Assembly (NCBI GenBank): GCA_020850355.1
Contig: JADZEX010000010.1
Coordinates: 1-64,000 of the forward strand
Reading direction: 5' to 3'
Length of the DNA: 64,000 bases
From: Fimbriimonadaceae bacterium
GTDB lineage: Bacteria > Armatimonadota > UBA10988
Under the pieces are notes generated by a model. It made no database searches. It was not told where the DNA came from and saw only the letters and a program-made list of their open reading frames with translations. Below are positions 1 to 64,000 of this stretch, one piece after another. The number at the start of each line of letters is the position of its first letter. Positions within the stretch are counted from its first letter, which is position 1. The position numbers were made by a program, and so were the translations under genes.

Positions 1-59
1 ACCGACGGCGGCAGCAGCCAAGCCTGGTCCGGGTTCCACGGGCGGAAGGTGGTGCTCAT
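1..59 (-). CDS. IS transposase, N-terminal fragment (IS5/IS1182-like)
   Basis: Reading leftwards from an ATG at 59, the first codons translate to MSTTFRPWNPDQAWLLPPS. The FRPWxPDQxWLLPPS opening is the well-known N-terminus of DDE transposases of the IS1182/IS5-like group. Only 19 complete codons are inside the window, so the DDE catalytic residues and the intactness of the gene cannot be judged. The plus-strand reading of the same bases is also open and GC3-rich but has no recognisable protein, so the minus-strand transposase is preferred. Confidence 0.75.
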   Translation of the reverse strand, partial: MSTTFRPWNPDQAWLLPPS

Positions 60-119
60 GCCCGTATCGAATCAGATCGCGGCGAGTTTGTCGATCCCCT
101 GGAGGGGGAATCTTGGACA
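1..119 (-). mobile_element. Right-hand end of an insertion sequence, cut by the window edge
   Basis: Only the 5' end of the element is present. A transposase start lies at 59 reading leftwards, and the roughly 60 bp upstream of it, before the desaturase gene ends at 125, should contain the terminal inverted repeat. The boundary at about 119 is a guess, placed where a TGTCCAAG sequence (minus strand) begins; the other end and any target duplication lie outside the window. Insertion appears to be just downstream of the desaturase stop codon, so that gene is intact. Confidence 0.5.
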
Positions 120-124
120 GGCTC

Positions 125-1147
125 CTAGGCCGCCCGCGGCAACTCCGCCGGCAGCTCACGGAAGCTCACCAGGCGCCCCCGCTCCTCATCCCAGAGCGTC
201 AGCTTGATGGTGCTGAGGCTCTCGGCGATGGTCAGGGTCTTGGCCTCGTGGAACAGCGGGTTCTCGTCGTGACACTGCTGCAGGCGATAGTTCGGGATCT
301 TCGGGCTGAGGTGATGCACGTGGTGCAGCCCGATGTTGCCGGTGAACCACTGCAGCACCGCCGGCAGGCGGTAGTAGGAGCTGCCCTTGAGGGCCACCTG
401 GCTGTAGTCCCACTCCTTCTTGCGGGCCCAGTAAGCGTCTTCGAACTGGTGCTGCACGTAGAACAACCAGACGCCGAGGGTGCTGGCGATCATCGTGATG
501 GGCACCTGCACCAGCAGCACGCGGCCCCACCCGAGCCAGGCGCCGAGCCCGCCGTAGACCAGCAGCAACGCCAGGTTGGTGCTCCACACGCTGCGCTTCT
601 CGGGCCAGCCGGCATTGGGGTAAGTGAAGCGCTGGAAGAGCGCAAAGTGCAACCAGGGGCCGACCAGGAAGAGCAGCACGGGGTGGCGGTAGAGCCGATA
701 GTGCAACCGCTTCGCTGGGCTCAGTGCGAGGTACTCGGCCACCGTCAGGGTTTTGATGTCGCCGATCCCGCGCCGGTCGAGGTTACCGGAGGTGGCGTGG
801 TGGACGGCGTGGTCATGGCGCCAGGCGTGGTAGGCGGTGAGGGTGATCAGACTGCCGGCCCGGCCCACCCAGTCGTTCCAGCGCATGTTGTCGAAGAACG
901 AGCCGTGGCCACAGTCGTGCTGGATGATGAAGATGCGCACCAGGAAGAGGGCCGCCAGGAGCGACCAGGCGACTCCCAGCAGCGGGTGGACCTTGACGCT
1001 CTGGTAGGCCCCGACCCAGCACACGATGAAGGGCAGGAAGGAGTTCAGGATCTGCAGCAGTGCGGTCGGCGTATCGGCGTGCTGATAGGGGGCGACAGCC
1101 TCCACCCAGGCGGGGCGGGTCCGAGTCGGGCGAGCTTGCGACGACAT
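125..1147 (-). CDS. Membrane fatty acid desaturase
   Basis: A 340-residue integral membrane desaturase, the family that introduces double bonds into acyl chains using a di-iron centre. All three histidine boxes are visible: HDCGH at 77-81, HDHAVHH at 111-117 and HHVHH at 275-279, separated by hydrophobic segments that fit the usual two membrane hairpins. The length suits the omega-6/delta-12 acyl-lipid type, but regiospecificity cannot be read from sequence. The start at 1147 precedes the first membrane segment; upstream in-frame codons run into a region without coding character. A good extended -10 promoter lies about 90 bp upstream. It is monocistronic, with an IS end immediately downstream. 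Confidence 0.9.
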   Translation of the reverse strand: MSSQARPTRTRPAWVEAVAPYQHADTPTALLQILNSFLPFIVCWVGAYQSVKVHPLLGVAWSLLAALFLVRIFIIQHDCGHGSFFDNMRWNDWVGRAGSLITLTAYHAWRHDHAVHHATSGNLDRRGIGDIKTLTVAEYLALSPAKRLHYRLYRHPVLLFLVGPWLHFALFQRFTYPNAGWPEKRSVWSTNLALLLVYGGLGAWLGWGRVLLVQVPITMIASTLGVWLFYVQHQFEDAYWARKKEWDYSQVALKGSSYYRLPAVLQWFTGNIGLHHVHHLSPKIPNYRLQQCHDENPLFHEAKTLTIAESLSTIKLTLWDEERGRLVSFRELPAELPRAA

Positions 1148-1472
1148 GCAGCCTCCAGTGCTTCCCGGATGACCGGCGGCGTTCCCCCTTCGCTGCACCG
1201 ACTGCGAAGCACCGCACGGATCCCAAGGGCGCGGCCAGTATACCACGGTCACGGGCTGCCGCGCCGTTAGATCGCCGCTCGTCGCGGGTGAGCTGGGACA
1301 GCCAGTTCTTAACAAGCCGGTAGCATCGCAGGTCAACGCCACCGCGCTGCGGACCGTAACTCCAGGAGCGCCGCGGTCGGGTCGCTGCAGTGCGGCGGCG
1401 CCGCTCTTTGCAGGGGCGTGACCACGGTGGCACGGTAAGCAGTGAGAACCCGGTAGGGAGAACGAGGGCACG
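1148..1472. other. Divergent intergenic region between desaturase and propeller gene
   Basis: This 325 bp stretch has no convincing gene. It contains the desaturase promoter at 1237-1245 (minus strand) and must contain the promoter of the gene at 1473, for which I see no good -35/-10 pair. Short open frames here lack a ribosome binding site or coding-type third positions. Confidence 0.6.
1237..1245 (-). promoter_or_regulatory. Extended -10 promoter of the desaturase gene
   Basis: On the minus strand the sequence TGGTATACT combines a TATACT -10 hexamer (1237-1242) with an upstream TG, the extended -10 form that tolerates a poor -35. Expected transcription start is near 1230, leaving an untranslated leader of roughly 80 nt. 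Confidence 0.5.
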
Positions 1473-3008
1473 ATGCGAGAGGTCTGGATCTGGGCGACGA
1501 GCCTGCTGCTGGCGCCGCTGGCGCAGGCGGCGCCGGGCGCGATCGTGGTCTGGGAGATGCAGGATCCGCGCGCTGCAACCGCGACCGTGGATCTGGCGGC
1601 GCACTGTCTGGAGCTGGACGGCAAACCGCGCTGGGGCACTGGCGATGGGGCCCGGATGGTCGCCAACAGCGACTGGCTCGAGCGCCAGGCAGTCAGCGTC
1701 AGCGACGGTGCCGGCGGCTGCATCGTGGTCTTCGAGATGAGCGACGGCAAGGGCGACGACGCCATCGCCGCGCAGCGCCTGGCGGCCGATGGCAAGCCGC
1801 TCTGGAACCGCGGCGAGAGCAGCGTGCTGGTCGCCAACAGCCGCTGGCGTGAGAGCCGGCCGCAGGTCGTCAGCGACGGCGCCGGCGGCGTGCTGGTGCT
1901 CTTTCAGTGTGAATCCGAAGACGGCGACCAGGACATTCGCGGGCAGCGCTTGAACGCCGATGGCGAGCTGCTCTGGGAAGAGGGCAAGGCCAGCACCGAA
2001 GTGGCCTACAGCAAGATGCTGGAGCGCAACCCGCGGGCGGTGCCCGACGGCGCTGGCGGCGCGGTGGTGGTGTTCGAGTACGAGGCCGCCGAGGGCGAGC
2101 ACGCCGGCGACACCGAGATCGCGGCGCAACGGGTGTCGGGTGACGGCAAGCTGCTCTGGGAGGACGGCAAGCGCGCCGTGGCGGTCTGCAGCAGCAACTG
2201 GATCGAGCGCGAGCCGGTGGTGGTCGCCGACGGCCAGGGCGGCGCGACGGTGGTCTGCGAGGTCAGCCAGCTCGCCGACCCGAAGGCCGACCGGGTGATC
2301 GTCGCACAGCGGCTCACCGCCGACGGCGAGCTGGCCTGGGAGGGCGGCAGGATGTCCGTGGCGGTCGCCGACAGTGCGGCCAGCGAGCGACGCCCGCGCG
2401 CCGTCGGTGACGGCGCTGGTGGGGTGATCATCGTCTACGACGCGGTGCAGACCCGCAACGGCGCGGCGACCGGCGAGGTCGACCTCGGTGCGGCGCGGCT
2501 CAGCGCGGCGGGCAAGATGCTCTGGGGCAGCGCCCGCGAGCCGCTGCAGGTGGTCGCGGGCAGCACGATCGACCGCTCCGCCGAACTGCTCTCCGACGGC
2601 CGCGGCGGCTGCTTCGTGGCCTGGGAGCGGGCCGTCAACAGCGGCGCGCGGGCCGGCGACAGCGACCTCTATGTGCAGCGTCTGAGCAGCGCCGGGAAGC
2701 TCACGTGGAGCGCCGGCAAGCCGGTCCTGGTGGCCGGCAGCGCCAACCTCGAGCGGCGTCCGAAGCTCTGCAGCGACGGCGCTGGCGGGCTGCTGCTGGC
2801 TTTCGAGAGCGAAGGCCGGAGCGGCGCGGCGAAGGGCGACAGCCAGGTCGCGGCGCAACGGGTCGACGCCACCGGCAAGCTGCTCTGGGGCCAGGGCCAG
2901 CCGGTACTGATCGGCCAGGGAGCCTGGCGCGACCAGCGCCCCCAGCCGCTGCTGTCCGGCGGTGGGAGCGGCGCCGGTGGACTGGGCGGGATCCGCATCA
3001 GTCTCTAG
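1473..3008 (+). CDS. Secreted protein with eight beta-propeller-like repeats
   Basis: A 511-residue protein with a signal peptide (hydrophobic stretch after MREVWIW, Ala-rich cleavage region at about 20) followed almost entirely by 55-65-residue repeats. Each repeat carries a DGAGG turn, a strand of the type VVFE, AQRL, an ADGKLLW segment and a closing ER.P. Seven clear repeats are flanked by a half-repeat at the N-terminus (strand and GKPRW without the DGAGG turn) and a degenerate one at the C-terminus (GAGG and a final strand). This is the arrangement of a propeller closed by its two ends, which would give eight blades. No catalytic motif was recognised; a binding or surface role is an inference. 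The start is preceded by a GAG-rich binding site, and the gene stands alone. Confidence 0.7.
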   Translation: MREVWIWATSLLLAPLAQAAPGAIVVWEMQDPRAATATVDLAAHCLELDGKPRWGTGDGARMVANSDWLERQAVSVSDGAGGCIVVFEMSDGKGDDAIAAQRLAADGKPLWNRGESSVLVANSRWRESRPQVVSDGAGGVLVLFQCESEDGDQDIRGQRLNADGELLWEEGKASTEVAYSKMLERNPRAVPDGAGGAVVVFEYEAAEGEHAGDTEIAAQRVSGDGKLLWEDGKRAVAVCSSNWIEREPVVVADGQGGATVVCEVSQLADPKADRVIVAQRLTADGELAWEGGRMSVAVADSAASERRPRAVGDGAGGVIIVYDAVQTRNGAATGEVDLGAARLSAAGKMLWGSAREPLQVVAGSTIDRSAELLSDGRGGCFVAWERAVNSGARAGDSDLYVQRLSSAGKLTWSAGKPVLVAGSANLERRPKLCSDGAGGLLLAFESEGRSGAAKGDSQVAAQRVDATGKLLWGQGQPVLIGQGAWRDQRPQPLLSGGGSGAGGLGGIRISL

Positions 3009-3023
3009 CCCGCAGTCCCTCCA

Positions 3024-3059
3024 GCGCGCCCGCCGTCGCCAGCCCCACGGCGGGCGCGC
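3024..3059. terminator. Bidirectional hairpin between convergent genes
   Basis: Perfect 12 bp inverted repeat, arms GCGCGCCCGCCG and CGGCGGGCGCGC around a 12 nt loop, lying between two convergent stop codons. No U-tract follows on either strand. Confidence 0.7.
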
Positions 3060-3064
3060 CGTCT

Positions 3065-4951
3065 CTAAGGCGCGTCGAGCAGCTCCAGGCGCAGATCGTC
3101 CAGCAGCAGGTCGACGCTCCGCTCGCCCTCCAGGCCGCCCCGCTCAATCGCCAGGTCGCCCGCCGCGCCGCGCAGCGGCACCTCGAAGACGCGGTCGAAG
3201 CGCTGCCAGGTCCCTGACTGGCGCAGATCGTAGGGCGCGGCGTTGAAGTTGTCGATCCACTTGCCGTCGGCGGCGTTGACGCCGACCTTGACGTACGGTG
3301 CCTTGGCCGGCTCGACCCGCTCGACGCGCATCCAGCCGCTCAGTCGGTAGCGCGCCGCCGGCTGCAGCGGCACGGGCAGGCGGAGGTGACCGTAGTTCCA
3401 GGTGTTGCGACAGGTCCCGGTCAGTCGCAAGGCGCGCTGGCTGTCGTGGCCGCCCGCCGCCATGCTGACCTGGGTGCCCGTGGCAGCGGCCCAGCCGGCG
3501 GCCTCGCCGGTCTCGAAGTCGGTCTGCCAGACCACCCCGCCGACCGCCGTCGAGAGGTGCAGCTCGACCTCGCCGAGTGGGTAGCGTCCCGCCGCATCGC
3601 GGCCCGCCAGGCCGAGTTGGATCACCCGCCCGGTCTCGGGCCAGACCATGCTGACCAGCAGACGGTAGGTTCCAGCTGGCGTTCCCGGCGGGAGCACGAG
3701 GCGGTGCATCTGCTCCTGGCTGGCGCCCGGATCCCAGCGCGTGGTCGGCGTCGGGGGGTACTGCAGGTCGCTGCTGACCACCTCGCCCGCCGCGTTCACC
3801 AGCAGCATCGTGACCGCGTAGCTGCCATGACTCCACGCGATCCCGTCGTTGCGCCAGAAGCTCCGCACCACCAGCCGACCCGGCAGCGTCGCGCTGACCC
3901 GGCCGGCCGCCGGGAGCTCGACCCCGGTCACGACAAAGCGGTAGCCGATCCGGCGGGCCGCGTCGAGCAGCATCTCGCGCGCCTCGGGGGGCGCCTTGCG
4001 GTAGCCGGCCCCACCGAAGAGGTTGCTGTTGAGGTAGGCAATCGGCGAGGCCAGCGCCTTGGCGAAGGTCGTGGGGACGTCCCAGCCGTTCTGCTGCATC
4101 GCGCTCCAACCGCTGTGGAACTCCAGATTGCAGAGCGTCCCGCGCGGGGCGTAGGTCGGGTAGAGCTTGCTCTCGACGTTGTAGCTGGCACCGTCGTGCT
4201 TCAGGCCATCCTGCCGCAGGTGCATCCCCCGCGCGGCGGCGTAGTCGTTGATGCTGAGCCGCTCCGGGCCGCCCACGTTGAGGAAGACCGGAGTCCGCGG
4301 GAAGGCCTTCGCGTAGTCGTCGATCATCCGGCGGTAGGCCGCCACATAGCCGGCGTCGGTGTACCCGGTGGCGTCGAAGTCGGCCTGCGTCCAGCGTGCC
4401 AGGTGCATTTCACCCCACTCGCCGATGCCGCCAAGGTCGACAAACTCGAGGCCCTCGCGACCGTCCAGCCAGGCGCCCAGCTTGGCGATGAACTCGGCCT
4501 GCAGCTCGAGGTAGCGCTGGTTCCAGAACGCCGGGTTGACCTGCCGCGGGACGGACAGCCCGACATGCTCGACCCCCGGTACGCCGGCGTCGAAGACCCA
4601 CTTCGGCGTGACGTACTCCTTGTTGCCGTGCATCGACTGGCTCATCACCCGGAAGGCGACCCGCTTGCGGTGCTGCTTGACCCAGACGTCGAACAGCGGG
4701 CCGAGGAACTCGTCGAAGCGGTAGACGCCCGGCTCGGGGTTGACGTCGCACCAGTGCAGCCGGAAGTAGGCGATGTCGCTGAGGCCCATGAACCACTCGT
4801 CTGGCTTGGCGTCGAGCGGCGGGTACTGCAGGTAGACGCCCATGAAGGGGTTCTGCAGCACCTCGTTGGAGAGCTGCGGCGTCAGTTGCCGTGGCTCGGG
4901 CGTCGTCGGGGCTTGCAGCAGCGACAGGCTCAACAGCAGCGCAACAGGCAT
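3065..4951 (-). CDS. Secreted DUF4832-type putative glycoside hydrolase
   Basis: A 628-residue protein with a short signal peptide (MPVALLLSLSLLQA) and an N-terminal domain opening with NPFMGVYLQYPP, the start typical of DUF4832 proteins (TIM-barrel, related to beta-galactosidase-like clans). A block with FVDLGGIGEWGEMH at about residues 205-220 places conserved Glu residues where such barrels carry catalytic acids. Residues beyond about 470 (VVWQTDFETGEAAGW onward) form a jelly-roll carbohydrate-binding-like domain ending in LLLDDLRLELL. ATG at 4951 is chosen because it begins the signal peptide; the longer open frame upstream does not look coding. It is divergent from the GH172 gene 98 bp away, suggesting a shared glycan substrate. 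The substrate is unknown. Confidence 0.7.
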   Translation of the reverse strand: MPVALLLSLSLLQAPTTPEPRQLTPQLSNEVLQNPFMGVYLQYPPLDAKPDEWFMGLSDIAYFRLHWCDVNPEPGVYRFDEFLGPLFDVWVKQHRKRVAFRVMSQSMHGNKEYVTPKWVFDAGVPGVEHVGLSVPRQVNPAFWNQRYLELQAEFIAKLGAWLDGREGLEFVDLGGIGEWGEMHLARWTQADFDATGYTDAGYVAAYRRMIDDYAKAFPRTPVFLNVGGPERLSINDYAAARGMHLRQDGLKHDGASYNVESKLYPTYAPRGTLCNLEFHSGWSAMQQNGWDVPTTFAKALASPIAYLNSNLFGGAGYRKAPPEAREMLLDAARRIGYRFVVTGVELPAAGRVSATLPGRLVVRSFWRNDGIAWSHGSYAVTMLLVNAAGEVVSSDLQYPPTPTTRWDPGASQEQMHRLVLPPGTPAGTYRLLVSMVWPETGRVIQLGLAGRDAAGRYPLGEVELHLSTAVGGVVWQTDFETGEAAGWAAATGTQVSMAAGGHDSQRALRLTGTCRNTWNYGHLRLPVPLQPAARYRLSGWMRVERVEPAKAPYVKVGVNAADGKWIDNFNAAPYDLRQSGTWQRFDRVFEVPLRGAAGDLAIERGGLEGERSVDLLLDDLRLELLDAP

Positions 4952-5049
4952 CGGGGTCTCCGGCTGGCCCCCGCTTCGGCCGGCGGCCGGCGACTCCTGC
5001 CGGCAGGGCTGCCGCCCAGGCTGGCGAAGCAGCCGCGCGGGAGCGAGCG

Positions 5050-6129
<1,080 letters not shown>

Positions 6130-6132
6130 TGA

Positions 6133-6170
6133 GCAGGTGGGGCCGGAGCAACCGCTCCGGCCCCACCTGC
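6133..6170. terminator. Bidirectional hairpin between convergent genes
   Basis: Perfect 16 bp stem, arms GCAGGTGGGGCCGGAG and its complement, with a 6 nt loop CAACCG. It fills almost the whole 43 bp gap between the GH172 stop and the stop of the caspase-like gene. There is no U-tract on either side. Confidence 0.8.
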
Positions 6171-6172
6171 CG

Positions 6173-8233
6173 CTACGGCGTGACCACGATCTCCAGCGAG
6201 CGCCCCGTCGAGATGCTGACGAAGCCACCGTTTGCATCCTCGGCCCGGTCAGAGGCCGACAAGCTCAGTACCCACCGGCCAGGGACGGTCGGCAGGGACA
6301 CCTGTCCCGAATACGTGGCGCTACTGCCCTGGCGGGCCATGGTCGTCGTGACGCCACCCAGCGTGGCGAACACCCGACCGGCGTAGGCGCCCAGTTGCGG
6401 CTGTTGACGCGCCGCGAAGTTCGCATCTGCGCTGACCGTCAGGGTGCTGGCGCCGCCGAGGCTGAGTTCGGTGAAGACATCGAAGAACGAGTCGACCCGG
6501 GTCCCCCCCACCAGAACGTTGCCCAACTGCGGCGCCGCCGGCTGGGCGAGACCGTGATAGGCACTGCCGCCACGGTCAAACTGCGTCCACTCGACCAGGC
6601 GCTCCGCCGTGATCTGCCCACTGTCGCCAACGGGCAGGATCTCCAGCCACCGGGTGAACTGCTGATCGGAGAGGATCGGCACGACATTGTCGGCGGTCAG
6701 CCGTCGGTGGCCGGAGAAGCGGAAGCCGTCGCCGTGCCGTGCAATGCTGTCAACCGTCTGGGTCGTGATCACCAGGTCGTTCGAGGGATGAGTCATCTCC
6801 TGGTGTGTACTGCCATTGTAGTTGTAGCGCGGATCGTAGAGCGGCCCCAGCAAGATGGGGTCACCGGCCAGGCGGGCGAGCCGCAGACGTTCGATCAGAT
6901 CAAGCACGAAGAGCGGCACGGGCGGTGGCGCCCCACTGAACCCACCCCTCTTGGGTTCACCAGGTCGCGGCCACCGGTCGTTGCCGGGATCATCGCGCTC
7001 CATGTCCGTCTTCCAGGCCGGCTCGGGATCCTCTGGCGTCAACCCAGCCGCTTCGCAGATCTTCTCGATGATCTCGTCGGCAGTGAGTTCCAGCCCGGCC
7101 ATGCCGGCTTCCACCTCGGCCAGCGTGACGACTCCATCCGCATTGGCCAACTCTAGCGCCTCCTGCATCTGCATCAGGGCGCACTTCAGACCAATCGTGT
7201 CTGGTGCTGAATACGATGGGTGTGTGGCGTCGGAGTCCGTGAACCAATGCACAGCCTTGTCGGTCTGAGCGTCCCATTGATCAAAGACCGGGACCATGTT
7301 GCCGCCGTAGCAGGCGGCATTGAAGATGTTGATGTGGCCTGCTGTCACGTTCTCGTTCAAGAGCTGGCACAGCTCTTCATAGGTCAGTCGATCACGGCCA
7401 ATCTGGACTCGTGAGTTTGGCGGCGCAGAGCCGTGCGTGGCCAGCACCAGAAAGTACTTGTCGTTGGCACCGAGACCCGTTGAGGTAGACCTGAGACGCG
7501 CGGCGAACTCGGCCCGACCGAAGCGGTCAGGGTGACGGTCCCAGAGCACCGACAGCGGGTTCGCCTGGCCGGTCAGCTCCTGCAGGTACTCCGCAGTGTT
7601 GTCAATATCGCCCTGGCGCCGGGCCTCTTCGGAGCAGACGATCAGCGCACCTGCCGCGGACCCGGCCAGCGGTAGCCTGGTCCGCTCGTCCTCCGGCTCC
7701 AACAGGTCGGCGAAGTCCCCATGAATGTAGACCAGATTTGCCAGCCGGTCAGCCTCGGCCAAAAGCCGGTCTTCACCATCCAAGACCGGCCAGGATCGGA
7801 CGGAGCGAACAAAGATGGCGCCATCGCTTGGGCGCACGAACAGCAGGGCGCCAAGATGCTCAAAGTTGGCGAGCAGATTGAGATCGGCAAAGAAGGTGTA
7901 GAAGCTATCATTCAGGATATAATCCTGATCCTCAAAGAACGCCCGTAGATGGGCGCCACGGGGCAGGGGAGTGTCCTGCAGCGAGAAGACGCCGATGGCA
8001 GGATCGTCACCAGTGCCGTACCGGGGTTCGTTCTGTCTGGCTGCCGCGAGTCCGACGTACTGGCGGAGGACGCGCGTCGCGGCGTCCGCGGCATCGGCCA
8101 CCGGACCGCTGCCCGCGAGAACCTCGGTTGAGGGATCCGCCGTGGCCGGTGTCCCGCCGCCTCCACAGCCCAACAGCCCGGCACACAGCAAGTGCAGCAA
8201 CGTCACGGCGCAGCAGCGCCAGATCCGAGCCAT
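6173..8233 (-). CDS. Lipoprotein with caspase-like (clan CD) peptidase domain
   Basis: A 686-residue predicted lipoprotein: signal peptide with lipobox LLGC followed by a Gly run. The central domain has the two catalytic blocks of clan CD cysteine peptidases (caspase, legumain, clostripain type): a hydrophobic strand then ATHGS with His267, and INIFNAACYGGN with Cys308, 41 residues apart. The next segment, NADGVVTLAEVEAG, resembles a calcium-binding EF-hand or dockerin loop, followed by a second acidic helix. Residues beyond about 590 look like an immunoglobulin-like beta domain (VPGRWVLSLSASDRAEDANGG). A likely role is a cell-surface or periplasmic peptidase; the specificity pocket cannot be assigned. 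The ATG at 8233 has a GAGGGAGAG site. Third-position GC is lower than in neighbouring genes, hinting at a different history. Confidence 0.7.
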   Translation of the reverse strand: MARIWRCCAVTLLHLLCAGLLGCGGGGTPATADPSTEVLAGSGPVADAADAATRVLRQYVGLAAARQNEPRYGTGDDPAIGVFSLQDTPLPRGAHLRAFFEDQDYILNDSFYTFFADLNLLANFEHLGALLFVRPSDGAIFVRSVRSWPVLDGEDRLLAEADRLANLVYIHGDFADLLEPEDERTRLPLAGSAAGALIVCSEEARRQGDIDNTAEYLQELTGQANPLSVLWDRHPDRFGRAEFAARLRSTSTGLGANDKYFLVLATHGSAPPNSRVQIGRDRLTYEELCQLLNENVTAGHINIFNAACYGGNMVPVFDQWDAQTDKAVHWFTDSDATHPSYSAPDTIGLKCALMQMQEALELANADGVVTLAEVEAGMAGLELTADEIIEKICEAAGLTPEDPEPAWKTDMERDDPGNDRWPRPGEPKRGGFSGAPPPVPLFVLDLIERLRLARLAGDPILLGPLYDPRYNYNGSTHQEMTHPSNDLVITTQTVDSIARHGDGFRFSGHRRLTADNVVPILSDQQFTRWLEILPVGDSGQITAERLVEWTQFDRGGSAYHGLAQPAAPQLGNVLVGGTRVDSFFDVFTELSLGGASTLTVSADANFAARQQPQLGAYAGRVFATLGGVTTTMARQGSSATYSGQVSLPTVPGRWVLSLSASDRAEDANGGFVSISTGRSLEIVVTP

Positions 8234-8356
8234 GGGTCTCTCCCTCTGTGGAGTTCTGGGTAGGTAACTCCAACTTTGGCAGGGTACCCAGTGCAACGAC
8301 CCAAGTCAAGTTGGCTCGACCGTTAGATCTTGCGGTGGCATGACGAGACCCGCAGT

Positions 8357-8387
8357 GGCGACCGGATCCGATGCTGATCCGGTCGCC
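8357..8387 (-). terminator. Hairpin downstream of the DUF5666-like lipoprotein gene
   Basis: Perfect 12 bp inverted repeat (GGCGACCGGATC and its complement, 7 nt loop) located 35 bp after the stop of the minus-strand gene at 8422. No U-tract follows. Confidence 0.6.
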
Positions 8388-8421
8388 GCCTGCCGTTCGC
8401 CGATGCCCTGGTCGCGGGCCC

Positions 8422-9372
8422 CTACCTGGTCGGCTTGGTGACCACGTTGACCCCGCTGGCGGTGCCGGCGTTGTTGGTCGGCGCGGCCGCCAGGATGGCT
8501 TCCAGGGTGACCCCCGCCTTGACCTCGGCCGAGGTGGCGGTCTGACCGTCCTTGGCGTACTTGGTGTTGGCGGTCACGCGGATGGTCAGGTCGGGCGGCG
8601 TGGTCTGGCCGCTCGGCGCGGTCGGCGCCTGCAGCACGAACGAAGCCAGCGCGCTGTTGGTGGTGGTCACGCTCTTGACCTTGCCGACCGCCTTGAACGG
8701 CAGCACCTGCACCGCCACGGCGGTCGCCTTGTTGTCCACCGGCGGCGCGGCCAGCACGGCTTCGACCGCCAGCCCGACCTTGACGTCGTCGGCCTTGGCC
8801 TCTTTGTCACCCGCCTGGTACTTCGTCGAACTGCTCACGCTGACCGTCACGTCGGCCGGCTGGGTCTGCCCGGCCGGCGCCTGCGGCGTGACCACGAACG
8901 AGGTCAGGCTGCCGCTGGCGGGCGTGCGGCTCTGGATCTTCCCGGCGACCATCGGCGGCAGCACCTTGACCGCCTTGGCGGTGCCCTTGTTGTTAGCCAG
9001 TTTGGCGGCCAGGGTCACCTCGACGGGCAGTCCCACTTTGAGGTCGGCGGCCGTCAGTGCTTTGTCGCCGGCCCGGTAGGTGGTGTCCTTGGTGACACTG
9101 ATGGTGGCGGCCGCTGGCTTGCTGCTCTGCCCGGGAGCCGGCTTCGGCTCCAGCACGAACGCGGAGAGGCTGCTGCCGCTGCCGGTCAGGCTCTTGATCC
9201 GCCCGCCGACGAGCAACTCGATGCCCGTCCCGCCGCCCGAGGCCCCGCCCGGCCGCTGCGCGGCGCGCGTCTCGCCGCTGTCGATCATCCCACCACCGCC
9301 GCCGCAGCCGCTGAGGGCCAGGCCCAGCAGCCAGCCCAGACTCCAGATCGCCGTCCACACGGTGCGCTTCAT
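8422..9372 (-). CDS. Lipoprotein with three DUF5666-like repeats
   Basis: A 316-residue predicted lipoprotein (signal peptide, lipobox LSGC, Gly-rich linker). After the linker come three tandem repeats of about 80 residues, each with the order GxIxS, SFVL/V, a DVTVSVS-T-Y strand, GDK, an ADLKVGLxVE block and an NKGTAxAVxVLP close. This is the pattern of DUF5666 domains, small beta-barrels of unknown function found in surface lipoproteins. The strong repeat similarity suggests internal duplication. The start has a GGAGG site 5 nt away. It is transcribed with its own hairpin terminator and is 188 bp from the next gene. No enzymatic function is proposed. Confidence 0.7.
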   Translation of the reverse strand: MKRTVWTAIWSLGWLLGLALSGCGGGGGMIDSGETRAAQRPGGASGGGTGIELLVGGRIKSLTGSGSSLSAFVLEPKPAPGQSSKPAAATISVTKDTTYRAGDKALTAADLKVGLPVEVTLAAKLANNKGTAKAVKVLPPMVAGKIQSRTPASGSLTSFVVTPQAPAGQTQPADVTVSVSSSTKYQAGDKEAKADDVKVGLAVEAVLAAPPVDNKATAVAVQVLPFKAVGKVKSVTTTNSALASFVLQAPTAPSGQTTPPDLTIRVTANTKYAKDGQTATSAEVKAGVTLEAILAAAPTNNAGTASGVNVVTKPTR

Positions 9373-9577
9373 GGTTACCTCCTGAGCCGGCTGGAGCCCC
9401 TTCGGCTCGCCTGGCTCCCACCCGCCGCGCGGCTCGTCACCGCGCCTGAGACGGTGGTGCCCAGGTTCGGTGACACGGCGGGTGGGCGGCCGATGACAGA
9501 TCGGTCATCCGATGCGGCCGGTGGCCGGCCCGCCCGTCGCCGCCGGCCGCGACCCGCTGTTCCACCAGGCACCGGTC

Positions 9578-9606
9578 TTGACAGCCGGGCGCGCTCCGAC
9601 TACCAT
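9578..9606 (+). promoter_or_regulatory. Sigma-70-type promoter of the methyltransferase gene
   Basis: A consensus TTGACA (9578-9583) and TACCAT (9601-9606) are separated by exactly 17 bp. The expected start of transcription is near 9613, immediately before the Fur-box-like palindrome, so a bound repressor would block promoter clearance. Confidence 0.75.
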
Positions 9607-9617
9607 GGGCACGAGAT

Positions 9618-9640
9618 ATGAGAATGACAGTCGTTCTCAT
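9618..9640. promoter_or_regulatory. Fur-box-like palindromic operator
   Basis: A 23 bp near-perfect palindrome with arms ATGAGAATGAC and GTCGTTCTCAT. The core TGAGAATGA...TTCTCA closely resembles ferric uptake regulator boxes of the AATGAGAAT/ATTCTCATT type. It sits a few bases after the predicted transcription start and 17 bp before the ATG, which is suitable for repression. Zur or another Fur-family protein would bind similar DNA, so the metal is not certain. Confidence 0.65.
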
Positions 9641-9657
9641 AATAAACGGAGATCGCG

Positions 9658-10464
9658 ATGACCACGGCAGAGATGGCGTTGCTACCCGGACAGCACCTCG
9701 ATGCGGCAAGCATGCCGGGGCACTGGGTCTTGGCGCGCCTGGGCAAGACCGTCTTGCGGCCGGGCGGTCTGGGGCTCACCCGGGCCTTGCTGGACCATCT
9801 GGCCATCGGGTGTGCGGATACGGTGGTCGAGTTCGCGCCTGGCCTCGGCGTCACGGCCCGGCAGACCCTGGCGCACCGGCCGGCTGCCTACACGGCCGTC
9901 GAGCGTGACCCGGCCGCGGCCACGCGGGTGCGGTCCTACTTGGTGGGCGAGCAGCAGCAGGTCGTGGTTGGAACGGCGCAGGACACCGGCCTGCCGCCGT
10001 CCGCGGCCTCCGTCGTCTATGGCGAGGCCTTGCTGACGATGCAGTCCGCGGCGGGCAAAGCGGCGATCGTCGCCGAGGCGGCCCGGCTACTGCTCCCTGG
10101 CGGGCGGTACGGCTTGCACGAGATCGCGGTCGCCGACACGGCCAGCGCCGCGCAGCGGGCCTCCCTGGAGGCTGATCTGCTCGGCGCCATCAAGGTGGGA
10201 GCGCGGCCGCTCAGCCGCAGCGAGTGGGTCAGCCTGCTGGCGACGCAGGGACTGCGGGTGGTCCATCATCAGGTCGCGCCGATGGCCCTCCTGGAGCCGC
10301 GCCGGCTGCTGGCCGACGAGGGGCTGCGAGGCGTCTTGCGCTTCGGGTTCAACCTGCTGGCGCAGCCGGTCTGCCGGCGCCGAGTGCTCCAAATGCGACA
10401 GGTGTTCCGGAAGCACCGCCACCTGATGACCGCCATCCTGCTCGTCGCGACCAAAGCTGCGTAG
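9658..10464 (+). CDS. Class I SAM-dependent methyltransferase, probably metal-regulated
   Basis: A 268-residue protein with a class I methyltransferase fold. Motif I reads VVEFAPGLGVT (56-66), followed by the acidic end of strand 2 in YTAVERDP and a post-motif LLLPGGRYGLHEI. The first 40 residues (PGHWVLARLGKTVLRPGG) resemble the leader of methyltransferases acting on lipids, quinones or tetrapyrrole-like acceptors; the real substrate is unknown. A strong promoter plus a Fur-box-like operator lie directly upstream, implying expression under iron or other metal limitation. The start has a GGAG site. The pseudopilin gene follows after 30 bp and may share the transcript. Confidence 0.75.
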   Translation: MTTAEMALLPGQHLDAASMPGHWVLARLGKTVLRPGGLGLTRALLDHLAIGCADTVVEFAPGLGVTARQTLAHRPAAYTAVERDPAAATRVRSYLVGEQQQVVVGTAQDTGLPPSAASVVYGEALLTMQSAAGKAAIVAEAARLLLPGGRYGLHEIAVADTASAAQRASLEADLLGAIKVGARPLSRSEWVSLLATQGLRVVHHQVAPMALLEPRRLLADEGLRGVLRFGFNLLAQPVCRRRVLQMRQVFRKHRHLMTAILLVATKAA

Positions 10465-10494
10465 CCGCCGCGCCGCGAGCCCTGGAGGACCCCC

Positions 10495-11244
10495 ATGCCC
10501 CGCACTTCGTCCCGTCGGACTGGCTTCACCTTGATCGAACTGCTGGTGGTGATCGCCATCATCGCGACGCTGGCAGCGATCCTCTTCCCGGTCTTTGCCA
10601 AGGCTCGCGAGAAGGCGCGGCAGACCAGATGCCTCAGCAATCTGAAGCAGTTCTCGCTGAGCCTGCTGCAGTACGTGCAGGACTACGATGAGACCTACCC
10701 CATGAACCTCTACCTGGCTTCGTCAGGGGTGACGACCATCTACGACCTGACCGGCCCGTATGTGCGCAACACCCAGCTCCAGGAGTGTCCGTCGGACGCT
10801 GCGCCCAACAGCTCGGCGGTGCTCAGCGCGCTCTTCGGCGGAGCGCCGATGGCCAGCCAATGGCGCGCCAGCTTCACGCCGAACCTGGCCGTTGTCGAAG
10901 ATGGTCCGGGCATCCCCGGCCGAACCATCCCCCATGCCGTGACCCGCGAGGCTTCGATTGAAGAGCCAGCGGTCACGGCCCTCTGGGGCGATGCGATTCT
11001 GCCTGCCGGGGTCCCGCCAGGGGTCACGGCCCCGGTCCAGGCGCGGCATAATCTCACCGCCGACCTGTCGTATTGCGATGGACACGCCAAGGCGATTCCC
11101 TGCACCGCACCGGGCACGACGTTCACGGCCGTCAACGGCGTCAGTTTGCCCTACCACGTGCTGGGTGCGCCGGGCGGCATCTACCGTGGCCGGACCGACT
11201 TCAAGGGGCTAGTCCTGAACGGCGCCTACGCGAACGAGCTCTGA
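10495..11244 (+). CDS. Type IV pilin-like (DUF1559) protein
   Basis: A 249-residue pseudopilin. After a short basic leader comes the prepilin peptidase site, Gly then [18 protein letters not shown], followed by the [21 protein letters not shown] extension of the pilin helix. The C-terminal half carries the H-x9-DG motif ([16 protein letters not shown]) that marks DUF1559 proteins, abundant in Planctomycetes and Armatimonadota. It is expected to be processed and inserted in or displayed from the inner membrane; no pilus assembly genes are nearby and the family function is unknown. A GGAGG site precedes the ATG. It lies 30 bp after the Fur-box-controlled methyltransferase and may be co-regulated. 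Confidence 0.85.
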
Positions 11245-11384
11245 GGCTCCGCGCTGGCCGCGATCGGAGAGCGGGCCGCCAAGGGCAACCGGGGGCACGC
11301 TGCTGGAGGGCTGTCCCCGGCTGCGCTGAACCACCCGGCTGCCAGCGCGCGGCTGGGGCGGCCCGGCTGGGTCGGCTACCTGGC

Positions 11385-11960
11385 TCAGGCCCACGGTCGC
11401 AGCACCCAGCCGTAGTGGTACGGCGGGAGGGCCAGCGGCTGCGCCGTGGTGGTGTTGAAGCCGGCGGCGGCGGCCCAGTCGCGCAACTGCTCGGGGCGGG
11501 GACGGATCGACAGGTCCGGACCGCGCGGGGTGCTGGCGTCCCAGACCCAGTGGGCCACCGCCAGGCAGCCGTCCGGCGCGACGATCCGCCGGGCCTCCGT
11601 CAGCAGGCGCTGCGGCTCTTGGCAGTGCAGCAAGTTGAAGATCGTCACGACGGCCACGCTCGCCGCCGGGCGGTCGGTGCCGTGGGCGAACAGATCGCGG
11701 ACCGCCGCGACCACATTGGGCAGGCCGGCCGCCGTCGCTCGCTCCGCGGTCCGCGCCACCATCACCGGGTCGATGTCGTAGGCCCAGAGCGTGCCGGTGA
11801 GGCGAGCCGCGAGGGGCAACGTGAAGGTCCCATAGCCGCAGCCGAACTCCACGGCGTCACCTGCAACGCCACACAGACCGAGAGAGTCCAGTGCTGCTGC
11901 CGGCTGCAGCAAGGTCTCCCAGTACGCTTCGGCGGGCATGCCGCTGTCGCGTAGTTTCAC
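11385..11960 (-). CDS. Class I SAM-dependent methyltransferase
   Basis: A 191-residue methyltransferase with motif I VEFGCGYGTFTLPLA (38-52), acidic loop YDIDPVMVARTAERA, and motif IV region VVTIFNLLHCQEP. The sequence resembles UbiE/Methyltransf_25-type domains acting on small molecules, but no substrate can be named. The ATG overlaps the stop of the upstream nucleoside phosphorylase gene by 3-4 bp (ATGA), so the two are translationally coupled. That coupling suggests a role in nucleoside or methylthio-nucleoside metabolism, an inference from context only. It converges with the pseudopilin gene across a 140 bp gap in which I see no perfect hairpin. Confidence 0.8.
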   Translation of the reverse strand: MKLRDSGMPAEAYWETLLQPAAALDSLGLCGVAGDAVEFGCGYGTFTLPLAARLTGTLWAYDIDPVMVARTAERATAAGLPNVVAAVRDLFAHGTDRPAASVAVVTIFNLLHCQEPQRLLTEARRIVAPDGCLAVAHWVWDASTPRGPDLSIRPRPEQLRDWAAAAGFNTTTAQPLALPPYHYGWVLRPWA

Positions 11961-12802
11961 TGCCGCAGCTCCGCCAGCCGTCCCCCGGCCCGACAGAGCG
12001 CTGTGAAGAGGCGCCAGTCGGCGTCTGCCGGACCCTTCTCGAAGGTCTCGGCGCTGCCTCCAACTCGATTGGTGACATGGGCTGCCAGCGCCACCGCCAC
12101 GCCGCGCGCCTGGGCGAAGGCGAACAGCGGCGCGGCCTGCATCTCGACCGCCAGCGCTCCGGCGCGCCGGGCCAGGTCCACGGCGGCTGCCGTCTCGCGG
12201 TACGGCGCATCGGTGCTCCAGACCAGGCCCAGACGCACCGGCAGGCCTGCACTGGCGATCTCCTCGGCCAGTATCGGCGGTGCCGTCGACGGCGCGCTGA
12301 CGTCGGGTGATGGTGGTAGGTAGTGAAACGAGGTGCCCTCATCGCGAAGCGCCGCGGTGGCCACGACGACGCTCGGAATCGGCAGCTCCGGTGAAACACT
12401 GCCGGCCGACGCCAGGCCCAGGATCACCGCCGTGCCAGACACCGCCAACTGCTCCGCCACAAACACCGCGTACGGCCCGCCGATCGTGCGTGGGATCAGC
12501 CCGTATTCGACCGCCTCGACCACCACCCGGTAGAGCACCGTGTGGAAACAGGCCCAGGCCGGGCACGGCTGGGCGCGACCGGTGGCCACCAGGTGGTCCG
12601 TCAGGTCGCCATCGAAGTCGAGCACACAGACTCGCGGCACCGTCGTGGCCTTGGGCGCCCGCCCGGCGCGCACCGCCCGGACCACCGCCTCCGGCGTGAA
12701 CAGCGACGGCGCGGCGGTCTCGTGGCGCAGCAAAGGCAACGCCGCCAGGCCGTCGGTGGCTGGGCAGCAACCCCGATCCGCCGTCTGTCTGTCCTGTTCC
12801 AC
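11957..12802 (-). CDS. Nucleoside phosphorylase (uridine phosphorylase-like)
   Basis: A 281-residue protein of the PNP/UDP phosphorylase family, which splits a nucleoside with phosphate to the base and ribose 1-phosphate. Diagnostic blocks are LGLASAGSVSPELPIPSVVV (phosphate and base pocket), RDEGTSFHYLPP (base recognition in uridine phosphorylase-type enzymes) and VEMQAAPLFAFA (the Glu-Met-Glu-like ribose motif, with Gln in place of the second Glu). The GTG at 12802 is chosen for its GGGAG site 8 nt upstream; a longer open frame extends into the divergent gene and is not coding there. It is coupled to the downstream methyltransferase. Substrate preference is uncertain because the second Glu of the ribose motif is missing. 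Confidence 0.8.
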   Translation of the reverse strand: MEQDRQTADRGCCPATDGLAALPLLRHETAAPSLFTPEAVVRAVRAGRAPKATTVPRVCVLDFDGDLTDHLVATGRAQPCPAWACFHTVLYRVVVEAVEYGLIPRTIGGPYAVFVAEQLAVSGTAVILGLASAGSVSPELPIPSVVVATAALRDEGTSFHYLPPSPDVSAPSTAPPILAEEIASAGLPVRLGLVWSTDAPYRETAAAVDLARRAGALAVEMQAAPLFAFAQARGVAVALAAHVTNRVGGSAETFEKGPADADWRLFTALCRAGGRLAELRQ

Positions 12803-12934
12803 TGCCGCAGCTCCCGCAACACCTGGCGCCGGCCGTGGTCGATCGACGCTGGCTGCCCGCCCCGACTCGGCCCGGGGTTTGCATTCTAGATAACTGGGGC
12901 AAGACCTCCCAGTCTGCTCGCCGGAGATCTGCGC

Positions 12935-13921
12935 GTGCTGTGCTCCGTGGTGCTGCTGCTGCTGGCTCTGCCCGAACCGCCGGTGACGCAACTCGGGTTG
13001 ACCGCAGGCCATTTCACGGTCAACGGCAGACCGACCTTCCTGCTCGGGTTCAGCTACTACGCCGGCCTGGGTGCTCCTGCCGACTTCGTGCAGCAGGACC
13101 TTGACGACTTCCGGGCCGCCGGGTTCAACTGGCTGCGCGTCTTCGCGACGCTCGCCGCCTACGAAGACACCTCGGCGGTCGATGTCGGCGGTCAGCCCCG
13201 AGAGCCCTACCTGGGCCGCCTGAAGGCGTTGCTCGACGCGGCCGACCGGCGGGGGATGGTGGTCGATGTCACGCTGGCCCGGGGCCGGTGTCTGCCCGAC
13301 CTGGCGGTCCATCGCCAGGCTGTCCAGACGCTCGCCCGCGAGTTGCTGCCCTGGCGCAACCTCTACTTCGACCTCGCCAATGAACGGGACTTGCGGGGTG
13401 ACGGTTTCGTGCCGCTGGCGGAAGTGGCGGAACTGGCCCGCCTCGTCCGGGTGATCGACCCCGGTCGCCTGTTGACGGCCTCCGATTGCGACCCGACCCG
13501 CGAGGCGTTGGCGGCCTTTCTGGCGGTGCCGCAGTTGAGCTTCAGCGCGCCGCACCGTTGGCGAGACCCCAGCTCCGTGCGGTCGAGCCGGCCCTGGACC
13601 GCCCAGACCATCGCCACAATGCGGGAGTTGGGGCGGGTCGTGCCGCTGCACTACCAGGAGCCGCAGCGGCGCGGCTTTGCTGCCCGCTGGGAACCGCAAG
13701 CAGCCGACTTCCTGGCTGACCTGCAAGGCGCGGTTGAGGGCGGCGCGGCGGGCTGGTGCTTTCACAACGGGCCGCAGAACACGGCCGGCGCCGACCAGCG
13801 ACCGCGGCGGTCGTTCGACCTCCGACCGGCCGAAGGCCGCCTCTGGCAGCAACTCGACGAGGTCGAGCGTGAGGTCGTCAAGCGCTGCGCTGGGCTGGTT
13901 CGTCAGGCGGCCGAGCCGTGA
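12935..13921 (+). CDS. Secreted GH-A clan (GH5-like) putative glycoside hydrolase
   Basis: A 328-residue protein with a short signal peptide and a TIM-barrel opening (FTVNGRPTFLLGFSYYAGLG, then GFNWLRVFATL) typical of GH5-like and related clan A hydrolases. Asn149-Glu150 in FDLANERDLR match the Asn-Glu acid/base motif after strand 4. Glu242 in HYQEPQRRG is a candidate nucleophile after strand 7. The barrel is compact compared with GH5 cellulases, and substrate is unknown. Translation begins at a GTG with a GGAG site 8 nt upstream. The gene diverges from the nucleoside phosphorylase and is followed by a hairpin shared with kdpE. Confidence 0.65.
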   Translation: MLCSVVLLLLALPEPPVTQLGLTAGHFTVNGRPTFLLGFSYYAGLGAPADFVQQDLDDFRAAGFNWLRVFATLAAYEDTSAVDVGGQPREPYLGRLKALLDAADRRGMVVDVTLARGRCLPDLAVHRQAVQTLARELLPWRNLYFDLANERDLRGDGFVPLAEVAELARLVRVIDPGRLLTASDCDPTREALAAFLAVPQLSFSAPHRWRDPSSVRSSRPWTAQTIATMRELGRVVPLHYQEPQRRGFAARWEPQAADFLADLQGAVEGGAAGWCFHNGPQNTAGADQRPRRSFDLRPAEGRLWQQLDEVEREVVKRCAGLVRQAAEP

Positions 13922-13949
13922 GACGCCCTGCGCCGGGCAGGCGGCGATC

Positions 13950-13981
13950 GGCCCGCCAACCTTGCCGACTGGTGGCGGGCC
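13950..13981. terminator. Bidirectional hairpin between GH-A gene and kdpE
   Basis: Perfect 9 bp stem GGCCCGCCA/TGGCGGGCC with a 14 nt loop whose ends can pair further (ACC with GGT after a shift). Located between convergent stops at 13921 and 13992; no U-tract. Confidence 0.6.
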
Positions 13982-13991
13982 CCAGGCCGCG

Positions 13992-14699
13992 CTACTCCGG
14001 CAGCACCATCCGATAACCGACGCCCTGCTCCGTGAGGATCCACTGCGGGCGGGCCGGCTCCGGCTCCAGCTTCTTGCGGAGGTTGGCGATGTAGACGCGC
14101 AGGTAGTGCGTCTCCTGTTGGCAGTGCGGTCCCCAGACCTCCCGCAGCAGCGAGCGATGGGTGATCACCCGTCCGGCGTGGCGCAGGAGGGCTTCCAGTA
14201 GCGCAAACTCGTGCCGGGTGAGCTTGACGAGTTGCCCGTCGCGCAGGATGCGGCGGGTGGTGAGGTCGATCTGGACGTTGCCCAGGCGGTACTCGACAGT
14301 GGTGCCGCCGGCGCCGGGGGTACGGTGGCGGAGGGCGACCCGCAGCCTAGCCAACAACTCGCCGACGCCGAAGGGCTTCGTGAGGTAGTCGTCGGCGCCC
14401 GCGTCGAGGGCCTCGATCTTGTCGTCCTCCTGGTCGCGCGCCGAGAGCACCACGATGGGCACCGCGGACCAGAGGCGAACCTCCCGGATCAGCTCCAGGC
14501 CGTCGCGGTCGGGCAAGCCCAGATCCAGCACTGCGACGTCGGGCGGCTCCTGCTCCAGGAGCCGTTGCGCGTCACGGGCGGTGGCGGCCTCGCGCACGCG
14601 ATACCCCGCCGCCAGCAACGCGGCGCGGACGAACCGCCGGATCGGCAGCTCGTCCTCAATCACCGCGACCAGCGCCGGGTTGAGCGGTTGCTTAGACAT
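13992..14699 (-). CDS. kdpE: KdpE response regulator
   Basis: A 235-residue OmpR/PhoB-family regulator. The receiver has the acidic pair in VIEDE, phosphoacceptor Asp in VLDLGLPDRDG, and Lys in TKPFGVGELLAR. The winged-helix DNA-binding domain shows LTRHEFALLEALLRHAGRV and the closing GVGYRM. Last gene of the kdpFABCDE operon; its ATG overlaps the end of kdpD by 8 bp. KdpE activates kdp transcription at low potassium or high ionic strength after phosphorylation by KdpD. Length and motifs are those of a functional regulator. Confidence 0.95.
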   Translation of the reverse strand: MSKQPLNPALVAVIEDELPIRRFVRAALLAAGYRVREAATARDAQRLLEQEPPDVAVLDLGLPDRDGLELIREVRLWSAVPIVVLSARDQEDDKIEALDAGADDYLTKPFGVGELLARLRVALRHRTPGAGGTTVEYRLGNVQIDLTTRRILRDGQLVKLTRHEFALLEALLRHAGRVITHRSLLREVWGPHCQQETHYLRVYIANLRKKLEPEPARPQWILTEQGVGYRMVLPE

Positions 14700-17370
14700 C
14701 GTCGTCCTCGGGCGGCACGTCCGGCGGCAGCGCCGGCTGGGGCAGCAGCAGCTCGAAACAGGCCCCGCCAGCCGGCCGGTTGGAGACGCTCAGGCTGCCC
14801 CCATGGGCGACCGCGACGGCTCGACAGATGGCCAGTCCGAGACCGCTGCCGCGGCTCTCGGCGCGCGCCTGCGCCCCGCGGGCGAAGGTCTCGAAGATGC
14901 GTTCGCGGTCTTCGTCCGGGACGCCAGGGCCGCAGTCGGTCACGGTCAGGCGAAGCTCCCCGGCGCGCCGGCAGCCCGCCAGCTCAAGGCTGCTGCCGGG
15001 CGGCGTGTAGCGCGCGCAGTTGTCCAGCAGGTTGACCAGCAGCAGCTCCAGCAGCACCGCGTCGACTTCCACCAGGAGCATGTCCGGGCTGACCGCCACC
15101 GTGATGGACCGGCCCGCCAGGTGGCGTTCGGTGGCCCGCAAGGCGCTGCCGATCAGGTCCTCCAGCAGGTGCCACTCCCGGCGCAGCGCCAGCCCGGCCT
15201 CCAACTGCGTCAGCCGCAGCAGGTTGGTGACCAGCCGCGACAGCCGCTCGGCCTCGTCGTTGATGCTCTCGATCAGCAACCGTTGCTCGGCGGCGGGCGG
15301 CGGTGGCGTCTGCAACAGCGTGCTGCTGGCGCCGGCGATCGTCGCCAGCGGTGTGCGCAGGTCATGCGAGACGGAGGCCAGCAGGTTGCTGCGAAGTGCT
15401 TCGGTGCCGGCGGCCAGCCGGGCCGCCTCGGCGGCGGCGGCCAGCTCGACGCGTTCCAGGGCCAGGGCGATCTGGGTCGCACACGCCTCCAGCAACGAGC
15501 GCGGCTCGGGCAGCCAGGGGTACTGCGGGTCGTGGTGGGCGATCCCCAGCACGCCGTGGGTGGCTCCGCCGGCGGCCAGCGGCAGGTAGACCGCCTCCGC
15601 GGCCGGCAACGTGTCGGTCCCGCGGCCGGCGGGCCGGTCGTGGTCCAGCACCCACTGCGCCACCGCGACCTCGGCCGGGTCGGCCGGGAACTCGGCCGGG
15701 TGGTCGACCACGGGCCGCAGCCCCTGCGGCTTGCGCCGGAAGACCGCCACACGGCCGCCGCAGACCGCTCCGAGTTCGTCCTCGGCCGCCGACATCACGG
15801 CCAGCGGGTCGCCGGCCGTGGTCAGTCGCTGGGCCAGCCGGTAGAGCAGCTCGGCCCGGCGCTGGCCACGTTCGGCGCGTGCCGCTTGCGCCTTGGCGCG
15901 GGCTGTCAGTTCGGCAATCAGCAGCCCCACCGCCAGCATCACGCTGAACATGAAGAGGTACTGCGTATCGCTCACCGCCACGCTGAAGCGCGGCTCGATG
16001 AACAGCACATCGAACAGCAGCACCGCCAACACCGACGCGACGACCGCTGGCTGGCGGCCGCCCTGCACCGCCACCCAGACCACGGCGGCGAGGTAGAGCA
16101 TCACCAGATTGGCCTCGGCCAGGCCCAGGTGGAAGCACGCCAGGCCCAAGCCGGTGGCCGCCGCCAGGGCCAGCGCCGTCAACAGCCAGGCGCGCCAGCT
16201 CGGCTGGTCGGCGGCCCGCGCCCCGGTGGGCAGGTCGGCGGCCGCGCCATGCACCACCACAATATCGAGGTCGCCAGCCTGCGCCAGCAGCCGCTCGGTG
16301 AGGCCACTGCGGCCCCACCGCGCGGGCGGCGAGCTGCCGACCACCACCTTGGTGGCGTTGTGCCGCCGGGCGTAGGCCAGCACCGCGCCGACGAACTCGT
16401 CGCCCGGTTCGCTGGCCGTGGTGGCGCCGAGTCGCTCGGCAAGCTGCAGGTTGCGGACCAGGCCCGCGCGGGCGGCGTCGGGCAGCGGCCCGCTGTCGAC
16501 ATACAGGGCGGTCCAAGCGGCCCCCAAAGAATCGGCCAGCCGGCGGGCGGCCCGGATCACCTGACCGGAGCTCGGGCTGGGGCCGACGCAGACCACCAGT
16601 TGCTCCCGCGTCGGCCAGACGCTGGCGGTCGTCTGGCCGCGCCGGGCCAGTTCCACGGCCGCATGGACCTGGTCGGCTGCCAGCCGCAGCGCCAGCTCCC
16701 GCAGCGCCACCAGGTTGCCGCGCTGGAAGAAGTGCCGCAGCGCCTGCTCGGCCCGCTCCGGGACGTAGACCTTCCCTTCGCGCAGGCGCGCCAGCAGGTC
16801 ATCGGGCGGCAGGTCCACCAAGGCCAGCTCGACGGTCTCACCGAACAGCTCGTCCGGCACCGTCTCGCGGACCACCACGCCACTGATCTGCGCGACCACG
16901 TCGTTCAGCGACTCGACATGCTGCACGTTGCAGGTGGTGTGCACAGAGATCCCCGCGTCGAGCAGATCCTGCACGTCCTGCCACCGCTTGGCGTGGCGCA
17001 GCCCAGGCGGGTTGGTGTGGGGCAGCTCGTCGACCAGCACGACCTCCGGCCGCCGGAGCAGCACCGCCTCCAGGTCCAACTCGCGGAGGTGGCTGCCGTG
17101 GTGCGTCAGCGCCAGCACCGGGAGCTGCTCCAGGCCGTCCAACAGGGCTTCCGTCTCCGGCCGGCCGTGCGCCTCGAGGTAGCCGACCACCACATCGGCG
17201 CCCTCCGCCGCCAGACGACGCGCCTCTTGCAGCATTCGGTAGGTCTTGCCGACTCCAGCGGCGTAGCCGAGGTAGACCTTCAGCCGGCCACGCGCCGCGG
17301 CCGTCGGCTGCTCGGAGGCCAGGCGGGCGAGCATCGCCTCGGGTGTCGGCCGCTCGTGCTCACGGTTCAT
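14692..17370 (-). CDS. kdpD: KdpD sensor histidine kinase
   Basis: An 892-residue sensor. Order: N-terminal KdpD domain with Walker A GYAAGVGKT (about 35-45), universal-stress-protein-like domain (VCVGPSPSSGQVIRAARRLA), four closely spaced membrane segments (DUF4118), a GAF-like linker, then DHp (SVSHDLRTPLATI) and ATPase domain with N, G1 (DCGPGVPDEDRE) and G2 (GSGLGLAI) boxes. All catalytic motifs are present, so the kinase should be active. The ATG at 17370 overlaps the kdpC stop by 4 bp and immediately precedes the domain; the open frame continues antisense-like beyond it. It senses potassium or turgor and controls KdpE. Confidence 0.95.
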   Translation of the reverse strand: MNREHERPTPEAMLARLASEQPTAAARGRLKVYLGYAAGVGKTYRMLQEARRLAAEGADVVVGYLEAHGRPETEALLDGLEQLPVLALTHHGSHLRELDLEAVLLRRPEVVLVDELPHTNPPGLRHAKRWQDVQDLLDAGISVHTTCNVQHVESLNDVVAQISGVVVRETVPDELFGETVELALVDLPPDDLLARLREGKVYVPERAEQALRHFFQRGNLVALRELALRLAADQVHAAVELARRGQTTASVWPTREQLVVCVGPSPSSGQVIRAARRLADSLGAAWTALYVDSGPLPDAARAGLVRNLQLAERLGATTASEPGDEFVGAVLAYARRHNATKVVVGSSPPARWGRSGLTERLLAQAGDLDIVVVHGAAADLPTGARAADQPSWRAWLLTALALAAATGLGLACFHLGLAEANLVMLYLAAVVWVAVQGGRQPAVVASVLAVLLFDVLFIEPRFSVAVSDTQYLFMFSVMLAVGLLIAELTARAKAQAARAERGQRRAELLYRLAQRLTTAGDPLAVMSAAEDELGAVCGGRVAVFRRKPQGLRPVVDHPAEFPADPAEVAVAQWVLDHDRPAGRGTDTLPAAEAVYLPLAAGGATHGVLGIAHHDPQYPWLPEPRSLLEACATQIALALERVELAAAAEAARLAAGTEALRSNLLASVSHDLRTPLATIAGASSTLLQTPPPPAAEQRLLIESINDEAERLSRLVTNLLRLTQLEAGLALRREWHLLEDLIGSALRATERHLAGRSITVAVSPDMLLVEVDAVLLELLLVNLLDNCARYTPPGSSLELAGCRRAGELRLTVTDCGPGVPDEDRERIFETFARGAQARAESRGSGLGLAICRAVAVAHGGSLSVSNRPAGGACFELLLPQPALPPDVPPEDDDV

Positions 17371-17918
17371 GGCAGGGCATCCAACGCCAGATTCGCCTCC
17401 AAGACGTTCACCAGCCGCCGTGCCTCGCCGGGGATGCGCCTGCTCCGGTGCCGCACCAGGGCGGCGACCGCGGCGGCCGGCCGCTGGCGAGCGGCCGCGA
17501 TCCGCTCGACCTGGGCCAGCGCGCCTTCCAAGGTCAGGTCCGGGTCCAGACCTGACCCGGAGGCGGTCAGCAGTTCCGCCGGCACCGCCCGGCCCGCGCC
17601 GAGCCGCAGGGCACCCGCTCGCTCGGCGGCGGCGGCGCGGAGCTTGTCGCCGGCTGGCGAGAGGTTGCTGCCGACCGCCGCAGCCGCATTGTAATCCACC
17701 GCCGACGGCCGTGGCCACAGGTAGCGCGGGCTCCGGAACGGCTGCGCCAGCAGCCGGGACCCGATCACCGAGCCGTCCTCGCGCCGCAACAGGCTGCCGG
17801 CGGCCTGCTCCGGCGCTACTGCCTGGGCGATCGCCTGCACGGTCAGCGGGTAGGCCACCGCGCCGATTAGGATAGTGCACACAGCCAGGCGCAGCGAGCG
17901 CCCCAGTTCGGAAGCCAT
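17367..17918 (-). CDS. kdpC: KdpC subunit of the potassium-transporting ATPase
   Basis: A 183-residue subunit with one N-terminal membrane helix (LRLAVCTILIGAVAYPLTVQAIAQAV) and the conserved periplasmic part: LLRREDGSVIGSRLLAQPF, a YLWPRPSAVDYNAAAAVGSNLSP block and DPDLTLEGALAQVERIA. KdpC stabilises the KdpAB complex. The ATG at 17918 is chosen for a GAGG site 6 nt upstream; an ATG at 17930 would add four residues but has no site. It sits 13 bp after kdpB and overlaps kdpD by 4 bp. Confidence 0.95.
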   Translation of the reverse strand: MASELGRSLRLAVCTILIGAVAYPLTVQAIAQAVAPEQAAGSLLRREDGSVIGSRLLAQPFRSPRYLWPRPSAVDYNAAAAVGSNLSPAGDKLRAAAAERAGALRLGAGRAVPAELLTASGSGLDPDLTLEGALAQVERIAAARQRPAAAVAALVRHRSRRIPGEARRLVNVLEANLALDALP

Positions 17919-17931
17919 CGTCCACCTCATC

Positions 17932-19968
17932 TCAAGCCAGGTGCGCCCAGACCAGCAGCAGGTCAATCGCCTTGATCCCGATGAACGGCACCGCCAGACC
18001 GCCGAGTCCGAATACCAACAGGTTACGTCGCAGCAGCTCTGCGGCCCCCACCGGGCGGTAGGCAACCCCCCGCAGAGCGACGGGGATCAGGGCTGGGATC
18101 ACCAGCGCGTTGAAGATCACTGCGGACAGAATCGCGCTCTGCGGCGTCGCCAGGCGCATGATGTTGAGTGCCTGCAGTTGCGGCAACGCCGCCACGAACA
18201 CTGCCGGGATGATGGCGAAGTACTTCGCCACATCGTTGGCGATGCTGAACGTGGTCAGCGCGCCGCGGGTCATCAGCATCTGCTTGCCCACGCTGACCAC
18301 ATCGATCAGCTTGGTCGGATTGCTGTCCAGGTCGACCATGTTGCCGGCTTCCTTGGCCGCCTGGGTGCCACTGATCATGGCCACCGCGACATCGGCCTGG
18401 GCCAGCGCCGGGGCATCGTTGGTGCCGTCGCCGGTCATCGCGACGAGGTGCCCAGCCGCCTGGTACTCGCGGATCAGCGCCAGTTTGGCCTCGGGCGTGG
18501 CCTCCGCCAAGAAGTCATCGACTCCCGCCTCAGCGGCGATGGCAGCCGCGGTCTTCGGGTTGTCGCCCGTGATCATCACCGTCTTGATGCCCATCCGGCG
18601 GAGCTCCGTAAAGCGCTCGCGGATGCCGCCCTTGACGATGTCCTTGAGGTGGATCACGCCCAGCGCGCGCGCCCCGTCGGCGACCACCAGCGGCGTGCCG
18701 CCGGACCTCGCGACCCGGTCGACCGCTTCGCGCAGCGCGTCGGGCAACTGCCCACCGAGCTCGCCCAGTTCGGCTTCCACGGCGTCCAAGGCCCCTTTCC
18801 GGATGGACCGGCCGGCCAGGTCCACGCCGCTCATCCGCGTCCGGGCGCTGAACTCGATGAAGGTCGCCCCGCTGGGGCCGAGGTCGGGCGCGCGGAGGCC
18901 GTAACGCTCCTTGGCCAGCACGACGATGCTGCGCCCCTCGGCCGTTTCGTCCGCCAGGCTGGAGAGCTGCGCGGCGGTGGCCAGCTCCAGCTCTGTCACG
19001 CCCGGCGCCGCGATGAACTCGGAGGCCTGCCGGTTGCCAAGGGTGATCGTGCCGGTCTTGTCGAGCAGCAGCACGTCCACGTCGCCGGCCGCCTCGACCG
19101 CTCGGCCGGACCTGGCGATCACATTGCGGGCGCTCAGCCGCGCGATCCCGGCAATCCCGATCGCAGCCAGCAGGCCGCCAATCGTGGTTGGGATCAGGCA
19201 GACCAGTAGCGCGACCAGGGTCGGCACAGCGAGACCGGCGCCGAACCACCCTGCCAACGGACGCAAGGTCACGCAGACCAGTAGGAACGCCAGCGTGAAG
19301 CCGGCCAGGACCAAGGTCAGCGCCACCTCGTTCGGCGTCTTCTGTCGTTGCGCGCCTTCGACCATCGCGATCATCCGGTCCAGGAAGCTCTCCCCCCGCG
19401 CGGCGGTGACCTCCACCACCAGCCAGTCGCTGGTCACGCGGGTACCGCCGGTGACCGCCGAGCGATCGCCGCCTGCTTCCCGGATCACCGGCGCCGATTC
19501 GCCGGTAATCGCGGATTCGTCGACCGACGCCACGCCCTCGACGACCGTCCCATCGGCCGCGATGATCTCGCCGCTCTCCACCCGCACGCGGTCACCCTTC
19601 AGCAACGTGCTGGCGCTCACCAGCGCCGGCTCGCCAGTCACCCGGCGGGCCATCACGTCGGTCCGGGCCGCCCGCAAAGCCGCCGCCTGCGCCGCGCCAC
19701 GCGCCTCGGCGACGGCCTCGGAGAGGTTGGCAAACCAGACCGTCAGCCAGAGCCAGAGCGAGACGCCAGCGTAGTAGCCGCAGTCTGGCGCCCCGGTGGC
19801 TTGCACGGTGGCCAGGGTGGTCACCACCGCGCCAAGTTCGGCGATCAGCATCACCGGATTGCGCAGCATCCGTCGCGGGTGCAGCATCAGGACCGCCTGC
19901 CAGCAGGCCGGCCGGAGCACCGCCGGGTCCCACAGTGCCGCGCTCGATCTTTGCCAGGTAGTCTCCAT
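17932..19968 (-). CDS. kdpB: KdpB P-type ATPase subunit
   Basis: A 678-residue P-type ATPase, the energy-coupling subunit of the high-affinity potassium pump. Visible are the actuator motif with TGES ([12 protein letters not shown]), the phosphorylation motif [13 protein letters not shown], the nucleotide-binding region, and the hinge [21 protein letters not shown]. Length matches E. coli KdpB. The serine of TGES, reported as a site of inhibitory phosphorylation in E. coli, is conserved. A strong AGGAGG site precedes the ATG, 9 bp after the kdpA stop. Confidence 0.97.
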
Positions 19969-19977
19969 GGCTTCCTC

Positions 19978-21621
19978 CTAGCGGGCCAGGTGCTCGGCCA
20001 CCGGCCCGAGTACTGCCACTGGCAGAAACAGCAGCGCCCCAATGATCAAGATGGTCGCCGCAAGCAGCAGCCCGAAGGTCAGGGTGTCGGTCCGGAACGT
20101 CCCGGCCGTCTCAGCCACCAGCCGCTTCTGCCCCAGCGACCCGGCCATCGCCAAGGGCAACAAGATGGGCAGGTAACGCGCCAGGAGCATCACCAACCCG
20201 GTGGCCACGTTCCAGGGCAGCGTGTTGTCGCCGAGACCCTCGAAGCCTGAGCCGTTGTTGGCCGCGGCCGAGGTGAACTCGTAGACGATCTCCGTCAGAC
20301 CGTGGCTGCCCGGGTTGGCGACAGTCGCTCGTCCGAGCGGCGTGGCGCAGAACAGCGCGGCTGGCAGCAGGATCAGCGCCGGGTGCAGCAGGAGCACGCC
20401 AATGGCCAACTGCATCTCACGCGTCTCGACCTTGCGGCCGAGGTACTCCGGCGTGCGCCCGACCATCATGCCCGCCAGAAAGGCGGCGGTGACGATGTAG
20501 ACGACGAGGTTGATCATCCCGACGCCGACCCCGCCGAAGACCATGTTGAGCCACATCCCGGTCAGCGGCACCAGGCCGGTCAGGGGGTTGAGGCTGTCGT
20601 GCATGCAGTTCACGCTGCCATTGCTGGTCGCGGTGGTGACGGCCGCCCAGGTCGGCCCGGCGGCAGCGCCGAAGCGCAACTCCTTGCCCTCCAGGTTCGG
20701 CCCCACGGTGGCGTTGAGCCCGGCCAGGGCGCGGGTCGGCGGTGCCTCGGTAGCCGTGGCCACACCCACCTTAGCGAGCATGAACGCCAGCATCACCGCG
20801 AACAGCGCCGTGGCGTGCCGGGGCCGGCCCGTGATCCGGCCAAACATCCAGGTGCTCGCCATCGCCAGCAGGACGATCGCCAGGCAGCTCAGCACATTGC
20901 TCAGCCAGGTCGGGTTCTCAAAGGGATGGCAGCTATTCGGGCCGAAGAAGCCGCCGCCGTTGGGGCCCAGTTGCTTGATGGCGACAAACGCGGCGACCGG
21001 CCCGCGAGCGATGGTCTGGGTAACGCCCTCCAGGGTCCGGGCCTCGACGGCGCCCTGCCAGGTCATCGGCACGCCTTGCCAGGCCAGCGGAGCCGCCAAC
21101 AGCAGTGCCAAGGGCAGCAGCACCAGGACCGTCGCGCGCAGCAGGTCGCGGCGGAAGCAGCCGACCGTCTGGCGCCCGGCCAAGGCCCGGGCGATCGCCG
21201 TCAGCGCCGCCAGGCCCGTCGCCGCACTGACGAACTGCAACCACTGCAGCGCCAGTTGCGACAGGTAACTCAGCATCACCTCGCCGCTGTAGTGCTGCAG
21301 GTTGGTGTTGGTCACGAAGCTGACCGCCGTGTGGAACACCAGGCTGGCAGTCAGTGGGCCCTTGCCATCTGGGTTGAGGGGCAGCCATTGCTGGCACGCC
21401 AGCAGCACCACCACGGCGCCGAGCATCACGGCGTTGAACACCAGCAAGGCCAGGCCGTAGCGCGGCCAGGTCTCCTCATCACCGGGCGCCAGGCGCTGCT
21501 CCCACCGCTCGCGCCAGGCGCAGCCCGGTGGTGGATCCAGCGCCCACCGCAGGTACCAGCCCAGTGGCCAAGACAGCCCGACCGCCAGGATCAGGACCGC
21601 ACCAGGTACGACCATTGACAT
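19978..21621 (-). CDS. kdpA: KdpA potassium-binding channel-like subunit
   Basis: A 547-residue membrane protein with ten predicted helices. The four selectivity-filter-type loops are recognisable: TNTNLQHYSGE, GPNGGGFFGPNSCHPFENP, ATSNGSVNCMHDSLNP and SAAANNGSGFEGLG. The first-loop residue corresponding to Trp in E. coli is Leu here. The ATG at 21621 has GGAG six bases upstream; a second ATG two codons later is possible, and the longer upstream frame overlaps kdpF and is rejected. It takes up potassium with KdpB providing energy. Confidence 0.95.
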   Translation of the reverse strand: MSMVVPGAVLILAVGLSWPLGWYLRWALDPPPGCAWRERWEQRLAPGDEETWPRYGLALLVFNAVMLGAVVVLLACQQWLPLNPDGKGPLTASLVFHTAVSFVTNTNLQHYSGEVMLSYLSQLALQWLQFVSAATGLAALTAIARALAGRQTVGCFRRDLLRATVLVLLPLALLLAAPLAWQGVPMTWQGAVEARTLEGVTQTIARGPVAAFVAIKQLGPNGGGFFGPNSCHPFENPTWLSNVLSCLAIVLLAMASTWMFGRITGRPRHATALFAVMLAFMLAKVGVATATEAPPTRALAGLNATVGPNLEGKELRFGAAAGPTWAAVTTATSNGSVNCMHDSLNPLTGLVPLTGMWLNMVFGGVGVGMINLVVYIVTAAFLAGMMVGRTPEYLGRKVETREMQLAIGVLLLHPALILLPAALFCATPLGRATVANPGSHGLTEIVYEFTSAAANNGSGFEGLGDNTLPWNVATGLVMLLARYLPILLPLAMAGSLGQKRLVAETAGTFRTDTLTFGLLLAATILIIGALLFLPVAVLGPVAEHLAR

Positions 21622-21634
21622 TGCGCTCTCCCCG

Positions 21635-21727
21635 CTAGAACGCCTCCGGGGCGACCAGCACGTAGACCAGGAAGGCCGCCGCCCCAACCGCCGCGAGGGT
21701 CGAAAAGACTGTAGCAAACGTCGCCAT
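21635..21727 (-). CDS. kdpF: KdpF small membrane peptide, first gene of the kdp operon
   Basis: A 30-codon gene, ATG at 21727 with a GGAG site 7 nt upstream and TAG 13 bp before the kdpA start. The peptide is one hydrophobic helix ([18 protein letters not shown]) ending in the short PEAF tail, matching the YLVYALLRPERF-type ending of KdpF from other bacteria. KdpF binds and stabilises KdpA in the KdpFABC complex. Its position and ending make the call firm despite the small size. Confidence 0.9.
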
Positions 21728-21865
21728 CGCCACACTCCACGGCTGCCGCCCAGCCGTGCCAACAGCATCGCCAAGAGCGCGTCAAGACGGGCTTAAGGAA
21801 GGCGGTCGCGGCAGCAAGAACGCATCCAGATCCGCCGCCGCTAGCCGTCCGCCAACCGCATTCTC

Positions 21866-21894
21866 GTGACAGCATCACGGGCGGCGGCTATGAT
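21866..21894 (+). promoter_or_regulatory. Promoter of the pseudopilin gene at 21913
   Basis: GTGACA (21866-21871) and TATGAT (21889-21894) spaced by 17 bp. Transcription would start near 21901, giving a leader of only about 12 nt that begins at the AGGAG ribosome binding site. Confidence 0.6.
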
Positions 21895-21912
21895 GCCGCC
21901 AGGAGTTGGGCG

Positions 21913-22659
21913 ATGCGGCGGCGCGCGTTCACGTTGATCGAGCTGCTGGTGGTGATCGCCATCATCGCGATCTTGGCCGCGATCTTGTTTCCGGTGTTCG
22001 CCAAGGCAAGGGAGAAGGCTCGGCAGACGCGCTGCCTCAGCCAGCTTCACCAGATCGGGATGGGGTTGACGATGTACCTGCAGGACTGCGAAGCCTATCC
22101 GCAGATGTCGGCCCCGGCGAGCGCGGTACCGCGGACCAAGTGGCCAGACCTGATCTGGCCCTACGTCAAGAGCACGCAACTCTTCATTTGTCCGAACGCC
22201 GACCCGGCGCTATTCAGTCGACGCTTCACGCACGATCCGAACCTGACTTACGGCGGGTACGGCTACAACTACCAGTACCTCGGCAACAGCCGGCTGGCCT
22301 GGACGGCGATCGACGCGAACATCAGTGTGCCGGCCTCGACCATCGCGCTGGCCGACACCGACGGCACGCGGCGGGACGACGGCTCGGTCGGGGCGGGGCA
22401 GTACACCCTGGACCCGCCCTGGCCGAGCACGCGGGGCAGCGGGCAGCCCGAGGGGTACTACGGCACCGGCAGCGAGTGTGGCAGCGGCGCCCAGGGCTGT
22501 CGAGCCCGGCCGGCGGAGCGGCACAACGAGCTGGTCAACGTGGCCTACGCCGATGGCCACTCGAAAGCCGTCAAGCGGTCCACGATGGACGACCTCAACC
22601 GCGATGGGACCTGGGACAACGGCTTCTGGAATGGTGTCGCCGACGCGGCCGTGCGTTGA
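21913..22659 (+). CDS. Type IV pilin-like (DUF1559) protein
   Basis: A 248-residue pseudopilin with a very short leader (MRRRA) before [18 protein letters not shown] and the [18 protein letters not shown] extension. The residue before the processed Phe is Ala, not the usual Gly, which could slow or alter prepilin peptidase cleavage. The C-terminal H-x9-DG motif ([16 protein letters not shown]) is intact. The central region is Gly/Tyr rich. It is a single gene behind its own promoter, divergent from kdp; its stop codon directly abuts the stop of the convergent sdpI-like gene with no space for a terminator. Family function unknown. Confidence 0.85.
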
Positions 22660-23310
22660 TCACTGGCGATGGTGGAGCTGGCGGAAGAGCCACCAGGAGT
22701 AGCCACAGGGCAGCAGCGCGAAGAGCAGGATCAGCACCAGGATGGCGCCGAACTGCACAGCCGGCGGGGCGAAGGCGCCGGTCAGGACCACCAGCAGGCC
22801 GGTGGCCACGCCACACCAGCCGCCCAGGCGGTGCGTCTGGGTCCAGACCACCTCATCGGCCAACGTCCAGGGCGTGCGGATGCCGACCAGGCGGTTGGAG
22901 CGGATCCGCGGCAGCACATTGCCCAGGACCACGAACAGCACTCCCACGAGGACCGTCAAGCTGCCGGCTTGGAGGTGCAGATCCGGGCTCAGCGCGGCGC
23001 GCAGCGTCAGGCCGTGCAGCCCGGTGAAGAAGGCCGCCAGGGCCAGTTGGATCACGCCGATGGCGTCGGCCGAGCGCCGGATGTGCTCCTGACGGCGCTC
23101 GAAGCGCAAGGCCAGTGGCAGCAGGAGCGCGATGGCGGCCGTCCAGCCAGGCCCCAGCAGCACCGCCAGCCACTTCGAGCCAAAGCCGTCGGCGGTGCCG
23201 TCAAGCCCCCAGTGGATCGGCATCGGATCCGGCAGCCGCGGCCAGAGCACCGCCGCCACCAGCAGTTGCAGTCCCGCCAACAGCAGCCCCAGCAGACTCG
23301 TTGCGCGCAT
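22660..23310 (-). CDS. SdpI/DUF1648 family membrane protein
   Basis: A 216-residue membrane protein with about six helices. The first external loop carries the DUF1648 signature LPDPMPIHWGLDGTADGFGSK; the C-terminal half has the SdpI-type block IRSNRLVGIRTPWTLADEVVWTQTHRLGG. In Bacillus subtilis SdpI gives immunity to the SdpC toxin and sequesters the repressor SdpR; most homologues have no known toxin partner, and none is seen here. The ATG has a GGGAG site and lies inside the end of the regulator gene, which is overlapped by 110 bp, so the two are an operon. Confidence 0.85.
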   Translation of the reverse strand: MRATSLLGLLLAGLQLLVAAVLWPRLPDPMPIHWGLDGTADGFGSKWLAVLLGPGWTAAIALLLPLALRFERRQEHIRRSADAIGVIQLALAAFFTGLHGLTLRAALSPDLHLQAGSLTVLVGVLFVVLGNVLPRIRSNRLVGIRTPWTLADEVVWTQTHRLGGWCGVATGLLVVLTGAFAPPAVQFGAILVLILLFALLPCGYSWWLFRQLHHRQ

Positions 23311-23584
23311 GATGCATCTCCCGCTCGACGGCGAAGAGGTCCCACAGCAGCGTCAGCATCTCTTGAAAGACCGTCGCGTTGACGCGGTAGAAGACGAACT
23401 GCCCGCGCTTCTCGCGGTCCAGCAGTCCGGCCTGCGTCAACACGCCGAGGTGATGCGACAAGGTCGGCTTGCTGCAGGCAAACTCCGCCGCCAGCTCGCC
23501 AGCGGTCAGCTCGCCCTCGCGCCGCAACCGGGCCAGAATGCTCCGCCGGTCGGGATGACTCAACGCCTCGAAAACCCGGTTCAT
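23201..23584 (-). CDS. ArsR-family (SdpR-like) transcriptional repressor
   Basis: A 127-residue ArsR-type winged-helix protein: FEALSHPDRRSILARLR, recognition helix region CSKPTLSHHLGVLTQAGLLDREKRGQFVFYRVN. No metal-binding Cys pair is seen, as in SdpR-type regulators. The family domain ends at about residue 91; residues 92-127 are read in a second frame through the start of the sdpI-like gene, are Ala/Gly rich, and use codons with few G/C third positions, unlike the domain itself. That tail is therefore probably recent read-through. An operator-like palindrome overlaps the -10 of its promoter, suggesting autoregulation. Confidence 0.85.
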   Translation of the reverse strand: MNRVFEALSHPDRRSILARLRREGELTAGELAAEFACSKPTLSHHLGVLTQAGLLDREKRGQFVFYRVNATVFQEMLTLLWDLFAVEREMHHARNESAGAAVGGTATAGGGGALAAAAGSDADPLGA

Positions 23585-23610
23585 CGGACTCCTGTTCGAT
23601 GCTTCGGTAG

Positions 23611-23626
23611 TTAGGCAATAGTCTAA
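23611..23626. promoter_or_regulatory. Operator-like palindrome for the ArsR-family repressor
   Basis: TTAG and CTAA arms separated by 8 bp, in the form TTAGgcaatagtCTAA, with partial symmetry extending inwards (GC/GT). It overlaps the -10 hexamer of the regulator promoter, the usual place for ArsR-family autorepression. AT-rich compared with its surroundings. Confidence 0.5.
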
Positions 23627-23648
23627 TCAATCGCTTTGGCGATGTCAA
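23620..23648 (-). promoter_or_regulatory. Promoter of the sdpR-sdpI-like operon
   Basis: On the minus strand TTGACA (23643-23648) and TAGACT (23620-23625) are separated by exactly 17 bp. The -10 is covered by the TTAG/CTAA palindrome. Confidence 0.7.
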
Positions 23649-23729
23649 GGGGATTCGGACGCGCGCCGTGCGGTGGGTTGGCGCAGGATCGGTGGGGCCG
23701 CCGGGGAACCGCGCGGCGGGAGCGGTGCG

Positions 23730-25781
23730 ATGGCGTTGAGCTGCCTGGCGGTGCTGGGTTCGGGTCTGTTGGCGACGCCGCCAGCGGCGGAGTGGGGCGA
23801 CAAGACGTTCGTGGCGTGGGTGCAGGTAGGCGATCTGGACCAGCGCGGCGGCGCGGTGCTGACTCTGGACGACCAGGGCGGAGGGTTCGACGCGCTGGTC
23901 TACGGCGAGCGCACGCCGCGGCGCTGGATGCCGGGCAGCGACAGCTTCCGGCGCACCCCGGGCGACCAGGAGCGCTGGCCCGCCGAGGCGGCCGTGCCGG
24001 GGCAATGGGTGGTGGTGGCGGCGGTCTACGAGGGCCGCACGGTCACGCTCTACCGCGATGGCCTGGTCTACAGCCGCAGCGCGGTGGCCGAGCCGCGCGG
24101 CTTCCCGGCCGACAGCGTCGTGCTGCTCGGGCTGCGCCACCTCGAAGCGGGTGACCGCGCCTGCTTCACCGGTCGCCTGCGCGAGGCGCGGCTCTACGAC
24201 CGAGCGTTGTCGCCCGCGCAGATCGCCGCGCTGGCGCCGGGTCAGGCCGACCCGCAGCCGCGCGGCTGGTGGACCTTCGAAACGGGCGCCGTGCGCGACC
24301 GGTGCGGCAACTTCCCGCCCGGCAGCCTGCAGGGCGACGCGCGGCTTGAGGGCGGCGAGCTGGTTCTGCCGCCGGGCGAGAGCTGGGTGCTGATCGGCTC
24401 GTTGGCTCAGTCGGCCGACCTCCGCTCGCCGCTGCACTATCGGCCGCCGATCGGCCGGCTGGGCGACCCGATTCCGTTCTACTGGCGCGGCGAGTACCAC
24501 GTCTTCTACCTGCCGGGCAGCGCCGGCCCGGTCAACTGGGAACACCTCGTGAGCCGCGACCTGGTCACCTGGCAGCGGCTGCCGACCGCTCTGCGACCCG
24601 ATCGCAGCGATGCCGCCGGGCCGGACGGCGGCGCGATGTTCACGGGCTGTGTGGTGGAGCACCAGGGGGCGTTCAACATCTTCTACACCGGTCACAACCC
24701 TGGCCACCGCGCCCACCGCGAGGTGGTCCGCCACGCCACCAGCCCCGACCTGATCACCTGGACGAAGCAGCGCGACTGGATGCTGCCGCCGGATGGGCAG
24801 CTCTACAGCGCCAGGCCAGACGCCGACTTCCGCGATCCATATGTCTTCTGGAACGAGGACGAACGCTGCTGGTGGATGCTGCTGTACGCCCGCGACGCCA
24901 CGTCCAACGCCGAAGTTCAGGCGCTGTTCACCTCGCCGGACTTGCTGCGATGGACCGCGCAGCCGCCGCTGCAAGGGGTGCTGGGGCAGGAGTGCCCGGA
25001 CCTGTTCAGCCTCGGCGACCGGCACTACCTGCTGGGCGGGGGCTGGTACAGCTCGGCCGGTGCGCGCCGCGGGATGTACGACCGGGTCGCCGCGCACGAC
25101 GTGATCGATCGGCCGCAGCTCTACGCCGGCAAGCGGCTGTTCGACGGACAGCGGCAGGTCTGGTTTGCCTGGATCTGGGATAGCGCCACCCGCCGCGACG
25201 GCGGCCCGGCGACCTGGGGCGGCACGCTCTGCCTGCCACGTGAGCTCTACCAGGTGGCGCCAGGCGAGCTGGGTTGTCGGCCGGTCCGCGAGGCGCTGGA
25301 GCGCTGTCGGCGGGTGGTCTGCGACCTCACCAGCCTGCCGCCCGCCGAGACGCCGCGCGCCGTCTGGGAGTCCGCCCCAGGCCGCCTGACCGGCCGCGCC
25401 AGCAGTCCGGTCCAGTACAGCCTGCCGGTACCCGACAGCTACCTGCTCGACGCGCAGGTCCAGCTTTCCGCTGGCGCGGTGCTGGAGGTGGTCTGCCGCC
25501 AGCAGCCGGACGGCGACGGCTACCGGCTGGTCCTCGACCAGGCCGCCGGACGCGTACAACTTCAGGGACCAGGCTACCGGTACGAGCGGCCCTGCCCGCT
25601 GCCCGCCGGGCAACCCCTGAAGCTGCAGGTCTTCGTGACAGGTACCGTGCTGGAGGCCTTCATCGACGACCGCGTGGCGCTGACCGGCCGGGCTTACAAC
25701 CATCCCAGCGGCCGCCTCGGACTGGCGCTGCGCACGGGCGAAGCGCGCTTCGACCACCTGACAGTCCGGACCGCGGAGTGA
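23730..25781 (+). CDS. Secreted LamG plus GH32-like five-bladed propeller protein
   Basis: A 683-residue protein: signal peptide, a LamG/concanavalin-like domain to about residue 170 (GRLREARLYDRALSPAQIAAL is its typical ending), then a GH32-type propeller and a C-terminal beta-sandwich (AFIDDRVALTGRAYNH, GLALRTGEARF). GH32 enzymes hydrolyse beta-fructans or sucrose. The three catalytic positions can be matched: Asp246 in GDPIPFYWRGEYHVFY (in place of the usual NDPNG block), Asp369 in FRDPYVF and Glu421 in GQECPDLF. The altered first motif makes substrate doubtful; related GH43/68 activities are possible. The start at 23730 follows a GGGAG site and begins the signal peptide. Confidence 0.75.
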   Translation: MALSCLAVLGSGLLATPPAAEWGDKTFVAWVQVGDLDQRGGAVLTLDDQGGGFDALVYGERTPRRWMPGSDSFRRTPGDQERWPAEAAVPGQWVVVAAVYEGRTVTLYRDGLVYSRSAVAEPRGFPADSVVLLGLRHLEAGDRACFTGRLREARLYDRALSPAQIAALAPGQADPQPRGWWTFETGAVRDRCGNFPPGSLQGDARLEGGELVLPPGESWVLIGSLAQSADLRSPLHYRPPIGRLGDPIPFYWRGEYHVFYLPGSAGPVNWEHLVSRDLVTWQRLPTALRPDRSDAAGPDGGAMFTGCVVEHQGAFNIFYTGHNPGHRAHREVVRHATSPDLITWTKQRDWMLPPDGQLYSARPDADFRDPYVFWNEDERCWWMLLYARDATSNAEVQALFTSPDLLRWTAQPPLQGVLGQECPDLFSLGDRHYLLGGGWYSSAGARRGMYDRVAAHDVIDRPQLYAGKRLFDGQRQVWFAWIWDSATRRDGGPATWGGTLCLPRELYQVAPGELGCRPVREALERCRRVVCDLTSLPPAETPRAVWESAPGRLTGRASSPVQYSLPVPDSYLLDAQVQLSAGAVLEVVCRQQPDGDGYRLVLDQAAGRVQLQGPGYRYERPCPLPAGQPLKLQVFVTGTVLEAFIDDRVALTGRAYNHPSGRLGLALRTGEARFDHLTVRTAE

Positions 25782-25803
25782 GCGGAGCGGGTCAGGACTG
25801 CGC

Positions 25804-25809
25804 TATACT
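25804..25809 (+). promoter_or_regulatory. -10 element before the Uma2 gene
   Basis: TATACT in the 46 bp gap between the GH32-like gene and the Uma2 gene, 18 bp before the ATG. No -35 hexamer or extended TG was found, so this is a weak call. Confidence 0.3.
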
Positions 25810-25827
25810 GATCCCTGGGAGCGTCCG

Positions 25828-26442
25828 ATGGCGGAACCCGTAACCCAAGCCCCCGCCCGCCAACTGTCCGTCGCCGAGTACCTCTGCGACGAGCACCTTG
25901 ACGCGCATTGCGAGTTGGTTGCCGGGGAGGTGGTGGCGATGGCTCCTGTGAACGAAGGCCACCAGAGCCTGGTGGGTTACCTGCTGGCGCTGCTGCGCGA
26001 GCCGGTGGAGGACAGCGGCCGCGGCCGGGTGCTGTTCGAGCCGTTCCAGGTGCGGGTCAACGAGACGACCTGTCGAGCCCCGGACATCGCCGTGGTAATG
26101 GGCGAGCGGGCCGCGCGGGTTCAGCCGCTGGTTTTCGAAGGGGGCCCGGATCTGGTGATCGAGGTGGCCAGTCCCAGCACCCGGGCCGTGGATCGGGGAA
26201 CCAAGTTCTACGAGTACGAAGCCGCCGGCGTGCTGGAGTACTGGATCCTCGACCCGGCCCGGCGAGCTGCCGAGTTCTACCGGCTGGACCGGGACGGTTG
26301 TCTGCAGGCCGCTCTACCCGACGCCATCAGCGGACGCTACGAGAGCGTGGCGATACCAGGGCTCTGGTTGCTGGTCTCCTGGCTGTGGGAGCGCCTGCCG
26401 TTACGCGAAGTGCGTCGGCAATGGGGGCAGTCCGGCGACTGA
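25828..26442 (+). CDS. Uma2 family (DUF820) PD-(D/E)XK nuclease-like protein
   Basis: A 204-residue Uma2-type protein. The restriction-endonuclease-like core is complete: Asp86 in RAPDIAVV, Glu112 in LVIEVASPST and Lys126 in GTKFYEYEAAGVLEYWILDP. These proteins occur in many copies in Cyanobacteria, Chloroflexi, Planctomycetes and Armatimonadota; the biological role is not established, though a nuclease activity is predicted. It stands alone with its own weak -10, and its stop codon is built into a hairpin shared with the convergent URO-D-like gene. Confidence 0.85.
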   Translation: MAEPVTQAPARQLSVAEYLCDEHLDAHCELVAGEVVAMAPVNEGHQSLVGYLLALLREPVEDSGRGRVLFEPFQVRVNETTCRAPDIAVVMGERAARVQPLVFEGGPDLVIEVASPSTRAVDRGTKFYEYEAAGVLEYWILDPARRAAEFYRLDRDGCLQAALPDAISGRYESVAIPGLWLLVSWLWERLPLREVRRQWGQSGD

Positions 26443-26469
26443 GGCAGCCTTCGGCGGCCGGCTCAGTCG
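26436..26469. terminator. Hairpin containing both convergent stop codons
   Basis: Outer stem CGACTGAG/CTCAGTCG with an inner GCC-TTC-GGC turn containing a C(UUCG)G tetraloop. The stop codon of the Uma2 gene (TGA) and that of the minus-strand gene (TGA) both lie within the arms, so the palindrome serves both genes in 34 bp. Confidence 0.6.
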
Positions 26470-27608
26470 GCATCGTCCGCCGCCTGCCGCGCCAGTTCGT
26501 AGTACCGCTGCACCCGTGACACCGGCGTGCCGGGGGTGACCGGGCTGCCGATGCTCAGCACGAAGCGCCCGGCGGTGCGCGCCGCCGCGGCGCGTTGGGC
26601 TGCGATGGCCCGTTGCAGGCTCAGCTCGCTGCCGTCCTGCAGGACGTGAATCGCGTCGAGGTTGCCGAACACGGCGCAGCGGCCGGCGACCTGCTCGACG
26701 ACCTCGGCAATGTCGATCTCGAAGCCCTTCTTGCCTTCTTCGAGGGCCAACGCCTCGGCCCCGCTGGACAGCAGCAGATCCCACTTGCCGGCGGGGCTGC
26801 CGCAGTAGTAGTGGATGGCGCGCAGCCCGGCCGCCTGAATCGCCTGCACCACGCGTTGCAGGTAGGGCAGACAGAGTTGGGCGTAGCTCGGGGCGCCCAA
26901 CAGGTCGGTCAGGGCCTCCTCGATCCAGATGCCCTGGGCCCCGAGCGCCGCCGCTTCGGCGACCGTCTGGAGCGCCTGCTCCGTGTACCGCTCGCAGGCA
27001 TGGTGGATCAGGTCGGGGTCGGTGATCAGGAGCATCATCAAGTCTTCGAAGCCCCAGATGCCGTAGCACGACCAGAGCGGCGAGTTGACATGCCGGATCG
27101 GGTAGCGGTCGGGGATGGCCGCCCGCAGCGCGTCGGCCAGGTCGGCCCGCCCGCTGGCGCGGAAGGCGGCGGCATCGAAGGGGTCGCCGAGCGGGATCAG
27201 CTCGTCCACGGCGGCGACCGTGGCGGCGGGCTGCGCAGGATGCATCGAGGCGATGTCACCCGTCGGCGACCAGCCGCTGACCTGCGGCTGGTGCAGCAGC
27301 TCGCGCTGGCCGGTGACGGTGTCGACCCGCCAGACCCCGTCGGTCGTAACGTCGAGAGCGGTGCGGTCGCGTTCGTCGCGGGCGGGGAACGCCGGCAGGT
27401 GGATCCAGTCCAACGGCAGCGCCGCCGCCACGGCCGTGCGCCAGGCCAGTTGTCGCTCCAAGTCGGGCGTGAACTGGTACCACCAGGGCAGCTCGCTGAG
27501 CTGCGGCCAGTGGTCACGCACGAAGATGCCTTCGTAGCAGATCACCACGGGCAGTTCAGGAGAGCCCGCCGGTGACAGAGCGGCGGCGACGCGTTGCAGT
27601 CCGGTCAT
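26463..27608 (-). CDS. Uroporphyrinogen decarboxylase (URO-D) superfamily protein
   Basis: A 381-residue protein of the URO-D fold, which includes haem-pathway HemE and many cobamide or coenzyme M methyltransferases. Recognisable parts are the barrel block IWGFEDLMMLLITDPDLIHHACERYTEQAL-type helix, GAQGIWIEEALTDLLGAPSYAQLCLPYLQRVV, HYYCGSPAGKWDLLLSSGAEALALEE and the terminal FVLSIGSPVTPGTP. This version lacks the HemE RQAGR motif, so it is not a haem enzyme. Such proteins are common beside carbohydrate genes in Planctomycetes and Armatimonadota with unknown substrate. The ATG at 27608 has a GGGAGGGG site. It is divergent from the FAD oxidoreductase gene with a 100 bp gap. Confidence 0.75.
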   Translation of the reverse strand: MTGLQRVAAALSPAGSPELPVVICYEGIFVRDHWPQLSELPWWYQFTPDLERQLAWRTAVAAALPLDWIHLPAFPARDERDRTALDVTTDGVWRVDTVTGQRELLHQPQVSGWSPTGDIASMHPAQPAATVAAVDELIPLGDPFDAAAFRASGRADLADALRAAIPDRYPIRHVNSPLWSCYGIWGFEDLMMLLITDPDLIHHACERYTEQALQTVAEAAALGAQGIWIEEALTDLLGAPSYAQLCLPYLQRVVQAIQAAGLRAIHYYCGSPAGKWDLLLSSGAEALALEEGKKGFEIDIAEVVEQVAGRCAVFGNLDAIHVLQDGSELSLQRAIAAQRAAAARTAGRFVLSIGSPVTPGTPVSRVQRYYELARQAADDAD

Positions 27609-27708
27609 CGGGTAACCCCTCCCGCTACCTTGCGACGAGGGCCGGCGCAGCGCAAGCCCGGAAGGGGATGCCGGCGGGGCGACCAATCGGCCAGCGAGGA
27701 CAGACGCG

Positions 27709-29460
27709 ATGCGGACGATCGAACACGAAGCGGATCTCTGTGTGGTCGGCGGCGGCATGACCGGCCTTTGCGCCGCGGTCGCCGCAGCGCGCCACGGGGC
27801 GACGGTGGTGCTGGTGCAGGACCGGCCGGTGCTGGGCGGCAACGCGTCGTCGGAAGTGCGGATGTGGATCTGCGGCGCACACGGCAAGGACAACCGGGAG
27901 ACCGGCATCCTGGAGGAGATCGAGCTCGACAACATCCGCCGCAACCCGTCGGCGAGCTGGGCGCTGTGGGATGCCCTGCTCTACGAGAAGGCGAAGTACC
28001 AGCCGGGGCTGACCCTGTTGCTCAACTGCTCGGTCAACCAGGGCCGCCTGGAGGGCGACGCGCTGGCGGAGATCACGGCCTGGCAGGGCACCGCCGAGAC
28101 CTGGCACGTGATCCGCGCGAAGCTGTTCGCCGATACCTCCGGCGACAGCATCCTGGCGCCGCTGACCGGGGCCGAGGTGCGGATCGGCCGCGAGGCGGCC
28201 AGCGAGTTTGACGAGGACATCCAGCCCGCCGAGGCGGATCGTAAGACGATGGGCATGAGCTGCCTGATCACCCCGCGCGAGACCGACCGGCCGCAGCCTT
28301 TCGTGGCACCCGCCTGGGCCAACGTCTACGCCACCGCGGCCGATCTGCCGCACCGGCACTGTGCCATTCTGAAGACCAACTTCTGGTGGATCGAGCTGGG
28401 CGGCGAGCACGACAGCATCCACGACACCGAGCACTTGCGCGACGAGCTGCTGAAGGTCAGCTACGGCGTCTGGGACCACCTCAAGAACCGCGGCGATTAC
28501 GATGCCGCCAACTGGATGTTGGACTGGGTCGGCATGGTGCCCGGCAAGCGCGAGAGCCGCCGCTACGTGGGCGACCACCTGCTGACCCAGAACGACGTCC
28601 GGGCGGAAGGTCGTTTCGACGACGTGGTCGCCTTCGGGGGCTGGTCGATGGACGACCACCACCCCGCGGGAATCCGCTACCCCGGCAAGCCGACCGTCTT
28701 CCACCCGGCGCCATCGCCCTACGGCATTCCCTATCGCTGCCTCTACAGCCGCAGCGTCCGCAACCTGTTCTGCGGTGGCCGTAACATCAGCACGACCCAC
28801 GCCGCGCTCAGTTCGACGCGCGTGATGGCGACCTGCGCGGTGATTGGGCAGGCCGTCGGCACCGCGGCGGCGCTGGCGGCGCGCCACGGCTTGAGCCCGC
28901 GGGAGGTTGGACAGCAGCGGATCGCCGAGCTGCAGGACCTGCTGCAGGATGACGACTGCTTCATCCCATGGCGCCAGCGGCCCGTGTCGGGGCTCAGCCG
29001 CAACGCCCGGTTGACCGCCAGCAGTGGCGACCCGGAGCCGCTGCGCGACGGTTGGGACCGGCCCGACGAGGGTGGCGACCATGCTTGGAGCGGGGCGCCT
29101 GGCGACTGCGTCGAGTACCGCTTCGACCAGGCCACGGCCCTCTCGCGCCTGCGGTTGATCGCCGACAGCCAGCTCAACCGCAAGGGCAAGAACATGCCGA
29201 CAGCCTACCCGCTGAACCCCGCGGACCACGCGATGCCGGGGGCCTGCAGCCTGCATCACCCGATGCTGCCGGGCCTGCTGCGGCAGTTCCGAGTGGAGGC
29301 CGAGATCGACGGCCAGTGGGTGCCGGTGGCGGCGGCCAACGACAACCACCAGCGGCTGGTGCGGATCCCCTTGGAGGTCACCGCCAGCGCCGTGCGGCTG
29401 GTGATCGAAGCGAGTTGGGGAGCGCCGACGGTCAAGCTGTTCGCCTTCGAGGTGGAGTAG
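27709..29460 (+). CDS. FAD-dependent oxidoreductase
   Basis: A 583-residue protein of the FAD_oxidored group. The dinucleotide fold is at the N-terminus: CVVGGGMTGLCAAVAAARHG, acidic end VLVQDRP, then LGGNASSEVRMW, a block typical of this group. FAD-contact motif GRNISTTHAALSSTRVMATCAVIGQAVG lies near 365-390. Beyond about 440 is a beta-sandwich (YRFDQATALSRLRLIADSQLNRKGK to KLFAFEVE) resembling a F5/8 or carbohydrate-binding domain. Members are fused or linked to glycan enzymes in Planctomycetes and Armatimonadota; substrate unknown. No signal peptide. First gene of a run with short gaps (6, 22 and 31 bp). Confidence 0.8.
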   Translation: MRTIEHEADLCVVGGGMTGLCAAVAAARHGATVVLVQDRPVLGGNASSEVRMWICGAHGKDNRETGILEEIELDNIRRNPSASWALWDALLYEKAKYQPGLTLLLNCSVNQGRLEGDALAEITAWQGTAETWHVIRAKLFADTSGDSILAPLTGAEVRIGREAASEFDEDIQPAEADRKTMGMSCLITPRETDRPQPFVAPAWANVYATAADLPHRHCAILKTNFWWIELGGEHDSIHDTEHLRDELLKVSYGVWDHLKNRGDYDAANWMLDWVGMVPGKRESRRYVGDHLLTQNDVRAEGRFDDVVAFGGWSMDDHHPAGIRYPGKPTVFHPAPSPYGIPYRCLYSRSVRNLFCGGRNISTTHAALSSTRVMATCAVIGQAVGTAAALAARHGLSPREVGQQRIAELQDLLQDDDCFIPWRQRPVSGLSRNARLTASSGDPEPLRDGWDRPDEGGDHAWSGAPGDCVEYRFDQATALSRLRLIADSQLNRKGKNMPTAYPLNPADHAMPGACSLHHPMLPGLLRQFRVEAEIDGQWVPVAAANDNHQRLVRIPLEVTASAVRLVIEASWGAPTVKLFAFEVE

Positions 29461-29466
29461 ACCCCC

Positions 29467-31167
29467 ATGGTGGCTGCCCTGGCACTGACGCTGCTGACGG
29501 CCGGTCCGATCAGCGATTTGCAGGCCGTCTGCCGCGACGGGCAGACCTTTCTGGCCTGGCGCGAAGCGCCGGAACTGGGCGACCGCAAGCTGCAGGTGTT
29601 GCAGAGCCGCGAGCCGCTGACGCGCCTGGACGGCCCCGGCCTGACCACCGTGGCGGCCGGCCTGCTGCCCGGCTCGGCGGTCGACTGGTGGGAGAACCCC
29701 GAGACCTACGGCAAGCCCAGCGAGCCCGGTCCGGACGGCCGGAAGCCGGATTGGCCCCGGCGGGTCTGGCGACTGGGGCCGGACGCGCCGGCACTGGACC
29801 CGCAGGGCGGGCTGTTGGTGCACACCGTCACGCCGCAGACCGCCGGGCCGACCTGGTACGCCGTGGTGGTGCGCGGCGAGGCGCTGCTGGAGCCGGGGCG
29901 CAACGTGCTGGCGGCGCCGGTCACGCAGACCGTTGGCCGGGTGCGGCCGATCTGGCAGGGCGAGGGCCCGGAGCCGGCGGCCGGGACCGGGTTGGGCAAG
30001 TGCCTCGACCTGGTGCTGCACGCCAAGACCGGCCGTGGCGGGCAGGACTGGCTGGTCTTCGGTGACGGCAGCCTCGGCTGGCGCGAGGGCCTGCCCTTCA
30101 AGTTCGGCACCGCGCTGCGCGGCGACGCAGTGGTGCTGGCGCCGACCGACCGCACCTGGATCGACCGCCTGATGCCGGAAGGGCTGGACCTCTGCCAGCG
30201 GCTGACCCCGGCGATTCACAGCTTCTGGTTCGGCTACAACTCGCGGATCGACGATCCGGCGGCGCTCGCCCAGGGCACCGTGGTGCCGTACACCGAGCGC
30301 CGGCTGCTCTGGATGGTCGACTTCGTCAAGCGCCACTACGGCACCGATCCGCAGCGCAGCTACTGTACGGGCAGCTCGATGGGCGGGTGCGGCACGATCA
30401 GCTTCGGGCTGCGCCACCCCGAGGTCTTTGCCGCCTGCGTCGCCTGGGTGCCCATCGTCGGTTATGGCGCCAGCCCCGGCGGCGACAGCACGATGCGCGT
30501 AGCCAAAGAGACCGGCGGGATGGACGCCCGCACCGACAACGGGCAGACCGTCGCCGAGCGGCTCGACACCACCGCCTGGGTGCGCAGTGCCGGGGCCGAC
30601 CTGCCGGTGCTGCGAATCGTCAACGGGCGACGCGACGGTTCGATCCCGTGGGGCCGCCTGCCAGCATTTTACGGTGCCCTGCAAGACCGCCGGCAAGCGG
30701 TCTTGGCGGCCTGGAACGAGGGCGACCATGGCACCGCCAGCGGGCTGCTGGCCGACGATGTGAAGCCGGCCTTCGGGCTCGGCAGCTTGCGCCGCTGTGC
30801 GCTCAACCGGCCCTACGTCGCCTTCAGCCGGTGCTCGGCCGACGACGATCCAGGCCGGGGCGAGCCGCGCGACGGCACGCCAGTCGGCTACCTCAACCGT
30901 GGCCTTGACCACGGTGCGGTCAGTGAGACGGCGACCGGCTGCAGCGTCGTGTTGCGCTGCACGGTCGACCCGGCCAAGCTGCCGCTGACCGTCGATGTCA
31001 CGGTCCGTCGGCGGCAGGTCTTCCGTCCGGCACCGGGGAGCCGGGTGCGGTGGCAGTTGGCCGGCGGACCGAGCGGCGACACCAGCGTCGGGGCTGACGG
31101 CCTGCTGACGGTGACGGGTGTGCGGCTGGTGGCGGGGGAGTCGACCTTGGTGGTGGGCGAGCCGTAG
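29467..31167 (+). CDS. Secreted alpha/beta-hydrolase esterase
   Basis: A 566-residue protein with a short hydrophobic leader, an N-terminal fibronectin-like region (residues 20-150) and an alpha/beta-hydrolase domain. The nucleophile elbow is GSSMGG with Ser304; Asp390 in GRRDGSIPW and His421 in EGDHG complete a convincing triad. The overall form resembles carbohydrate esterases or PHB-depolymerase-type esterases. The C-terminal part (VVLRCTVDPAKLPLTVDVTVRRRQVF onward) is another beta domain. Six bp after the FAD gene and 22 bp before the GH39-like gene, so it probably removes acyl groups from the glycan acted on by the latter; this is inference. Confidence 0.75.
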   Translation: MVAALALTLLTAGPISDLQAVCRDGQTFLAWREAPELGDRKLQVLQSREPLTRLDGPGLTTVAAGLLPGSAVDWWENPETYGKPSEPGPDGRKPDWPRRVWRLGPDAPALDPQGGLLVHTVTPQTAGPTWYAVVVRGEALLEPGRNVLAAPVTQTVGRVRPIWQGEGPEPAAGTGLGKCLDLVLHAKTGRGGQDWLVFGDGSLGWREGLPFKFGTALRGDAVVLAPTDRTWIDRLMPEGLDLCQRLTPAIHSFWFGYNSRIDDPAALAQGTVVPYTERRLLWMVDFVKRHYGTDPQRSYCTGSSMGGCGTISFGLRHPEVFAACVAWVPIVGYGASPGGDSTMRVAKETGGMDARTDNGQTVAERLDTTAWVRSAGADLPVLRIVNGRRDGSIPWGRLPAFYGALQDRRQAVLAAWNEGDHGTASGLLADDVKPAFGLGSLRRCALNRPYVAFSRCSADDDPGRGEPRDGTPVGYLNRGLDHGAVSETATGCSVVLRCTVDPAKLPLTVDVTVRRRQVFRPAPGSRVRWQLAGGPSGDTSVGADGLLTVTGVRLVAGESTLVVGEP

Positions 31168-31189
31168 CGCCCCGGCGGAGGACCAGGCG

Positions 31190-33799
31190 ATGCGCTGGTG
31201 GTGGCTGTGCTGGACTTGCACCTTGGCCATGGCCGCCCCGGTGGGCCTGGTCAACGGCTCGTTTGAGGACGATGCGGACGGCAACGGCGTGCCCGATGGC
31301 TGGGCGACCAGCGGCGACGCGAGCGTCGTGCAGGCACTGTCCCGCGAGCGGCTGCCCGACGGCACCTGGTGCGCCAAGTTGGCCTGCACCGGATTCGGCC
31401 GACCCGGCCCGGCGGCCCATGCGATGCTGGCGCAGAACGACACCATCCGGCTGGAGCGCGGGCAGTGGTACCGGCTGCGGCTGCGGATCCGCGGCGACCT
31501 GCCGGCCGGCGCGGTCAGCGTCGCGCTCAGCAACACGCGGGCCTGGAGCAACCTCGGGTTGCAGGATGGCATCCTGGTGGAGCCCTCCTGGACCAGCTTC
31601 GAAACCACCTTCCGGGCCACTGAGAGCATCAGCAGCGGGCTGCGGCTGCAGCTCTGGTGGACGACCACCGGAACGTGCTGGTTTGACGAGGTCAGCCTCG
31701 AGAGCATCCCGCCGGCCGCAGCGCGCGGCAGGGAGGCGCTGCCGGTCAGTACCGCCGCCAACCTGGTGCCCAACGGCGGGTTCGAGGCCGGCGTCGGCAA
31801 CTGGCACAGCGTCGCCGACGTGCCGGGCTGGGGCGGCAACCTGACGGGGTTGGTGGGCGCAGTCGACGGCACGCAGCACCGCGGTGGTCAGGCCAGCTTG
31901 CGAATCGACTTGCGGCAGGACCGGCTGCCGGTCTTCTGGTTCGACTACTTCAAGCTGCAGCAGGCCCCCATCCGACGGCCGCTGGCGGGCCACCGCGGTT
32001 GGATCGAGGTGGTGCCGGGTCAGCAGTACACTGCGGCGGCGTGGGTCCGCGCGACTCCCGCCGGTCTGCCGGCGACCCTCCGCGTTCGCGGCCTGGGCGG
32101 CTGGCGACGAGAGACGACCCAGCCGGCGGGCGGCGCTTGGAGTCAGCTCAGGGTGCCGTTCCGGGCCGAGACCCAACAGGTCTATGTCGCCGTCGGTCCC
32201 GATCTGGGCGAGCGGCCGGAGGGCACGCTGTGGGTTGATGATGTCGCGCTGCGCGCTGGCGAGACCGCCCACGACGAGCCGCGCAGTCCGCTGGTGCTGG
32301 TGGTCGAGTCCCCAGCGGTGCCGGCGTCACCGGGACCGCTGCAGGCGGTCATTGCCAACCAGTCGCCCGTGGCGCGCCGCGCGACGGTGCGGTGGCGGCT
32401 GACCGACTTCGACGACGCGGAGGCCGCCGCCGGGGAGTTGGTAGTCGATCTGCCCGCGCTGACGTCGCGGCAGGTGGCCGTCGGGCGGCCGCTGCCACCC
32501 GGCTTCTACCGTGCCAGCGTGACGGTGGACGACGGCGAGGTGTATCCGCCGCAGCCGGTGCGGCTGCTGGTGGGAGACGCCAACCCGCGCGCTGAGACGG
32601 TCTGCGGCATGAACCACGGCTACCCCAGCGACGGCCTGCTGACCGCCAGCCGGCGGATCGGCCTCGGCTGGTTCCGCGACTGGTCCTACAAGTGGCACGA
32701 TGTTGAGCCGCAGCAGGGCCAGTTCGATTTCGCCGCGGCCGACGCCCAGGTCGACCGGGTGCGGGCGCGCGATCTGCAGGTGGTCTGCAACCTGCCCTTC
32801 CCCAGCGCCACCTGGGCCTCGCGCGGGCCGGCACCGGCCGACCCCAGCGACGAACGCGCGATGCTGGCCTGCATCGCCCACGCCCCGCGCGACCCGGCAC
32901 TGCTCGCTAACTACATCCGCACCACCGTGGCACACCTGCGGGGGCGGGTCGGCGCCTTCGAGATCTTCAACGAGCCGGTCTACACGCACTACTCCCTGCC
33001 CCGTGCCGCCGGCTACACGGTCGAGGACTACGGCCGTCTGCTGCAGGTGGCTGCCGCGGCGGTGCGCGCCGGCAACCCCCAGGCGCTGGTGCTGGGAGGC
33101 ATTCAAGCCGGCCCGGCGCACCTGACGAAGGAGCTGATCGCCACCGGTGCCCTGCGGAGCGTCGATGCGCTGACCCTTCACACATACCCCGGCCGGGCCC
33201 GGCCTGAGACCCTGGTGCCTGACCTGGCGCAGCTCCGCGCCGACCTCAGCGCTGCCGGGCTGCCGCGGCTGCCGCTGTGGTGGACCGAGGGCAGTTACTA
33301 CGCCGACGACGACCCGGGCATCGTACCGTACACCAGCAGTTGGCTGACGGCACTGCCCAACGAGCGGCTGGCGGCGCAGTTCACCGTCCGGCTGAACGCC
33401 ATCCTGTGCGGCTACGACACGCGGCGGATCTGCTACCACAGCGGCACCACGGGGCAGCTCAACGAAGACAACCCCAGCGGAGTGTTCTTCGAGTACGACG
33501 GCCAGCCGCGTAAGGTCGCCGCGGCGGTGCTGGCGTTCAACCGCTTCGTCGGCCCTGGCTTCGTGACCCGCGGACGCCTGCCCAGCGCGCCCGAGGTCTA
33601 CGGCTTCGCGTTCGACAGCGACGGCAAGTCGGTGACGGTGGTTTGGACCACCGGCCCGCCCCGAGCACTGGCCGTCGACCGCGGCGCCTGGAACGTCTAC
33701 GACCTGCAGGGCCAGCCGGTCACCGGTCCGCCGCAGCTCGGGCCGGCGCCGCTCTACCTGGTCGCGCCGCAGCCGGGTCAGAGCCCGCCGCTCCCATGA
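31190..33799 (+). CDS. Secreted multidomain GH-A (GH39-like) glycoside hydrolase
   Basis: An 869-residue protein: signal peptide (MRWWWLCWTCTLAMA), two carbohydrate-binding-like jelly rolls (NGSFEDDADGNGVPDGW near the N-terminus and NGGFEAGVGNWHS near 195), an immunoglobulin-like linker, then a TIM barrel from about 470. Barrel residues Asn594-Glu595 in FEIFNEPVYTHY are the acid/base motif and Glu700 in LWWTEGSYY the nucleophile, the arrangement seen in GH39-like xylosidases and related families. ATG at 31190 is the signal-peptide start, with a GGAGG site. Substrate not assignable; the two binding modules suggest a polysaccharide. Confidence 0.8.
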   Translation: MRWWWLCWTCTLAMAAPVGLVNGSFEDDADGNGVPDGWATSGDASVVQALSRERLPDGTWCAKLACTGFGRPGPAAHAMLAQNDTIRLERGQWYRLRLRIRGDLPAGAVSVALSNTRAWSNLGLQDGILVEPSWTSFETTFRATESISSGLRLQLWWTTTGTCWFDEVSLESIPPAAARGREALPVSTAANLVPNGGFEAGVGNWHSVADVPGWGGNLTGLVGAVDGTQHRGGQASLRIDLRQDRLPVFWFDYFKLQQAPIRRPLAGHRGWIEVVPGQQYTAAAWVRATPAGLPATLRVRGLGGWRRETTQPAGGAWSQLRVPFRAETQQVYVAVGPDLGERPEGTLWVDDVALRAGETAHDEPRSPLVLVVESPAVPASPGPLQAVIANQSPVARRATVRWRLTDFDDAEAAAGELVVDLPALTSRQVAVGRPLPPGFYRASVTVDDGEVYPPQPVRLLVGDANPRAETVCGMNHGYPSDGLLTASRRIGLGWFRDWSYKWHDVEPQQGQFDFAAADAQVDRVRARDLQVVCNLPFPSATWASRGPAPADPSDERAMLACIAHAPRDPALLANYIRTTVAHLRGRVGAFEIFNEPVYTHYSLPRAAGYTVEDYGRLLQVAAAAVRAGNPQALVLGGIQAGPAHLTKELIATGALRSVDALTLHTYPGRARPETLVPDLAQLRADLSAAGLPRLPLWWTEGSYYADDDPGIVPYTSSWLTALPNERLAAQFTVRLNAILCGYDTRRICYHSGTTGQLNEDNPSGVFFEYDGQPRKVAAAVLAFNRFVGPGFVTRGRLPSAPEVYGFAFDSDGKSVTVVWTTGPPRALAVDRGAWNVYDLQGQPVTGPPQLGPAPLYLVAPQPGQSPPLP

Positions 33800-33830
33800 A
33801 AGCGCCGCCGCTGGCCGGCGTTCTAGCGGT

Positions 33831-34877
33831 ATGAACAGCGCACTTGCCGACCGTCTACGCGGCTTGCTCCTCGGCCAGGCCCTGGGCGATGCCCTGGGGC
33901 TGCCCTACGAGGGGCTCCCGCCGGGCCGCATCGCGCGACGGCTCGCCGGCGGCCCGCTGCGCCACGCCGTCTGCCTCGGCCGCGGGATGGTCAGCGACGA
34001 CACCGAGCACGCCTGCCTGGTCGCCCAGGCGCTCCTCCGTCAACCGGCCGACCCGACTGCTTTTGGCGGTGCCTTGGCCTGGGGGCTGCGCGGCTGGTTC
34101 GCGGCGCTGCCGGCGGGCTGCGGGCTGGCGACGCTGCGGGCCTGTCTGCGGCTGTGGGTTGGTCTGGGTCCGCAACGGGCCGGGGTCTGGTCGGCCGGCA
34201 ACGGTCCGGCGATGCGGGCCCCGCTGCTGGGCGCCGTGCTGGCCGGGCGCGCCGACCTGGCCGACTACCTGACGGTCAGCACCCGCCTGACGCACACCGA
34301 CCCGCAGGCGACCAGTGCGGCCCTGGCCCTGGCGGCGGCGACCGCGGCGCTGGGGTCCGGTGGCGACCCGGCCGCGGTGCTCGCGGCGGCCGCCGCACCG
34401 GCCGACGAGTGCCTGCGAGGGCTGCTGGCGGCGGTGGGGGAGCTGTTGGCAAGCGGCGCGCCAGACGTCGCGATCCTGGATCGGCTGGCCACGCCGCGCG
34501 GCGTCAGCGGGTACATCCACCACACCGTCGCGGCGGCAATCTGGTGCTGTCTGCGCCACCCTGGCGACTTCCGCAGCGCGGTCACCGCGGCGGTCCGGCT
34601 GGGCGGCGACACCGACACGGTGGCGGCGATCACCGGGGCCCTGGCCGGGGTGTCCGTGGGCGAGGCCGGGCTCCCGGCCGACTGGCTGGCCGGCCTCTGG
34701 GAGTGGCCGCGCGGCGTGGCCTGGATGCAGGCCGCCGCCGATCGTCTGGCGGCCGTCGCGGCTGGCGCAGCCTCGCCAGGCCCGCTGGAGTTGGCCTGGT
34801 GGGCGATTCCGCCGCGCAACGCGCTGTTTCTGGGGGCGGTGCTGACCCACGGCCTGCGGCGCCTGCTGCCAGGCTGA
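33831..34877 (+). CDS. ADP-ribosylglycohydrolase family protein
   Basis: A 348-residue protein of the DraG/ARH3-type fold. The magnesium-binding acidic motifs are present: GQALGDALG (Asp20), SDDTEH (55-60) and LGGDTDTVAAI (Asp260 and Asp262). Family members remove ADP-ribose from proteins or act on other N-glycosidic bonds. Its place at the end of a glycan-degradation run suggests the latter, as many homologues in Armatimonadota and Planctomycetes sit with sugar genes; that is inference. The start is 31 bp after the GH39-like gene. A strong hairpin follows. Confidence 0.85.
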   Translation: MNSALADRLRGLLLGQALGDALGLPYEGLPPGRIARRLAGGPLRHAVCLGRGMVSDDTEHACLVAQALLRQPADPTAFGGALAWGLRGWFAALPAGCGLATLRACLRLWVGLGPQRAGVWSAGNGPAMRAPLLGAVLAGRADLADYLTVSTRLTHTDPQATSAALALAAATAALGSGGDPAAVLAAAAAPADECLRGLLAAVGELLASGAPDVAILDRLATPRGVSGYIHHTVAAAIWCCLRHPGDFRSAVTAAVRLGGDTDTVAAITGALAGVSVGEAGLPADWLAGLWEWPRGVAWMQAAADRLAAVAAGAASPGPLELAWWAIPPRNALFLGAVLTHGLRRLLPG

Positions 34878-34884
34878 CACAGCG

Positions 34885-34910
34885 CGGCCCGGGCAGTGCT
34901 GCCCGGGCCG
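34885..34910. terminator. Bidirectional hairpin between ADP-ribosylglycohydrolase and aldolase genes
   Basis: Perfect 12 bp palindrome CGGCCCGGGCAG/CTGCCCGGGCCG with only TG between the arms (a 4-nt loop after opening one pair). No U-tract. Confidence 0.75.
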
Positions 34911-34935
34911 GCTGGTCGAACGTCTCGCGGCAGCC

Positions 34936-35856
34936 TTACTTGGCGGCCTTGAAGATGTCCTGGATCTGGTGCAGCAGCGCGATGCCGTCAGCCTTCGAGC
35001 GCTGGAAGCTGTTGCGCCCGACGATGCTACCGAAGGCGCCGCCCTCGGCCAGGCCGCGGATTTCGTCGAGCACCTCGGCGGTGCCCTTGGCCGGGCCGCC
35101 CGAGAAGATCACGATGCGGCGACCGCCGAAGGAGCTGTCGATCACGTGCTTCGTCCGCTCAACCAGTGTGCTGATCGGGATCTGGCACTTCTCGTAGACC
35201 TTCTTGGCCTCGGCCTGCTCGATGTACGCGGTCGACGGCTTGACCTTGACGATGTGGGCGCCGAGCTGGCAGCCGACCTGCGCCGCGTAGGCGCTGATGT
35301 CGATGGCCGTCTCGCCGTCCTTGCTGAGGCTGCTGCCGCGCGGGTAGCTCCAAACGACGACCACCAGGCCGGCGTTCTTGGCTTCCTCGGTGAGCTGCGC
35401 CAGCGCTTCGTACATCTCGTTGCGCAGGTTGCTGCCGGGGTAGATGGTGTACCCGATGGCGCCGCAGCCGAGGCGGACGGCCGCTTCGACACAGCTCGTC
35501 ACGGCCGAGGCCGGGTCCTTCGTGGCGAGCATCGAGTCGGAGTTGTTCAGCTTCAGGATCAGCGGAATCTCGCCGGCGTAGTCGCGGGCCACCGCTTCGA
35601 TGAAGCCGAGCGGCGCGGCGTAGGCGTTGCAGCCCGACTCGATCGCCAGCTCGATGTGGTAGCGCGGATCGTAGCCCGCCGGGTTGGGGGCGAAGGACCG
35701 CGCCGGACCGTGCTCGAAGCCCTGGTCGACCGGCAGAATCACGAACTTGCCGGTGCCCTTCAGCCGCCCGGTGTTCATCAGCCGCGCCAAGTTGGCCAGC
35801 GTGCCCGGATTGTCGCTACCGTACCAGGACAGAATCTCTTTCACCCGTCGGGTCAT
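34936..35856 (-). CDS. fbaB: Class I fructose-bisphosphate aldolase (FbaB/DhnA type)
   Basis: A 306-residue Schiff-base aldolase of the archaeal/FbaB type, cleaving fructose 1,6-bisphosphate to triose phosphates in glycolysis and gluconeogenesis. Diagnostic parts: ILPVDQGFEHGPARSFAPNP (Asp44), LKLNNSDSM, the Schiff-base Lys region GAHIVKVKPST, and the phosphate-binding IFSGGPAKG and SIVGRNSFQR. ATG at 35856 follows a GAGGAGG site 9 nt away. The probable promoter lies about 150 bp upstream, leaving a long structured leader. Confidence 0.92.
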   Translation of the reverse strand: MTRRVKEILSWYGSDNPGTLANLARLMNTGRLKGTGKFVILPVDQGFEHGPARSFAPNPAGYDPRYHIELAIESGCNAYAAPLGFIEAVARDYAGEIPLILKLNNSDSMLATKDPASAVTSCVEAAVRLGCGAIGYTIYPGSNLRNEMYEALAQLTEEAKNAGLVVVVWSYPRGSSLSKDGETAIDISAYAAQVGCQLGAHIVKVKPSTAYIEQAEAKKVYEKCQIPISTLVERTKHVIDSSFGGRRIVIFSGGPAKGTAEVLDEIRGLAEGGAFGSIVGRNSFQRSKADGIALLHQIQDIFKAAK

Positions 35857-35912
35857 GAGGTGATGCCTCCTCGCTTCAACAACGTGCGGTTCCCTGCTCC
35901 AAGCGTTGGGGC

Positions 35913-35964
35913 CCCGGCATCGTACCACCGCGGCCGCGTCCTGCCCAGACCCTGCGATGCCGGG
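35913..35964 (-). other. Inverted repeat in the aldolase leader
   Basis: Arms CCCGGCATCG (35913-35922) and CGATGCCGGG (35955-35964) form a perfect 10 bp stem around a 32 nt loop in the untranslated leader upstream of the aldolase gene. It could be a leader structure or a remnant; no riboswitch family is recognised. Confidence 0.35.
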
Positions 35965-36006
35965 TCACTCGGGTCATCCTCAGCCTGCCGCGCTACGCCT
36001 TCACCC

Positions 36007-36015
36007 ATCATAACA
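36007..36015 (-). promoter_or_regulatory. Extended -10 promoter upstream of the aldolase gene
   Basis: On the minus strand TGTTATGAT, a TATGAT hexamer (36007-36012) with an upstream TG. No good -35. Predicted transcription start near 36000, about 145 nt before the aldolase ATG. Confidence 0.4.
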
Positions 36016-36055
36016 CGGTGGACTAGCCAATCCGCTCCCGAGTCGGGAAAACCGC

Positions 36056-36505
36056 TCAGAACGTCTTCGCGCTGTCGAGTAGAATCGTGACCGGGCCGTC
36101 GTTGGCGGCATCGACCCGCATCGACGCCTGGAACACGCCGGACTCCGTCGGCACGCCGGTCGCCCGAAGCAGCGTCACGAACTGCGCGAACAGCGCCCGG
36201 GCGAGCTCCGGTGCGGCGGCGGCGGTGAAGCTCGGCCGGCGCCCCTTGCGGCAGTCGCCGTAGAGGGTGAACTGGCTGACCGCCAGCACCGCGCCGCCGA
36301 TGTCCTGCACCGTCCGGTCGAACTTGCCGCTGGCGTCGTTGAAGATGCGCAGGTTGACCACCTTGTCGGCCAGCCAGCGCAGCTCGGGTTCGCCATCGCC
36401 GTCGCCGACCGCCGCGAAGACCAGCAGGCCGGGGCCGATCTGACCGACCACCTGACCCTCGACCGTCACGCTGGCGGCGCTCACTCGTTGCACGACTGCC
36501 CGCAT
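36056..36505 (-). CDS. dtd: D-aminoacyl-tRNA deacylase
   Basis: A 149-residue DTD-fold enzyme that hydrolyses D-aminoacyl-tRNAs (and glycyl-tRNA-Ala) to keep translation faithful. The start [15 protein letters not shown] is typical; the two active-site motifs are [17 protein letters not shown] and [11 protein letters not shown] (the cross-subunit Gly-Pro). Full length, 98 bp from the divergent metallo-beta-lactamase gene, GAGG site before the ATG. Confidence 0.95.
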
Positions 36506-36602
36506 CGTCCACCTCGCCGAGACCGTTGTTCGGCCCGCCGGTGCGGCTCCCTGCGCAGGAGGCGCGCCGCGGTTGGCGAAGCTGGTGACCGAGGTGAGGC
36601 CG

Positions 36603-37238
36603 ATGCAAGTCGCCGTGGTGCCGGGCGGGCCGGTGATGACCAACTGCTTCCTGGCAGCCGACGAGGCGGGGGTCTGTGTGGTGATCGACCCCGGCTACGA
36701 GCCCGAGCGGCTGCCGCCGATGCTGCAGCAACTGGGTTGGACCGTCGCCGCAGTGGTGGCGACGCACGGCCATTTCGACCACGTCGCCGGCAACTACGCC
36801 GCGCAGCAGCTCTGGGGCGTGCCGCTCTGGATGCACCCCGCCGCGGTGCCCAGCGCCACCACCGCCTCACAACACGCGCGCTGGTTCGGCCTCAGTTGTG
36901 CCGACAGCCCGCCGCCCGACCGGACCTTCGAGCACGGCGACACCTTCACCGTCGGCAGCCTGCAGTTCGAGGTCCGTCACACGCCGGGCCACTGCCCTGG
37001 CAACGTGGCGCTCTACACGCCAGGCCACGTCTTCGTCGGCGATGTGCTGTTCGCCGGCAGCATCGGCCGCTACGATCTGCCGGGCAGCGACTACGACACT
37101 CTGATGCGCAGCATCGCGCAGCAGCTCATGACGCTGCCGGACGAGACGGTGGTCTACCCCGGCCATGGCGAAGCCACCAGCATCGGCGAGGAGCGGCGCC
37201 ACAACCCGTTCGCCGCGGAATGGGCGGGGCAGGCGTGA
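36603..37238 (+). CDS. Metallo-beta-lactamase-fold hydrolase (glyoxalase II-like)
   Basis: A 211-residue MBL-fold protein. The metal motif THGHFDH supplies His55, His57, Asp59 and His60; a further His lies in HTPGHCPGN and the bridging Asp in FVGDVLF, with the last His in YPGHGE. Compact size and the [12 protein letters not shown] block place it with the YcbL/glyoxalase II-like thioesterase group; the substrate is unknown. ATG at 36603 is preferred to one ten codons earlier on the basis of fold start. Its stop overlaps the GTG of lpxC by 4 bp. Confidence 0.88.
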
Positions 37239-38041
37239 AGCGGCAGACCATCGCCCAGGCCGTCACGCTCGCCGGCCGCGCGGTCCGGCGGCACGGCGAT
37301 CCGGTACACCTGACCTTCACCCCAGGCGACCAGGGCCGGCGCTTCGTCTGTGGCGGTGCGCTGGTGACCGCCGACCTGGACCAGGTCGTCGCCGAGGCCA
37401 ACTGCACCGCGCTGGACCTGCCCGGCGGGCCGCCGCTGTTGTACGTCGAGCATGTCCTCTCGGCGTTGGCCGGCCTGGCGCTGACCGATGTCGACGTGCA
37501 CCTCGACGACCGCGAGGTGCCGCTCTTCGACGGTAGCGCGCTGCCGCTGGTGGAGGCGCTGCTGACGGCCGGGCGGCAGGAGTTGCCAGGCGAGGTTGAG
37601 CCGCTGCGCCTGCGGCAGACCGTGCGCTACGAGCGGCGCGGGCAGTGGCTGGAGCTGGCGCCGGCCGACGAGTGGAGCATCGACTACACCTTCGCCCACG
37701 CCCATCCCCGCCTGGCGCACGACCAGGTGCAGCTCGACGCTCGGACCGACTACGCCACGGCGGTGGCCCCGGCGCGGACCTTCGCGACGGTCGCCGAGAT
37801 TGAGCAGCTCCAGCGCCTCGGCCTGCTGCGTGGCGGCGACGAATCGATGCTGCTGCTGGTGCGGGACGAGGTCGAGCCGGTGTTGCGGCTGCCACACGAG
37901 TATGCCCGGCACAAGGTGCTCGACCTGATCGGTGACTTCGCCCTGCTGGGCCGGCCGCTGCTGGCGCGGATCACCGCCTGCCGTACCGGCCACAGCGACA
38001 ACCATGCCGCGGCGCGGCTGGTGCGGCAGGCGAGCGGTTGA
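37235..38041 (+). CDS. lpxC: UDP-3-O-acyl-N-acetylglucosamine deacetylase
   Basis: A 268-residue LpxC, the zinc enzyme that commits UDP-GlcNAc derivatives to lipid A. Catalytic residues match the E. coli pattern: Glu72-His73 in VEHVLSAL, His226 and Asp230 in RHKVLDLIGD, His253 in TGHSDNH. It is about 35 residues shorter than the E. coli enzyme, mainly through shorter inserts. The GTG at 37235 is chosen because it overlaps the upstream stop as GTGA; the frame is open further upstream without coding sense. Presence of lpxC implies a lipopolysaccharide-type outer membrane. No other lpx gene is in the window. Confidence 0.9.
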   Translation: MKRQTIAQAVTLAGRAVRRHGDPVHLTFTPGDQGRRFVCGGALVTADLDQVVAEANCTALDLPGGPPLLYVEHVLSALAGLALTDVDVHLDDREVPLFDGSALPLVEALLTAGRQELPGEVEPLRLRQTVRYERRGQWLELAPADEWSIDYTFAHAHPRLAHDQVQLDARTDYATAVAPARTFATVAEIEQLQRLGLLRGGDESMLLLVRDEVEPVLRLPHEYARHKVLDLIGDFALLGRPLLARITACRTGHSDNHAAARLVRQASG

Positions 38042-38042
38042 G

Positions 38043-38837
38043 CTAGAGTGCCTCGACGTACTGCCGCCACTTCACCAGCCCGGTAGCCAACGGCTCGAGG
38101 TCGCAGATCTCATACTCCAGCGCAAAGTCGCCGCTGTAGCCGCTGCGCTCCAGGGCCGCCAGGCACCACGCCAAGTCGACTTCGCCTTGACCCAGGTGGC
38201 AGCGCTCGAACTTGCCGTCGACCCAGCGGCCGTCCTTGAAGTGGACATGGGTGATGTACGGCGCAAACAGCTCGAACGCCTGGCGGTAGTCGGTCTTGCC
38301 GTGCAGCAAGTTGCAGGGCTCGTAGAGCACCCCGAAGACGGGATTGTCGACCAGCTGGCAGAGCCGCACCGCCAGCGCCGGATTGCCGGCCAGGCTGCCG
38401 GCGTGGTTCTCCATACCCAGGTAGATCCCGGCCTCGTAGGCCAGCGCCGCGGCCTGGGCAAAGTGCGGGGCGACCTTGTCGACCAGGCTGGCGGCCTCGC
38501 CATGGCCGGGCAGGATGCGGATCGAACGACACCCGAAGCGCTGCGCCAACTCGATGGTCCGGACGAACTTGGCGTGCTCGGCGGCCACCTTGGCCGGGTC
38601 GTCGCTGTCGAAGTCGTGACCGCAGTAGGTGCCGAGGTTGGCAATCCTGACCCCGGCGGCGCGCGCGGCCGCCTCGCAGGCGGCGGGGTCGCACTCGGCC
38701 GGGTCGGCCGAGAAGTGGGGCTGGCGGCCCCAAACATCGAGCCGCGTCAGGCCCGTTGCCGCCAGTTGCTGGCAGGCGGTGGCAAAGGGCAGCTCCCGCA
38801 GCGGGTACGAACAGGTGGTGAAACGAGCCAGGTCCAT
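38043..38837 (-). CDS. Sugar phosphate isomerase/epimerase-like TIM barrel
   Basis: A 264-residue protein of the xylose-isomerase-like AP endonuclease 2 fold. Features include GLTRLDVWG, the metal/His region NLGTYCGHDFD, IRILPGHGE, YLGMENHAG (metal Glu), VLYEPCNLLH, THVHFKD and FALEYEICD, which place metal ligands in the expected order. Substrate, probably a sugar or inosose-like compound, is not assignable. The stop lies one base from the lpxC stop, with no terminator between. It is 56 bp after the DUF1638 gene and probably co-transcribed with it. Confidence 0.82.
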   Translation of the reverse strand: MDLARFTTCSYPLRELPFATACQQLAATGLTRLDVWGRQPHFSADPAECDPAACEAAARAAGVRIANLGTYCGHDFDSDDPAKVAAEHAKFVRTIELAQRFGCRSIRILPGHGEAASLVDKVAPHFAQAAALAYEAGIYLGMENHAGSLAGNPALAVRLCQLVDNPVFGVLYEPCNLLHGKTDYRQAFELFAPYITHVHFKDGRWVDGKFERCHLGQGEVDLAWCLAALERSGYSGDFALEYEICDLEPLATGLVKWRQYVEAL

Positions 38838-38893
38838 CGTGGCGCCCTCCGCGGCGTGGCAGCAGTTTCGAGCCGCCGCCGGCTGGTCCTGCC

Positions 38894-39631
38894 TCAGTCG
38901 GCGGCGACGGCCTGCACCACCCGGCCGTCCCAGGCCGGCTCGATCCGCTCGCCGGGCTGCACGACCAGAAACTCGGCGGGGTCCCAGTCGCCGGCGACCA
39001 TCGCCCGGAACAGCCGCAGGTCGCCGTCCAGCAGTTCGTATTGCCAGCCGCGCTGCGTGCAGATCTCCTGCACCCTGGCCGCCAGCGCCGGGACGTTTTC
39101 GAAGCCGAACTGGATCAGCGCGCCGCGCTCGTAATGCACGGTCCAGGCCGAGAGCGCCTCGGCCAGGAACTTGGCGTTGTCCTCGCCGTACTTCTCGACC
39201 ATCTGCTCGTACTGGGTGGTGCTGCTGCCGCCGGTCTGGTTGATGTCGGCGTCGTCCCGGCGGGTGCGGCACTCCAGCCAGCCGGAGCTGTAGTAGTAGG
39301 TGCCCGGCGAGCCGAGGAACTGCTGGTTGTAGCGGCTCATGCTGCCGAGCAGGAAGGTGATGCAATCGTGGCCGCGGGGCACCACCAGCGGCGTGGTCTG
39401 CGCGGTGAGCCCGGCGATCAGGTTGTTGCAGAGCCCGTAGCCAAGCACGATGGCGTCGTACTTGCCGGCCGGCGTGGCGTCGATCAGCCGCTGCAGGTGC
39501 TCGCGGCCGGGGGTCACTTCGTCGTGGTAGCCCTGTGTCAGGAACTCCAGATCACAGACGTGGGGCGAGGTGGCAATCGCCTGGCAGGCTTCGCGCACCA
39601 TCACTTCGCAGGCGACCACACGCAAGTACAT
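38894..39631 (-). CDS. DUF1638 protein
   Basis: A 245-residue protein matching DUF1638: the start LRVVACEVMVREACQ, the block AIVLGYGLCNNLIAGL, PRGHDCITFLLGS, and a GTYYYSSGW motif. Conserved Cys residues (about positions 8, 70 and 90) could bind a metal. Family members are often near corrinoid methyltransferases or URO-D-like proteins; here the nearest URO-D-like gene is 11 kb away. Function unknown. It is probably co-transcribed with the downstream isomerase-like gene and lies 48 bp after the signalling gene at 39679. Confidence 0.8.
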   Translation of the reverse strand: MYLRVVACEVMVREACQAIATSPHVCDLEFLTQGYHDEVTPGREHLQRLIDATPAGKYDAIVLGYGLCNNLIAGLTAQTTPLVVPRGHDCITFLLGSMSRYNQQFLGSPGTYYYSSGWLECRTRRDDADINQTGGSSTTQYEQMVEKYGEDNAKFLAEALSAWTVHYERGALIQFGFENVPALAARVQEICTQRGWQYELLDGDLRLFRAMVAGDWDPAEFLVVQPGERIEPAWDGRVVQAVAAD

Positions 39632-39678
39632 CGGCAGCGCTCCGACTGGATTATAACGCCGTCGGCCGCCCTGGGAAG

Positions 39679-41193
39679 TCAGCCGGCGTGGCGCGCCAAC
39701 TCGTCGAGCGCGGCCTCGACCGCCGCCAGCGGCTGCTCGCCGCCAAGTAGGATGGCCACCTCGCGGAGCTGCTTCGAGAACGCACTGATCTGCTCGGCGC
39801 TGTCCAGAATCCGCTCCAACTGCGGCATCGCCTCGGGGGCGTCCTTCAGCTTGAGCTGCATCAACTGCGTCAGGCCGATGATGCAGGTCAGCGGGTTGTT
39901 GATCTCGTGGTTCAGCGCCCGCACCGTCCGGGCCAGCTTGCCGAGGTCGGCGTGGGCCCGCTCGAAGCGGCCGACCGCCTCGCGGCTGCGCAGGTCGCGC
40001 ACCACCGCGACGATTTCGCCACCGCCCTCGTGCCGGAGCCGGCGGAAGCCGACCTCGACCGGTATCGGCGCGTCGCCCGCGGCGAGGCGGAGCCCGTCGA
40101 GGCTGACCCGCTGCCCGAAGGCGGCGGCGCTGACGGCTTCGACGACGTTGCTGGCGGTCTCGGCCTCGAAGAGCGCCGCAAAGGGCCGCCCCGCGAGGGC
40201 CGCCGGCACGGCTGAGAGCCAGCCGGCGAGGGCCTGGTTGACTTCGCGGCAGGCCCCGCTGCTGGGGTCGAGGATCGCCACCCCGTCGGTCGCCTGCTCA
40301 AACAGCAGCCGGTAGCGCAGCTCGTGCTCGGTGCGCCCGGCCCGCTCGATGGCGGTCGCCAGCGCCAGCGCCGCTGGTTCGGTGAGCCGCTGCACGCGCC
40401 GCAAGACGACCTCGCGCAGGCTGCCCTGGTGCGCCGCCAGGATCACCAGGCCGACCGGCCGGCGACCATGCAGCAGCGGCACCGCCACCGCCTCGGCGGC
40501 GTCCAGGTCGGCTGCCAGGAGCGCCAGCTCGGCCCGCGTCAGCCGCTGCCAGGGCACCTCACCACACAACGCGCGACCCAGCCCGCCGTGTTGCAGCAGA
40601 GTCACCAGGGCCTGCTCGCGACCCGCCACGCCGGGCACCCCGTACGGCCCGCAGAGCCGGTCGTCGCGCAGCAGGAAGAGCCGGGACTCGCCGATCCCGT
40701 CGAGCCGCATCGCCCGGCAGACCGCCTGCGCCACGTCGGCCACCTCGTCGCCCGCGGCGGCCCGCGCCAGCCGCGCGGTGGCCTCGGCTTCGTCGGCCCG
40801 TTGCAGCAGGTCACGCTGCAGCCGCGCCGCCCGCAGCAGGACCTTCATCCGGGCCTGCAACACCGCGCTGTCAAACGGCTTCGTGACGTAGTCGTCGGCG
40901 CCACTGTCGAGCGCCGCGACGACTCGCTCGTGAGTCTCGACCGCGCTGACGATCAGGATCGGCGTGCTCTCAGTCTGCGGGTCCTGGCGCAGCCGACGCA
41001 AGACCTCCAGGCCGTCGAGGTCCGGCAGAATCAAGTCGAGGACAATCAAAGCTGGCTGGTGTTGCTTGGCGAGTTCGAGGCCTGAGCGGCCGTCGACGGC
41101 GTCGACCGCGGTGCAGCCCATCCGTCCTACGACGGTGTGAAGCAAGGCGCGGTGCGCGCTGTAATCTTCGATGACCAGGACAGTCGCACCCAT
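39679..41193 (-). CDS. Hybrid REC-GAF-PAS-DHp signalling protein lacking an ATPase domain
   Basis: A 504-residue protein: receiver domain (acidic Glu9-Asp10, phosphoacceptor Asp53 in VLDLILPDLDG, Lys105 in VTKPF), GAF-like region about 135-270, PAS about 295-400 (YRLLFEQATDGVAILDPSSG), then a DHp helix with His429 in ALNHEINNPLTCIIG. Only 75 residues follow, finishing that helical pair; the HATPase domain is absent. It can therefore receive phosphate on both Asp and His but cannot phosphorylate itself, suggesting a relay or a target of another kinase. ATG at 41193 is chosen, with GGAAGAG seven bases upstream. Confidence 0.8.
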   Translation of the reverse strand: MGATVLVIEDYSAHRALLHTVVGRMGCTAVDAVDGRSGLELAKQHQPALIVLDLILPDLDGLEVLRRLRQDPQTESTPILIVSAVETHERVVAALDSGADDYVTKPFDSAVLQARMKVLLRAARLQRDLLQRADEAEATARLARAAAGDEVADVAQAVCRAMRLDGIGESRLFLLRDDRLCGPYGVPGVAGREQALVTLLQHGGLGRALCGEVPWQRLTRAELALLAADLDAAEAVAVPLLHGRRPVGLVILAAHQGSLREVVLRRVQRLTEPAALALATAIERAGRTEHELRYRLLFEQATDGVAILDPSSGACREVNQALAGWLSAVPAALAGRPFAALFEAETASNVVEAVSAAAFGQRVSLDGLRLAAGDAPIPVEVGFRRLRHEGGGEIVAVVRDLRSREAVGRFERAHADLGKLARTVRALNHEINNPLTCIIGLTQLMQLKLKDAPEAMPQLERILDSAEQISAFSKQLREVAILLGGEQPLAAVEAALDELARHAG

Positions 41194-41424
41194 GCTTGAC
41201 TCTTCCATCAACCCACGCAACGGCCCAGTGGCGGTGCTGCTGTAGGAGTCTCGGCCCCTCCGGGACCGTCTTTAGGGGTGACCGGGGGGCGACTAATGGC
41301 TGTATGCCACACTCCGCTCGCTGCCGTGGCCGGTCTGCCAGGTTCGAGGGTTACGCCGTGCTTACATCGCGGGCCGCGGCGCCGCTGGGGCAGGAGGAGG
41401 CCGCCGCGCGGCGAAGCGCTGGTC

Positions 41425-43071
41425 ATGCGACGCTGCGGTCGAAGTTGGTGGTGGTGGTTCGGCGCTCTGTGCTGCCTGTTGGCGGGGTGCGCGCGGCCGG
41501 GGCCCGACTGGCGAACCGTCAGCGGCGGCCGCGGGGGCACACTGCGACTGGCCTCGCAGAACGACATCCGCACGCTCGACACCGCCATCGGTTACGACAT
41601 CAACTCCTGGCGCTTCGAGCGGCTGCTGAACGAAGGGTTGCTGGGGTACGGGGCCGACGCCACGCTGGTGCCGGTGATCGCCACGGCTCTGCCGCAGATC
41701 CGCGACGGGCGCGTCTTCACCTTCCGCCTGCGCGACGACGTCCGCTTCCACCATGGCCGGCTGGTCGAAGCCGCCGACGTCAAGTACGCCATCGAGCGAC
41801 TCCTGGACCCGCGCACCAAGAGCCCGGCGGTCGGCTTCTACAGCGGCCTGGTCGGCGCGCAGGAGTTCATCGACGGGCAGGCGACGGCCGTCCGCGGACT
41901 GCGCTGCCCCGACCGGCTGAGCCTCGAGATCGAGCTGCTCGAGCCGGATGTGGCGTTCCTCAACGTGTTGGCGATGCCCTTCTCGTACCCGGTGCCGCGC
42001 GAGCTGGTCGAGCGGTACACCGATCCGGAGACCGGTGACAGCAACTGGTCGGAGCACGTCGTCGGCTGCGGGCCCTACCGCCTGGCCGAGTGGCAGCGCG
42101 GGCTGCGGATCCGGGTCGAGCAGTTTGCCGACTACCGCGGTCCGCAACGAGGCTATCTGCAGGCCGTCGAGATGACCTTCGGCATCCCCGAGTTCATGCA
42201 GTTGATGATGTTTGAGCGCGGCGAACTGGATACCAGCGACGTGCCGCTGCCCGACCTCGACCGCGTGCGGCGCAGCCCGCAGTTGCGGGACCGCCTGCTG
42301 ACCGAGCCGGACAACGCCATCTACTACTGCAGCATGAACACCGAACTGCCGCCGTTCCGCGACGTGCGAGTGCGGCAGGCCTTCAACTACGCCTACGACA
42401 AGGAGCGCACCCTGCGGATTCTGAACGGCACCGCGGAGGCTGCCACCGGGGTGCTGCCGCCGGGCATGCCGGGCTACGACCCGAGTCTGCGCGGCTATCC
42501 GCACGACCCGGCCAAGGCGCGGGCGCTGCTGGCCGCGGCGGGCTACGGTGACGGGTTGAGCGTCGAGTTGACGACCCGCTCGCGCCCGCGGGAGAAATCC
42601 TGGGCGCAGGCGATTCAGCAGGACCTGGCCGAGGTCGGCGTCAAGGCGACGTTGCGCGAGGTGGCCTTCCCGCAGTGGCTCGACCTGGCTGGCAAGCGGG
42701 GGCAGGTGGCCTTTTCGCTGAATGCCTGGTTCCAGGACTACCCCGACCCGTCGAACTTCCTGGACGTCTTGCTGAACGGCGAGAAGATCACCGCCGAGAA
42801 CAGCAACAACCGAGCCTTCTACCGCAACCCGGCGGTCGACCAGTTGCTCAACGCCGCGCGCGGCCTGGCCGATCCGGAGCGCCGGCTGGCGCTGTATCGC
42901 GCGGCCGAGCGGCGGATCGTCGCCGATGCGCCGTGGATCTTCTGCTACTATCCCGCCCGCCTTGTGCTGGTCCAGCCGTGGGTCCACGGCTACCGCCTGC
43001 ACCCGGTCTGGTCGTCGTGTGACGAGCGCGTCTGGCTGGCGCCGCCCGGCCAAGAGGAGCCGCCGAAGTGA
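41425..43071 (+). CDS. Oligopeptide/dipeptide ABC transporter substrate-binding lipoprotein
   Basis: A 548-residue family 5 binding protein. The lipobox is LLAGC; typical blocks are GGTLRLASQNDIRTLDTA, VFTFRLRDDVRFHHGRLVEAADVKYAIERLLDP, VGCGPYRLAEW and RDVRVRQAFNYAYDKE. Such proteins bind peptides, glycosides or nickel; the ligand is unknown. The ATG at 41425 gives a standard lipoprotein leader; longer starts upstream are unlikely. Its stop overlaps the GTG of the PHP gene, beginning an operon whose members overlap by 1-4 bp up to the ATPase gene. Confidence 0.9.
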   Translation: MRRCGRSWWWWFGALCCLLAGCARPGPDWRTVSGGRGGTLRLASQNDIRTLDTAIGYDINSWRFERLLNEGLLGYGADATLVPVIATALPQIRDGRVFTFRLRDDVRFHHGRLVEAADVKYAIERLLDPRTKSPAVGFYSGLVGAQEFIDGQATAVRGLRCPDRLSLEIELLEPDVAFLNVLAMPFSYPVPRELVERYTDPETGDSNWSEHVVGCGPYRLAEWQRGLRIRVEQFADYRGPQRGYLQAVEMTFGIPEFMQLMMFERGELDTSDVPLPDLDRVRRSPQLRDRLLTEPDNAIYYCSMNTELPPFRDVRVRQAFNYAYDKERTLRILNGTAEAATGVLPPGMPGYDPSLRGYPHDPAKARALLAAAGYGDGLSVELTTRSRPREKSWAQAIQQDLAEVGVKATLREVAFPQWLDLAGKRGQVAFSLNAWFQDYPDPSNFLDVLLNGEKITAENSNNRAFYRNPAVDQLLNAARGLADPERRLALYRAAERRIVADAPWIFCYYPARLVLVQPWVHGYRLHPVWSSCDERVWLAPPGQEEPPK

Positions 43072-43922
43072 AGCTGACCCACCCCTACTGCCGTCCCGCC
43101 GGGCCCTGGCTGCGGGGTAACCTGCACACCCACTCCACCAACAGCGACGGCACGCTGACGCCGGCGGAGCTGGTCGAGCTGTACGCCAGCCACGGCTACG
43201 ACTTCCTGGCGATCAGCGACCACGACACCTTCACGCCGCCGCTGGCGCATCCCACGCTGGTCGGCGTCCCGGCGGTCGAGGTCTCCCGCGGCGGCTCGCA
43301 CCTGCTCTCGGTGGGCACCCCGCAGGTCTACGACACCAGCCTCACGCGGGCCGAGATTCTGGGCCAGATCGCCGCCGACGGGGGCCTGGCGATTCTGGCG
43401 CACCCGAACTGGCTGGCGCACTACCAGCACTGGGAGCAGGCGCAGTTGGAGGTGCTCGGGCCGTACCACGGGATCGAGATCTTCAACAGCGTGATCGACT
43501 TCCTGGAGGGCGAGGCCCACGCGCTGGACCGCTGGGATCAGCTCCTCTCGAAGGGGCGCCGGGTTTGGGGCTACGCCCACGACGACTTCCACCGGCCGGG
43601 CAACGGACCGCGGGGCTGGAACCGCGTGGCCGCCGCCGAGCGCACGCCGGAGAGCATCGTGGCGGCGCTCCAGGCGGGCTCCTGTTACGCCAGCAGCGGT
43701 GTCTTCATTGAGCGGATCGAGGTGGACGAGGAGTCCTTCCGGATCGTCGCACCCGAGGCTTCCGAGCTGCGGTTCGTGACGCGGTACGGCAAGGTGCTGC
43801 AGTTCGTCGAAGGCGGCAGCGGCAGCTACACCTTCCAAGGCAACGAGGGCTACGTGCGGGCCGAGGCCTACGGGCGCGGCAAGCAGGCGGCCTGGACGCA
43901 GCCGGTCTGGGTCACCGCGTGA
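43068..43922 (+). CDS. PHP domain phosphoesterase
   Basis: A 284-residue PHP-fold metallo-protein. Metal ligands appear as His20 and His22 in NLHTHSTNSDG, Asp51-His52-Asp53 in ISDHDTF, a HP in LAILAHPNW and YAHDDFH near 180. Related proteins hydrolyse phosphate esters (for example nucleoside 3',5'-bisphosphates). It starts with GTG inside the stop of the binding-protein gene and ends in the start of the permease gene, so it is fully embedded in the transporter operon and probably acts on the imported compound. Confidence 0.85.
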   Translation: MKLTHPYCRPAGPWLRGNLHTHSTNSDGTLTPAELVELYASHGYDFLAISDHDTFTPPLAHPTLVGVPAVEVSRGGSHLLSVGTPQVYDTSLTRAEILGQIAADGGLAILAHPNWLAHYQHWEQAQLEVLGPYHGIEIFNSVIDFLEGEAHALDRWDQLLSKGRRVWGYAHDDFHRPGNGPRGWNRVAAAERTPESIVAALQAGSCYASSGVFIERIEVDEESFRIVAPEASELRFVTRYGKVLQFVEGGSGSYTFQGNEGYVRAEAYGRGKQAAWTQPVWVTA

Positions 43923-44884
43923 GCCAGCGTCCCACGGCGGCGCGGCAGCGACGGCTCGGGCGGCAGATCGCCACCCGGCTGGGGTGGGGTGCGCTGACCC
44001 TGCTGGGCACCGCCGCGCTGCTGCTGCTGCTGTTGCACCTTTCCGGTGACCCGGCCAAGGCCTACGCCGGCGAGAAGGCCGACGAGGCGACCGTCGCCCG
44101 GATCCGGGTGCAGATGGGCTTCGACCGGCCGCTCGCGGTGCAGTACCTGCGGTACGTCGGTCGCGCCCTGCGCGGCGATCTTGGGCGCTCCACGTTGTAC
44201 GACCAGCCGGTCGCCAAGTTGCTCTGGCAGCGGCTGCCGGCGACGGCCTTGCTGGCGGCCGCCGGGCTGGCGTTCTGGGTCCTGGTCGGGGTGCCCGTGG
44301 GCATCTACACGGCAGTGCATCAAGGTCGGGCGGCCGACCGCCTCGGTCTGGTGGTGGCAGTCCTCAGTTACAGCATCCCGACCTTCTGGCTGGGTCGGCT
44401 GCTGCAGCACGAGCTGGCCTGGCGGCTGCCCTGGTTCCCGGTCGGCGGCTACGGCAGTCTGGCGCATCTGGTGCTGCCAGGGCTGACGCTCGGGCTGGCT
44501 GGGGTCGGGTACTACATGCGGTTGGTCCACACCAGCATGTTGGAGGTCTTGCCGGCCGAGTACATCCGCACGGCGCGCGCCAAAGGGCTCAGCGAGTGGG
44601 CGGTGCTCTGGCATCACGGCTTCCGCAACGCGATGCTGCCGGTGGTCACGGTGCTTGGCCTGGACACCGCGCGGCTACTGGGCGGTGTCGTCTTCACCGA
44701 GGCCGTCTTCGCCTGGCCGGGCATCGGCTCGCAGGCGGTGCAGGCGATCTTCAACCTGGACCAGCCGCTGGTGATGGGCACGGTGCTGCTGACCGCCGCG
44801 CTGGTGGTGGCGGCCAACCTGGTGGTGGACGTGCTCTACTACGTGCTCGACCCGCGCATCCGCGACGGCGAGGAGCGCCACTGA
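43919..44884 (+). CDS. ABC transporter permease, DppB/OppB type
   Basis: A 321-residue permease with six helices. The N-terminal block (PAKAYAGEKADEATVARIRVQMGFDRPLAVQYLRY) and EAA loop (EYIRTARAKGLSEWAVLWHHGFRNAMLP) are those of the B-type permease of peptide transporters. A partner of the C type is normally encoded next to it but is absent here, and the ATPase gene follows by a 1 bp overlap (TGATG). Confidence 0.92.
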   Translation: MSQRPTAARQRRLGRQIATRLGWGALTLLGTAALLLLLLHLSGDPAKAYAGEKADEATVARIRVQMGFDRPLAVQYLRYVGRALRGDLGRSTLYDQPVAKLLWQRLPATALLAAAGLAFWVLVGVPVGIYTAVHQGRAADRLGLVVAVLSYSIPTFWLGRLLQHELAWRLPWFPVGGYGSLAHLVLPGLTLGLAGVGYYMRLVHTSMLEVLPAEYIRTARAKGLSEWAVLWHHGFRNAMLPVVTVLGLDTARLLGGVVFTEAVFAWPGIGSQAVQAIFNLDQPLVMGTVLLTAALVVAANLVVDVLYYVLDPRIRDGEERH

Positions 44885-45693
44885 TGCTGCTGGAGATCCG
44901 CGATCTGGCGATCTCGTTCCGCGCCGGGCGGACCTTGCAGCCGGCGGTGGATGGCCTCAGCCTGAGCGTGGCGGCCGGGCAGACCGTCGGGCTGGTCGGC
45001 GAGAGCGGCTGCGGCAAGACCGTCTCGGCGCTGGCCGTGCTCGGATTGCTGCCGCCGGCCGCGACAGTGCCGCGGGGCAGCATCCGGTTCGACGGCGCCG
45101 AACTGCTGACAGCCACGCCGGCGGCGCGCCGGGCGCTGCGCGGCGCGCGGATCGCCTTGATCGCCCAGGATCCCCTGGCGGCGCTCAACCCGGTCCACCC
45201 GGTGGGGGCGCAGGTGGCCGAGGTGATTCGGCTGCACGGCGGTGGTACCCGAGCGGCGGCCTGGGCGCGCGCCGTCGAGGCGCTCCGCGAAGTGGGTCTG
45301 CCGGACCCGGCGCAGCGGGCGCACGACTACCCGCATCAACTCTCGGGCGGGCAGCGGCAGCGGGTCGGGATCGCGATGGCCATCGCCTGCCGTCCCGCGT
45401 TGTTGATCGCCGATGAGCCAACCACCGCGCTGGACGTCAGCGTGCAGGCGCAGATTCTGGATCTGCTGCGGCGGCTGCAGGCCGAGCACCGGATGGGCCT
45501 GTTGCTGATCACCCACGACCTGGGCATCGTCGCCGAACTGGCCGACCAGGTGACGGTGATGCGGGCCGGCCGAGTGGTCGAGCAGCAGGCCGTCGGGCCG
45601 CTCTTCGCGGCGCCGCGAGAAGACTACACCAAGGGCCTGTTGGCGGCGGTGCCGCGCATCGACCGGCCGGTGGAGCGCCTCGCCAGCGTCTGA
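44884..45693 (+). CDS. ABC transporter ATPase, DppD/OppD type
   Basis: A 269-residue ATPase: Walker [10 protein letters not shown]-loop [16 protein letters not shown], signature LSGGQRQR, Walker [13 protein letters not shown] and switch His in LITHDLG. The [10 protein letters not shown] loop marks the oligopeptide/nickel group. It is shorter than usual for DppD (about 320): the C-terminal Cys-rich oligopeptide-transporter extension is lacking. No DppF-like second ATPase is encoded in the operon, so it would act as a homodimer. Confidence 0.92.
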
Positions 45694-45715
45694 CGGTGCG
45701 ACTGTGGAGGGCCCC

Positions 45716-47683
45716 ATGACGACCTGCCTGCTACTGGCGGCTGGCCTGCTGGCTGGCGACCAGTACCTGTTCACCGAAGTCGAGAGCGCTGCCCGCCGCG
45801 GTGGCTCGGTCGGCCTGCGCCAGGAGGGCTTCACGCCGTGGATGCGGCATCCCTCCGGCGGCGCGGTGCTGGTGCTCGGGGGCGACGGCTGGGTCGAGTG
45901 GACCCTCACCGACCTGCCCGCCGGCGACCTGCAGCTCTACGTGCGAGGGTTGAGCTGGCGGCAGGACGCCGTCACGCTGGTGAGCTGGGACGGCGCTCCG
46001 CTGGGCGCCGTCCAGTACGACCAGCACTCCACGTCGTTGGCCTGGTCGCGTCGCGTGGCGACGGTCCGGGGCGGCGGGGAGCACCGCCTGCGTTTGGCCG
46101 CCGCGCCGGGCAACCAGCAGGTGCCGTACCTCGACTGTCTGTTGCTCACCACGGCGTTGGACGTGCGGCCGGACGACGAGGACCAGGACTTCCGTAGCTT
46201 CCAGAGCGTGCTGCCGCCGTTGGAGTTGCCGACCGGGCGGGTGCTGCCGCTGCCCGATGGTCAGGGCGAGCCGGCCGAGCTGACCTCGGTGGCCGGCGGC
46301 GCGCTGGTCGTCGGTCCGAATCCGCTGACCCTGCAAGGCCCGGCGGCCACGGCGGCCTGGGAGGCGCGGATCGGGGACGGGGCGTGGTCGAGCGGCCAGC
46401 CGCCGGCCCCCGTGGCGCTGCACGGTGGGCGCCACCGCCTGGAGCTGCGGCAGCGGGTCGGGGAGCGCCTGGTGACCAGCGGCGCCTGGATGGTCGAGGT
46501 GCCAGCACTGCTGAGCGCCGGCCTGGCGACCCATGCGGTGCCGCGCGGGACGGCGGCCGTCGAGTGGACCGCCACCTTGCACGCGGCGGTCGACCAGCAA
46601 CGCGAGCTGGCGATCCGGCTGCGCCTGCTGTCGGGCGAGCGGGTGCTGCACGAGGCGTTCCGCGCCGGCGCAGCCCCCGAGCAAGGGCCGGCGGTGCCGC
46701 TGGGCGACCTGGCGGCCGGGCGCTACGAGGTGGAAGTCGCGGCCTGGCGCGACGGCCAGCCGGCCGAGACGCTGCGCTGGCCGCTCTACGTTTACGAGCC
46801 AGCGCCGGCCGAGCCCTGGGAGCCGGTGCGGCGGGTCACGTGGAACGAGCGCCACCTGTTGCTCAACGGCCGACCGTTCCTCGGCCGGCTGCTCTACCAC
46901 ACCGCCGACGCCGCCCTGGCGAAGCGGCTGGGCTGCAACCTGCTGCAGTGCGCCGGCTGGGATCCCGACCCGCGCGAGAAGATTGCCGAGGCGCTGGAGC
47001 GTTGTCGCGAGGCCGAAGTCTACGGCTTCGTGGCGCTCTTCAACAACCGCTGGCTGCTGGACCAGGGGCGCTTCAACCTGCCCCATCTGCGGCAAGTGAT
47101 CGAGCAGTTCCGCGAGCACCCGGCGCTGCTGGGGTGGGACCTGGTTGACGAGCCCGACGGGCAGGAGCTCGACCCGGCGGCGGTCGCGGAGGCGGCCACG
47201 CTGATCCGCCAGCTTGACCCGCACCACCCACTCTGGATCAACCTCTGCCGGCCGGACCAGGCAACGCGCTACCTGGCCGCGCAGGACCTTTGGAGCTACG
47301 ACGCCTACCCGCTGGGCTCACCGGCCGGGCTGCGCGGCTACCTGGAGTGGCTCAGCCTCAGCGACCGCCAGGTCCGTGGCCAGCGCCCGCTGGGGGTGGT
47401 GCTGCAAGGCTACAACAGCGCCGGCTTGCGGCTGCCGACGCCCGAGGAGCTGCGCGCCTCGGCCTGGCTGCACGCGCAGCATGGCTACAACTGGTTCAGC
47501 TACTACTCTTGGTTCGACCCGGCGCCGGCGCTCTGCCTGGCGCGCGACCCGGTCCTGGGCAGCTACCTCGCGGCCCTGAATGCCGAGCTGCTGACCTGGC
47601 GCGAGCGGATCCTCAGCGGCCGGCTGGAGGGCCTGCACGTGAACCTCGACAGCGCGGCGGTGACGCTGCCGGCCGGGCCCTGA
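45716..47683 (+). CDS. Secreted GH-A clan (GH2-like) putative glycoside hydrolase
   Basis: A 655-residue protein with a short signal peptide, an N-terminal beta-sandwich (about 20-160, FTEVESAARRGGSVGLRQEGF), immunoglobulin-like segments and a TIM barrel from about 375 opening with LLLNGRPFLGRLLYHTADAAL. The motif GWDLVDEPDG gives a candidate acid/base Glu479. A clear second catalytic Glu was not identified, and activity is unproven. ATG at 45716 has GGAGG five bases upstream. It lies 22 bp after the ATPase gene and is probably the last gene of the transporter operon. Confidence 0.65.
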   Translation: MTTCLLLAAGLLAGDQYLFTEVESAARRGGSVGLRQEGFTPWMRHPSGGAVLVLGGDGWVEWTLTDLPAGDLQLYVRGLSWRQDAVTLVSWDGAPLGAVQYDQHSTSLAWSRRVATVRGGGEHRLRLAAAPGNQQVPYLDCLLLTTALDVRPDDEDQDFRSFQSVLPPLELPTGRVLPLPDGQGEPAELTSVAGGALVVGPNPLTLQGPAATAAWEARIGDGAWSSGQPPAPVALHGGRHRLELRQRVGERLVTSGAWMVEVPALLSAGLATHAVPRGTAAVEWTATLHAAVDQQRELAIRLRLLSGERVLHEAFRAGAAPEQGPAVPLGDLAAGRYEVEVAAWRDGQPAETLRWPLYVYEPAPAEPWEPVRRVTWNERHLLLNGRPFLGRLLYHTADAALAKRLGCNLLQCAGWDPDPREKIAEALERCREAEVYGFVALFNNRWLLDQGRFNLPHLRQVIEQFREHPALLGWDLVDEPDGQELDPAAVAEAATLIRQLDPHHPLWINLCRPDQATRYLAAQDLWSYDAYPLGSPAGLRGYLEWLSLSDRQVRGQRPLGVVLQGYNSAGLRLPTPEELRASAWLHAQHGYNWFSYYSWFDPAPALCLARDPVLGSYLAALNAELLTWRERILSGRLEGLHVNLDSAAVTLPAGP

Positions 47684-47689
47684 CAGCAC

Positions 47690-47718
47690 GCGGGGCAGGC
47701 GCTGGGCGCCTGCCCCGC
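47690..47718. terminator. Bidirectional hairpin after the transporter operon
   Basis: Perfect 13 bp stem GCGGGGCAGGCGC/GCGCCTGCCCCGC with a TGG loop, between convergent stops at 47683 and 47744. No U-tract. Confidence 0.8.
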
Positions 47719-47743
47719 AAGTTGCTCGAATCAGGTCACCAGC

Positions 47744-48397
47744 TCAGAACCCGCCGTCCAGCGTGCTGGGATACGGGGCGTTGGCCCAGTGGTACCCGGC
47801 GTCGGTGTTCGGGTCCTTGCGCCACTTGGCGTGGCCGTCAAAGAACAGCGTGTTCCAGCCGTCGTTGTGGCGCGAGACCGGCGTCCAGCCCGGATTGGTG
47901 TTCGGGTTGGCGGAGTCGCGGCGGTAGTAGTAGTTGTTGGTGCCGTCGGTCATCGTCACCGTGCTGGCTGGTGCCTGCACGTTGGAGACCGCGTTGCGGT
48001 TGAGCCAGACGTTCCAGGCGTAGTGGCACTGGTAGGTCGGCGCACCCGCGGTGCAGACCGTGTAGTTGACGTTGGCCGCGCTCGGGCAGCGCCAGATCTG
48101 GGTGTTCTTGATGTAGGGAGCCAGGAACTCGTACTCGAACGGCACCGGGTTGCCGCCCCACAGCGGCCAGGTCGTCGGGCAGCCCCACTGGTGTACCGTG
48201 CGCTCGTCGTAGTCCTGGTAGTACTGCATGTAGGCCAGGCCGACTTGCTTCGTGTTGGACTGGCAAGAGCTCTGCCGCGCCTTTTCGCGGGCCTTGGCGA
48301 AGACCGGGAACAGAATCGCGGCCAAGATGGCGATGATCGCGATCACGACCAGCAGCTCGATGAGGGTGAACCCACGCCGAACGCGCAGATGGTTCAT
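47744..48397 (-). CDS. Type IV pilin-like (DUF1559) protein
   Basis: A 217-residue pseudopilin: basic leader ending in Gly (MNHLRVRRG), then [36 protein letters not shown], and C-terminal H-x9-DG motif ([16 protein letters not shown]). The middle has two Cys (PTYQC, VCTAG) that could form a disulfide. A strong AAGGAGAG site precedes the ATG. Monocistronic; function of the family unknown. Confidence 0.88.
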
Positions 48398-48471
48398 GAA
48401 TCTCTCCTTGCCACCTATCGTACGCCGACAAGCCGCCCGAAGACGAGTCCAAGCATGTCCTCAAGTTGATG

Positions 48472-48489
48472 TGAAAGTGAACTGAAAGT
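48472..48489. promoter_or_regulatory. Direct repeat resembling a PhoB/OmpR-type box
   Basis: TGAAAGT occurs twice, 11 bp apart (48472-48478 and 48483-48489), the one-helical-turn spacing used by OmpR/PhoB-family regulators. It lies between the divergent pseudopilin and NHL-repeat genes and overlaps a plausible plus-strand promoter, TTGATG (48466-48471), 18 bp from TATTCC. Confidence 0.35.
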
Positions 48490-48543
48490 TATTCCTGACG
48501 CGATGGTCGGGATTGGTCAGGCTAGGGCGAGGGAGAGAACGCG

Positions 48544-49461
48544 ATGATCGTGGGCACGGGTGCCTACCGCTACGAGTGGCAGGGCGAGTGGGCGCAGGTC
48601 CCGCCGGGGGTGGAGCTTGGTTACACGCACGGCGTCGTGGAGGATGCGCAGGGCCGCATCCTGGTCCACAACCAGAGCCGCGACGCGGTCGCCATCTTCG
48701 ACGCCGCGGGCCACTACCTCCGGAGTTGGGGCGCCGAGTTCGCCGCCGGGGCGCACGGCTTTGTGATCCACCAGGAGTCCGCGGGCGAGTTCCTCTACCT
48801 GGCCGACTACGCGCGGCACCTGGTGGTCAAGACCACGCCTGATGGCGAAGAAGTGCTGCGCCTGGCGCCGCCGCCGCGGACCGACTTGTACGAGAGCATC
48901 GAGCAGTACAAGCCGACCGACGTCACCGTGGCACCGAATGGCGACCTGTTTGTGTTCGACGGGTACGGCTTGAGCTGGATCCACAAGTACAGCGCCAGCG
49001 GCGAATACCTCAGCAGCTTTGGCGGCCGCGGCAGCGAGCCGGGGCAGGTCTCCTGCCCGCACAGTGGCAAGGTCGACACGCGGGGCACGGAGCCGGTCTT
49101 GCTGGTGGCCGACAGGTCCAACGTGCGGATCCAGATCTTCGACCTGGAGGGGCACCATCTGGGCTTCCAGGCCGACGAACTGCGGTACCCGTGCGGCTTC
49201 TGGCTGTGTGACGAGTACACCATCGTGCCCGACCTGCACGGCCGCGTCTCGCTCTTCGACCGGCAGTGGAAGCTGCTCTGCCACCTCGGCGACCAGCCCG
49301 GCGTGTGGCAGCGGCCGGGCTGGCCGAACCTGCCGCCCGAGCAGCGGCCCGTCGGCCAGTTCAACAGCCCGCACGCGGCCTGCGCCGACCGGGCTGGCAA
49401 CCTGTTCGTGGTCGAGTGGATCAGCGACGGCCGGATCACCAAGCTGGCCAAGGTCGGTTGA
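48544..49461 (+). CDS. NHL-repeat beta-propeller protein
   Basis: A 305-residue protein with no signal peptide and about six NHL-type blades: VVEDAQGRILVHNQSRDAVAIFD, VTVAPNGDLFVFDGYGLSWIHKY, SCPHSGKVDTRGTEPVLLVAD, and the terminal ACADRAGNLFVVEWISDGRITKLAKV. NHL propellers bind ligands or act as lyases or esterases; the metal-binding His pattern of peptidylglycine lyases is partial only. Possible sugar lactonase-like role, unproven. GGGAG site before the ATG. Ends in a hairpin shared with the convergent ABC gene. Confidence 0.75.
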   Translation: MIVGTGAYRYEWQGEWAQVPPGVELGYTHGVVEDAQGRILVHNQSRDAVAIFDAAGHYLRSWGAEFAAGAHGFVIHQESAGEFLYLADYARHLVVKTTPDGEEVLRLAPPPRTDLYESIEQYKPTDVTVAPNGDLFVFDGYGLSWIHKYSASGEYLSSFGGRGSEPGQVSCPHSGKVDTRGTEPVLLVADRSNVRIQIFDLEGHHLGFQADELRYPCGFWLCDEYTIVPDLHGRVSLFDRQWKLLCHLGDQPGVWQRPGWPNLPPEQRPVGQFNSPHAACADRAGNLFVVEWISDGRITKLAKVG

Positions 49462-49472
49462 GGCTGGCGGGT

Positions 49473-49502
49473 TGACCTGGGCGGGGTGACCCGTCCAGGT
49501 CA
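49473..49502. terminator. Bidirectional hairpin overlapping the ABC exporter stop
   Basis: TGACCTGG/CCAGGTCA outer stem continued by CGGG/CCCG around a GTGA loop, with one G-T pair. The right arm includes the stop codon of the minus-strand gene. Confidence 0.7.
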
Positions 49503-51320
49503 GTCTCCGGCCGCCGCTGGCAGGCTGCCCATCTGCTGGCGCCACAACGTGGCGTAGAGCCCGCGCTGGCGCAGCAGGGCCTCGTGGCCGCCTTCCTCGA
49601 CCACCCGCCCGTCCTGGAGGACCAGGATCAGGTCGGCGGTCCGGGCGACGCTCAGGCGGTGGGCGATGATGAAGGTGGTGCGACCTTCGGCGAGGCGGTC
49701 CAGCGCTTCGAGCACCAGCCGCTCGCTGGTAGCGTCGAGGTTGCTGGTGGCTTCGTCCAGAATCAGCACCTGCGGGTCGCGCAGAAACGCGCGGGCGATG
49801 GCGACGCGTTGGATCTGACCGCCGGAGAGTCCCACCCCGCGTTCGCCGACCAGGGTGTCGTAGCCGTCCGGCAACTGGCTGATGAACTCCTCGGCATTGG
49901 CCGCCCGCGCCGCGGCCTCGATCTCATCCTGGCTGGCCTCCAGGCGGCCGTACAGGATGTTGTCGCGAATGCTGCCGCTGAACAGCGTCGGTTCCTGCGG
50001 CACAATCGCGATGGTCTGCCGCAGGCTGCGGTGCTGCCAGTCGCGGAGGTCGGTGCCGTTGAGCAGAATGCGCCCGGCGTCCGGGTCCCAGAAGCGCGGC
50101 AGCAGGCTGACCAGGGTGGTCTTGCCCGACCCGCTGGGCCCGGCCAAGACGATTCGTGCACCCGACGGCGCGGTGAAGCTGAGGTCGGCCAGTGCCGGTT
50201 CGTCGCGACCGGGGTAGCCAAAGGTGAGGCCCTCGAAGCGGATCTCGGGCGGGCCGTCCAGGTGCAGCGCCCGCGCGTTGGGCCGATCCTGAATGGTCGG
50301 CTCGGTGTCCAAGAACTCGAAGACCCGGTCGGCCGCCGCGGCCGCCGAGTAAATGCGGCCGTAGATGTTGGTCAGTGAGGTGATCGGCCCCATCAACATC
50401 CCGACGTAGATGTAGAAGGCGGTGACGTCGCCGACGGTGGCATGGCCGCTGGTGACGCGGTAGATGCCGAACCCGATTACGAAGACCGTGGCCAGGATCC
50501 GGGTCAGTTCGCTGACGGCGGTCAGCAGGCCCTGCAGCAGGTTGCGCCGCAGAGCGTGGCGCCGCAGCTCGCCGACCCGCCGGCCGACGATCACTTCCTC
50601 GTAAGGCTCGGCGCAGAAGGCCTGCACCTCGCGGATCATCGCGACCCGTTCGACGATGTGACCGGACAGTGCGGCGGTCGATTCGAGGATCTGCCGGCTG
50701 GCCCGCCGCATCGGGTCGCGCACCGCCTGCGAGGCGAGCACAAAGATTGGCACGGTGGCGAAAGCGGCCAGGGCCCAGACCCAGTCGCGGTAGAGCAGGT
50801 AGCCGGCGATGCCGATGGACTCCATCAGCATCTGGCTGGCGACCACGATGATGCTCTCGAACGCCTCCTGGGCGGTGCTGACGTCGGTGGTGACGCGGGT
50901 CACCACGGTGCCGCTGGGTCGTTCGTGGTGGAAGCCCAGCGAGAGCCGCTGGATGTGGCTGAAGAGCCGCGACTGGATGTCGCGGACGGCGTTGGAGGCC
51001 GCCGCCTGCGGCAGGTAGAAGCGGCCCAGGGTGACCACTGCGTGGACCGCCACCAGCGCCAGAAAGGCAGGCAACATGCCGTAGAAAGTGGCCAGCCGCT
51101 GCGGGCCGCTGAGGCCGTCGGCCAGCAGTACGTGGTCGACGCAGTTCTTCACGAAGACCGGCATGTACATCGGCAGGATCATGCGGACCAAGCCGGTCAC
51201 GAACCCGCCCAACATCAGCGCGCGGTAGGGTCTGGAGAAGGCCAGGAAGCGCCACAGATTGCGCAGGCTGCCGCGCTGCTCGCGCGGGACCCAGGTTGCG
51301 ATCCGATCAACTCGCGCCAT
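49500..51320 (-). CDS. ABC exporter, fused membrane and ATPase domains
   Basis: A 606-residue half-transporter of the MsbA/BmrA type: six membrane helices (about 35-320), then ATPase with Walker A GPSGSGKTT, Q-loop VPQEPTLFSG, signature LSGGQ, Walker B VLILDEATSNLD and switch His in IIAHRLS. It would function as a homodimer exporting lipids or drugs. ATG at 51320 has AGGTG six bases upstream; a GTG three codons earlier is possible. Single gene, no partner. Confidence 0.92.
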   Translation of the reverse strand: MARVDRIATWVPREQRGSLRNLWRFLAFSRPYRALMLGGFVTGLVRMILPMYMPVFVKNCVDHVLLADGLSGPQRLATFYGMLPAFLALVAVHAVVTLGRFYLPQAAASNAVRDIQSRLFSHIQRLSLGFHHERPSGTVVTRVTTDVSTAQEAFESIIVVASQMLMESIGIAGYLLYRDWVWALAAFATVPIFVLASQAVRDPMRRASRQILESTAALSGHIVERVAMIREVQAFCAEPYEEVIVGRRVGELRRHALRRNLLQGLLTAVSELTRILATVFVIGFGIYRVTSGHATVGDVTAFYIYVGMLMGPITSLTNIYGRIYSAAAAADRVFEFLDTEPTIQDRPNARALHLDGPPEIRFEGLTFGYPGRDEPALADLSFTAPSGARIVLAGPSGSGKTTLVSLLPRFWDPDAGRILLNGTDLRDWQHRSLRQTIAIVPQEPTLFSGSIRDNILYGRLEASQDEIEAAARAANAEEFISQLPDGYDTLVGERGVGLSGGQIQRVAIARAFLRDPQVLILDEATSNLDATSERLVLEALDRLAEGRTTFIIAHRLSVARTADLILVLQDGRVVEEGGHEALLRQRGLYATLWRQQMGSLPAAAGD

Positions 51321-51423
51321 CGACCCCACCTCTCGGGTGTCTTGCGGCGACGTTACACCGGAGGTCGCGCGGCGTCAAGTGCAGCCGGCGGCGACTGTGG
51401 TACTCTCGCCGCGGGAGCTGCCG

Positions 51424-53940
51424 ATGCCCGCCACGCTGTTGTCGTTGGCCCTCTTGCTGGCTGACGCGCCGGTCGACTGGTCCGCCGCGGTGCGCTGCCG
51501 AATCGTCGCCGATACCAATGTCTCGGCCCATTCCAGCGAGCTGCGGTTCACCTACGGCGGCCGCTCGCGGGCACGGGTCAAGGGCATCGAGATGTTCTAC
51601 CTGGCGCGCCCCGACCTGCAGCCGCTGGCCGGCCGCTGGCCGCTCGCCGCCCGGGTCTGGTTCCGCTGCGTCCAGCAGCAGCTCCGGCGGGTTGGGCTGA
51701 GCCGCGTCGGGGCACCCTGGGACGAAGACGCGGGCCACGGCGACGCCACGGTGCCGGGGGTCTGTTGGGGTCAAACCTGGACCCAGGCCGGTGGCAGCCA
51801 GCCCTGGACCAGCACCGGGGACGACCTCAGCGCCGTGGTACTCGGCGCCGATGGCGGGACCTTCGAGATCCACGAAGTGCAGACCGCGCGCGACGGCTGG
51901 CTCTGGGTCGAGCTCCCCGCGACGATTCTGGCCGCCCAGCTCAACGGCCGCGGGCACGGCTTCTGTGTTTCCGACGAGAGCGGCCAGACGCGCTTCAACA
52001 ACGACCTGATCACGCGCGAGGAGCGCGCCTCGGCACCCTACCTGGAGGTGCTGACGGTGGAGGTCGACCCGCCGCCTGCGGCGCCCCAGCCGGCCTCGGC
52101 GGCGCCAGCGGTGAAGTCCACGCTGCCACCGCTGCCGACCTTGCCGCCGGAGCCGCAGCCCGCACCGGTGACTGCCCTGTGGGCCGCGCCGGGCAGCGAC
52201 AGCGTGCATCCGGTGCAGGGCGGGCTGCTGAACCAACAGGGCGCGGCCTATGGCCAGCCGGTCGACCGCAGCGCTGGACGGCAGAACGCGGTCTGGACCC
52301 GCGACGGGCTGGTGCTCAGCGGCGCGCGCGGCGAGACGGTCAGTGCGCAGCTTGTGATCGAGAGCCCCACCGCCCCAACCAGCGAACCCGAGCTGGGCGC
52401 CTGGTCCGGTGGGAGTCCCGGCCCGCAGACCGTCAGCGGCGTCTGGTACCTGCCCTTGCCGCAGCCGGTGGCCGAAGTTGCCGTGCCGTTGACGGTGCCC
52501 TGGCAGCCCTTGCCGGGCCGCCGCTACTGGACGCGGCTGGTGGAGCTGGACATCAGCCCGACCGCCGCGCCGGGGTCCTACACCGCGCGTTGGCGCTGGG
52601 GCGCTCAGGAGCTGCCGATGCGGCTGACGGTCTGGCGACACAGCCTGCCGGCCCGGCTGACTTTCCAGGTCTCGCTGAACACCTACGGCCGGCAGCATGG
52701 CCAGTTTGGGATCACCGACGAAGCCAGCGACGCGGCGCTGGGCATCGAGCGGGAGTACCACCGCACGGCGCACCGCCACCGCGCCACCTTCGCGCCGCTA
52801 ACCTACGGTCAGAGCGGGCGAGTCGAGTGGGGCGCCGGGCCGCGGCTGGTCGGCGACGGCCCACAACCGGCCTGCGACTTTCGCGACTTCGACCGGCGTT
52901 TCGGCGCACTGCTCGACGGTACGGCCTTCGCCGATCTGCCACGGGCCGGCGTGCCGGTCGATCACCTCTACCTGCCGTTCCACGAGAACTGGCCATGCCC
53001 GGTCGCCGAGTACGCCTTCCGGCCGGCGGCGACGGGCTACCCGGAGATGATCACCGAACATGCCCTGCGCGGGCCGCTGCGCCCGGCCGATGGCTTCAGC
53101 GCCGCCTGGCAGCAGCGTTACCGCCACGTCGCGCAGCAGTTTGCCGTGCACCTGCAGCAGCCCGCCTGGCGCGGCACGCGGTTCCAGGCCTACTTCAACA
53201 ACAAGTACTACTTCCGCGACCCGGCGCAGGGCGGCCGCGGCACCTCCTGGTGGCTGTTGGACGAGCCGATGCACCGCACCGACTGGGACGCCCTGGAGTT
53301 CCTCAGCGGCTTGTTGGGTGGCCCCGGCGCGCGTCGTGAGGGTGGGGGGCTGCAGTGGCGCGCCGACATCTCACGGCCGCAGTGGATGCCGGCGGCGGTC
53401 AGCGAGCGGCTGGACCTGCTGGTGATCAGCAGCACCTGGTTCCCCTACCGCCGGCGGCTCGAGGCCCTCGGCTGGGGGGCGCGGGGTAAGGAGGCCTGGC
53501 TCTACGGCGCGGCCTTGCCGCCGGGGCAGCCGAGCCTGCAGACCGCGGCCTGGTGCCTGCGGGCCTGGTGCGGCGGGCTGGATGGCGTGGTGCCATGGGA
53601 CAGCGTCGGCGGCGACCAGAACTACGAGCGGGCTTCCGAGTTGGCGCTGCTGCTACCGGGCCGGCGTTACGGCCAACCGATCGCCCTGCCCAGCCTGCGG
53701 CTGAAAGCCCTGCGCGACGGGCAGCAGGAGTGCGAACGGCTGAACCTGCTGCTGGCTCGCCTGCCGCAGCACTCGCGCGACGAGATCGCAGCGGCGCTGG
53801 CAGGGGTCTTGAGCCTCGACGCCGAAGCCCGTAGTCGGTACACCGACGACGCCGGACAGATGGTCTTTACGGGGCTGACCCCCGCCGGTTGGGAACGCTG
53901 GCGGCAGACCGTGGCTGCCTGGCTGGAGAGCGCAACATGA
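51424..53940 (+). CDS. Secreted DUF4091-like putative glycoside hydrolase
   Basis: An 838-residue protein: signal peptide, N-terminal beta domain (about 20-210, a disaggregatase/CBM-like fold with FTYGGRSRARVKGIEMFYLARPDL), Pro-rich linker (about 215-245), a second beta domain, then a barrel with LLDEPMHRTDWDALEFL, ISRPQWM and the ending LPSLRLKALRDGQQECERLNLL. The last is the terminal signature of DUF4091 proteins (GH123-like clan). Asp-Glu in LLDEP is the probable catalytic acid pair. Its stop overlaps the next gene as ATGA, coupling it to a MazG-like protein, an odd partner for a secreted enzyme. Confidence 0.68.
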   Translation: MPATLLSLALLLADAPVDWSAAVRCRIVADTNVSAHSSELRFTYGGRSRARVKGIEMFYLARPDLQPLAGRWPLAARVWFRCVQQQLRRVGLSRVGAPWDEDAGHGDATVPGVCWGQTWTQAGGSQPWTSTGDDLSAVVLGADGGTFEIHEVQTARDGWLWVELPATILAAQLNGRGHGFCVSDESGQTRFNNDLITREERASAPYLEVLTVEVDPPPAAPQPASAAPAVKSTLPPLPTLPPEPQPAPVTALWAAPGSDSVHPVQGGLLNQQGAAYGQPVDRSAGRQNAVWTRDGLVLSGARGETVSAQLVIESPTAPTSEPELGAWSGGSPGPQTVSGVWYLPLPQPVAEVAVPLTVPWQPLPGRRYWTRLVELDISPTAAPGSYTARWRWGAQELPMRLTVWRHSLPARLTFQVSLNTYGRQHGQFGITDEASDAALGIEREYHRTAHRHRATFAPLTYGQSGRVEWGAGPRLVGDGPQPACDFRDFDRRFGALLDGTAFADLPRAGVPVDHLYLPFHENWPCPVAEYAFRPAATGYPEMITEHALRGPLRPADGFSAAWQQRYRHVAQQFAVHLQQPAWRGTRFQAYFNNKYYFRDPAQGGRGTSWWLLDEPMHRTDWDALEFLSGLLGGPGARREGGGLQWRADISRPQWMPAAVSERLDLLVISSTWFPYRRRLEALGWGARGKEAWLYGAALPPGQPSLQTAAWCLRAWCGGLDGVVPWDSVGGDQNYERASELALLLPGRRYGQPIALPSLRLKALRDGQQECERLNLLLARLPQHSRDEIAAALAGVLSLDAEARSRYTDDAGQMVFTGLTPAGWERWRQTVAAWLESAT

Positions 53941-54266
53941 CGGTTCGCGAACTGACCGCCAAGATGCACGACTTCGTGGCCGACAAGGGCTGGTACAGTG
54001 CCAGCTCGCGCCGGCCGCAGACGCCTCGCAACCTGGCCATCTCCCTGTCGTTGGAAGCAGCCGAGGTGCTGGAGCACTTCCAGTGGAGCGAAGCCTACGA
54101 TCCGCAGGCGCTGGCCAGCGAACTGGCCGACGTGACGCTCTACCTGCTACAGTTGGCCGACGTCTGTGAGATCGACTTGGAGCAGGCCGTGCTGGACAAG
54201 CTGGCCCGCAATGTCGGGCGGTCCTGGACGGGGTTGGAGAGTGAGACGACCGACGATGATGCGTAA
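53937..54266 (+). CDS. MazG-like nucleotide pyrophosphohydrolase
   Basis: A 109-residue all-alpha NTP pyrophosphatase: FVADKGWYSASSRRPQTPRNLAISLSLEAAEVLEHFQW, with the metal-binding pair EAAE then E..D in ASELADVTLYLLQLAD. Length and motifs match the iMazG/dCTPase-type group (RS21-C6-like), which removes pyrophosphate from (d)NTPs, often non-canonical. ATG overlaps the preceding stop by 4 bp; the gene overlaps the start of the TldE-like gene by 8-11 bp. Confidence 0.88.
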   Translation: MTVRELTAKMHDFVADKGWYSASSRRPQTPRNLAISLSLEAAEVLEHFQWSEAYDPQALASELADVTLYLLQLADVCEIDLEQAVLDKLARNVGRSWTGLESETTDDDA

Positions 54267-55578
54267 CGACGAAGCCCTGGCGCTCTGCGAAGAGGTGCTG
54301 GCCCTGACCTCCGGCGACGCCGAGGTGACCTGCACCAGCGACACCGAGGCGTTGCTGCGGATCGCCAACAACGAGCCGATCCAGCACTCCGAGCACCTCG
54401 CGCTGCATCTCAAGCTGCGCCTGCGTGACGGCGCGCGGTATGGTGAGGCGGAAGTCGACAGCACCGACCCGACCGCGCTGGAGGGCCTCGTCGCCCGCGC
54501 CGCGCAGCAGATGCAGTGGCTGCCGCCAGACCAAGAACCCGTCGCCTCGGTCGGGCCGCAGGGCCTGCTGGCAGTCGAAGCCTGGCACCGCGACACCTCC
54601 GCCGCGGAGTTCGGCGCTGCCGAGCGGGCCGCCGCGGGCGAGGCCCTGGTAGCCGCGTCGGTGGCGGCGGGCTACGCCGCGGCCGGGGTGGTCACCAACT
54701 CCGAGGCAGTTGTGGCGAAGGCCACCAGCAACGGCTTCCGCGGGGCCTATCGCGCCACCGAGGCGCGCTACGACGTGACGGTGCAGACCGCCGACAGCAC
54801 CGGCTGGCGGGCCCGCTGGGCGCGCAGCCGCAGCGTGCTGGACGCCGCGGCCGTCGGCGCCGAGGCCGCCGCCACGGCCGCCGCGACGCGCCAACCGCAA
54901 CGCATCGAGCCGGGTGATTACCGGGTCGTCCTGGCCCCCGCGGCGGTGGCCGTGGCGCTGGGGTTCCTGTCCGGCGGGTTCAACGCCAAGGCGGTCGAAG
55001 AAGGCCGCTGCTGGCTGGCTGGCAAGGTCGGCCAGCAGGTCGCCGGCGACAACATCCACTTGCGCCAGGACATCTGCCACCCCGGTCTGCAGGGCATCCC
55101 ATTCGACGACGACGGGTATGCGTTGCGGCGGGTCGAGCTGCTGCAGGGCGGCGTCGCCAACCACCTGCTGTATGACCGCCGGACCGCCGCGCGGGCGGGG
55201 CAGGAGGCCACCGGCTACGCCGCCGGCGGCCTCGGCAGCTTCGGCGCGGGGCCCAGCGCGCTGGTCTTGGAGGGCGGCCAGGCCAGCCCTGACGACCTCC
55301 TGGCGGCCTGCGGCGACGGGCTCTACATCGCGCGGCTGTGGTACGCCAACTGGGTCGACCCGACGGCTTGCTCGATCACCGCGATGACCCGTGACGGCGT
55401 TTGGCGGATCCGTGACGGCAAGCTGGCCGAGCCGTTGACCAACGCGCGGATTGTCCAGAACCTGCTCGAGCTGTTCAGCGGCGTGGAAGCGCTGGGGGTC
55501 CCGGAAGTCTCCGCCGGGATCGTCGCGCCGGCCATCTGTGCCCGGTCGTTCGGCATCAACACCGCGACCTCGTTCTGA
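54256..55578 (+). CDS. TldE/PmbA-like protein of the TldD family
   Basis: A 440-residue PmbA_TldD family protein. In the TldD/TldE heterodimeric protease TldD carries the HExxxH zinc motif and TldE does not; no such motif is found here, so it is TldE-like. The C-terminal block (DGLYIARLWYANWVDPTACSI, then DGVWRIRDGKLAEPLTNARI) is characteristic. No TldD is encoded in the window. Start is 54256 or 54259 (two ATGs in a row); it overlaps the MazG-like gene, and the next gene begins 5 bp downstream. Confidence 0.85.
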   Translation: MMRNDEALALCEEVLALTSGDAEVTCTSDTEALLRIANNEPIQHSEHLALHLKLRLRDGARYGEAEVDSTDPTALEGLVARAAQQMQWLPPDQEPVASVGPQGLLAVEAWHRDTSAAEFGAAERAAAGEALVAASVAAGYAAAGVVTNSEAVVAKATSNGFRGAYRATEARYDVTVQTADSTGWRARWARSRSVLDAAAVGAEAAATAAATRQPQRIEPGDYRVVLAPAAVAVALGFLSGGFNAKAVEEGRCWLAGKVGQQVAGDNIHLRQDICHPGLQGIPFDDDGYALRRVELLQGGVANHLLYDRRTAARAGQEATGYAAGGLGSFGAGPSALVLEGGQASPDDLLAACGDGLYIARLWYANWVDPTACSITAMTRDGVWRIRDGKLAEPLTNARIVQNLLELFSGVEALGVPEVSAGIVAPAICARSFGINTATSF

Positions 55579-55583
55579 GAGCC

Positions 55584-56780
55584 ATGAGTCTGTTGCCCCC
55601 ACCTCGCGTGCTGCTGGTCGACCACCGCCTCAGCGGCTGGGCCTGGCTGCGCGTCGCGCTGCACGACCTCGGCGCCACGGTCACCGAGGCGGGTCACGGC
55701 GACCAGGCGCTGGACCTGGCGGCCTCCGAGTTGCCCGACGTGGTGATCGTCGGAGTGGCGATCAGCGGGCTCGACGGCTTCGAGGTGGTCCGCCGGCTGA
55801 GCGGCGAGCCGCACACCGCGCACCTGCCCGTGCTGATGGCGGCGGCCGGCGGCGCCGAGCCGTTGCCGTCGCTGGAGGCCGGGGCGCTGCGCCTGATCCA
55901 ACCGCCGGCACCACGCCGCGAGACCGCCGCGCTGCTGGCCAACGCGGTGCGGCTGAAGCGGGCGGCCGAGGCGGCCCGCGAGCGACTGCTGCAAGCGCAG
56001 CAGTGGACCGCCGACCGGGATCGGCTGGTGCGGCTGACGCTGGCCGATCTGCAGTCGCTGCACGCCGCGGCGCAGCGGGCGGCGACCGCCCTGGTCGGCG
56101 AGATTCCGGCGGGTGGCGACGTTGGCCGTTACGCCCGCGCGATTGCCGCCGAGGTCCAGGGCGCCGACCAGGTGACGAGCACGCTGCTGCTGATCCGGCG
56201 GTTGGAGGAGGGCGACTGGACCTTCCAGCCCCGGGAGCTCGAGTTCGGCGAGCTGGTCGCCGCGGCTTTGGCCGGCTGGCGCGGGCCAGCGGTCGACGCC
56301 AGCCTGGCCCCGCACCTGCGCCTGGTGGCCGACCGCGAGCTGCTGCTGGCAGCGCTCCGGGCCTTGCTCCGCTACGGCGGCGACCGGCTCGAGGCCGATG
56401 GCCGGCTGGGGCTGACCGCCGCCGCGCCGCCGGGTGGGGGAGTCCACCTGGAACTCCGCGCCACCGGCGCCTGGCGGGCCGAGACGCTGGACCTGGACGC
56501 GATGCAGAGCGTGCTGCAACTGACCCTGGCGAGTCTGGTCGCCGCGGCCCACGGTGGGCAGTTGCACGGCAGCGGTGCGGCGGCGCCGACCTTAACCTGG
56601 AGCCTGCCGCCGGAGCCCTCGCCCAGCGCCACCTGGCCACCGCAGGTCAGTAGGGCCGCACCAGCGGCGGGAGGGTCAGCAGCAACAGCAACAACTGCAG
56701 CGGCTGCCACAGCAGCGGCCAGACGCGGTCTGCCCGCCCCTGCCAGCCCGCCGCGGCTGCCACCGCCAAGGTCGGGTTGA
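55584..56780 (+). CDS. Degenerate receiver and kinase-like protein
   Basis: A 398-residue protein. Residues 1-125 form a receiver fold, but the phosphoacceptor Asp is Gly57 (VVIVGVAISGLDG) and the Lys of the KP loop is Gln (LIQPP), so it should not be phosphorylated. Residues about 130-350 look like a DHp coiled coil without His plus an ATPase-like domain: an N-box relic (ELLLAALRALLRYGG, Asn missing) and a G2-like AAHGGQLHGSG. The result is a pseudo-kinase. Residues 354-398 are Ala/Pro rich, use A/T-ending codons and are antisense to the end of the next gene, so the true protein may end near 354. Co-transcribed with the TldE-like gene (5 bp gap). Confidence 0.65.
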   Translation: MSLLPPPRVLLVDHRLSGWAWLRVALHDLGATVTEAGHGDQALDLAASELPDVVIVGVAISGLDGFEVVRRLSGEPHTAHLPVLMAAAGGAEPLPSLEAGALRLIQPPAPRRETAALLANAVRLKRAAEAARERLLQAQQWTADRDRLVRLTLADLQSLHAAAQRAATALVGEIPAGGDVGRYARAIAAEVQGADQVTSTLLLIRRLEEGDWTFQPRELEFGELVAAALAGWRGPAVDASLAPHLRLVADRELLLAALRALLRYGGDRLEADGRLGLTAAAPPGGGVHLELRATGAWRAETLDLDAMQSVLQLTLASLVAAAHGGQLHGSGAAAPTLTWSLPPEPSPSATWPPQVSRAAPAAGGSAATATTAAAATAAARRGLPAPASPPRLPPPRSG

Positions 56781-58146
56781 GGAACAGCCAGAGCCGCTCG
56801 GTCTCACCCTTGACCATGCCGCTGGCGTTCAGCAACAACAGCACCCCCAGGCCGGCCAACCCCAGCGCCGCGGCGCTGCCGCGCAGCTCGCGCCGGGCCA
56901 CCGCCTCGACCGCCGCCCAGACCAGCGGCAGCCCGGCCAGGGCGGCGTAGTCGACCAGGTTGAGCAGCAACCAGGGCAGGTAGTGCCGGTGCCCGATGCC
57001 GCCGCCGCCCTCGCGGTGGGCGGTCAGGCAGTGCGCATAGACCGCCGCCGTTTGCAGACCCAGCAGCGTCACCAGCAGCAGCACCGCGCCGCCGCCCAGC
57101 AGCAGACCGGCCAGCAGTCGCCAGCCGAGCCGGGCCGGGGGCCGGGCGGCCAACAGGTAGGCAACCCCCAGCACGGTCGAGGCCGCCGCCCCGACCGAGA
57201 CCAAGAGCGCCCCGCCCAGCGCCGCCCCGGCCAGCACCGCGGGCCAGACGGCCTGCCGGCGAAGGGCGACCTGCAGGCCGACCAAGGCCCAGGCGGTCAG
57301 CGTCATCAGCAGGCCGTCCTGGGCGAGGTAGTAGAACGCCACATTGGGCGCGGTCGCCAGGAGCGCTGCGGCCAACAGCCCGGTCCGGCGACTGCCGTCG
57401 GCGGCACCCAGCAGGTAGCACGGCACGACCGCCCCGGCGCCAAGGGCGGCGATCCAGCAGACCGCCAGCAGCGTCAGCGGCAAGTCACCGACACCCAGCT
57501 CGCGCGGCACATTGGGCGGTTCGCGAATCTCCCGCCAGGCGGCCAGCGTTTGGCCCGCCGTCGCCCACTCGGTGACCGCCAGGCCGGCCAGCTCCAACCA
57601 CGGCAGGTGCGCCGCCAGGCGCAGCGGCACCCAGTAGACCAGCACCGCGCCAGGCGGGTGGGTCGCCAGCTTCATCGTATCGGCGCGCTGCCGCTCGTGG
57701 TAGCGCGCCAGCCAGGGCCGCAGCGGGCCGAGCTGGCGGGCCTCCCAGAAGTAGCCGTTGCTGAGATTGCTCCACGTGGCGGCGACGGTGTTGACCAACC
57801 AACGCTGCCGCCCGAGGCCGGCCTCGCAGGTCAGTTGGAGCCCCCAACTGAGCAGCCAGAGCAGCAGCACCCCGGCGGCGGCGCCGCGCCGGCTGGGCTC
57901 CCCGGCGCGCAGCAACCAGGCCAGCAGCAAGGCCGTCAGCAGCAGCAGCGCCGCGGCCGGCAGGGCGGCGGTCAGCGCAAAGGGGTGCAGCGTCTGCGGC
58001 CCCAGGTACCAGCCCTGCCCGGCCGCCAGGTCAAGCCGCGGGCCGAGCAGCAGGGCGGTCAGCAGCAACACCGCCAGCGCCACGCCCAGAAAGCGTCCGC
58101 CGAAGGTCGCGCGACCGGTGCTAGTAGATGCCCTCAAGCTGGTCAA
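56647..58146 (-). CDS. GT-C fold membrane protein, putative glycosyltransferase
   Basis: A 499-residue protein with about twelve membrane helices. Pattern of a GT-C glycosyltransferase: an early soluble loop after the first helix with the HPPG motif (KLATHPPGAVLVYW) and later GETERLWLFLNP. Such enzymes transfer sugars from polyprenyl-phosphate donors on the outer membrane face. The substrate is not predictable. The only in-frame starts are TTG (58146 or 58137), inside the end of the upstream gene, and no ribosome binding site supports either, so the N-terminus is uncertain. Overlaps the convergent gene by 134 bp. Confidence 0.7.
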   Translation of the reverse strand: MTSLRASTSTGRATFGGRFLGVALAVLLLTALLLGPRLDLAAGQGWYLGPQTLHPFALTAALPAAALLLLTALLLAWLLRAGEPSRRGAAAGVLLLWLLSWGLQLTCEAGLGRQRWLVNTVAATWSNLSNGYFWEARQLGPLRPWLARYHERQRADTMKLATHPPGAVLVYWVPLRLAAHLPWLELAGLAVTEWATAGQTLAAWREIREPPNVPRELGVGDLPLTLLAVCWIAALGAGAVVPCYLLGAADGSRRTGLLAAALLATAPNVAFYYLAQDGLLMTLTAWALVGLQVALRRQAVWPAVLAGAALGGALLVSVGAAASTVLGVAYLLAARPPARLGWRLLAGLLLGGGAVLLLVTLLGLQTAAVYAHCLTAHREGGGGIGHRHYLPWLLLNLVDYAALAGLPLVWAAVEAVARRELRGSAAALGLAGLGVLLLLNASGMVKGETERLWLFLNPTLAVAAAAGWQGRADRVWPLLWQPLQLLLLLLTLPPLVRPY

Positions 58147-60460
58147 GGTAAATGGTGCCCGCGCTCTGAACCTCGGGCCGGTGCTGCACGAGGTAGATCG
58201 ACTCCCAAGTCAGCGGCCCCTTCACGCCGGGCGGGATCACCGCGGTGCAGCGCCGCCACTGGTGATCCCAGTTGACGAACTCGGCGAAGTCGACCTGGTA
58301 CTTGGTGCCGGTCTTGTCGCGGAACTGGCCTCGCAACCAGTGTCCCTTGCCGTCGCCGAAAACATACACCGAAACGGCCTTCGGGAATCCGATCACCGTT
58401 TCGTAGAGCGCGTAGACCGCCCGCGTCTCGGTGATCGTGGTGAAGTCATAGTCGAACTTCAGGCAGCAGTTGCCCTGCAGCTTGAGGTTGGTCTTGACGA
58501 CCGCCACGCTGCCGACGACGCTGGTGGGGTAGACCTTGGCCGTCCAGTGGGCCGGGTTCTCGAAACCGTCGATGCCGCGCCGTTCGCCATCGGGCACCTG
58601 CGGCGCCTCGCGCGCCTGACCGGCCCCGGGGGCCGCCGTGGCGCTGTCGTCCGGGGTCTTCGGCGGCCGCGGCGCGGTCGGTTGGCTGGCCCCGCCGGCC
58701 GGCGCGACCGGGGACTTCGGCGGCTGCGGCGTCGTCGCAGTCGCCGTCGGCGGCTTGCTGGGGGCCGGGCCTGGGGTCAGGCCGGTCGGCTGCGGCACCG
58801 GCTCTTCGGTGCCGTCGGGTCGCAGGACCACCGTCCGGGACGGCTCGCCGCCGGGCGCCGGCGGGGTGGGCGTGACCGGATCGGTGTCCTTGACGGCCGG
58901 CCCGATCCGCACCACGACCGCCGCCACCAGGTTGCCCTGCCGGACCAGGATGCGGCCCTGGCCCATCTTGGCCGCGGTGAAGCGACCGCCCTCGACCGTG
59001 CCCAACGCCGCCGGGTCGACCTCGAAGGTGACCTGGTCGGGTGTCACCGCCACCGCGGTGCCGGCGGCGCTCTCGGCGCCGAGGGCCAGCAGGCTGCTGG
59101 TGCCGACGGTGGTCAGCAGCGGGTCGGGCCCGAGGTGCAGCTTGGCGGCGACGCCGCTGCCGGCCGGCGGGGTCACCGCGGTGGTCGGCTCGACGATGGT
59201 CGGCGTCAGGTCGGGCGCCGGGATGCCCGGTTGGGTCGTCTCCGGACGCAGCGGCGGGGCCGCGCCGCCGCCCGAGACGGTCGGTCCGGGCAGCGGACGA
59301 TCACTCAGCCGGCCGCTGGTGAACAGCAGCAAAGCGTTGCCGAGCCCGCGCGGCAGGCCGTCGCTGGGCTGGTTGATCACCCGGTCGCGGGCGTACATGG
59401 TGGTGGCCCCGCCGCCATCCAGCAGCATCGCCTGACTGCAGCTCAGCTCGACCAGCAGCTTGGCCAGCTCGTCGACATTGCAGCCGACCGAATGCTCGAC
59501 ATTGCGCCCGTCGACGGCGACCAGGAAGAGGTACTTCTCGTTGTAGCCGACGGCCGACCGGGGTTGCCGGCCGGTGGCGCGGGCGATCGCCAGCTTCTCC
59601 TGCTCGGCTTCCACCGAGACCTCGCCGTCGCGCACCAGGCGCGGCCCGGAGCCCACGGCCGAGGCGACCCGCCCAACATCGGGCACCAGCTCAAAGCTGA
59701 AGCTGACCGTCTCGCCGATCTTGCGGCCCTGCAGCCAGCTCGCCGCCGGGCCGCTGCCGGCCAGCACCACGCCGTCGGGCGGAATCTCGATGTTGACCTG
59801 GCCGTCCACCAGCGCCCGCACGGTGCCCTGGTAGTTCTGTCCGGCGAGCAGTCGGCCGCCGTCGGGGAAGCAGCCTGAGAGTACCAACTGCTGCCCGGCG
59901 TCGACCACGCGGGTGGCGGGGTTGAAGCGCGGGGTGTAACACACAATCTCGCCGGGCAGCCGCCGCCGGTTGAGACCGGCCAGCCGCTGCGCCTTGCCGT
60001 CGCTGCCGCCGACCTTGCCGCGGAGCCCGAGCAGCTCGATCCGCGGCTTGCCCTCGGGGCTCAGCACCAGCGCCGAGCGGGGCGTCGGCCAGGGATCGCA
60101 GAGCAGCTCACCGTCGGCCACCAGCAGCCCGATCGGGGTGCCCTGATAGGGATCGCTGCGGGTCATCGTGACGCCGCCGTTGAGGGCGCCGGCCACCGTG
60201 CGACCCTCGCTGTAGCGCTGCACCAGGTCGCCGAGGGGTTCGGTGTCGAGCACCCGCTGGCCGGCCATCACGACCGCCGGCGTCAGCGACCGCTCGGCGA
60301 GATCGGCCTTCAGGACATGCGCCACGACGGGTCCAGGGCGTTGCAGCCGGAGGTACGTCAGGCCCGGCGCCACCGGCACCTCGGTCCGTTCGTTCTGTCC
60401 CACCGCGGCGCTGGCCGCCAGCAGCAGGATCCCGACGAGAGGTTGGCCAATGCGCTTCAC
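58121..60460 (-). CDS. Secreted phosphodiester glycosidase (NAGPA/DUF2233) domain protein
   Basis: A 779-residue protein. Signal peptide (MKRIGQPLVGILLLAASAAVGQ), an NAGPA domain ending in the signature QAMLLDGGGATTMYA at about 340, an Ig-like segment (about 430-520, VAAKLHLGPDPLLTT), a long Pro/Thr-rich linker (about 525-625) and a C-terminal beta-sandwich of CBM type (GFENPAHWTAKV to TIYLDQLEGIY). NAGPA removes N-acetylglucosamine from phosphodiesters in animals; bacterial members act on exopolysaccharides or cell-wall glycans. The strongest promoter in this part of the window lies directly upstream, within a hairpin. Confidence 0.85.
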   Translation of the reverse strand: MKRIGQPLVGILLLAASAAVGQNERTEVPVAPGLTYLRLQRPGPVVAHVLKADLAERSLTPAVVMAGQRVLDTEPLGDLVQRYSEGRTVAGALNGGVTMTRSDPYQGTPIGLLVADGELLCDPWPTPRSALVLSPEGKPRIELLGLRGKVGGSDGKAQRLAGLNRRRLPGEIVCYTPRFNPATRVVDAGQQLVLSGCFPDGGRLLAGQNYQGTVRALVDGQVNIEIPPDGVVLAGSGPAASWLQGRKIGETVSFSFELVPDVGRVASAVGSGPRLVRDGEVSVEAEQEKLAIARATGRQPRSAVGYNEKYLFLVAVDGRNVEHSVGCNVDELAKLLVELSCSQAMLLDGGGATTMYARDRVINQPSDGLPRGLGNALLLFTSGRLSDRPLPGPTVSGGGAAPPLRPETTQPGIPAPDLTPTIVEPTTAVTPPAGSGVAAKLHLGPDPLLTTVGTSSLLALGAESAAGTAVAVTPDQVTFEVDPAALGTVEGGRFTAAKMGQGRILVRQGNLVAAVVVRIGPAVKDTDPVTPTPPAPGGEPSRTVVLRPDGTEEPVPQPTGLTPGPAPSKPPTATATTPQPPKSPVAPAGGASQPTAPRPPKTPDDSATAAPGAGQAREAPQVPDGERRGIDGFENPAHWTAKVYPTSVVGSVAVVKTNLKLQGNCCLKFDYDFTTITETRAVYALYETVIGFPKAVSVYVFGDGKGHWLRGQFRDKTGTKYQVDFAEFVNWDHQWRRCTAVIPPGVKGPLTWESIYLVQHRPEVQSAGTIYLDQLEGIY

Positions 60461-60493
60461 CAGCGGCTCCTTGCGGGTCGTTTGAACCGTTCG

Positions 60494-60522
60494 ATTATGC
60501 CCGCCGCGGCGCCGCCTGTCAA
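60494..60522 (-). promoter_or_regulatory. Promoter of the NAGPA-domain gene
   Basis: On the minus strand TTGACA (60517-60522) and CATAAT (60494-60499) at exactly 17 bp. The -35 hexamer forms part of the loop and arm of the terminator of the upstream gene. Confidence 0.75.
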
Positions 60523-60534
60523 CGCAGGCGGCGC
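60509..60534 (-). terminator. Terminator of the RbsA-type gene overlapping the next promoter
   Basis: Perfect 10 bp stem GCGCCGCCTG/CAGGCGGCGC with a TCAACG loop, five bases after the stop at 60539 on the minus strand. The loop carries part of the -35 of the downstream gene. Confidence 0.75.
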
Positions 60535-60538
60535 GCCC

Positions 60539-62053
60539 TCAGACCGCCACCGCCGCGGCGCCGGTCGCCAGGTGCATCACCGCCTCGGGGGTCGCCGCGG
60601 CGCGGGGCAGTTCGCCAGCGATCCGACCCTCGTGCATCACCAGCACGCGGTCGGCCATCCCGAGGACTTCCTCCAGCTCGCTGGAGATCATCAGGATGGC
60701 TACCCCCCGCGCGGCCAGATCGTTCATCAGTTCGTAGATCTCGGCCTTCGCCCCAACATCGATCCCGCGGGTCGGCTCGTCGAAGATCAGCACCTGGGCG
60801 TCGGTGAACAGCCACTTCGCCAGGACCACCTTCTGTTGGTTGCCACCGCTGAGGTTGCGAACGGTCTGCTCGACGCTGGGGGTGCGGATGTCCAGACTCG
60901 CCACGAAGGACTCCGCGACGCGGCGCTCCTGGGCGAACTGAATGAACCCGCCCCGGCTGACTGCGCCGAGGTTGGCGAGGGTGTTGTTCTCGCGCACTGC
61001 CATCTGCAGCACCAGACCCTGCGCCTTGCGGTCCTCGGTGACCAGGCCGACCCCGGCCCGCACGGCATCGGTGGGGTGCCGCGGCCGCAGCGGCCGGCCG
61101 GCGATGCTGAGGCTGCCGCCGTCGATCGGGTCGGCCCCGAAGATCGCCCGGGCGACCTCGGTGCGGCCCGCGCCGACCAGCCCGGCCAGCGCCACGACCT
61201 CGCCCCGGCGGACCTCGAAGGTGATGTCGTGGAGCACGCCGCGACGGCTCAGACCGCGCACCGCCAGGGCCACTTCGCCGGGCTGCGAGGCGCGGACGGG
61301 GAACTGCTGAGTCAGCGGGCGGCCGACCATCCGCCGGATGATCTCGGCCCGGTCGAGCGCCCCGCGCGGGTCGGTTGAAACCCACTTGCCGTCGCGCAGG
61401 ACGGTCACCCGGTCGGCCAGGGTTTCGACCTCGTCGAGACGATGGCTGATGTAGATGATTCCCACACCCTGCGCCTTGAGCGCCGCAATCAGCGCGAACA
61501 ACCGCTCGATCTCGTGCTCCGTGAGCGCGGCGGTCGGTTCGTCCATGGCGATCACGCGGGCTTCGACCGAGACTGCCTTGGCGATCTCGACCATCTGCTG
61601 CTGCGCCACGCTGAGCGTCTCGACCAGCGCCGCCGCGTCGACCTGGGCGTCGAGCCGCTGCAACAGCTCGATGGCCCGGCGCCGCATCTCGCGCCAACGG
61701 ATCAGGCCGAGCGCCGTGGTCGGCTCGCGACCCAGGAAGATGTTCTCCTCGACGCTCATCGAGGGCACCAGGCAGAACTCCTGGTAGATGATGCTAAGCC
61801 CGGCGCGGATGCCCTCGAGGGGGCTCGCCAACTGCAGCGGCTGCCCGTCCAGCAGCACCTCGCCCTGGTCGGCCTGCTCGGCGCCGGCCAGGATCTTCAT
61901 GAGGGTCGACTTGCCGGCGCCATTCTCGCCGATCAGCGCATGCACCTCACCGGCGCAGAGGTCGAAGTCGACGCCGTCGAGGGCCAGCACGCCGGGGTAT
62001 TGCTTCCGGATGCCGCGCATCTGCAGCAGAGTTGGGGCCGCAATCTCGCTCAT
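60539..62053 (-). CDS. Sugar ABC transporter ATPase with two ATPase domains (RbsA/MglA type)
   Basis: A 504-residue double-domain ATPase. First domain: Walker A GENGAGKST, signature-like LSVAQQQ, Walker B VIAMDEPTAAL. Second: degenerate Walker A GLVGAGRTE, signature LSGGNQQK, Walker B VLIFDEPTRGID, the usual pattern of RbsA/MglA/XylG. It should energise uptake of a monosaccharide, but no permease or binding protein is encoded in the window. Divergent from the fucose-isomerase-like gene (94 bp gap). Confidence 0.93.
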   Translation of the reverse strand: MSEIAAPTLLQMRGIRKQYPGVLALDGVDFDLCAGEVHALIGENGAGKSTLMKILAGAEQADQGEVLLDGQPLQLASPLEGIRAGLSIIYQEFCLVPSMSVEENIFLGREPTTALGLIRWREMRRRAIELLQRLDAQVDAAALVETLSVAQQQMVEIAKAVSVEARVIAMDEPTAALTEHEIERLFALIAALKAQGVGIIYISHRLDEVETLADRVTVLRDGKWVSTDPRGALDRAEIIRRMVGRPLTQQFPVRASQPGEVALAVRGLSRRGVLHDITFEVRRGEVVALAGLVGAGRTEVARAIFGADPIDGGSLSIAGRPLRPRHPTDAVRAGVGLVTEDRKAQGLVLQMAVRENNTLANLGAVSRGGFIQFAQERRVAESFVASLDIRTPSVEQTVRNLSGGNQQKVVLAKWLFTDAQVLIFDEPTRGIDVGAKAEIYELMNDLAARGVAILMISSELEEVLGMADRVLVMHEGRIAGELPRAAATPEAVMHLATGAAAVAV

Positions 62054-62102
62054 CGGGGTTTCCGGTCGACCTATTCGCCAGCGCGGGTCGTCCTCCTGCC
62101 GG

Positions 62103-62131
62103 TTGACAGCGGGCCCGCCGCGAGGCATTCT
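62103..62131 (+). promoter_or_regulatory. Possible promoter of the fucose-isomerase-like gene
   Basis: TTGACA (62103-62108) is followed at 17 bp by CATTCT (62126-62131), a poor -10 (three of six consensus bases). The perfect -35 makes the site worth noting. Confidence 0.4.
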
Positions 62132-62147
62132 GCGGGCGGAGTCGCCG

Positions 62148-63533
62148 ATGCCCGCACCGCTGCGCGTCGCCGTCGTCAGCATCCGTCGACCGATCTTCCG
62201 GGGCGACCAGGACGCCGTCTGGCAACGCAGCGTGGCCGGCCTGGAGCGGCTCCTGGCGCCGGAGGGCGTGGCCTTGACGGTGCTCCCGACGGCGGTCACC
62301 GATCCCACCAGCGCCGCCGATCTGGCGATCGACCTGGGCCGCGAGCGGCCCGATCTGGTGCTCCTGCAGGCGACCACCTTCGCCACCGCCGACCTTTACG
62401 CTCCGCTGCTCAGCGTCGGACGCCCGACCGGCCTGTGGGCTGTCCCGGAGCCCGACCTGGGCGGTCCGCTGCCGCTCAACTCGCTGTGCGGCGTGAACTT
62501 CATCCGGAGCCTCGACCGGCCGCACGATCCCCTCACCAAGTGGTTCTACGGCTGGCCCGAGCAGCCGGCCTTCCGCGCCCGGCTGCTGACCACGGTGCGG
62601 GCGCTGCGCGCCCTGCGCCGGTTGCGGCAGGCGCGGGTCCTGGCGATCGGCGGCACCGCGCCGACGTTCGAGCGCTTCGCCCTGGACTCCGAGACCGTCG
62701 CCGCCCGGTTCGGCTGCCAGGTCGATGCGAAACCGCTGGAACTGCTTTTCGAGCGCGTCGCGCGAGTCCGTGAGCCGGCTGCGTTGGACCTCGCGGCGGA
62801 GCTCAGTGCCGGGCTGGCGGCGCCGCTGGACGACCCGACGCCGCTGCTGCCGGCGGCTCGCCTGGAACTCGGGCTGCGCGAGCTGGCGCTGGCCAGCGGC
62901 TACGATGCCGTCGCGCTGCGCTGCTGGCCGGAGCTGCCCGAACGGTGCGGGGCGATGCCCTGCGCGGCGGTGGCGCGGCTGTTTGACGACGGCTGCCCGA
63001 CGGCCTGCGAGGGCGACCTGCTGGGCGCGCTGAGCTGCCTGGCGCTGGCGGCGCTGAGCGGCCGGGATCCGATTCTGATGGACCTCTCGCACCAGGTCGA
63101 CGAGCAGTTGATCTTCTGGCACTGCGGCAACGGGCCGCGCTCGCAGGCGGCCGGCGGGCAGGTCACCCTGCAGAACCACTTCAACCGGCCCGACACCCCG
63201 CTGGTGCGACAGATGGTGCTGGCGCCCGGCGACACCACGATGCTGCGGTTTGTCGACGATCAGGCGGCGGCGGTCTTCGATGGCGTCTGGGCCGCCGCGC
63301 CGGCGGCCTTCGAGGGGGTCAGCGGGTGGCTCCACCGGGTCACCTGGAACGGCGAGGTTGCGCTGAGTCCGGCCGACCTGATTGCCACCGTGCTCGACCG
63401 GCGGCTGCCGCACCACTATGCCTTTGCGCCCGGCCAGTGGGCCGATGAAGCGATGGAGTTGGCGGCCTGGTTGGGCCTGCGGCTGATCGAGCCGTCGCCG
63501 CACCGGCCGGCAGCGCGGCGTGAAGCGCTGTAG
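62148..63533 (+). CDS. L-fucose/arabinose isomerase-like protein
   Basis: A 461-residue protein resembling FucI/AraA-type isomerases: an alpha/beta N-terminal region (LRVAVVSIRRPIFRGDQ, LVLLQATTFATADLY), a nucleotide-like central part and a C-terminal barrel with ALRCWPELPERCGAMPCAAVARLFDDGCPTACEGDLLG and MDLSHQVDEQLIFWHCGN. The Glu in ACEGD and the Asp in DLSHQ may be the metal ligands; the family converts aldoses to ketoses. Likely partner of the divergent sugar ATPase. ATG at 62148 follows GGCGGAG; the frame is open further upstream but antisense to the ATPase. The rdgB gene begins 9 bp later. Confidence 0.75.
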   Translation: MPAPLRVAVVSIRRPIFRGDQDAVWQRSVAGLERLLAPEGVALTVLPTAVTDPTSAADLAIDLGRERPDLVLLQATTFATADLYAPLLSVGRPTGLWAVPEPDLGGPLPLNSLCGVNFIRSLDRPHDPLTKWFYGWPEQPAFRARLLTTVRALRALRRLRQARVLAIGGTAPTFERFALDSETVAARFGCQVDAKPLELLFERVARVREPAALDLAAELSAGLAAPLDDPTPLLPAARLELGLRELALASGYDAVALRCWPELPERCGAMPCAAVARLFDDGCPTACEGDLLGALSCLALAALSGRDPILMDLSHQVDEQLIFWHCGNGPRSQAAGGQVTLQNHFNRPDTPLVRQMVLAPGDTTMLRFVDDQAAAVFDGVWAAAPAAFEGVSGWLHRVTWNGEVALSPADLIATVLDRRLPHHYAFAPGQWADEAMELAAWLGLRLIEPSPHRPAARREAL

Positions 63534-63542
63534 GGAGGCACG

Positions 63543-64000
63543 ATGCGACGACTGCTCTTGGCGACTCGCAACCCCGGTAAGGTGGCTGAGCTGCAGGCCC
63601 TGCTGCGCGAACTCGACGTGACGGTGGTCGGTCTCGACTCCTTCCCCGACCTGCCCGAGCTGCCCGAGGAGGGCGACACCCTGACCGCCAACGCGCTGCA
63701 GAAGGCCCGCACCGCGCGCCAGTTGACCGGCCTGCCGGCGTTGGCTGACGACAGCGGACTGTGGGTCGACGCCCTGGATGGGGCCCCTGGCGTCTGCTCG
63801 GCGCAATATGGTGGGCCAGGGCTGGATGACGCCGGGCGCTGCGATTACCTGCTGGCCCGGCTCCAGGCGCTCGGTTGCTCGCACAGCCGGGCCTGTTTCC
63901 AGGCCGTGGTGGCGTGTGTCTCGGCGGCTGGCGAGCATTGCACCGGCGGCCTCTGGCCGGGCATCGTGCGCGGGCCCGCCGCCGGCAGCCGGGGGTTTGG
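63543..64000 (+). CDS. rdgB: Non-canonical purine NTP pyrophosphatase (partial, right edge)
   Basis: The first 152 codons of an RdgB/HAM1 enzyme, which hydrolyses ITP, XTP and dITP to monophosphates and so keeps damaged purines out of nucleic acids. Signatures: LLLATRNPGKVAEL with the conserved Asn, NALQKARTARQLTGLPALADDSGLWVDAL-type block with catalytic Asp, and GAPGVCSAQYGG. The sequence ends just before the typical GFGYDPVF. GGAGG site before the ATG; probably co-transcribed with the isomerase-like gene. Confidence 0.95.
   Translation, partial: MRRLLLATRNPGKVAELQALLRELDVTVVGLDSFPDLPELPEEGDTLTANALQKARTARQLTGLPALADDSGLWVDALDGAPGVCSAQYGGPGLDDAGRCDYLLARLQALGCSHSRACFQAVVACVSAAGEHCTGGLWPGIVRGPAAGSRGF

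Follow-up and report, generated by a model that had tools for sequence, protein, structure and literature searches.

A predicted lipoprotein with a probable, divergent clan CD cysteine peptidase domain and a decayed EF-hand loop in a Fimbriimonadaceae bacterium

The window analyzed here is a stretch of 64,000 nucleotides from a contig of a Fimbriimonadaceae bacterium (phylum Armatimonadota; GenBank assembly GCA_020850355.1, JADZEX010000010.1, positions 1 to 64,000, forward strand). Among its genes is one for a 686-aa predicted lipoprotein (Table 1), which is present once in the 6.67-Mb genome. The reading frame is interrupted by no internal stop and is genuine, and when we read the N terminus by eye we found the signal peptide with a lipobox Cys that characterizes bacterial lipoproteins, as the original prediction of a lipid-anchored protein had stated. 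The lipobox by itself would point to an envelope anchor only, so the surface location that had also been proposed is not demonstrated by it. The weaker GC bias ascribed to this gene also held, as its GC3 is 0.78 (overall GC 0.646) compared to 0.83-0.95 in the neighbors that were checked.

Table 1. Features of the 686-aa lipoprotein gene in the window.
Feature	Position	Strand	Basis or remark
Gene for 686-aa predicted lipoprotein with predicted clan CD peptidase domain	6173..8233	minus	686 codons plus stop, ATG start
Shine-Dalgarno-like element GAGGGAGA	8239..8246	minus	sequence; about 5 nt upstream of the ATG
Signal peptide and lipobox LLG-C23, residues 1-23	8165..8233	minus	read by eye; LLGC kept in the homologue
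N-terminal conserved region, residues 44-184, FxDxxxxANFEH...VRPSDGAxFV	7682..8104	minus	no Pfam match; resembles WLFWVDDMPGARFAHP in L020/L021
Predicted clan CD/C13-like catalytic core, residues ~195-360	7154..7651	minus	Pfam, MAFFT, hhalign, model, Foldseek
Codon of His267, predicted dyad histidine, after beta-3	7433..7435	minus	homologue, clan CD HG alignment, model
Codon of Cys308, predicted nucleophile, after beta-4	7310..7312	minus	homologue, clan CD Cys alignment, model
Degenerate EF-hand loop LANADGVVTLAE, residues 362-373	7115..7150	minus	aligned with intact clan CD EF-hand loops
C-terminal region, residues ~575-686, putative Ig-like	6176..6511	minus	call of the original prediction

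Several neighboring genes were also noted. Just upstream, on the same strand and across a 188-bp gap, lies a gene for a lipoprotein-like DUF5666 repeat protein (8422-9372, minus), and KdpE-like and KdpD-like regulator genes were recognized by eye at 13992-17925 (minus). On the other side are a gene with a DUF2961 domain (4891-6129, plus; E 4e-99), a gene with DUF4832 and a CBM_4_9 carbohydrate-binding domain (3065-5059, minus), and a gene for a 511-aa exported protein built of repeated units of about 50 residues (SDGAGG..VVFE...AQRL.ADGKLLW), for which there was no significant Pfam match (1473-3008, plus). The DUF2961 and DUF4832/CBM_4_9 neighbors suggest a carbohydrate-related region, a context that is not shared with the locus of the homologue described below.

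Among the 291 genomes of the phylum, we found a clear homologue of the lipoprotein in only one other genome (G002), which belongs to the same family but another genus. The two proteins share 46% identity across residues 8-448 and diverge in the C-terminal third, and the homologue keeps the lipobox, THGSAPP, His267 and the Gly that follows it, and Cys308 and the Ala that precedes it. The sequence around the cysteine, GACFGG in the homologue, gives the pair a common (A/G)AC(Y/F)GG motif. By eye, the neighbors of the homologue encode a BNR-like protein and a ceramidase-like protein, which differ from the DUF2961, DUF4832, and DUF5666 neighbors in the window, so the gene context is not conserved, and no clue to a substrate was found in neighboring or co-conserved genes.

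Other candidate relatives were set aside. An apparent third homologue (L004) from a scan of GTDB contigs proved to be the G002/L002 contig itself and was rejected; a weak match in a further genome (L003 in G053) is apparently due to chance and falls in an off-frame of a sugar-nucleotide gene; the remaining weak matches in the phylum cover signal peptides or short tails, and the NCBIfam "invert_tail" match covers the signal peptide only. Whole-protein scans with Pfam, NCBIfam, and PADLOC returned nothing relevant, sequence searches of the PDB gave no match, and no relatives were found in the plasmids, phages, and viral contigs searched.

The original prediction was that His267 (in ATHGS) and Cys308 (in NAACYGG), which are spaced 41 residues apart, form a clan CD-type dyad. 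When the cores were excised from the lipoprotein and its homologue, the sole Pfam family matched by either was PF01650 (Peptidase_C13), with alignments that span the dyad, whereas neither core matched PF00656 (C14) with E values as high as 10. Against PF01650, the E values were 0.017 and 0.022 (15.1 and 14.7 bits) for two cuts of the lipoprotein core and 0.098 and 0.051 (12.6 and 13.5 bits) for two of the homologue core, and all of these scores lie beneath the curated cut-off of 22.8 bits. The family comparison thus came out in favor of C13, although under the cut-off, and gave no link to C14. Using hhalign, we then compared a profile of the two cores to 23 clan CD open frames, which had been taken from a PF01650 search of the phylum, and to 40 other open frames at these loci. 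This profile separated the two sets with an AUC of 0.94, and clan CD proteins took all of the top ten places, while the AUC was 0.57 for the reversed profile and 0.50, 0.65, and 0.69 for shuffled ones; probabilities for single pairs were below 6%. In a MAFFT alignment, His267, Cys308, and the loop at the EF-hand position all lined up with the equivalent positions of 18 clan CD proteins. Both predicted catalytic residues are conserved on the basis of one independent homologue.

Structure models agree with this assignment. Since the subfamily has only two sequences in our data, the confidence of the models is low to modest: AlphaFold gave a pLDDT of 32 for residues 44-445 with the two-sequence alignment, and a pLDDT of 59 with a pTM of 0.63 for the core alone (residues 184-385). 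Even so, practically all of the top 50 PDB matches that Foldseek returned for the low-confidence longer model were caspases or legumains (best E 5e-3). The core model runs beta1-alpha-beta2-alpha-beta3(His)-hairpin-alpha-beta4(Cys)-alpha-beta5-alpha, which is the clan CD order, and its best Foldseek match was Arabidopsis metacaspase 9 (E 6e-4), followed by plant and human legumains, CED-3, and caspases, with the first match from outside clan CD at rank 17. In clan CD enzymes, the His lies on loop L3 and the Cys on loop L4 (PMC4357240), and the model agrees with this published layout, as it places His267 directly after beta-3 and Cys308 directly after beta-4. A His-Gly that follows beta-3 and an Ala-Cys that follows beta-4, as predicted here, are the arrangement of the caspase-haemoglobinase fold. 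The clan CD dyad is thus supported by its conservation, by the profile comparison, by the order of strands and helices, and by the fold search. Going by the strand order of the model and by the one homologue, neither of the outcomes that the original prediction named as refuting it, a wide separation of the two residues in the fold or a lack of conservation, was seen.

A clan CD fold could also serve as a binding or scaffold domain without peptidase activity, with the dyad kept by chance in two sequences. Pseudo-orthocaspases do occur in bacteria (PMC6426788), and with only two known members of the subfamily, conservation of the dyad is weakly sampled. However, the two proteins, which are 44-52% identical overall, have both preserved His-Gly and Ala-Cys, motifs that one would expect to erode in a pseudo-enzyme, and we consider this reading unlikely. 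The lipoprotein is probably active as a peptidase.

The original prediction further held that an EF-hand-like acidic loop follows the core and that calcium controls the enzyme. An EF-hand loop is expected to carry acidic ligands at positions 1, 3, 5, and 12, of which the first should be Asp. The loop, LANADGVVTLAE (Leu362 to Glu373), has Leu in place of Asp at position 1 but keeps Asn at position 3, Asp at position 5, Gly at position 6, and Glu at position 12. We found no strict EF-hand pattern anywhere in the lipoprotein and no EF-hand match in Pfam, and the equivalent loop of the homologue, ARAGGGGVSLAQ, has none of the calcium ligands. MAFFT nevertheless aligns the loop on DTNGDGKISVRE (L015), DANGNGKVSIVE (L026), DANSDGWFSAEE (L039), and DADGNGVVSFQE (L043), and a strict EF-hand loop is found 57-95 residues past the catalytic Cys in 16 of the 23 clan CD open frames of the phylum (L015, L017, L020-L026, L028, L029, L033, L034, L039, L041, and L043), as against 0.013 expected from shuffling, in a set that includes some close mutual relatives. 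Since it aligns with intact loops, yet has lost key ligands, we regard the loop as homologous to real EF-hand loops but decayed: its position was correctly recognized, while the calcium control ascribed to it was not supported.

A calcium-controlled surface peptidase, whose catalytic domain would be turned on by calcium bound to loop 362-373, is accordingly very unlikely. This reading draws on the position of the loop at the intact EF-hand site of related clan CD proteins, on the Asn, Asp, Gly, and Glu that it keeps, and on the calcium dependence known for C11 enzymes (PMC4357240) and reported for metacaspases (PMC6426788), but it is at odds with the Leu at position 1, with the lack of a strict EF-hand in the protein, and with a homologue loop that has no acidic ligand. 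Since key ligands are lost, activity is probably not calcium-controlled via the loop, though calcium may bind at another site. Hardly credible at all is a chance occurrence of HG and AC in a domain of some other alpha/beta fold: every single-sequence comparison does score beneath accepted cut-offs, but several comparisons converge on clan CD, and the hhalign controls abolish the signal.

The regions on either side of the core yielded less. The stretch FFADLNLLANFEHLGALLFVRPSDGAIFV ahead of the core resembles WLFWVDDMPGARFAHPTRIVVLD of L020/L021, at a nearly equal distance to HG; in L020/L021, this is a conserved unit about 137-140 residues ahead of HG. The lipoprotein/homologue pair and the L020/L021 pair are collinear over 289 columns in hhalign, at a probability of 0.4% (P 0.17), and because this is not significant, we treat the N-terminal resemblance as a lead only; the lipoprotein was not recovered when a profile of L020/L021 served as the search query. 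Going by the shared pattern, the N-terminal unit may be an unnamed accessory domain. At the other end, where an Ig-like domain had been proposed, residues 362-686 had no Pfam match at E<=10, and residues ~575-686 are not conserved in the homologue, so that the domain was not confirmed.

Together, these findings make it quite probable that the protein is an exported, lipid-anchored, divergent clan CD cysteine peptidase nearest to C13 and not calcium-controlled via its loop. We infer its export, location, and proteolytic activity, along with the nature of its substrates, as follows. Cys23 would anchor the exported lipoprotein, whose middle third would form the divergent clan CD cysteine peptidase domain. 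There, His267 would activate the Cys308 thiolate, with both residues on loops after the neighboring parallel strands beta-3 and beta-4, and the dyad would cleave peptide bonds in envelope or extracellular proteins. The EF-hand remnant past the core has lost key calcium ligands, and activity would probably not be controlled by calcium via this loop. It is conceivable, if doubtful, that the two proteins represent a clan CD subfamily of their own, to date seen in a single Armatimonadota family, that is lipid-anchored, has its own N-terminal domain, and descends from ancestors that bound calcium but whose EF-hand loop was later lost, with activity now independent of calcium.

The lipoprotein would thus be an unannotated, below-threshold addition to the bacterial clan CD peptidases. 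From one sequence, a peptidase followed by an EF-hand seems a new layout, and it had been put forward as such. In fact, it recurs at a fixed site past the core in the phylum, with an Ig-like match as well in L020/L021, and published work describes archaeal orthocaspases that bear EF-hand motifs and Big_7 domains, which are bacterial Ig-like domains (PMC6426788). Since many related bacterial proteases carry the EF-hand loop, the layout is not new, and in the 686-aa lipoprotein it has decayed. Through the recurrent loop, a connection of bacterial caspase-like enzymes to calcium could readily be tested.

Compared to known systems, the lipoprotein resembles C14 peptidases and orthocaspases (PF00656) in its predicted fold class and in the placement of the dyad, and the C14/orthocaspase-related protein L039 combines an EF-hand loop with PKD domains. 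Unlike C14 proteins, the lipoprotein lacks a Pfam C14 match and identified p10 features. The likeness to C13 (PF01650), the family of legumain, GPI8, and bacterial C13 proteins, is closer in that HG(S) and AC lie about 41 residues apart (40-41 in the C13-match proteins L015-L017), PF01650 is the sole Pfam family matched by either core, and legumains rank near the top in Foldseek. On the other hand, the protein scores 15.1 bits against the required 22.8, so it is not a formal C13 member, and it is a lipoprotein with an N-terminal region of its own. In human legumain, the asparaginyl S1 pocket is formed by Arg44, His45, Ser216, and Asp231 (PMC4357240). L020 and L021 belong to a different family of the phylum and match both C13 and C14 above the cut-offs. 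They differ from the lipoprotein in their intact loop (DRNGDGFVSFRE) and in an N-terminal Ig-like Big_1 match, which is below the cut-off, and pairwise similarity is not significant. They share with it a lipoprotein signal (read by eye), a FxDxxxxAxFxH unit about 140 residues before HG, a clan CD core, and an EF-hand position just past that core.
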